A DNA stretch of 26,767 nt from IMG/VR virus record IMGVR_UViG_3300023109_000113, positions 1-26,767 of that record; one strand, written 5' to 3'. Every line of letters starts with the position of its first letter. The stretch's first letter is position 1. Under the pieces are notes generated by a model. That model was not told the DNA's origin and made no database searches. It was given only the letters and a program-made list of their open reading frames with translations. This DNA is from a virus. Made by a program: the position numbers and the translations under genes. Below, piece after piece: positions 1 through 26,767 of this stretch.

Positions 1-432
1 ATTTACGTTTTCATTAGCGTAAACATCTCCGTCAAAAGTAGAAGTTCCCGTAACATTAAGGTTCTTTTGGATATTTACGTTTTCATTAGCGTAAACATCT
101 CCGTCAAAAGTAGAAGTTCCCGTAACACTAAGATTCTTTTGGATATTTACGTTTTCATTAGCGTAAACATCTCCGTCAAAAGTAGAAGTTCCCGTAACAC
201 TAAGATTCTTTTGGATATTTACGTTTTCATTAGCGTAAACATCTCCGTCAAAAGTAGAAGTTCCCGTAACATTAAGGTTCTTTTGGATATTTACGTTTTC
301 ATTAGCGTAAACATCTCCGTCAAAAGTAGAAGTTCCCGTAACATTAAGGTTCTTTTGGATATTTACGTTTTCATTAGCGTAAACATCTCCGTGAAAATTT
401 GCTTGTCCAGTAACATCTATATCATTAGAGAA
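1..432 (-). repeat. 72-bp (24-codon) tandem repeat array inside fibre gene
   Basis: Copies start at 1, 73, 145, 217, 289 and 361. The first five are near-perfect; the sixth is exact for about 32 bases and then degenerates until about 432. Two variants exist: copies at 73 and 145 encode NLSVTG, while those at 1, 217 and 289 encode NLNVTG, so the differences are few and grouped. The unit is a multiple of three, so copy number can change without breaking the frame. The array probably continues past the left edge. Confidence 0.97.
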
Positions 433-1557
433 CCCAACATTTCCTCCGTCAAAAATATGCATGCCATTTCCGCCGTCATCTTCAAGCCTTAAACCTTTAT
501 TATTTAGAGCTTTTAATTTTTCTGTTTCAATATGCTTGCCCGCCGCAATGCTTAAATTTTGATTTAGATTCCAAGAATTGTTGGATTGTAACCAAGTAAT
601 TGTTTTATCTGTATTTCCCCTTAAAGTGATTCCTCCACCGTCTGCTGTAGAGTCCGTGGGATTATCAACAGATCCCATTTCAATATTTTTATCGTCAACA
701 GTAAGCGTTGTAGAATTTATTGTTGTTGTTGTTCCGCTTACAGTGAGATCTCCACCAATAGTAAGCCCGTTTAAAAATCTGCCGTCACCAACAACATCTA
801 ATGTTGCGCCAGGATTTATAGTACCAATACCAACGTCTCCTTCATTTGTTATTCTAACACTTTCTTGAGATCCAGCTTTTGTGCTAAAAACTATATCTCC
901 TCCATCACCCGTGCTATTATTTGTTAACAATAATTTATTGTCAGATCTCATCTGAAGAACATGCCTGTTTGTTCCTACAGAATCTTTCCATTTTATCACT
1001 TTATTGTTATCAAGAAGCATGTGACCATTTAAGTGAAGTTTCTCTTCCGGATTTCCTTTGTTGATTCCAACATTTCCGCCATCTTCAATTGTTATTCCAT
1101 TTCCGCCATCATCTTCTAAAAGTAATCCTGCGCCATCTCTAGCCCTAACTTTATCGGTGAAAATATATTTTCCATCTGCAACTCCAAAATTCTCGCTTGA
1201 GTTCCAGGATCCATTAAAATTAGTATGCCAGTTTAAAGTTTTATCTGTAGCCCCTTTGAGTGTAATTCCTCCGTCCAACGCAGTGGCATTAGTCGGAGTT
1301 TCTACAACCGCAAGCTCGATATTTTTATCTTCAACCTTAACAATATGAGTTTCCATTATAACCTGATCACCAGAAACTTGAAGGTCTCCATTGATAAAGG
1401 TATCTCCCATTACATATAAGTCTTCTCCAATTTGCGCATTATTTGCAATATTGAAACTATCATTTGCAACTACTAAATTTCCTGTTGATTGAATATTATC
1501 TATCCAAAGAATATTACCACTTATGATATCTGAATTAAATATATGTTTTGAGATCAT
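1..1557 (-). CDS. Tail fibre / virion structural protein with tandem repeats (3' end outside window)
   Basis: The reading frame is open from the ATG at 1555-1557 to the left edge (519 codons), so the C-terminus is missing. An in-frame TAA lies just upstream, which supports this start; no clear ribosome binding site is seen. The protein is rich in G, N, T and D. Residues about 75-165 and 287-375 are an internal duplication: each begins 'V(E/D)DKNIE', continues with a 'GGITL.G.TDKT..W' core and ends in 'EDDGGNG....DGGNVG'. Between them lies 'GIGT.NP...LDVVGDG' (about 243-259), a pattern common in phage fibre shafts. From residue about 390 a 24-residue unit (GDVYANENVNIQKNL...) repeats to the edge. 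I know this architecture from structural fibres of marine phages. It is the last of three fibre genes on this strand, 25 bases after the previous stop. A trimeric beta-structured shaft is inferred; the receptor-binding tip would be off the window. Confidence 0.85.
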   Translation of the reverse strand, partial: MISKHIFNSDIISGNILWIDNIQSTGNLVVANDSFNIANNAQIGEDLYVMGDTFINGDLQVSGDQVIMETHIVKVEDKNIELAVVETPTNATALDGGITLKGATDKTLNWHTNFNGSWNSSENFGVADGKYIFTDKVRARDGAGLLLEDDGGNGITIEDGGNVGINKGNPEEKLHLNGHMLLDNNKVIKWKDSVGTNRHVLQMRSDNKLLLTNNSTGDGGDIVFSTKAGSQESVRITNEGDVGIGTINPGATLDVVGDGRFLNGLTIGGDLTVSGTTTTINSTTLTVDDKNIEMGSVDNPTDSTADGGGITLRGNTDKTITWLQSNNSWNLNQNLSIAAGKHIETEKLKALNNKGLRLEDDGGNGMHIFDGGNVGFSNDIDVTGQANFHGDVYANENVNIQKNLNVTGTSTFDGDVYANENVNIQKNLNVTGTSTFDGDVYANENVNIQKNLSVTGTSTFDGDVYANENVNIQKNLSVTGTSTFDGDVYANENVNIQKNLNVTGTSTFDGDVYANENVN

Positions 1558-1582
1558 CTTATTGTATTACACATGTTTTGGT

Positions 1583-3808
1583 TTATCTGACTGCATGAGT
1601 GTGTATTTTGCAATCTAGATTTAAATTAGACCCAAAAACAACATTATATGAGTCTTTATTTATTCCCGATATAAAGTATCCATAAATTATTTGATCAGAT
1701 TCAATGACAGTAGATATATTTGGTACTGCATGAAAAGAGGTTGGGTAAGTTATTTCGTAAATATCTTGACCTGCAACAAGTTCTGTAACAAATGATTGTG
1801 TTGTTGTTTTATGTACAGATGATTGTCCTGTTGGTCTTGCCGAGGTATGAATCTTATATCCATCGTTCTGTAAAGTTGCTCCAAAATTAATATAATATTC
1901 AAAATTATTTAAGCCAGAAATCATATAAGGAACAATTGGTCCTCCAAAATCATTTTCCAAAGAAATTGATATCGCTGGAGTTTCACCAAAGGTTTTCGGA
2001 AAATCTATTTTGTATACATCTTGACCTCCTAAAATAGGAGTAACAAAACTAACTACTTCATCCGATCCGCCAAAAATTCTTTCCCATTGCCCATCTTGGC
2101 CAGTGGTAAATGCACATTCTAAATAAGAATCTCCAGTGACAGACAGTTCTCCAAGTGGGGTGGTATTATTTACTGCTAGGAATCCTTGTTTATTAATTCG
2201 AGCTTGCTCTTCCCCGCTAGTAAAAAATTGAATTGTGCTGTCTTCTAGGTCTGATATGATAATTTTTGATTCTGCTCCAGCAGAAAGCTCCATTGAATTA
2301 TCCGTAAACCTTAAATGAGTATCTTCATCATCTAAATGATACAAGTATTCACCGAGATAAATGTCTCCAGTAACCGTTTCGTCTCCGTATATTAAGACAT
2401 CTCCCGTTTGAGTGTGATCTCCGACCTGAAACGAGTCTCCACTGCGGTAAATATCCCCAATTGCAACTGTATTTCCTGTGAGATTAACATCTCCGATTAA
2501 ATTTGTTTCCCCAGAACGAAATGTATCTCCTATAAGCCTAGAATTTCCTGTTTGCGAAATATCTCCAACTAAATTAGAGTCCCCTTTTCTATACAAGTCT
2601 CCTGTTTGATAAAAATTCCCAGAGAGCTTAAAGTCTCCAATCCGATACTCATTGCCTAATGCATAATAATTTCCAGTCTGCCCTAAATTTCCGGATAAAA
2701 AAGTGTCCCCTATTGTTAAACTGTCTCCTTCGATTCGAAAATCTCCAGTAATTGTAACATCTCCGATAAAACAAGAATCTCCAGATACATGAAGCGTGTA
2801 TTGAGGATGAACGGTTTTAACATGTTCGTGAAATTCAACTCCTGAAAAATTAAAATGAGAAAACTTCCAGAAATCTCCTGAAATTATTTTCTGCGCAACA
2901 AGTCGATATTTTGAATATTTCTCTGGGTAATATGCGTCCAAAGTGAAAACAGAAGCTTCTCCTGTGTTTGCGTAAGAACCTATTCCTAGATTTTCTTCTC
3001 TATGTACTGTTATCCAATCCTGCCCGTTATTTGATGCGACAACTTTAAATTTCTCCGCAGAGTTTTCTATATCAGATCTAAATACAGAAAAGCCTCTATA
3101 ATTAAATTCTTCTGGAAAGTCAACTCCAACCCAAGCTCCACCCATTTCCCTGTGTATTTCGTCAGGAAGTAGAGAATGTCCATCTAAAGATAAGTCATTT
3201 TCAAAATTTTGTTGAGACAAAGGTATAGTAGAGTTATAATATCCTGACGGTTCATATATTGGGTATGAAGAAACTGAGGTCTCTAAATTTGGCTGACCGA
3301 TCCCCAAAAAGTCTAATCCGCCACTGTATGTAATTGGATCTATGCCTCCTCCATAATTATATTCAACATAACCGCTTTCAAAGTTAGGATAATCACTGTA
3401 AATATCTTTTATTATTCTTCTATCTGTATAATGCAGTCCTACTCCCACCCTCTCAAACAATCCGCTTTCACCTACAAAAATATTACCACTAATATCTCCT
3501 GTTTGAGTAATATCAATTATTTCATTAATATAAATTGTACTTAAGAATGTGCATGGATCAGCAAATGTTTTATCTCCGCTAATTAATTGATTACCAGTAA
3601 GTAAGGCGACATTATCAAGCATTGAGCTTTTTAAATTTTTATATCTTACTTTTTCATTGTGAGAACCAGAATTTGTAACCAAAAATAGCAAATCATCATC
3701 TGAATTGTCTGGTAAATGTATTTGAGCTCTATGCGGAAATGGCTCGATAGAATTCGATGCAATAAATTTATTCTCAGGAAGGTTGGATATTCTGTTGTCC
3801 TTATTCAT
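1583..3808 (-). CDS. Tail fibre protein with discoidin-like (F5/8C) insert and paired C-terminal receptor-binding-type domains
   Basis: 741 residues. Residues 1-120 form an N-terminal region shared with the upstream neighbour (both have ISGNIFVGESGL), probably the virion attachment part. Residues about 165-327 resemble an F5/8 type C carbohydrate-binding domain: 'GAWVGVDFPEEF', 'KFKVVASNNGQDW' and 'KYRLVAQK' fit its usual strands. Residues about 339-485 are a shaft of short GD/TG-punctuated repeats such as 'QTGD' and 'YRSGD', probably beta-helical. The C-terminus has two copies of a roughly 75-residue domain (about 585-657 and 670-740), each with 'F(P/H)..F...P.IS', a 'Y.ISG.N' stretch and a closing 'IHT.A'; these look like H-type-lectin-like or phage fibre tip domains. 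The ATG overlaps the previous stop by one base (TAATG), so translation is probably coupled. Sugar binding is inferred, not shown. Confidence 0.85.
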   Translation of the reverse strand: MNKDNRISNLPENKFIASNSIEPFPHRAQIHLPDNSDDDLLFLVTNSGSHNEKVRYKNLKSSMLDNVALLTGNQLISGDKTFADPCTFLSTIYINEIIDITQTGDISGNIFVGESGLFERVGVGLHYTDRRIIKDIYSDYPNFESGYVEYNYGGGIDPITYSGGLDFLGIGQPNLETSVSSYPIYEPSGYYNSTIPLSQQNFENDLSLDGHSLLPDEIHREMGGAWVGVDFPEEFNYRGFSVFRSDIENSAEKFKVVASNNGQDWITVHREENLGIGSYANTGEASVFTLDAYYPEKYSKYRLVAQKIISGDFWKFSHFNFSGVEFHEHVKTVHPQYTLHVSGDSCFIGDVTITGDFRIEGDSLTIGDTFLSGNLGQTGNYYALGNEYRIGDFKLSGNFYQTGDLYRKGDSNLVGDISQTGNSRLIGDTFRSGETNLIGDVNLTGNTVAIGDIYRSGDSFQVGDHTQTGDVLIYGDETVTGDIYLGEYLYHLDDEDTHLRFTDNSMELSAGAESKIIISDLEDSTIQFFTSGEEQARINKQGFLAVNNTTPLGELSVTGDSYLECAFTTGQDGQWERIFGGSDEVVSFVTPILGGQDVYKIDFPKTFGETPAISISLENDFGGPIVPYMISGLNNFEYYINFGATLQNDGYKIHTSARPTGQSSVHKTTTQSFVTELVAGQDIYEITYPTSFHAVPNISTVIESDQIIYGYFISGINKDSYNVVFGSNLNLDCKIHTHAVR
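2401..2554 (-). repeat. 154-bp near-identical direct repeat, copy in 741-residue fibre gene
   Basis: This block matches 4707-4860 at 152 of 154 bases by eye (differences at 2431/4737 and 2545/4851). It encodes shaft residues about 419-470. The flanks on both sides are clearly more diverged, including at synonymous sites. Confidence 0.93.
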
Positions 3809-5511
3809 TATCCGAGCCTTTTAGTTCCTTCAAAACTAGAGAAAGTGTGTATTGTGAAATCTTCATTTATACTTGCGCCAAAAATAATTGTATATGAATC
3901 TTTATTTACACTAGATATCGTATAAGGAATCATCTTATTTGTTCCCTCTAGGGTTAATGTTACAACAGGTGCATCTTGATAGCCAAAAGGAAAGTCAATT
4001 TGAACTTCATCAGAGGATCCAGTTATCTTTGTGAAAAATCTTTGTACGCCATGCCTGTTTTGAGCTGTATCAGAGCAAGTTACGTACGGAGGATTGTCAT
4101 AATAAATACCACTAACCCCTGTAACTATTGATGGCGCAAGAGCTGTAGTGTGAATATAGTAATGATTATCTTTTAATTCTGATCCAAAATTAACATCAAA
4201 GTCATAAGTTGTTGTGTTTGAAATATTTAGAGGTATAATTGGTCCTCCGTTTTCATGTTGAAGAACTACTGAAAGTATAGGTTTTCTGATGAAAGTTTTT
4301 GGAAGATTAATTTTTTGGGTCAATGCTCCGCTAGGCAAAACAGTTTTAAAAGAAACGGTCTCATCATCTCCTCCGTAAACTTTATTCCAAGTTTTTGAGA
4401 TCTCATCCCAAACAAACATGTTTTCATTAAAAGACTTACCTGTTACTGCTAATTGTCCCGATGGAGTAGTGTTATTTATTGCCAAGAAGCCTTGATTGTT
4501 CATTCTAACCTGTTCTTCGCCAGAAGTTAAAAATTCAATCGTATCTTCTTCACTTTCCGATATCATAACTTGCGTATCAGAGGTCGCAGAAAGAGTGATT
4601 GAGTCATCTCTAAATCTTAAAAAAGTATCTTCGTCTTCTAGGCGGTACAAATATTCTCCAAGATAAATATCTCCAGTAACTGTTTCATCTCCATATATTA
4701 CTGAATCTCCCGTTTGAGTGTGATCTCCGACCTGAAGCGAGTCTCCACTGCGGTAAATATCCCCAATTGCAACTGTATTTCCTGTGAGATTAACATCTCC
4801 GATTAAATTTGTTTCCCCAGAACGAAATGTATCTCCTATAAGCCTAGAATCTCCTGTTTGGGAGATGTCTCCAAGTAAATTAGAGTCACCTTTTCTATAT
4901 AGATCCCCTGTTTGATAAAAATTTCCATCAAGCTGAAAGTCTCCAACTCGATATTTGTTTCCTAAACTATAATAATTCCCTGTTTGGCTTAAATCTCCAG
5001 ATAAAAATGTATCACCTATACCCAAGTAAGTTCCTTCTAGTCTCCTGTCCCCCGTAACCGTAACATTTCCAATGAAACAAGAATCCCCAGATACATCTAG
5101 GGTGTAATCTGGATTATCATTTCTTTCAAAAAACGGAATACCTATCCCTAAATTCTGCAATAACCCACTCTCGCCTACAAAAATATTTCCGCTAATATCG
5201 CCTGTTTGTGTGATGTCAAGAATTTCATTTATGCTTGACCTGCTCAAGAATGTACATGGATCTGAAAAAGTTTTATGTCCGCTAATCAGCTGCTCTCCTG
5301 TTAGGTAAATCGCGGTATCTAATATGGAGCCTTTTAAATTTTTAAACTTTATCTTCTCGTTGGAAAACTTTTCTTTTGCAACCATAAAGTAAGCGTCTTC
5401 ATTTAATACTCCAGACTCGTATAGTCTTGCGGAGCTAGGAAATTCATTGAACGAAGAATCTGCTCGCAGGGTTATTTTTTCATTTAATTCTGATATTCTT
5501 TTATTAGGCAT
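3808..5511 (-). CDS. Tail fibre protein, paralogue of the next gene but without the discoidin-like insert
   Basis: 567 residues from the ATG at 5509-5511. A GTG at 5532 would add seven residues, but the ATG start 'MPNKRISELN' lines up with 'MNKDNRISNL' of the paralogue and has AGAAG a few bases upstream. Residues 1-124 match the neighbour's N-terminus. The shaft (about 140-290) consists of the same GD/TG repeats. Two C-terminal domains (about 385-458 and 489-560) end in 'YYIHTTA' and 'FTIHT', joined by a linker with 'YYDNPPYVTC'. The 'SGDSCFIG' motif lies at residue 141 here and at 342 in the paralogue, so about 200 residues are present only in the latter. It is the first gene of the fibre operon and overlaps the next start by one base. 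Presumed role: host recognition at the tail. Confidence 0.84.
   Translation of the reverse strand: MPNKRISELNEKITLRADSSFNEFPSSARLYESGVLNEDAYFMVAKEKFSNEKIKFKNLKGSILDTAIYLTGEQLISGHKTFSDPCTFLSRSSINEILDITQTGDISGNIFVGESGLLQNLGIGIPFFERNDNPDYTLDVSGDSCFIGNVTVTGDRRLEGTYLGIGDTFLSGDLSQTGNYYSLGNKYRVGDFQLDGNFYQTGDLYRKGDSNLLGDISQTGDSRLIGDTFRSGETNLIGDVNLTGNTVAIGDIYRSGDSLQVGDHTQTGDSVIYGDETVTGDIYLGEYLYRLEDEDTFLRFRDDSITLSATSDTQVMISESEEDTIEFLTSGEEQVRMNNQGFLAINNTTPSGQLAVTGKSFNENMFVWDEISKTWNKVYGGDDETVSFKTVLPSGALTQKINLPKTFIRKPILSVVLQHENGGPIIPLNISNTTTYDFDVNFGSELKDNHYYIHTTALAPSIVTGVSGIYYDNPPYVTCSDTAQNRHGVQRFFTKITGSSDEVQIDFPFGYQDAPVVTLTLEGTNKMIPYTISSVNKDSYTIIFGASINEDFTIHTFSSFEGTKRLG
4707..4860 (-). repeat. 154-bp near-identical direct repeat, copy in 567-residue fibre gene
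   Basis: Partner of 2401-2554, same orientation, 2306 bases apart. It could serve as a site for gene conversion, or for a deletion that would fuse the two fibre genes in frame (2306 is not a multiple of three, but the copies sit in equivalent codon phase of separate genes, so recombination between them gives a continuous hybrid gene). Confidence 0.93.
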
Positions 5512-5560
5512 GGCGCTTCTTTTATAATACACTTAATTAATTAAAGGTGTAACTAGTTTA
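5512..5560. promoter_or_regulatory. Divergent intergenic region between fibre operon and tail-tube-like gene
   Basis: Only 49 bases separate the two start codons, so any promoters for both directions must be here or overlap the genes. On the plus strand TATAAT lies at 5523-5528, with no good -35 box. The palindrome TTAATTAATTAA lies at 5533-5544. GTGTA occurs on both strands (minus 5528-5532, plus 5547-5551). AAAGGTG at 5543-5549 is a possible but distant ribosome binding site for the plus-strand gene. Promoter function is inferred from position only. Confidence 0.35.
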
Positions 5561-6688
5561 ATGGCTAAATCTTCTCCAAGCAGAATAACATATGAAGGAC
5601 TTGGCATTTTAGTATCCGACTCCCCTGGATACAAAGACCAAGGATCTGTTTTAAATAATTTAATTCGAGTTCAAGGTATTAATTATGATTTTAGTCATCC
5701 TGGTTTAGATTTAAAATCAGTAGGTTTTGATAATTTAGTGGTGAAAGATGAAGAATCTCCTGTTGTTCGTCAAGGAGATGTGAGGTGTGATATATCTTAT
5801 TTGTTTTCTAGTGGAGAAAATGAAGAGGCCATAGGTTTTCATATAGGTCAAGATTATACAGTGTTAAAAAATTTTATAGATGCGCCCGAACATGATGATG
5901 TTAATCTGTTTATGGTAGCGTCGAACGAAGATTGCTTGTCGGATTTAAATTTTATTGAAGATCAAAATAAGTTTGATAACTATAATGTAGTGGGCTTGGG
6001 TAATGCTTTTTTAATAGATTATAATTACGAGGCGTCAGTTGGAAGGCTTCCAACATCATCAATTAGATATGACTGCGGAAACATGAAGTTTGATATTTAT
6101 GATGATAGTTCTCCTCCTACATTTCCTTCTATAAAATTAGGAATGGATAATACGCATTCTTCTGAAACAATATCTATTACTCCTGACACATTTAATCCTG
6201 AAACTGTAGATGGAGCAAATGCGATAATGCCCGGGGATATACTAATAGAAATAACAAAAAAGGCGGGGAATTATGGTGGAGTGCCGCTAGAGAAAATTGA
6301 TGCAGCGATACAGTCTATATCTATAGATGTTCCTATTCCAAGGCAAAGTATTTATGGTTTTGGTAGTAATTACGCTTTTGATCGAAAGCTTAAACTGCCA
6401 ATTATTGGATCTACTGCGATTGATATGATTGTTAGAGAATTTGATGAAGGTCAAATTGATTCATTTTTTACAGAAGGATCTGTATACGATATAGAGATTA
6501 GTCATACAGATCGATATTATAATGAAGGAAAAGTAGAGTTAGCCTCTATCGTTAACACTTTTCTTATAGAGGGTGCGCAACTAAAGCAGCAAGCTTATAG
6601 CGCATCAATAGGTGATCAGCTAACTGTCGGCACATTCTTTACTTTTGGAATCGGTCGGCAAAAAGGCTTAAAGCTTTATAGGCAATAA
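5561..6688 (+). CDS. Tail-tube-like virion protein, paralogue of the probable major tail tube protein
   Basis: 375 residues, not matched to a named family by name, but clearly related to the 458-residue protein on the other side of the terminator. Shared landmarks in the same order: N-terminal 'MAK..P.R..Y', 'RVQ..NY.F', 'V.GLGNAFLIDYNYEASVGRLP' versus 'ALGNGFVSNYSIEAAVGGMP' (about 141-165), 'PGDI' (about 223), 'IQS.S.DVP..R' (about 250), and a C-terminal 'EG......SASIGD...V...F' (about 335-355). It lacks two segments found in the larger paralogue (near the N-terminus and before 'HIQSF'). It is a lone plus-strand gene between two minus-strand groups and ends in a hairpin terminator. A special ring of the tail tube, a tube decoration or a divergent second tube subunit are all possible. 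Confidence 0.6.
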   Translation: MAKSSPSRITYEGLGILVSDSPGYKDQGSVLNNLIRVQGINYDFSHPGLDLKSVGFDNLVVKDEESPVVRQGDVRCDISYLFSSGENEEAIGFHIGQDYTVLKNFIDAPEHDDVNLFMVASNEDCLSDLNFIEDQNKFDNYNVVGLGNAFLIDYNYEASVGRLPTSSIRYDCGNMKFDIYDDSSPPTFPSIKLGMDNTHSSETISITPDTFNPETVDGANAIMPGDILIEITKKAGNYGGVPLEKIDAAIQSISIDVPIPRQSIYGFGSNYAFDRKLKLPIIGSTAIDMIVREFDEGQIDSFFTEGSVYDIEISHTDRYYNEGKVELASIVNTFLIEGAQLKQQAYSASIGDQLTVGTFFTFGIGRQKGLKLYRQ

Positions 6689-6716
6689 AAAACCCACCTA
6701 AAAAGGTGGGTTTTTT
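6687..6716. terminator. Bidirectional rho-independent terminator between convergent genes
   Basis: The stem CCCACCT (6693-6699) pairs with AGGTGGG (6704-6710) around an AAAA loop. It is flanked by six A on the left and six T on the right, so an RNA from either strand ends in a U-run. It starts within the stop codon of the plus-strand gene and lies 20 bases from the stop of the minus-strand gene, where it can end both transcripts. Confidence 0.93.
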
Positions 6717-6736
6717 AATTAAACTATAACCTTTTA

Positions 6737-8113
6737 TTAAGCGTATGTATCTTGAATGGTCAAAGCGTTTCTTGACCCAAGAATAAATAAACCTCTAGCT
6801 TTATCTTCTGGCCCACCAACTTGAGCGGTGAACGTAAGATCTACGGATTTATTATCTCCAATACTTGAGCTAAATGATTCTCCTTCAAGTAAGGCACCCT
6901 TTACGACATACTGCATAGCTACATGGCCAGTACCGTATTGATTTGGCTCTCTTAATGTAAAGACAAGATCATGCTCTTCTGTATTCCAGATAAGGTCTGC
7001 GATGTTTCCTTGTTTAAGATCTGCGAGAATAGCGTTAACAGAAACGGAGATATTAACAGGGTAATCAACTACTCTGCTGTATCCATATGGAGTTCCCAGT
7101 CTATTAAGTACAGATCTTGATAATGGAACGTCAACACTAAAGCTTTGAATGTGAGCAGAACCGGGAACTGTATAATCTTCTAAAGGATTATCGTTAACAC
7201 CAGGAGCAATTTCTCCAGTAGGAATACTGCTTCCTCCTACAGTGTTGCCATAACCTTGGTCTCCCCTAGGATCATTTCCTGGAAGAAGTTCAAATTCTGC
7301 TGCACGACCATCTGTACCAAGAGATAGAGTAATATCTCCAGGACGCAAGCATGACCAACCTTCTGTCTCTGAATCTGTATCGTCTGCACTATCATTTAAA
7401 ACTCCACTAATTGCTGGCGGAATACTAAATTCTACATCACCAATTGGGGTTCCGTAATTTGTGTTTACAGCTGGAATTGGCAACGCTTGAGAGCCTGTAT
7501 AGCTTCTTAAATTTAATCCGTCTACAGTAACACTTGCTGTTGGCATTCCACCCACAGCAGCTTCAATTGAGTAGTTCGAGACAAAACCGTTGCCTAATGC
7601 GATAACGCTTTGATTATCTGTATCTTCGTTTCCAACAGCATCATGACCCTCACAAGTTGTTAATATAAAAAAGTTTTTACCCGCAGCATTTATTGCTTCT
7701 CCACAAACTACGCCGTCAATTATTTCGCTAGATAAAGCGCTTTTTTGACCACTAACGTCCATGCCAATTAACTTTTCATTAATTCCATTTGTTAAATAAT
7801 AAGAATAATCAAGAGTAACTGTTGGGGGTTCGATAGATACTGCGTCAATTCTTGCTAGTTGCCCAAATTGATTTACATCTTGCCTATTAATGCTGAAGCT
7901 GTAATTTGCACTTTGAACTCTTCTGAGTTGTTGAACTCCAGTTCTAATAGGATCTCCTGCTGCAACTGCATCAGAATATGTTCCGTGTGTCGTTTTTGTA
8001 GCGAAATTATCACTAGAAGTACTAAAATGGTGACCTGTCGCATCGGATGTGCCAACATATAGCGCTTCACTTTGATATATTACTCTTGCGCGTCCTGGTA
8101 ATTGTTTTGCCAT
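6737..8113 (-). CDS. Probable major tail tube protein
   Basis: 458 residues, starting MAKQLPGRAR. The sequence has the mixed beta pattern of tail-tube proteins: alternating hydrophobic strands such as 'TVTLDYSYYL' (about 116-125), 'SYSIEAAVGGMPTASVTV' type strand-turn-strand (about 180-198), 'HIQSFSVDVPLSR' (about 315-327), 'NISVSVNAILADL' (about 350-362) and a C-terminal 'SSSIGDNKSVDLTFTAQVGG' strand pair (about 418-437). The last is a feature I associate with a family of marine phage tail proteins. It is the last gene of a block whose order (head closure, neck, tail completion, tube) fits long-tailed phages. Three other genes in the window share the fold-level landmarks, but this one is the best candidate for the main tube because of its place after the connector genes. 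A start shared with its paralogue supports this ATG. It ends at a strong terminator. A virion surface or decoration protein is the alternative. Confidence 0.62.
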   Translation of the reverse strand: MAKQLPGRARVIYQSEALYVGTSDATGHHFSTSSDNFATKTTHGTYSDAVAAGDPIRTGVQQLRRVQSANYSFSINRQDVNQFGQLARIDAVSIEPPTVTLDYSYYLTNGINEKLIGMDVSGQKSALSSEIIDGVVCGEAINAAGKNFFILTTCEGHDAVGNEDTDNQSVIALGNGFVSNYSIEAAVGGMPTASVTVDGLNLRSYTGSQALPIPAVNTNYGTPIGDVEFSIPPAISGVLNDSADDTDSETEGWSCLRPGDITLSLGTDGRAAEFELLPGNDPRGDQGYGNTVGGSSIPTGEIAPGVNDNPLEDYTVPGSAHIQSFSVDVPLSRSVLNRLGTPYGYSRVVDYPVNISVSVNAILADLKQGNIADLIWNTEEHDLVFTLREPNQYGTGHVAMQYVVKGALLEGESFSSSIGDNKSVDLTFTAQVGGPEDKARGLFILGSRNALTIQDTYA

Positions 8114-8174
8114 AATATTATAAAATAAGGTTAGTTTCTGTCTATGTTACATTTTTTCTGTAAGAAAGGGAAGT
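8114..8174 (-). promoter_or_regulatory. Leader of the probable major tail tube gene
   Basis: This 61-base gap is the only real spacer in the minus-strand connector-tube block; the other junctions overlap. On the minus strand TATAAT lies at 8117-8122, only a few bases before the ATG, with no Shine-Dalgarno sequence. A separate promoter would suit a gene needed in many copies, but no convincing -35 box is visible and the TATAAT may be chance in AT-rich DNA. Confidence 0.22.
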
Positions 8175-9023
8175 TTATGAACGAGGGAAGCGAATGTTGG
8201 TTACCTCGAAATCAACAAACCCTACAAATAAAGAGGGATCTATGTTTTTACTGACTCGATCACTTAATTTTGAAGCCCTAGACTCTTCTACATGAAATAA
8301 AGGATATCTTTTGCAAGTGGAGAACTCTTTATAATTAAATCCTGTCACGTCTCCATACTCATTAAAGGGATAATCTTCAAAGCTTAATTTTGCGAAAACT
8401 TCATTTTTTGCATCAGCAAAAACAGATAATGCTCCGTCTAACTGATAAGTATTCTCTGCGAAAATAACGCAACGTATATTAGTAGTCGTCTTGTCTTCTC
8501 CCCCAAAAGCGTATGGTTCGTTTTCTGAAAGTTCAGGATTTACAAAAACCGCAGGTACTACTTGTTTGTACGGAGCAATGCCAGAGAGATCTTGTTTGAA
8601 TCTTCCATTTAAGTCGAATTTGCTATCCACAATTAACTGCTCTTCTGTTTGGTTTGTGATATAAAAATTAAAATCTTTTACCGAATAAGATCCGCTTACT
8701 GCAGAATGATCAAAACCGAAGCTAGAGTCTAATAGTGCTCTTCCGTTATCAAAGTCAAACTGCAAACCATTTTCTCCTCTTTCAATAAATGTACCATTAT
8801 CGTAAACTCCGCTAGGAATGTTTACTCCCTCAATACTAGAGTCATATACCCACTGTTTGTGAGGGCTACTATAAGATACTAAATTGGGACTAAGCCTATC
8901 ATCTTCTTCGTTTGGGTAAAAAGTTGAGGTGTGATTTGTAAATGCATCGGCTTTTTTGAGTAGATAATTATCTGCCCACAGCATAAAGCTTGTTGTTAGT
9001 TCGTGTTGGAATTGCGGTTTCAT
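8175..9023 (-). CDS. Conserved virion structural protein in tail-completion position
   Basis: 282 residues. I do not recognise a named domain. The N-terminus 'TTSFMLWADNYLLKKADAFTNHTSTFYP' type stretch (about 10-37) is helical then polar; the central part has 'HKQWVYDSSIEGVNIPSG' (about 55-72) and 'GENGLQFDFDNGRALL' (about 83-98), followed by beta-rich sequence with 'SVKDFNFYITNQTEEQL' (about 113-129) and 'PYAFGGEDKTTTNIRCVIFA' (about 171-190). I recall similar sequences as structural proteins in marine phages. Its place between a neck-like gene and the tube gene is where tail terminator or completion proteins sit, but it is longer than usual terminators, so this is a position-based guess. 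Its ATG overlaps the previous stop by one base (TAATG). Confidence 0.55.
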   Translation of the reverse strand: MKPQFQHELTTSFMLWADNYLLKKADAFTNHTSTFYPNEEDDRLSPNLVSYSSPHKQWVYDSSIEGVNIPSGVYDNGTFIERGENGLQFDFDNGRALLDSSFGFDHSAVSGSYSVKDFNFYITNQTEEQLIVDSKFDLNGRFKQDLSGIAPYKQVVPAVFVNPELSENEPYAFGGEDKTTTNIRCVIFAENTYQLDGALSVFADAKNEVFAKLSFEDYPFNEYGDVTGFNYKEFSTCKRYPLFHVEESRASKLSDRVSKNIDPSLFVGFVDFEVTNIRFPRS

Positions 9024-9646
9024 TAAAAAATAGATTTTGATACTCTTGATGCTTGAATGGAAAGTAAATCTTTTTCAAAATTGTTTAGTAAAGTTTTAAT
9101 ATATGGTATTTTTACTCTTCCTCCTCCTGATAATCTTTTATTTTGAATGCCAGCCCCTGATCTTCCTGAATCTGCTCTCTTATGTATATACTGTCCTAAG
9201 TTTGGAATTCCTCCGCCCTCCATTTCTCTGAGCCAGCTTAATCCCTTGGCCCAAGGCATTGGGGTAGCTTTATGCAAGTCGCTCAATGAAGGGGCTGTCA
9301 CTATATATGTCCAAATAAATCCTTTTGTTCCCATTGATCTTCGTTTTATGAAAATTTCAGTTTTACTTAAAAGCTTTTCGATTTCTGCGACTGGATCTGA
9401 TTCCGCGAAAAAACCTATAAATCCAAATAAATTTCCTCTCGGTAGTGTCCCAGATATATTTGAAGAGCTTGGCCCCGCTTTTAATTCTCTTGTAACAGGG
9501 TGACTCTCAAAATCCTGCATTAATTTATTATGTAATACTTTAAATTCTTTTTCAATTATATTTTTTGTTTGTAATATTAATTGAGTATCTCTTTGTAATT
9601 GTTTTGCAATTGAAGATTTTATTGATCTATTTAATCTAGCAGTCAT
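9023..9646 (-). CDS. Probable neck protein (HK97 gp10-like position)
   Basis: 207 residues, basic. Residues about 5-60 are long helices ('SSIAKQLQRD', 'KNIIEKEFKVLHNKL'). The middle has 'GNLFGFIGFFAESDPVAEIEKLL' type sequence (about 71-93) followed by strand 'GFIWTYIVTAPS'. The C-terminal part has 'PMPWAKGLSWLREMEGG' (about 128-144), a glycine/arginine-rich loop 'GRSGAGIQNKRLSGGGR' (about 161-177) and a closing helix. Helix-rich N-terminus plus a small basic core fits the HK97 gp10-like neck family, but I see no diagnostic motif. The order relative to the head-closure-like and tube-like genes supports it. Both ends overlap neighbours by one base (TAATG), so the three genes are probably translationally coupled. 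Confidence 0.45.
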   Translation of the reverse strand: MTARLNRSIKSSIAKQLQRDTQLILQTKNIIEKEFKVLHNKLMQDFESHPVTRELKAGPSSSNISGTLPRGNLFGFIGFFAESDPVAEIEKLLSKTEIFIKRRSMGTKGFIWTYIVTAPSLSDLHKATPMPWAKGLSWLREMEGGGIPNLGQYIHKRADSGRSGAGIQNKRLSGGGRVKIPYIKTLLNNFEKDLLSIQASRVSKSIF

Positions 9647-10107
9647 TATACTTCGGTAGGTCTTAAGAATAATGTATAAAATTGTACAACATCAAATAGT
9701 CCGTGAGCACGAGGGTCGGATTCAACATGAAACATTCTTCCGTCTAGTTCGATTCTTTTAGCTTCTTTAATATACTGGTAGTCTTCAATTTTAAGTTTAA
9801 TTCTAACAAGACTATTTGCGTCAGGTTTAGACACTTTGACTTGCGCATCTGTGTCTCCAAAATATTCGAGTGTTCTATCTGTATCATATCTTATTCTTGC
9901 TTTGAATACTTTTTTAATAGGAGCATTTTCAACGCTTGTTGTTTGCGCTCCGCCAGTATTATAAAGATAATTATAATTTGGATCTGTACTTATGATCACT
10001 TTTTGAGCTTCCTTGTAAACAATTATATCTCTTCCAAATGTATCATGAAGGTCAATTAAATTTGCGGCAATACTTGCCCTGTCTGAAGATGATAGAAATT
10101 CTGTCAT
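9646..10107 (-). CDS. Probable head closure / head-tail connector protein
   Basis: 153 residues from the ATG at 10105-10107. A TTG at 10128 would add seven residues; neither start has a clear Shine-Dalgarno sequence and I prefer the ATG. After a short N-terminal helix the protein is mostly beta: 'DIIVYKEAQKVIIST' (about 27-41), 'FKARIRYD' (about 66-73), 'VRIKLKIED' (about 100-108), 'IELDGRMFHVESDPRAHGLF' (about 118-137), then a final strand 'VVQFYTLFLRP'. A strand, 'G..F.V' and a closing strand is the pattern of SPP1 gp16-like head-closure proteins. As the first gene of the minus-strand block, its position fits. The assignment rests on fold pattern and gene order rather than a strong motif. 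Confidence 0.45.
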   Translation of the reverse strand: MTEFLSSSDRASIAANLIDLHDTFGRDIIVYKEAQKVIISTDPNYNYLYNTGGAQTTSVENAPIKKVFKARIRYDTDRTLEYFGDTDAQVKVSKPDANSLVRIKLKIEDYQYIKEAKRIELDGRMFHVESDPRAHGLFDVVQFYTLFLRPTEV

Positions 10108-10163
10108 GAATAGTTTTACACTAAACAATTTTTTTTGTGTATATCGTTTTAGGTATAAGGTTT
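10108..10163. promoter_or_regulatory. Divergent promoter region between connector-tube block and tape-measure block
   Basis: These 56 bases are the only gap between two long, oppositely directed gene groups. On the plus strand a candidate promoter is TTTACA at 10115-10120, then 19 bases, then TATATC at 10140-10145 (a weak sigma70-like match). A run of eight T lies at 10129-10136. GTGTA occurs on the minus strand at 10117-10121 and on the plus strand at 10137-10141. TAAGG just before 10164 is a ribosome binding site for the plus-strand gene. Function is inferred from position. Confidence 0.4.
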
Positions 10164-10451
10164 ATGGACGCAGAAGGTATTTTCAAAAAGTCCTGTCATA
10201 GGAGTACGGTTTCCCTTTTTAAGGGTTTCCTCGTTATGCTTGAAGACTTACATAATGAGCATCAGATTCAATTCAGTAAATTAAAAAAGAATCTTCCAGA
10301 AGGTTGCCAGCCTATTATAGATCAGGCCGATTACTTTGATTTCGATAAATTGCAATATTTAAGAAAAAGAACTTTAGATATTGGTAATGAAACAATTAGA
10401 AATATCGAAAGCGAATTAGATAATTATACTATAGGATTTACATTTAAATAA
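10164..10451 (+). CDS. Small helical protein of unknown function upstream of the chaperone-like genes
   Basis: 95 residues from the ATG at 10164, preceded by TAAGG; a GTG at 10137 is also in frame but lies in the promoter region. The sequence is almost entirely helix-forming: 'TVSLFKGFLVMLEDLHNEHQ' (about 19-38), 'FSKLKKNLPEG' (about 41-51), then 'YFDFDKLQYLRKRTLDIGNE' (about 61-80). Two cysteines (about 10 and 52) are not in a zinc motif. I do not recognise the family. It is the first gene of the plus-strand block and ends eight bases before the first chaperone-like gene, so a role in tail assembly or late regulation is possible but only inferred. Confidence 0.7.
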   Translation: MDAEGIFKKSCHRSTVSLFKGFLVMLEDLHNEHQIQFSKLKKNLPEGCQPIIDQADYFDFDKLQYLRKRTLDIGNETIRNIESELDNYTIGFTFK

Positions 10452-10459
10452 ACAATATT

Positions 10460-11272
10460 ATGGCCGACGCAACAACAACAGAAACAATGGACGATACTCG
10501 AAAAAAACTTCGAGAAATCTACAGCTTTACTTTTGAGAAAGAAGAAAAAGTTAAACGCACTGAAACGAAAAAGGTGACAAACCCAGAAACTCAAGAAGAG
10601 GAAGAGGTGTCTGTGACTAAAGAAGTTGTCGATCAAGTTCCTTATCGCATTATTATGAAGCAACCTACTCGCCGTCAAATAGAGGAAGCAGAACTTGAGT
10701 TTAGTGTCGAAATGAGTAATTGTATTAAGAAAGGAATTCTTACGAAAGCTATGCTGGCTAAAAAATATAGTGATACTGGAGGGTTGCTCGCGGAAGAAGA
10801 TGCAAAGGCTTTAACTAAAATGTATGTTCGTTACGGAGAACTCTCTCAGGAAAGCGAAAAAACACAAATCAAAAGCATTCAAACCGAAGAAGATAAAGCG
10901 AGACTCGAGGAAATTGCTGGAGAAATTGCAGTACTAAGAAAAGATATTATTAATGTTGAAACTTCATATTCCAATTTATTTAATCACACCGCAGATGTTC
11001 GCGCAGAAAATAAAGTTATTCAGTGGTATATTTTAAATCTGACATTTTTACAAAAAGAAGATGCGGCGAATTCTACACCTTTATTTGCCGGAAATGATTT
11101 CGAGCAAAAGCTGCAAACTTATTACGAGCTAGAAGAAAACGGAGACTCTTTATATGATTTGGTTGGAGGGAAAATCGCGGCTTTATATAGTTTTTGGTAT
11201 TATAGTTCTGGCGTAGTCTCGAGGGCAGACTTCGAGCAGCTAGATCAAGATATCGAAGAAGGAAATGTATGA
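10460..11272 (+). CDS. Candidate tail assembly chaperone, first of a paralogous pair
   Basis: 270 residues, very acidic and lysine-rich, helical, with no signal peptide or membrane segment. Residues about 35-58 are charged and low-complexity. Residues about 60-110 hold 'PYRIIMKQPTRRQIEEAELE' and 'KKGILTKAMLAKKY'; residues about 140-200 form a long coiled-coil-like helix; 'NSTPLFAGNDFEQKLQTYYE' (about 209-228) follows. The next gene has the same elements in the same order, so the two are paralogues. Position is the main argument: in long-tailed phages one or two chaperones (lambda G and GT type) come directly before the tape measure gene. No Shine-Dalgarno sequence is visible. It ends with TGA in frame with the next gene. 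Confidence 0.55.
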   Translation: MADATTTETMDDTRKKLREIYSFTFEKEEKVKRTETKKVTNPETQEEEEVSVTKEVVDQVPYRIIMKQPTRRQIEEAELEFSVEMSNCIKKGILTKAMLAKKYSDTGGLLAEEDAKALTKMYVRYGELSQESEKTQIKSIQTEEDKARLEEIAGEIAVLRKDIINVETSYSNLFNHTADVRAENKVIQWYILNLTFLQKEDAANSTPLFAGNDFEQKLQTYYELEENGDSLYDLVGGKIAALYSFWYYSSGVVSRADFEQLDQDIEEGNV

Positions 11273-11275
11273 TGC

Positions 11276-12262
11276 GTGGAAACCGTCAAGCGCAGAAAAA
11301 TATTTAGAGATGTAGTCAGAGGTTTCTCTACTGCTGTAGTCGAAGAGGATTTTGTATACATTAAGCATCTTACTCCTCACGATCAAGTTGAACTTGAGGA
11401 AGTAGAAGAGAAGTATTTTAATATTGCATTAAAAAAGGGCGTTCCCACTCAAGAGGAAATGCTTTTGTTTTTGAAGGAAGAAGGTCAATGGAGTGATGCC
11501 GATGATAAGTTTATTGAAGGTAAGCAATTATTTATCGAAAATCTCAAAAAGGCTAAAACAAAAATGGTCTTGAAGAGAGAAATTGATAAGCAATCTATTC
11601 TTATAGAAAAAGAAACAAAACTCTTACAAGAAAAAGAAATTGAGAAAATGTCGTTAATCGGTAATACTTGTGAAAAATATGCGAAAGATAGATTAAATGA
11701 TTTTTATATGATTAAAAGTTTTTATTCTGATGAGGAAATGAAAACTCCTCTTTTTAGCGAAAGTAAATTTGATGAATTGGACGATTATGATTTAAAGAAA
11801 ATAATTTATAAATACAATGAAGTATTCGAAAGCTTTAGTGAAGAAAATATACAATATACTATACTAGAAGATTTTTATAATCCTTATTTAAGTTTTGCTG
11901 AAGATAGTATGCAATTTTATGGAAAACCATTTTGTGGATTAACATACAATCAAATAAGATTAATTGTTTATACTAGAGTATTTAAAAATATATTTGATAC
12001 AAATGAAAATATACCCGAAAATATAAGAAAAGATCCTGAAAAATTATTAGAATTTGGTAGCAGTTCAAGGGAAGAAAAGGATAAAGCTAAAAGCAAATTA
12101 TCTCACGGTGACGGAGGTACTCTTGTTGGGGCTAAAGACGAAGATTATGAATATTTAGGTGTGGAGAAACCTAGAAACACAATCAGCTTACATGAAGAAG
12201 CTAAGAAAAAAGGTGGAACATTAAATATGGAAGATTTGATGAAATTGCACGGTGTCTCATAA
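11276..12262 (+). CDS. Candidate tail assembly chaperone, second of a paralogous pair (GTG start or readthrough)
   Basis: 328 residues if started at GTG 11276, four bases after the previous stop and in the same frame. No in-frame ATG exists near the conserved N-terminus; AAGGA at 11259-11263 is a possible but distant ribosome binding site. The nearby ATGs at 11269 and 11272 are in another frame that closes after about ten codons. Shared elements with the previous protein: 'VYIKHLTPHDQVELEEVEEK' (about 27-46) against 'IMKQPTRRQIEEAELE', 'LKKGVPTQEEMLLFLKEEG' (about 52-70) against 'KKGILTKAMLAKKY', a long charged helix, and 'MKTPLFSESKFDEL' (about 155-168) against 'NSTPLFAGNDFEQKL'. The last 60-70 residues are polar, lysine- and glycine-rich and probably disordered, like a tape-measure-binding tail. 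Role inferred from position. Confidence 0.55.
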   Translation: METVKRRKIFRDVVRGFSTAVVEEDFVYIKHLTPHDQVELEEVEEKYFNIALKKGVPTQEEMLLFLKEEGQWSDADDKFIEGKQLFIENLKKAKTKMVLKREIDKQSILIEKETKLLQEKEIEKMSLIGNTCEKYAKDRLNDFYMIKSFYSDEEMKTPLFSESKFDELDDYDLKKIIYKYNEVFESFSEENIQYTILEDFYNPYLSFAEDSMQFYGKPFCGLTYNQIRLIVYTRVFKNIFDTNENIPENIRKDPEKLLEFGSSSREEKDKAKSKLSHGDGGTLVGAKDEDYEYLGVEKPRNTISLHEEAKKKGGTLNMEDLMKLHGVS

Positions 12263-12301
12263 TTTTAGTGTATAGATACCTTATCTAAGGAATAAGGAAA
12301 T
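12263..12301 (+). promoter_or_regulatory. Leader and ribosome binding site of the tape measure gene
   Basis: The tape measure ATG has the clearest Shine-Dalgarno context in the window: AAGGA at 12294-12298 and a second AAGGA at 12287-12291. CCTTAT at 12279-12284 can pair with ATAAGG at 12292-12297, which would hide the ribosome binding site in a small hairpin. GTGTA lies at 12268-12272. A translational switch is possible but not shown. Confidence 0.4.
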
Positions 12302-15300
12302 ATGGCTATAAATCTTGACGTACATGGTAACACGCAACCTCTTGAGGCATCGGTTCAGGCTGCCGTAAATAGGATACGTAAAACCCCAATTAAAATTACG
12401 GTTGACGACAAAGGGGCGACTCAACCTTTGGGTAATATGAAGCGTGGAGCTGACGAGTTTAGCAAATCGATGGAAGCAGCTAATGCTCGTATCATAGCTT
12501 TCGGGGCCAGTATGGCTATTATAAATGGAGTATCCGATGCTTTCAAGGGCATGGTTAGGAATGTTGTTGAGGTGGAAAAAGCTCTTGCAGATATCAATGT
12601 GGTTATGGGCTTAAGTGCTGCAAATTTAGATAAATTTTCCGATTCTTTATTTCAAGTTGCGAAAGAAACAGCTGCAAGTTTCGATGTGGCCGCTGCTGCT
12701 GCTACAGAATATGCAAGGCAAGGCCTTAAGGTAGAAGAAACATTAAAAAGAACGAAGGACGCTTTAATTTTAACGAGGTTGACGGGTATGGATTCTGCGG
12801 AAGCAGTAAAATCTCTAACTGCAGCTATGAATACTTATGGTCATCAAATTAAGGATACTACTCAATTGGTTAGTAAGTTTGCAGCGGTAGATGTTAAGTT
12901 TGCTGTTAGTGCAGAGGATTTCGCTGACGCTATCGCTAGAACTGGTGCCGCAGCAAAAGGGGCTGGGGTGGATATAGATGAATTGATAGGATTAGTTACG
13001 GCAGCGCAACAACAAACTGCCAGAGGAGGTAAGGTCATTGGCAACTCATTTAAAACAATTTTTACAAGAATTGGTAGAACCGATACATTGAATCAATTGG
13101 AGAATTTAGGTATTGCAGTTAGGGATGTCGAGGGTAATACTCTCGGAGCAAAAAGAATATTAACTGATCTGGCTAACACTTTTGATAGATTGAGCGAGGC
13201 TCAAAAGGCTCAAATTGCACAAACTGTCGGTGGTGTATTTCAAATCAATATTCTAAAAGCCGTACTTGGTGACGCGGCAAAACAAAATGGTATTCTTGCG
13301 AATGCTACCCAAATATCTGCAAGCGCAACAGATGAAGCTATAGATAAAAATGAACAATTAAGAAACACTATGGCCGCCATGGCCACAGAAACAGGCTTAG
13401 CAATCAAAGAGGTAAGCGCTCAACTTGGTGAAATTGCCATTGCTCCTGGAATAGAGAAAATTTTAAATATAGTTAAGAGCGGGGCCGAGGGCCTATCTTC
13501 CGCACTTGGAGATGGGGAGGGCACCGGAAATCAATTTGCAACAGGATTTTTAAAAGGCTTGGGTAATATTATAACTGGGCCAGGTTTAGTTATGCTCGTT
13601 GCCGTTATAGGAAAGCTATTTTTAAAAGCAGGTCAATACGCGAGAGAAAGCTTGACATCTTTAATAGGAGTTTCTTCTGAGGCGCAAAAGCAAAAAGCTA
13701 TTCAGTCTTCTCTGGTTAATTTATTTAGTCAAAACGCAGCATTAAGTAAGGAAATGTTGCGAACAGATATAAGTCGAACGGAAAAAGAAAGAATAATCCT
13801 TGGTCTTCTTAAGGCGCAAGTTGTTGAGGCTAATATGTTGAACAATATTAGTAAACAGGCTGCCACTACATTATATAAACAGGGTTATGGGGCAAGCTTA
13901 ACTCCTAGAGGTAAAGGTAGGGCTGCGCAAGGGTATATTCCTAATTTCGCTCATCCAGAAAGAGTTGAGGCCGCTAAAGGTGGGTATGCCGCTGGAAGTA
14001 TTCGTAGCATGAATATGCCCGGCGAAGGTTCGGTTATATACAACAGTGCGGAAAAAGTGAAGAATTTCAAGGGTATGAGTCAGCCTGCAATCATGCCGCC
14101 ACAATCCAGTAAAGCTGGAAAAAACTATCAACAAGCATTTGGGAATATACATGGATTCGATCCATATGCTGCGGGAGGATATATACCAAATTACGCTCGT
14201 AAAGATACGTTTGATGCATTTAGGAAAACAAAATCATTTAGAATGCTTGCCGCTTCACCTGGAGGAGCTATGCTCCCTGATAGCACCAAAAAACTAAACC
14301 AAGCCCAACAAGCTAGGGCTGATGAAGCATATAAGTCATTAATGTCTTATGTTGATAAATCTAATGCGAATTTAACACCAAAAGCATTGATTGGCGCCTA
14401 CAGAGGTAGTGTTGTAAAAGAAGATCCAAAAAAATCTTTAGCAGCAATGCTTGTGCCTCCCGAAGGGTATAAAAAACCTTTCGCTAATCATAAAGATCTT
14501 ACGTGGCCTGTGTATGGTTTAAGGCCAGACGCTCAAACAGATCCAAGTTTAAGCGAAATGGTAAAAAAAGATTTCAAAAAAACAGGAAGTGAATATGGAA
14601 ATAAAATAGCTTCCGTACTTAATAAAGGCAGGCAAGAAATCAGTGGTGGTACAATCTGGAGCCGCATGGAAAAAACCGCAGGAGCTATGGGTGCGTGGCA
14701 GGCTGCTGTTGGGGCATTATTTGAAACAGCAGTAGCTACCGCATTAGACTACAAAACAAAAAAAGGAGGGAATGAGCAGGGAGATTTTGATGTTCGAGCA
14801 GGGAATAAAGCAATCCTGTCAAGAGCTTTTGATGGTTTTCCAGTAGACATGCTTTTGGCTGATTTTAAAAACGATAGTGAAAGCTATGGGAATAAAGAAT
14901 CTTTCTATAAAAAAGTTATGAAAGAGAAAAAGTTTGAAAAAATGCAAAATAAAAACAAACTTATTTCCACAAGAAAAGCTTACGGACACATCCCTAACTT
15001 CGCCGATCCATTATCAGATGCAATAGGTCGCGAAAAAGCTGCTGGTGTTCCTGTGTCACAAATTCGCGTGGGATCTCATAGCGCACTCATGGGCAAGGGT
15101 AACCCTCTCGGCCTCGGCGTAACCAATACTCACGATGAACCAAACGGTCTGCGCGATGTGTTTGGTTCCGCTAATGGATTTGTGCCGAATTATGCTGTAC
15201 CCACACTTTCTGCAGGCGATATGGGTTTAAGAATAGATAAAACGCAGCAACAATTAGCCGACCAATATAATAAAGAATTAAAGATAAGGATAGATAGATT

Positions 15301-18300
15301 ACGCAAGGGTAATTATCAGTATAAGGATTTTGAAAGGTCAGTTAAAAAATTAAATGATAGATATAATGTTTCTAGTAATGCTCAATCAACAGTAAATAAA
15401 GAACTACGTAAAGAAATTGGATTGATTCAAAGAAATAATTTAAGCAGGCAGCAAATGTCTACGCAATTCCAAAAGAGCTCCTTAGGTAGAGGTACTGCAA
15501 AAATGGGTAAAATGTTTAGTGGTAATTTTGGAATGATGGCTATGATGGGCGCTCCAATGGCCGCAGGGCTTTTGCAAGGAAGTGGTGCTGGGCAAACAGG
15601 TGCAGGAAGCGCTATGTATTCAGCAGGGGGAGCTTTACAAGGTGCCGCAACTGGAGGCATGATGGCGAGCATGTTAGCTCCAATGTTTGGACCTGCTGCG
15701 CCATTGGTGATTGGTATCGGAGCTTTAGGGGGAGCAATACATGGTATGGCATCTGCAAGCGAGGAGAACACCAAAGCTTTAGAAGAAAACGCCAAAAATA
15801 TGGGTGGGCAGATAGCACAATCTGTTATGTCTAATACAGCACTCACTCAAGCACTTTCGTCCTTAAACCCCGCAGAAACAAAAAGACTTGCGGGATTGAC
15901 TCGAGCAGGCGGAGAAATAAATAAGGCGTATAAAGAAAGAGAAAGATCAATTATTAAAAAATATCAAACGCCTCAAGATATTTTAAATCCAGCAAGTCAA
16001 GTAGGCTCAATGCTTTCATCGTCACCATTAGGCGCTGCGTTATCTGGCTTTATAAACACAAGTTCAAGCGCTGTTACCGGAGAGAAGAAATCAGAAATTG
16101 GGAAGGCTAGAGGAGAAATGGAAAAACAAGCTGCAATCGAAAGAAAAAAAGCATTAATAACGGCATTTAAGTCTATGCCTGCAGGTGAGGAATTCATGGC
16201 CAAAAGTTTAAATATGGTTGATGGTAAGTACGATCTAAAGGAGCGATCTTTTGATAGAGAGGGATACTCAAAGGAACTTGAAAAGTTAGACCCTAAAGAC
16301 AAAGCCGCGCAAGAAGCTCTTAAGCAAGTTTTTGAAGATCAGGTTGTTCAAGCAGAAAGAGCTTCGGTTAATTTAAGTAAAGAGAATAAAGCAATCATAT
16401 TGAGGCTTAACTTGCAAAAAGCAATTATGCTTGCACAAATGCAAGCTAAAGAGGCTCAAATTGATATCAAGGAAAAATATTTTAAGCAATCTAATATGAT
16501 CGAAGCTCAAACTAAAATTTTGGGCGGCCTCATGAGCGAGGAACAGAAAGCTAGATTAAATTATAATAAAAGCCTAATCAAAAACACTGAGACTAGAGAA
16601 TCTGGAGAACAAGCGGCAGAAGATGCCATGCGTTTAGGTATACTTCAGGATATAAAAGGAGCTCAGGGCGGGGGATTGGAACAAGCCTTAAAAAAGGCAT
16701 TATTTAAAGAAACAGATGAAGGTAAATTGAAGGATATAACATTTGAAAATTTGACTAAAGAATTAGATGCAAAAGGCGCAAAAGAATTACTTGCTATACT
16801 AACTGAAATAGGAGAAAAAGATGACAAAGCAAACAAAATTCACGAACAAAGAACTGCAGAATTTAATAATCAAATCTCTATATTAGATAAACAAAAAACA
16901 TTAAATGATAACATTGCTACGGCAGATTATAAAATAAATGATGCTATTGGTCAAAGAAAAGATTTAATGAAAGACGTTAATCGTGAAATGCAAGAATATA
17001 TTCGCGGATTAGATTATGCTGCTCAAAAAAGAGCTATAGAATCAGAAATACAATCTGCTAGATTTAGTGCCGGACCAGTGCGATCTCAGGAGGAAGTATT
17101 TCAGGACATGCAAAGAAAGGTTGGCGAGCGTCAAGAAAGTATTCGAGAGGAATATACAAAAAGCGCGGTTACAGATATGAAAAAATTTGCTGACGAACTT
17201 GGATTAACTGAACAACAAAGATTAGAGGTAGCTGATGATCCAAATAAATTAAAGGGCGCAGCTGTTTCTTTTTATGATAAAGAACAATCTAATTTTAATG
17301 CAAAATATGGTCAAAAAATGAAGATGCTGGAAGAAGAATCGGTCCCGTTGATTGAAAAAATAGGTAAGGGTGAAAAGATAACAGATTCAGAAATGAGGAA
17401 TTTAGAGGAATATAATAAGCTTATAGACCTGCAAAATAACCTTAATAGCGTTAAGGAAGAAACTTTAAAAAAATCCGGCGAAATATCTGGAAAGCTTCAA
17501 GATCAATTAAATATAACAAAACAAAAAATAAATAAAGAAGCAGAACTCCAGGCAATTAAAGAAAAAGAGTATCTGAGAAAAACTGGACCAGGAGCTTTTG
17601 GTGAGGGCATGGCAGACGCATCTCAAGATATGCGTAATGAAATTGAGATGATGGATTATGAACTTGGAAGAAATATTCCAAGAAACTTTGCGAATGGTAT
17701 GGCTACAGCTTTAACTGAGGCTATAAATGGCGCAAAAGATTTAGATGATGCATTAAGAGATGCCGCGATAAATTTCTTGGGCGCGATACAGCAAGCCATG
17801 ATGCAAAAAATGGCAATGCAAGCAGTAACTGCAATGGGATTTTCTCAAGGAGGAAATGTTAGGAAGTATTCTAACGGAGGTAATGTTCCTGCCATGGTCA
17901 CGAATGGAGAATATGTAATGGGTCGCGATGCAGTTAAAAAATATGGTGGCGGATTTATGCATCGCATGAATGCTGGTGGGGAAATTCCTGGATATAGTAA
18001 CGGTGGAGATATTTCCGATAGAAAATATAGGCGTAGTCAAATGTCTGGATACTTTTACAGTGGTCAATCTGGGAGCATAGGATTAAAAGAAGATGAACAA
18101 ACTGTTAGAGGTCTCATCGCTGAAAGAGAAAGAAAAAGGCAGGAAGAAGAAGCTAGAAGGCGCGCCAAGAAAGCTAAAAAACGTCAATTATGGGGTATGC
18201 TTGGTTCAACTGTAGCGATGGGTTTTGTTGGATCTCTATTTAATGGAAACATAAACGCTGGAGGCGGGTTAACCAGCTCTGCTAAATCTGCAGGATACGG

Positions 18301-18928
18301 AGCTAATACCCCTGCAGGAGTAAGTATGGCAACTGATGCAAGCGGTCAAGCATTTAGTCTGCTTCCTGGGGCCGATGCCTCTGGGTATAGTAATGTCGCA
18401 CCTACAAGAAGTTGGAATCCAAGTTCTTGGTTTGCTGATTCGTATGGAACTGCGACGCAAGATCCAGCTTTATCTTATTATTTTAACAACAATCCTCAGT
18501 CATTAGGCGGCAAGATTAATAAGTACGCAACTGGCGGCCACATATCGGGCAAGTCCGGAATCGACCAAATCCCAGCCATGTTGAGCGAGGGGGAATATGT
18601 AATAAAAGCTAGCAGTGCTCGACAAATTGGTAAGCCCACGCTTGACCGAATAAATGCTGGAAAATTTTATGAAGGTGGACAGGTTTCCAAGATGGAGGAG
18701 AGTTCTGAGAGCGGCATGTCTCGAGGTAATACAAATAATATAAATATCTCCATAAATGTAAAAAAGGGTCAATCTCAAAACGAACAAACTACAACCGATA
18801 ATAATTCTGATCCCGCAGCCAAAGACAAGGACGATCAAGATAACTCATTGCTTGCAGAAAAAATTAAGCAGCAAGTTGTTGCGGTGATTGTTGAAGAGCA
18901 AAGACCTGGTGGACTGCTAGATGATTAA
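12302..18928 (+). CDS. Tail tape measure protein with embedded cassettes
   Basis: 2208 residues; sets tail length and is expelled through the tube at infection. Residues about 55-400 match the TP901-type tape measure core: 'ARIIAFGASMAIINGV', 'VEKALADINVVMG', 'ATEYARQGLKVEETLKR', 'GGKVIGNSFKTIFTRIGR', 'NTFDRLSEAQKAQIAQTVGG'. Hydrophobic segments lie at about 422-445 and 1074-1148 (glycine/alanine/methionine-rich). Residues 544-965 hold four G-[YHF]-[IV]-P-N-[FY]-A motifs that separate three cassettes, the second resembling a PD-(D/E)XK nuclease. Residues about 1150-1800 are charged coiled coil. The C-terminus has two copies of a known tape measure motif, 'VPAMVTNGEYV' (about 1862-1872) and 'IPAMLSEGEYV' (about 2090-2100), each followed by a conserved 'N.G' turn, then a disordered acidic tail. 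It follows the chaperone-like pair and ends two bases before the next gene. By the usual 0.15 nm per residue the tail would be roughly 330 nm. Confidence 0.95.
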   Translation: MAINLDVHGNTQPLEASVQAAVNRIRKTPIKITVDDKGATQPLGNMKRGADEFSKSMEAANARIIAFGASMAIINGVSDAFKGMVRNVVEVEKALADINVVMGLSAANLDKFSDSLFQVAKETAASFDVAAAAATEYARQGLKVEETLKRTKDALILTRLTGMDSAEAVKSLTAAMNTYGHQIKDTTQLVSKFAAVDVKFAVSAEDFADAIARTGAAAKGAGVDIDELIGLVTAAQQQTARGGKVIGNSFKTIFTRIGRTDTLNQLENLGIAVRDVEGNTLGAKRILTDLANTFDRLSEAQKAQIAQTVGGVFQINILKAVLGDAAKQNGILANATQISASATDEAIDKNEQLRNTMAAMATETGLAIKEVSAQLGEIAIAPGIEKILNIVKSGAEGLSSALGDGEGTGNQFATGFLKGLGNIITGPGLVMLVAVIGKLFLKAGQYARESLTSLIGVSSEAQKQKAIQSSLVNLFSQNAALSKEMLRTDISRTEKERIILGLLKAQVVEANMLNNISKQAATTLYKQGYGASLTPRGKGRAAQGYIPNFAHPERVEAAKGGYAAGSIRSMNMPGEGSVIYNSAEKVKNFKGMSQPAIMPPQSSKAGKNYQQAFGNIHGFDPYAAGGYIPNYARKDTFDAFRKTKSFRMLAASPGGAMLPDSTKKLNQAQQARADEAYKSLMSYVDKSNANLTPKALIGAYRGSVVKEDPKKSLAAMLVPPEGYKKPFANHKDLTWPVYGLRPDAQTDPSLSEMVKKDFKKTGSEYGNKIASVLNKGRQEISGGTIWSRMEKTAGAMGAWQAAVGALFETAVATALDYKTKKGGNEQGDFDVRAGNKAILSRAFDGFPVDMLLADFKNDSESYGNKESFYKKVMKEKKFEKMQNKNKLISTRKAYGHIPNFADPLSDAIGREKAAGVPVSQIRVGSHSALMGKGNPLGLGVTNTHDEPNGLRDVFGSANGFVPNYAVPTLSAGDMGLRIDKTQQQLADQYNKELKIRIDRLRKGNYQYKDFERSVKKLNDRYNVSSNAQSTVNKELRKEIGLIQRNNLSRQQMSTQFQKSSLGRGTAKMGKMFSGNFGMMAMMGAPMAAGLLQGSGAGQTGAGSAMYSAGGALQGAATGGMMASMLAPMFGPAAPLVIGIGALGGAIHGMASASEENTKALEENAKNMGGQIAQSVMSNTALTQALSSLNPAETKRLAGLTRAGGEINKAYKERERSIIKKYQTPQDILNPASQVGSMLSSSPLGAALSGFINTSSSAVTGEKKSEIGKARGEMEKQAAIERKKALITAFKSMPAGEEFMAKSLNMVDGKYDLKERSFDREGYSKELEKLDPKDKAAQEALKQVFEDQVVQAERASVNLSKENKAIILRLNLQKAIMLAQMQAKEAQIDIKEKYFKQSNMIEAQTKILGGLMSEEQKARLNYNKSLIKNTETRESGEQAAEDAMRLGILQDIKGAQGGGLEQALKKALFKETDEGKLKDITFENLTKELDAKGAKELLAILTEIGEKDDKANKIHEQRTAEFNNQISILDKQKTLNDNIATADYKINDAIGQRKDLMKDVNREMQEYIRGLDYAAQKRAIESEIQSARFSAGPVRSQEEVFQDMQRKVGERQESIREEYTKSAVTDMKKFADELGLTEQQRLEVADDPNKLKGAAVSFYDKEQSNFNAKYGQKMKMLEEESVPLIEKIGKGEKITDSEMRNLEEYNKLIDLQNNLNSVKEETLKKSGEISGKLQDQLNITKQKINKEAELQAIKEKEYLRKTGPGAFGEGMADASQDMRNEIEMMDYELGRNIPRNFANGMATALTEAINGAKDLDDALRDAAINFLGAIQQAMMQKMAMQAVTAMGFSQGGNVRKYSNGGNVPAMVTNGEYVMGRDAVKKYGGGFMHRMNAGGEIPGYSNGGDISDRKYRRSQMSGYFYSGQSGSIGLKEDEQTVRGLIAERERKRQEEEARRRAKKAKKRQLWGMLGSTVAMGFVGSLFNGNINAGGGLTSSAKSAGYGANTPAGVSMATDASGQAFSLLPGADASGYSNVAPTRSWNPSSWFADSYGTATQDPALSYYFNNNPQSLGGKINKYATGGHISGKSGIDQIPAMLSEGEYVIKASSARQIGKPTLDRINAGKFYEGGQVSKMEESSESGMSRGNTNNINISINVKKGQSQNEQTTTDNNSDPAAKDKDDQDNSLLAEKIKQQVVAVIVEEQRPGGLLDD
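13931..15196 (+). other. Cassette region of the tape measure protein bounded by GYIPNFA-type motifs
   Basis: Motif copies lie at residues 544-550 (GYIPNFA), 626-632 (GYIPNYA), 895-901 (GHIPNFA) and 959-965 (GFVPNYA). They bound segments of 75, 262 and 57 residues. The first segment contains 'MPGEGSVIYNSAEKV', the third contains 'REKAAGVPVSQIRVGS' and 'TNTHDEPNGL'. I recall both as mobile-looking modules in tape measure proteins of other large or marine phages. The four motifs are each followed by unrelated sequence, so they look like borders between exchangeable units. Confidence 0.75.
14684..14881 (+). other. Putative PD-(D/E)XK nuclease-like domain inside the tape measure protein
   Basis: Within residues about 795-860, the order of charged residues fits the nuclease core: a helix 'WQAAVGALFETAVATAL' with E808, then 'QGDFDV' with D828 and D830, then about 24 residues later 'LLADFK' with D854 and K856 as the D-x-K pair. 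Strands and helices are spaced roughly as in this superfamily. The match is short and by eye; a structural domain without activity is possible. Confidence 0.42.
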
Positions 18929-18930
18929 TC

Positions 18931-20058
18931 ATGAGTTATTCAAACTATGAGCAAAAAATTGTACTCAATGGATTTATTTTATCTGGAGTGCAAAATGTTG
19001 ATGGAAATTACGGAATTAATGAAAACCCACTTAGGGTTGCTGGTGTTGGATTTGTTGACGCCTTAATTGAAGCTCCACTAGAGGGCAACTTTACAATATC
19101 AAGAGATATGGTGAGTCGAGATCCTCTAATAGAAACAAATTCTCTTGGTAGGTATACATATGACGAAGATTATGTAAGCGGAGTGATATTATATGATAAT
19201 GATAACAAAGGTTTTGGTTTCACAAAGGGAAGAGTCTCTAGGTATTCTGTTTCGTGTTCTGCCGGAGAAGTACCAACAATTAATACTGATATTAGAGTTT
19301 TTGGTGAATTGGGTCAATATGTTTTATCTGAAAAAACAATTTTAATTAATACTTCATTTGCTAATTATCCTTTTAATGGTGATTATGTATATTTTACTGA
19401 CTTGAATGGTAATGTATTAGATCAAGGTCAAAATTTAAAAACAGAATGGGACGCGGGAACTTTGACGATAGATGATGATCAATATGCAACTCTATCTGAG
19501 ACTTCAAGATTAGTTGAAAATGGAGATGTATTAGGTTTAGGTAAAAATGCATTTGAAATAGATTCTTCTTATCAAAATGTAATTGTTAACGATCATCCTC
19601 CGATTCAATTTCCTGATCAATCTAGTATATCAATTGATGTTGATGATTTTAATTTAGATGCTATTAGTGATTTTAGTTATAGCAGGGCGATTAATATGAC
19701 TCCTATATATGCAATTCCAAAAGGAACAGAAAGCGATTGGAATAATGGAAGTTTGGCCACTCATAAAAATTTAGAACCAATTCAAGTCGATACTCAATAT
19801 CCAATTGAAACAGACATTAATTTTACGATGATTGTCGATGAGTATGAAATAAGACAAATAAAGGATCGTATACAATCTGCACCAAAAAGTAATGTTGTTA
19901 TTAATATTAGGGACGCGAAAACAGATAATTTTATAAATGCATTTACCGGGCATAATGTGAGATTGATTTCAGAATCGATTAACGCTTCCATTGAAGGAGA
20001 GATGTCTATATCTTTAACTTATAAAGGTTACGACACATACCATAATCCTGTTACATGA
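18931..20058 (+). CDS. Tail-tube-like / distal tail protein, third paralogue of the tube family
   Basis: 375 residues, mostly beta. Aligned landmarks with the two tube-like proteins at 5561-8113: 'LSGVQNVDGNYGINENPL' (about 17-34) against 'LRRVQSANYSF'; 'GRVSRYSVSCSAGEVPTINT' (about 97-116) against the 'GNGFVSNYSIEAAVGGMPTA' strand pair; 'FSYSRAINMTPIYAI' (about 248-262) against 'FSVDVPLSRSVLNRL'; 'DINFTMIVDEYEIRQIKDRI' (about 291-310) against 'SVNAILADLKQGNI'; and a C-terminal 'ISESINASIEGEMSISLTY' (about 348-366) against 'GESFSSSIGDNKSVDLTF'. Its position just after the tape measure gene is where distal tail (Dit-like) ring proteins lie, and these share the tube fold. It starts two bases after the tape measure stop and overlaps the next gene by four bases (ATGA). 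Confidence 0.6.
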   Translation: MSYSNYEQKIVLNGFILSGVQNVDGNYGINENPLRVAGVGFVDALIEAPLEGNFTISRDMVSRDPLIETNSLGRYTYDEDYVSGVILYDNDNKGFGFTKGRVSRYSVSCSAGEVPTINTDIRVFGELGQYVLSEKTILINTSFANYPFNGDYVYFTDLNGNVLDQGQNLKTEWDAGTLTIDDDQYATLSETSRLVENGDVLGLGKNAFEIDSSYQNVIVNDHPPIQFPDQSSISIDVDDFNLDAISDFSYSRAINMTPIYAIPKGTESDWNNGSLATHKNLEPIQVDTQYPIETDINFTMIVDEYEIRQIKDRIQSAPKSNVVINIRDAKTDNFINAFTGHNVRLISESINASIEGEMSISLTYKGYDTYHNPVT

Positions 20059-20966
20059 GTACTCCATTTCTAAGGTTTGAAGACGGAAAGGTTACTATTG
20101 GGTCAAAGGACTTATTGGTAAGAAGCGCTAATTTATCTATATCTCCAGATTTGCAGGTTGAAAGAGTATACGGCAAATTAAATAAGGATCTTCTGGGCGC
20201 AAGTACAGATTTTGTAAAATTTGCCCCAACAGGAGGAGTTAGAGGTCAATTGGAAATTAGTTTTTTAATTAATTCAGATACGTTTTCAGAGGGAAATACA
20301 AATAATATATCTAGATTGTTTGAAATTGCAGAAGGAATGAGCGAGCGACCAATTCATACTAATGTCGTGGGTAGGTATGCTTTTAATCATATGTATTTAA
20401 GATCTTTTGGTTTTACTATGTCTCCTTTTCAATTAATTAATGCTACTGCAAAATATGATATATATGGATCTATTGAAAAAACTGTTGATAAAAGATTTGT
20501 ATATACCGAAAAAAACTTCGCTCATGGATTAAAGTCTTTTGGGGAAATGAAAGCTAGTGCAGTTTCAGCAGATACTATGGCTGGAAGATTTGAAATAACT
20601 AATTTGTCATATAGTATAATGGTGGATAGAAAAATTCATAGTCATATAAGAGATAATGAGCATACCTCTATTAATACAAAAGCAACAGGCGCGCTACCTT
20701 ATCGAGTTTCTGTTGAGAGTATAGAGGCAGAGATGGCTATCGAAGCAAACGAAATGGTTGATTCATTGAATTCTTATGGAGATTATCAGTATTCAAATGC
20801 AGCAAAGGGTTTGAATGATTCTAGTATTAATGCTTATTTATATTCTTTAGAAGGCGATCAAATAGCAAAATTTTCTTGCGAAGGAAAAATACAATCCCAG
20901 TCAATGTCTGTATCTGAGGGTAGTCATGCAAAATCAAATATAATAGTTAGACAAATAATAAAATGA
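20055..20966 (+). CDS. Tail-tube-like / distal tail protein, fourth and most diverged paralogue
   Basis: 303 residues. The N-terminal 'LLVRSANLSISPDLQVERVYG' type strand (about 20-40) corresponds to the 'RVQ..NY.F' strand of its relatives, 'FEITNLSYSIMVDRKIHSHI' (about 174-193) to the 'IQSFSVDVPLSR' strand, and the end 'GKIQSQSMSVSEGSHAKSNI' (about 277-296) to 'GESFSSSIGDNKSVDL'. Similarity is weak elsewhere, so membership rests on order of strands and these three points. It overlaps its neighbours at both ends by ATGA, which suggests coupled translation of the three tail-tip genes. A role as a ring between tube and tip protein is inferred from place and fold pattern. Confidence 0.5.
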   Translation: MSTPFLRFEDGKVTIGSKDLLVRSANLSISPDLQVERVYGKLNKDLLGASTDFVKFAPTGGVRGQLEISFLINSDTFSEGNTNNISRLFEIAEGMSERPIHTNVVGRYAFNHMYLRSFGFTMSPFQLINATAKYDIYGSIEKTVDKRFVYTEKNFAHGLKSFGEMKASAVSADTMAGRFEITNLSYSIMVDRKIHSHIRDNEHTSINTKATGALPYRVSVESIEAEMAIEANEMVDSLNSYGDYQYSNAAKGLNDSSINAYLYSLEGDQIAKFSCEGKIQSQSMSVSEGSHAKSNIIVRQIIK

Positions 20967-23900
20967 ATTTAGGTCCAGAATATATTACTAATTTAACTAA
21001 TTATAGTGGTCTTTTTCAGACTGGAGTTAGTTATGAGAAATTTGATATAGTATATAATACTGGAGATGCGCGATTCTATTACGCTAGGGATGATATGACT
21101 TATGGAGGAGGTGCAGTCATGGAGGGTTCAAATAGATTTTTTCTAGAACCTGACGGCCCACAGGAAAATGGAATGCCTACGCATTATATTTTTGATGAAC
21201 TTAATGAATTAACAACTATAAATAATCAAGTAGAGGTTGGTCAAGTAATTCATTTAACTGGATCTTTATTTGGGTCAGATGGTTATTATAAAGTTTTAGA
21301 TTATGAAAGAGATTTAAGTTCCCCAGAAGAGGATACATCCAATGGAACTATAGAAGGAGCCCTAGATTTAACAATTTTGTCTGATAATTGGTATCAATCT
21401 TCTTGGTTTATGTTAGCTGATAAGGGTACAGATCAAGAGCTTGATGCTACAATACATTTTTCACCCAAAGGTTCGCCCGGATGGTACTATAATACATTTC
21501 TAGGATGGTTGTATGTGTCACTAACAGATGCGCCGGGAAATCAAGTATGGTTCTGGATTAATAATCCTGGCCGAGGACAAGGTGATACTGCTAGCGAAGG
21601 TTATTGGATGTGGTCTTCATCTGAAGTGATGGGCTCCAATAATATTAATAAAGATTCCTTTGTGTTTTTGGAAAGTGGATTTGGTAATGATTTCGGGCCT
21701 ATTGGTAATTGGTTGCATTGGCGGAAATCTCACTTGCCTGAATATGCTGCGATTTTTTATAATTACGGTTCGGCAAAATGGTATGGAATGGCAAGAGCTA
21801 ATTCTAAAATTGATGTTTTAGATAGGGCAGATATACCTCCAGCCGTACCTTCTGATGCCCCTAGTAATAGATTGAAAGACGGCATATCTGCAAGAATACA
21901 AGTTCAGGGTATAGACGAGGATACTATCATAAATCAATACGAAGAGCCTTCTAGTAATTTTATCAGTATTAAATCTATAGTTCAAGACTTATCTTCGGAA
22001 CAATCTTCTTGGTCAAAAGACTTGTTTTTCTTTGATGCGGATTATGGATCGACTGTGAATTTTAAGGCTAATAATTATAAATATGAATATGGTAATGGAT
22101 ATTATACTCTGCAGCCTAAAAGCATTAACGCTCTATCTTTTGAAGCTAATCTTCAATTTAAGAACAGAACAAATAGAGAAGCTAATGCAATTATTCACTT
22201 TCTTGAAAATCATCAGGGGCAGCACGAAAAAGATAAGCCATCTGCAACTTTAAAGTATAGTCAGGGAATATCTGGATTTAGGTGGGATGGTAATGCGACT
22301 TTTCATCCTTATGATTCCCCAGATGTGCAGACTAAAAATTTTTACTGTCAGCAATTCTCTCATTCTTTAAATTTTGAAAATAGTAATAATTTAAATGTTA
22401 AGTTGGTAAATTATGATACTTCTATTTTAAGAAAATCTGACGGATTATTTGTTAGGAGGCCTGAAGATTATTCAACATCTGGTGAATATGGATTGAATGA
22501 TGTGGTTTTTGATACTGGAAATCATCAGTATTATTACTGTCATAGTGGAGATGGATTCGACACTTTATCTGGTTTGGATCCAGTTCTAATGTCTGACGAA
22601 TGGAGTAGGGAGTCTGGTAATTTTCAAGATATAAATACTGGGTTTTGGACTAGAGAGTTTTTTTGGCAACCATCTATTGGATTAAACGTCGCTCAGAATC
22701 CAAGAATGAACAATTTAACTTTTGGTGGCGCATACAATCAAATATATAAAGACGGAATAAATGAAAGCCTGCTAAATTTAGATTTATCTTTCAACAATAG
22801 AAGTGATGAAGAAGCTTATTCTATAATACATTTTCTCGAACAACATTATGGATCTACCCCGTTTCAATTCTCTCCTCCCGCCCCATATGAAGCAAAGAAA
22901 AACTTTGTATGTCAAGAATGGAGTCATACATATAATTTTAAAGACAACCACTCAATTTCTGCTAAATTTGAAGAGTTTCCTATAAATTTAAGCAGTCAAA
23001 GGCTTTTAAATAACTCCACACCTTCTCCTAAAACTCCCGCCGAGATAATTATGAGTTCAATATTTATTATTGGAGATGAGGATGATAATTTTTTGTGGAA
23101 CGAAACGCAAAGAAGAAGGGTTACTATTGAAAATATCGGCGGCTCAGATGCTACAATAGATTCCTTATTTTTCGGCAGTGGGTCTGAGAATTTTTCAATC
23201 ATCGGAAAGAAGACTTTTGGGGAAACTTATATTGAGGGATCATTCGATGGAAGCGAAAATATTGACGCTACTAATATTGCGGCGATATATTTAGATATCG
23301 TGGGGTCTGCGATAACTTCTGAGATTAGTGATTATTACTTATCAAAAAGAAATTGGACTACGAGAGACTTAGCGGAAGCTATTTTAAATAGAGCAGATTT
23401 TCTAAGCTTAGCTCCTGATGCAAGAATTGTTAATATTTTATATTTAGATTTACTGAATAGGGTAGTTGGGGGCGGGGAAGATATCTCCGCATGGCTTGCG
23501 CTTGATAGCGTGAGCGAAGTTATTAGTGGTATCGTGGGTAGTGAGGAGTATATTAATTTAAAGAAAAATGATATTAAAGTAATCTCGAAAAAAATAAATC
23601 TAAATTCTATGAAGGTAATTATTCCGGATCATAAAATGAGGAATTTGAATTTGAATGGGATAGAGGTCACTATGTCTAAATATAATGGAAGTACGCAAGA
23701 ATTTAAAAGGACCGATAACGGAGTTGAGTATATTCAATATAATAATGGAAGCGTATTTGAGAAAAACAAGGGAAAAGCAATTCAAACAGATTATTTTGTA
23801 AATGATAAAATATTTAAAATGTTTGGAAGCAATGTTTTAGAGGCTAATGCTAGTGGTTTTATAGATATAAAATTTGAAAATGAAAATAAAAATTTAAACA

Positions 23901-26767
23901 ATGATTATTTAATAGATTCAGATGGAAATATTATAACTTGGACAGACTCTTTTAATGAAGCTCAGGGTTATATAAAAATTGAAACAACTAATACTTGGGT
24001 ATATGCAGATTTAAATCTAAACTGGGTTGGCGCGCAATTAACTTCTGTTGTAAAAACTTGGATTGCCGGGGAGCATAATTTACAAAAACAAATTAGAAAT
24101 AATCCTTGGTTTATTGATGTAAATGACGCTCATCAAAATTATCTGGATAAATCTTTAGCGCTAATACCTGCTCCCCGAATATATATTCCAAATGATCAAT
24201 ATGCGCTTGTGCAGGACAATTGCAAAATTCCGATAACGACACTTCTTACGTCATGGGGGACATCTATTCCTAATGCAAATATCTCGTCTTTAACAAACGC
24301 AGAAAGGGAAGCTATTGAAAATGTCCAGGGTGCAATTGTTAGAAATGAAGAGATAGAGATAGAATTAGATTTTATTCCAAAAAACCCAGATAAAGCCATA
24401 TTCTTTGAAGGAATGTGGGTTCCGTATGAAGTAATATTGTATAATACAGATGATGGTGGAATGCTTTTGCCTAGAGAAATTAATAATACAAATATTAATG
24501 AGATTTCTTCTTGGGTCGAATCTGAAAATTTAAACTTTAGGACTGTAATAAATGATAGTAATCATACTGTGTTAAGTGTAGAAGAATTGGATTACCGTAA
24601 TCCTTCTCCAGATCTTCCTGTTGGATATTCTCAAGCAGTGAAGCAAATTGGTATGTGTAAAATAACAGAAGATATACTCGACTCAAGTTCATCTTTAATT
24701 GGCAAAAGAGCAAAGATAAAAACTAAGCTATTTGGGAACACTTCTATACTCGGAAATTACGAAAAAGGGGGAGCTGGTAATCTAGAAGTATCAATTGGGA
24801 AGGATGTTGCGGAATACGGAATAATTGAACAGCAAAATGCAGTGGGAGATCAAATTGTATTTAAATATGAAATAACTGGAACAAGTGTCGATAACCCTTT
24901 AAATAGAACCGTAGATGGTATCAGGTCGCTTGATCACCCTGATTTCGAAACATGGGCGAAATCTGGCACCTCAATCGATCTTCTGGGAGTCGCTGTTTTT
25001 GGTGATTCTAGCCGAACATTACTCCAAGACATAGATGGTTACTTGACCTCGGGTAGAGGGTATAGAAACTATATAGAACAATATTACAAAGATATAAATG
25101 TATTTGCGTTTGAACCTCTTGATGATATTTTAACTTATTGGATTGACAATGTAGCTGCTCAAACTATAGAACCTTCTTCTGCTCCGACTTATGATATAAC
25201 TTTTTCTAGCGACATTCATGAACCTTGGGAAGCCCCATGGTGGGGAATGTTTAAGGTTAATGGCGTTTACGTTCCGGATATGCCTGAGTTTGTGGAATGG
25301 TTGCATAACAATTACCCCTCGGGAATACCTTACTCATCAAGCGTGCTAAGAAAGTGGGGCATCTCTACTTACGATTACACCCTGCGAATGACGTGGAGCG
25401 GTTATGATGATTTGCTTTCTGGGAATTTGATGCACGGAGGCTCGGGAGGCGGGGTTGCTGGTGGAATACCGTGGTATACCCAGCAGTCCATGGGTGAAAG
25501 TTATTATAATTTTGCAAAATACTATGCAATGTTTAAAATTCTCCCTTCTCAATTAACCGGTGATCAGGCAATGATTGACTTGCTTTTGGAAAATACAATA
25601 ATAGGTAAATTCCTTAAAGACTTACAAGGACAGCAAGAAACCTTTAACCCTGTAAAATACAAAATAATAGATAAATCTGGGAATTTACATCAAGCATTCT
25701 CTGATATTCCTCAAGCAATTTTAGAGTGGAGGCGATTAAAAGATGAAAAGTTTTTCTCCAGGAGAATTGTTTTTGAAGATGAATTGGGTGAGATTAGGAA
25801 GTTTTCTCATGTTGTTAGCCTAAATGCAATTGTTGATCAAAACGGAGAAAGTTATTTGGATTCTGATTCTATGAATCAATTATCTGCAATAAATCAAGCG
25901 TATAGTCAGATGCCTCATGCTCAACTAAATGGGCCAAATGGAAATTATGATCAAGTTATATATGGAATAGAAAGATCTCCTATACCAGAAAATACTCCCT
26001 CTGGAACAGGATTAAAAATAAATCCTTTTTATTATATTGATTTAACTGAAGAACAGAAGAGAGAAGTTGAATTGGCTATATCAAAAGTCGAATCTATTGT
26101 TTCTGATGATATTACTATGAATATTTACATATCAGAAGATCCTGGTACTAGATTGGGTTCTTCTTTTGATCAAAATGTTACTGCAACTCTTTATACAGAT
26201 AAGAATGAGGATTATATTGTTGGGGGAATGAAGTCTGTTGATGGCTCAAATTATTCAAGGAGAATAGGGGGTATATATACGATCAACCCAGCTAGATTAT
26301 TTAATTTTGATTTTAATAAAGATGTAGACGAAACTTACGAGCCCGAAAAACTGTCCCCTTTGTATTATACCACCTTGCACGAACTGATTCATTTACTTGG
26401 AGTAGGAAATCTTTGGTCATGGATCGGTATTATGGATCTTACTAGAGGTAATACTTTGTATTCTGCTAAATTTATACAAAACACATCTCCAGGTTCCTCT
26501 ACTGCAGTTGAAAATGATTTTTGGTTTAACCCTGATGATTTAAAAATATATAAATATCTTAGTGGTGCATGGGTAGAACAACAAAACTCTGAGGCTGTTT
26601 ACTTTTTTGTAAAATCTATAGCGTACACTGGGTTTTCGAACGCAGAGGTAGATTATTGGATTGGGATGGATGATATTTATCTTGCAAAATACGGATTAGT
26701 GAGATCTGAGATAATTGGAGGCGTGAAGTATATAGGAGAGCATGCAGCTTCAGAATTTGAATCATTA
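20963..26767 (+). CDS. Giant tail-tip protein with two lambda gpM-like domains and a C-terminal metallopeptidase-like domain (3' end outside window)
   Basis: Open from the ATG at 20963 (ATGA overlap with the previous stop) to the right edge: 1935 codons, no stop. Residues about 385-480 and 575-675 are two copies of a minor tail protein (lambda gpM-type) domain: 'NREANAIIHFLENHQG' ... 'FYCQQFSHSLNF' (C462) and 'DEEAYSIIHFLEQHYG' ... 'FQFSPPAP' ... 'FVCQEWSHTYNF' (C650). Two stretches, 'KFDIVYNTGDARFYYA' (about 26-41) and 'YGLNDVVFDTGNHQYYYC' (about 511-528), look like small CBM5/12-type folds. Residues about 690-760 resemble an ASH/HYDIN-type beta domain ('VTIENIGGSDATIDSLFFG'); about 800-868 resemble DUF4214 ('ILYLDLLNRVVGGGEDISAW', 'VGSEEY'). 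From about 1685 to the edge is a leishmanolysin-like zinc peptidase region with HELIH at 1806-1810 followed by LLGVGNLW. The stretch 870-1680 is unrecognised. Likely tail tip or hub with wall or capsule degradation. Confidence 0.85.
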   Translation, partial: MNLGPEYITNLTNYSGLFQTGVSYEKFDIVYNTGDARFYYARDDMTYGGGAVMEGSNRFFLEPDGPQENGMPTHYIFDELNELTTINNQVEVGQVIHLTGSLFGSDGYYKVLDYERDLSSPEEDTSNGTIEGALDLTILSDNWYQSSWFMLADKGTDQELDATIHFSPKGSPGWYYNTFLGWLYVSLTDAPGNQVWFWINNPGRGQGDTASEGYWMWSSSEVMGSNNINKDSFVFLESGFGNDFGPIGNWLHWRKSHLPEYAAIFYNYGSAKWYGMARANSKIDVLDRADIPPAVPSDAPSNRLKDGISARIQVQGIDEDTIINQYEEPSSNFISIKSIVQDLSSEQSSWSKDLFFFDADYGSTVNFKANNYKYEYGNGYYTLQPKSINALSFEANLQFKNRTNREANAIIHFLENHQGQHEKDKPSATLKYSQGISGFRWDGNATFHPYDSPDVQTKNFYCQQFSHSLNFENSNNLNVKLVNYDTSILRKSDGLFVRRPEDYSTSGEYGLNDVVFDTGNHQYYYCHSGDGFDTLSGLDPVLMSDEWSRESGNFQDINTGFWTREFFWQPSIGLNVAQNPRMNNLTFGGAYNQIYKDGINESLLNLDLSFNNRSDEEAYSIIHFLEQHYGSTPFQFSPPAPYEAKKNFVCQEWSHTYNFKDNHSISAKFEEFPINLSSQRLLNNSTPSPKTPAEIIMSSIFIIGDEDDNFLWNETQRRRVTIENIGGSDATIDSLFFGSGSENFSIIGKKTFGETYIEGSFDGSENIDATNIAAIYLDIVGSAITSEISDYYLSKRNWTTRDLAEAILNRADFLSLAPDARIVNILYLDLLNRVVGGGEDISAWLALDSVSEVISGIVGSEEYINLKKNDIKVISKKINLNSMKVIIPDHKMRNLNLNGIEVTMSKYNGSTQEFKRTDNGVEYIQYNNGSVFEKNKGKAIQTDYFVNDKIFKMFGSNVLEANASGFIDIKFENENKNLNNDYLIDSDGNIITWTDSFNEAQGYIKIETTNTWVYADLNLNWVGAQLTSVVKTWIAGEHNLQKQIRNNPWFIDVNDAHQNYLDKSLALIPAPRIYIPNDQYALVQDNCKIPITTLLTSWGTSIPNANISSLTNAEREAIENVQGAIVRNEEIEIELDFIPKNPDKAIFFEGMWVPYEVILYNTDDGGMLLPREINNTNINEISSWVESENLNFRTVINDSNHTVLSVEELDYRNPSPDLPVGYSQAVKQIGMCKITEDILDSSSSLIGKRAKIKTKLFGNTSILGNYEKGGAGNLEVSIGKDVAEYGIIEQQNAVGDQIVFKYEITGTSVDNPLNRTVDGIRSLDHPDFETWAKSGTSIDLLGVAVFGDSSRTLLQDIDGYLTSGRGYRNYIEQYYKDINVFAFEPLDDILTYWIDNVAAQTIEPSSAPTYDITFSSDIHEPWEAPWWGMFKVNGVYVPDMPEFVEWLHNNYPSGIPYSSSVLRKWGISTYDYTLRMTWSGYDDLLSGNLMHGGSGGGVAGGIPWYTQQSMGESYYNFAKYYAMFKILPSQLTGDQAMIDLLLENTIIGKFLKDLQGQQETFNPVKYKIIDKSGNLHQAFSDIPQAILEWRRLKDEKFFSRRIVFEDELGEIRKFSHVVSLNAIVDQNGESYLDSDSMNQLSAINQAYSQMPHAQLNGPNGNYDQVIYGIERSPIPENTPSGTGLKINPFYYIDLTEEQKREVELAISKVESIVSDDITMNIYISEDPGTRLGSSFDQNVTATLYTDKNEDYIVGGMKSVDGSNYSRRIGGIYTINPARLFNFDFNKDVDETYEPEKLSPLYYTTLHELIHLLGVGNLWSWIGIMDLTRGNTLYSAKFIQNTSPGSSTAVENDFWFNPDDLKIYKYLSGAWVEQQNSEAVYFFVKSIAYTGFSNAEVDYWIGMDDIYLAKYGLVRSEIIGGVKYIGEHAASEFESL

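Follow-up and report, generated by a model that had tools for sequence, protein, structure and literature searches.

A tape measure protein (TMP) of an uncultured virus was found to contain a domain with a conserved nuclease-like signature, which holds a constant position in the protein and is replaced wholesale at its flanking motifs between near-identical TMPs. TMPs are usually regarded as rulers and channel formers, and the usual extra found in them is a wall-hydrolase domain. In the case studied here, the TMP probably carries an interchangeable nuclease-like effector cassette with a PD-(D/E)XK-type site which is delivered by the virion, where catalysis, delivery and target are the parts that we infer. 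The nuclease-like core is a new protein family, and its carriers are many uncultured, mostly aquatic phages.

The tape measure protein and its motifs

The sequence under study (the window, i.e. the whole stretch of DNA that was analysed) is 26,767 bases long and is a fragment of an uncultured virus. It has an open reading frame (ORF) of 2208 residues, for which PHROG 4211 was the best match among the PHROGs (E 1.8e-54), along with ten more TMP families, and PF10145 was the match in Pfam (E 1.5e-28). On the basis of these N-terminal family profiles and its large size the ORF is assigned as a tape measure protein, which agrees with the first-pass annotation of the window. The protein has four copies of a GxxPN[F/Y]A motif, beginning at residues 544, 626, 895 and 959, and these delimit the following features of the gene.

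12302..18928, + strand: tape measure protein (TMP) gene, 2208 aa (ORF; PHROG and Pfam profiles)
13931..13951, + strand: motif 1, GYIPNFA, aa 544-550
13952..14176, + strand: conserved spacer between motifs 1 and 2, aa 551-625 (23 related unique copies in related TMPs, cluster C0)
14177..14197, + strand: motif 2, GYIPNYA, aa 626-632, left boundary of the cassette (identity drop between swapped pairs)
14198..14983, + strand: exchangeable cassette, aa 633-894 (complete divergence there between near-identical TMPs)
14984..15004, + strand: motif 3, GHIPNFA, aa 895-901, right boundary of the cassette (identity rise between swapped pairs)
15005..15175, + strand: conserved spacer between motifs 3 and 4, aa 902-958 (near-same sequence in locus L185)
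15176..15196, + strand: motif 4, GFVPNYA, aa 959-965

The distance from motif 3 to motif 4 is 63-65 aa in most of the relatives. In almost every close relative the cassette site was seen to be flanked by both spacers (13952-14176 and 15005-15175). Two hydrophobic segments were also observed in the TMP, at aa 425-438 and aa 1128-1144, and the cassette is located between the two. Elsewhere in the window, positions 1-1557 on the minus strand hold a truncated virion-structural or tail-fibre-like ORF with a bactofilin-like match (PF04519, E 4.6e-7).

Conserved residues of the nuclease-like core

The core occupies the C-terminal part of the cassette, and the elements of its signature are given below.

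14684..14941, + strand: nuclease-like core, aa 795-880 (family profile, 115 unique members aligned; 57/57 TMPs)
14711..14725, + strand: G804-x-x-F807-E808 motif (predicted helix, aa 795-814; E808 codon 14723-14725)
14789..14791, + strand: D830, predicted metal ligand (115/115)
14861..14869, + strand: D854-x-K856, the (D/E)xK element (predicted strand; D854 14861-14863, K856 14867-14869)
14912..14914, + strand: K871, fifth conserved position, K or Q (helix next after the D854-x-K856 strand)

The first-pass annotation had proposed E808, D828, D830, D854 and K856 as the residues of a PD-(D/E)XK core lying between two GYIPNFA-type motifs. All five residues are found exactly there, and the segment sits between the second and the third of the four motifs. 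In the alignment of 115 unique cores to the family profile, the same residue is found in all 115 at G804, D830 and K856. Position 808 is occupied by E (110) or D (5) and position 854 only by D (61) or E (54), and F807 is kept as F in 98. Four of the five residues, which had been picked in advance from one sequence, are hence strongly conserved in the homologues, E808, D830, D854 and K856 being invariant or strictly acidic, whereas D828 is poorly kept (D in 24 of 115). The proposed order of E, D and DxK is also retained; the residue at position 871, which had been overlooked, belongs to the signature too (K in 97 and Q in 17, of 114). The active-site order of the PD-(D/E)XK enzymes, E...D...(D/E)xK, often with K/Q on the next helix, is thereby present in the 115 unique members. 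Alternation of D and E at the first position of xxK, as is seen at position 854, is what the name PD-(D/E)XK stands for.

As a profile alignment favours the profile's own columns, the motif was also checked in an alignment-free manner. The gapped motif for the whole signature, which was written from this very family and then scored against the controls, fits 125 of the 129 unique homologous segments; among the controls it fits 2.1% (shuffled segments) and 2.3% (775 windows from elsewhere in the same TMPs). The apparent exceptions to the signature are mostly P-loop and other cassettes that were grouped in by common motif ends; such cassettes, first clustered in via these shared ends, were removed from alignment A1 and from the profile.

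The 115 unique relatives are at a low identity (roughly 20%), and the mean column identity of two family alignments is 12% and 15%. The hypervariability of the cassette would suit a variable surface or decoy, by which the TMP escapes host defences that bind it or matches a host entry protein, with catalysis being irrelevant. The defence nuclease SNIPE recognises TMPs, and changes in the TMP allow escape from it (PMC13190303). A decoy gives no reason, though, for E, D, (D/E)xK and K/Q to be kept while almost all else varies, and we consider this explanation highly improbable.

Fold and family comparison

The structure of the cassette was predicted with AlphaFold2 using 76 family members. The model has a pLDDT of 80 overall and of >90 across most of aa 715-815 and 835-875. 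In this model E808 and K871 are both helical, K871 being on the helix that comes after the D854-x-K856 strand, and D830 is at a short strand. Three strands, at about 714-718, 727-730 and 733-740, precede the E808 helix and the strands following it are few and short; the predicted order thus differs from the textbook alpha-beta-beta-beta-alpha-beta arrangement. A fold search with this confident model (Foldseek against PDB and BFVD; VIA-align 2) gave no nuclease and nothing convincing. The model of a differently ordered member, from locus L065, was of low confidence (pLDDT 64.5), and its fold search, which also gave no nuclease, thus says little. Absence of a nuclease from these fold-search lists does not count against a nuclease. 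For cassettes of the L065/L058 type, a circular permutation fits by eye, in which an N-terminal 'AAMLVP' strand would replace the strand after the last helix.

At the profile level, the family had no match in Pfam, PHROGs, NCBIfam or PADLOC, the A1 profile found lectin noise only in PDB, and the Shedu profile comparison gave no useful match. The hhalign comparison with Mrr_cat (PF04471, PD-(D/E)XK superfamily; Flavobacteriaceae sequences) gave an E value of 0.25, which is not significant. The best local alignment between the two is nevertheless in register (FE/FE, D/D and (D/E)xK/(E/Q)xK), so that Mrr_cat resembles the cassette in having FE on the first helix, then D and then (E/Q)xK. Its score was 11.5 against 7.8 +/- 1.4 for column shuffles, and it was matched by 2 of 100 shuffles, none of which had its length. 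Apart from the profile score, the cassette differs from Mrr_cat in the strand order of the predicted model and in having no Pfam match. Since the Mrr_cat comparison is not significant yet in register, and no fold match was obtained, the membership of the core in the PD-(D/E)XK superfamily is likely but unproven. The PD-(D/E)XK nuclease of the first-pass annotation has stood up in its signature, but neither the fold search nor the profile search against PD-(D/E)XK families returned a significant counterpart, and the strand order of the confident core model is noncanonical.

The same results bear on the possibility that a different enzyme fold underlies the core and only its charged signature is similar, as could be the case for some other metal-dependent phosphoesterase. 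Such an enzyme would be consistent with the lack of a fold or profile match to known nucleases and with the noncanonical strand order in the model. The order and identity of GxxFE, D, [DE]xK and [KQ], together with the in-register Mrr alignment, point away from it and make another fold unlikely.

Exchange of the cassette between near-identical proteins

Of 651 TMP pairs whose 500 N-terminal residues are at least 80% identical, and which are not independent of one another, 600 have cassettes with less than 50% identity. At the DNA level, L014 and L044 are 99.7% identical over aa 2-630 and 97% identical from aa 883, and between those flanks there is no DNA similarity, the cassette proteins being 29% identical. 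Five swap pairs, from eight loci meeting strict flank criteria, show a drop in identity per 30 nt, 0.94/0.84 to 0.28, where motif 2 ends, and a recovery, 0.44 to 0.88, where motif 3 begins. Alleles are exchanged at the GxxPN[F/Y]A motifs, which may also serve as putative linkers or processing sites. The first-pass annotation had given the extent of the nuclease-like segment as 14609-14941 (aa 770-880); the core lies inside it, but the exchanged unit is wider (aa 633-894). Within alleles, dN/dS is 0.07-0.21, which corresponds to purifying selection and indicates that the alleles are functional proteins. The alleles turn over rapidly, which points to an arms race over the target, an inhibitor or regulation.

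In polymorphic toxins an exchangeable enzymatic module is carried on a constant carrier next to a cognate immunity gene. The first of these features is present here in the form of a putative enzyme, with the swaps bounded by motifs 2 and 3. The second was not found in the L014/L044 neighbourhood: no co-varying immunity gene was detected near the TMP within 7.8 kb on its upstream and 9.3 kb on its downstream side, and this whole region aligns between the two loci except for the cassette and stretches inside the TMP. One such stretch without DNA similarity, the second in this pair, was noticed at about aa 1478-1890 of the TMP.

Sharp replacement between near-identical flanks, a nuclease signature and an in-frame cassette in a conserved gene would be expected as well from a selfish homing-like cassette, which would cut TMP alleles without its own cassette and be copied in when these are repaired from their conserved flanks, the swap being its function and any effect on the host secondary. 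Homing endonuclease genes are reported to interrupt phage TMP genes as introns, different ones being found at the same locus in one isolate, and like the cassette they are nuclease sequences in the TMP gene that vary between close relatives (PMC10448857). These genes, however, are intron-borne and spliced out, whereas the cassette stays in the protein; the ORF is open throughout, the cassette is translated as part of the protein and an intron or intein is unnecessary. Further, homing elements show both occupied and empty sites, and empty sites were found in 0 of 57 TMPs. Non-nuclease cassettes (GNAT, P-loop) lying between the same type of motif are also not predicted by homing, and we regard such an origin as quite unlikely.

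Other cargo in motif-bounded cassettes

Five TMPs are without the core (L156, L064, L159, L168 and L082). In L156 a staphylococcal-nuclease domain is present at the equivalent site (aa 438-645; PF00565, E 1.9e-9; PDB thermonucleases), and it directly follows the same conserved stretch that precedes the cassette of the window. That an unrelated nuclease type can take this site provides the best indirect evidence that the core works as a nuclease. A cognate of the spacer between motifs 1 and 2 lies upstream of the unrelated cassettes in L159 and L168 too, as it does in L156. The L064 protein has a different domain at aa 653-1048, bearing E, D and ExK elements, and aa 1391-1622 of L159 form an ADP-ribosyltransferase (ART)-like segment (YRG ... 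SFSTS) which was recognised by eye and had no profile match.

GNAT acetyltransferase cassettes were found between motifs in the motif-bearing ORFs of L111 (aa 6-214, above the Pfam cut-off) and in L106 (aa 81-239, below it). A motif-bounded Walker A (P-loop) cassette of 155-160 aa, with APAGAGKST and similar sequences, is placed directly before the nuclease-like cassette in L077 (aa 627-796), L087 (aa 627-797), L143, L160, L173 and L076; its match in Pfam is AAA_30 with an E value of 0.0033 only. The presence of non-homologous enzyme cassettes at the same site, including the staphylococcal-type nuclease, favours a delivered-enzyme role.

More cassettes with E ... D ... ExK-like elements were observed in L060 (aa 872-1088), L170 (aa 138-363), L113 (aa 361-563) and L144 (aa 27-235). 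These four and the L064 cassette have no significant similarity to the family of the window, and they are possibly independent nuclease types. HAD-phosphatase-like cassettes were noted by eye in L095 (aa 1134-1317) and L091 (aa 1048-1412), with DLDETL and DWDGT sequences and no profile match. Small cassettes follow the nuclease-like one in some loci, being about 86-93 aa in L005, L012, L026 and L030 and 120 aa in L016 and L044; no convincing profile match was obtained for these post-core cassettes (clusters C4 and C15).

It is about an even call whether the TMPs of a large group of mostly aquatic phages serve as carriers with several motif-delimited slots, in which enzymes delivered with the DNA can be exchanged, i.e. 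as a polymorphic effector platform on the tail ruler. Its cargo would then comprise several nuclease-like types and the GNAT, P-loop, HAD-like and ART-like domains.

The nuclease may also be thought to act on the phage's own DNA, for instance in trimming or resolving the ends at entry or packaging. The TMP is thought to touch DNA at entry, and the universal presence of the core in this TMP clade suggests a needed function. Alleles with 25% identity, however, are swapped between phages whose neighbour genes are about 95% identical, and unrelated enzymes take the same site; neither is expected of a housekeeping nuclease, which makes a role on own DNA very unlikely.

Proposed role and comparison with known systems

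For a virion-delivered effector, the following course of events is proposed. In the tail tube the TMP would be stored with its cassette unfolded or in a loose fold; the cassette may be too large to be folded inside the tube. On leaving the tail, the TMP would be driven into the cell before the DNA or together with it, and the cassette would fold on arrival. In the early phase of infection the folded cassette would then cleave nucleic acid, the most likely target being DNA of the host or of a competitor; alternatively, it may counter a DNA-based defence. If the cassette is active and enters with the DNA, each infecting particle brings a DNA-cutting enzyme into the cell before gene expression. 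This would represent a modular delivery slot and a new protein family of injected counter-host weapons, and would offer a testable answer to the role of the variable middle of long TMPs.

The closest precedent is the TMP of Thermus phage P23-45, which has a working RNA polymerase at its N-terminal end and whose full-length protein is present in virions (PMC10770324). It is similar to the present case in having a nucleic-acid enzyme inside the TMP polypeptide, that of P23-45 being active and thought to act at DNA entry, and is thus a direct precedent for a TMP carrying an entry-stage enzyme (PMC10770324). In P23-45 there is one fixed N-terminal RNA polymerase, whereas here a small exchangeable nuclease-like cassette is internal and relatives have other enzyme types in its place. 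Polyvalent proteins and MuF-fusion effectors are multi-domain proteins injected with the DNA of the parasite, with ADP-ribosyltransferases, GNATs and nucleases among their domains (PMC5512222). Like the TMP cargo, they combine many disparate enzymatic domains on injected proteins, but they belong to head/portal and conjugative contexts, and the term tape measure is never used in PMC5512222. Sle1-type effectors of contractile injection systems are also TMP-related carriers, being coiled-coil proteins with exchangeable functional domains (PMC13277306); in their case the domains are C-terminal, the systems are bacterial injection systems, one of the effectors forms a toxin-antitoxin pair, and a nuclease cassette within the TMP of a phage is not involved. 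The literature covered, with subscription papers and preprints outside its scope, gave no description of a swappable cassette of this kind in phage TMPs.

Distribution among tape measure proteins and phages

The N-terminal part of the TMP alone (aa 41-450) retrieved 57 viral loci as a query, and a DNA-level motif search gave at least 80 loci. With hmmsearch run with filters off, the core was present in 57/57 TMPs retrieved without the motif, so that the cassette described by the first-pass annotation occurs at the same place in related TMPs, and in 113 of 118 TMPs overall, the loci having been selected through the TMP or the motif. In the filtered search all the 138 core matches are in motif-bearing ORFs, the loci again being picked by TMP or motif; 21 of these 138 ORFs are without the TMP N-terminus and have their start at the border of the retrieved DNA or of the contig. 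When eight large phage records were searched with the profile, the reported matches were confined to one long frame per record, and this frame is of TMP size wherever the TMP is known.

A tblastn search of the cassette against 50,697 phage records of an isolate collection gave no match. Among 299 Flavobacteriaceae genomes there was one match, which is the MAG contig that had been used as a search centre. TMP-like ORFs with motif and core were further observed on bacterial MAG contigs in L183, L185 and L188; these contigs are binned with Flavobacteriaceae and Verrucomicrobiales MAGs, which may be a lead to the host or may reflect mis-binned phage.
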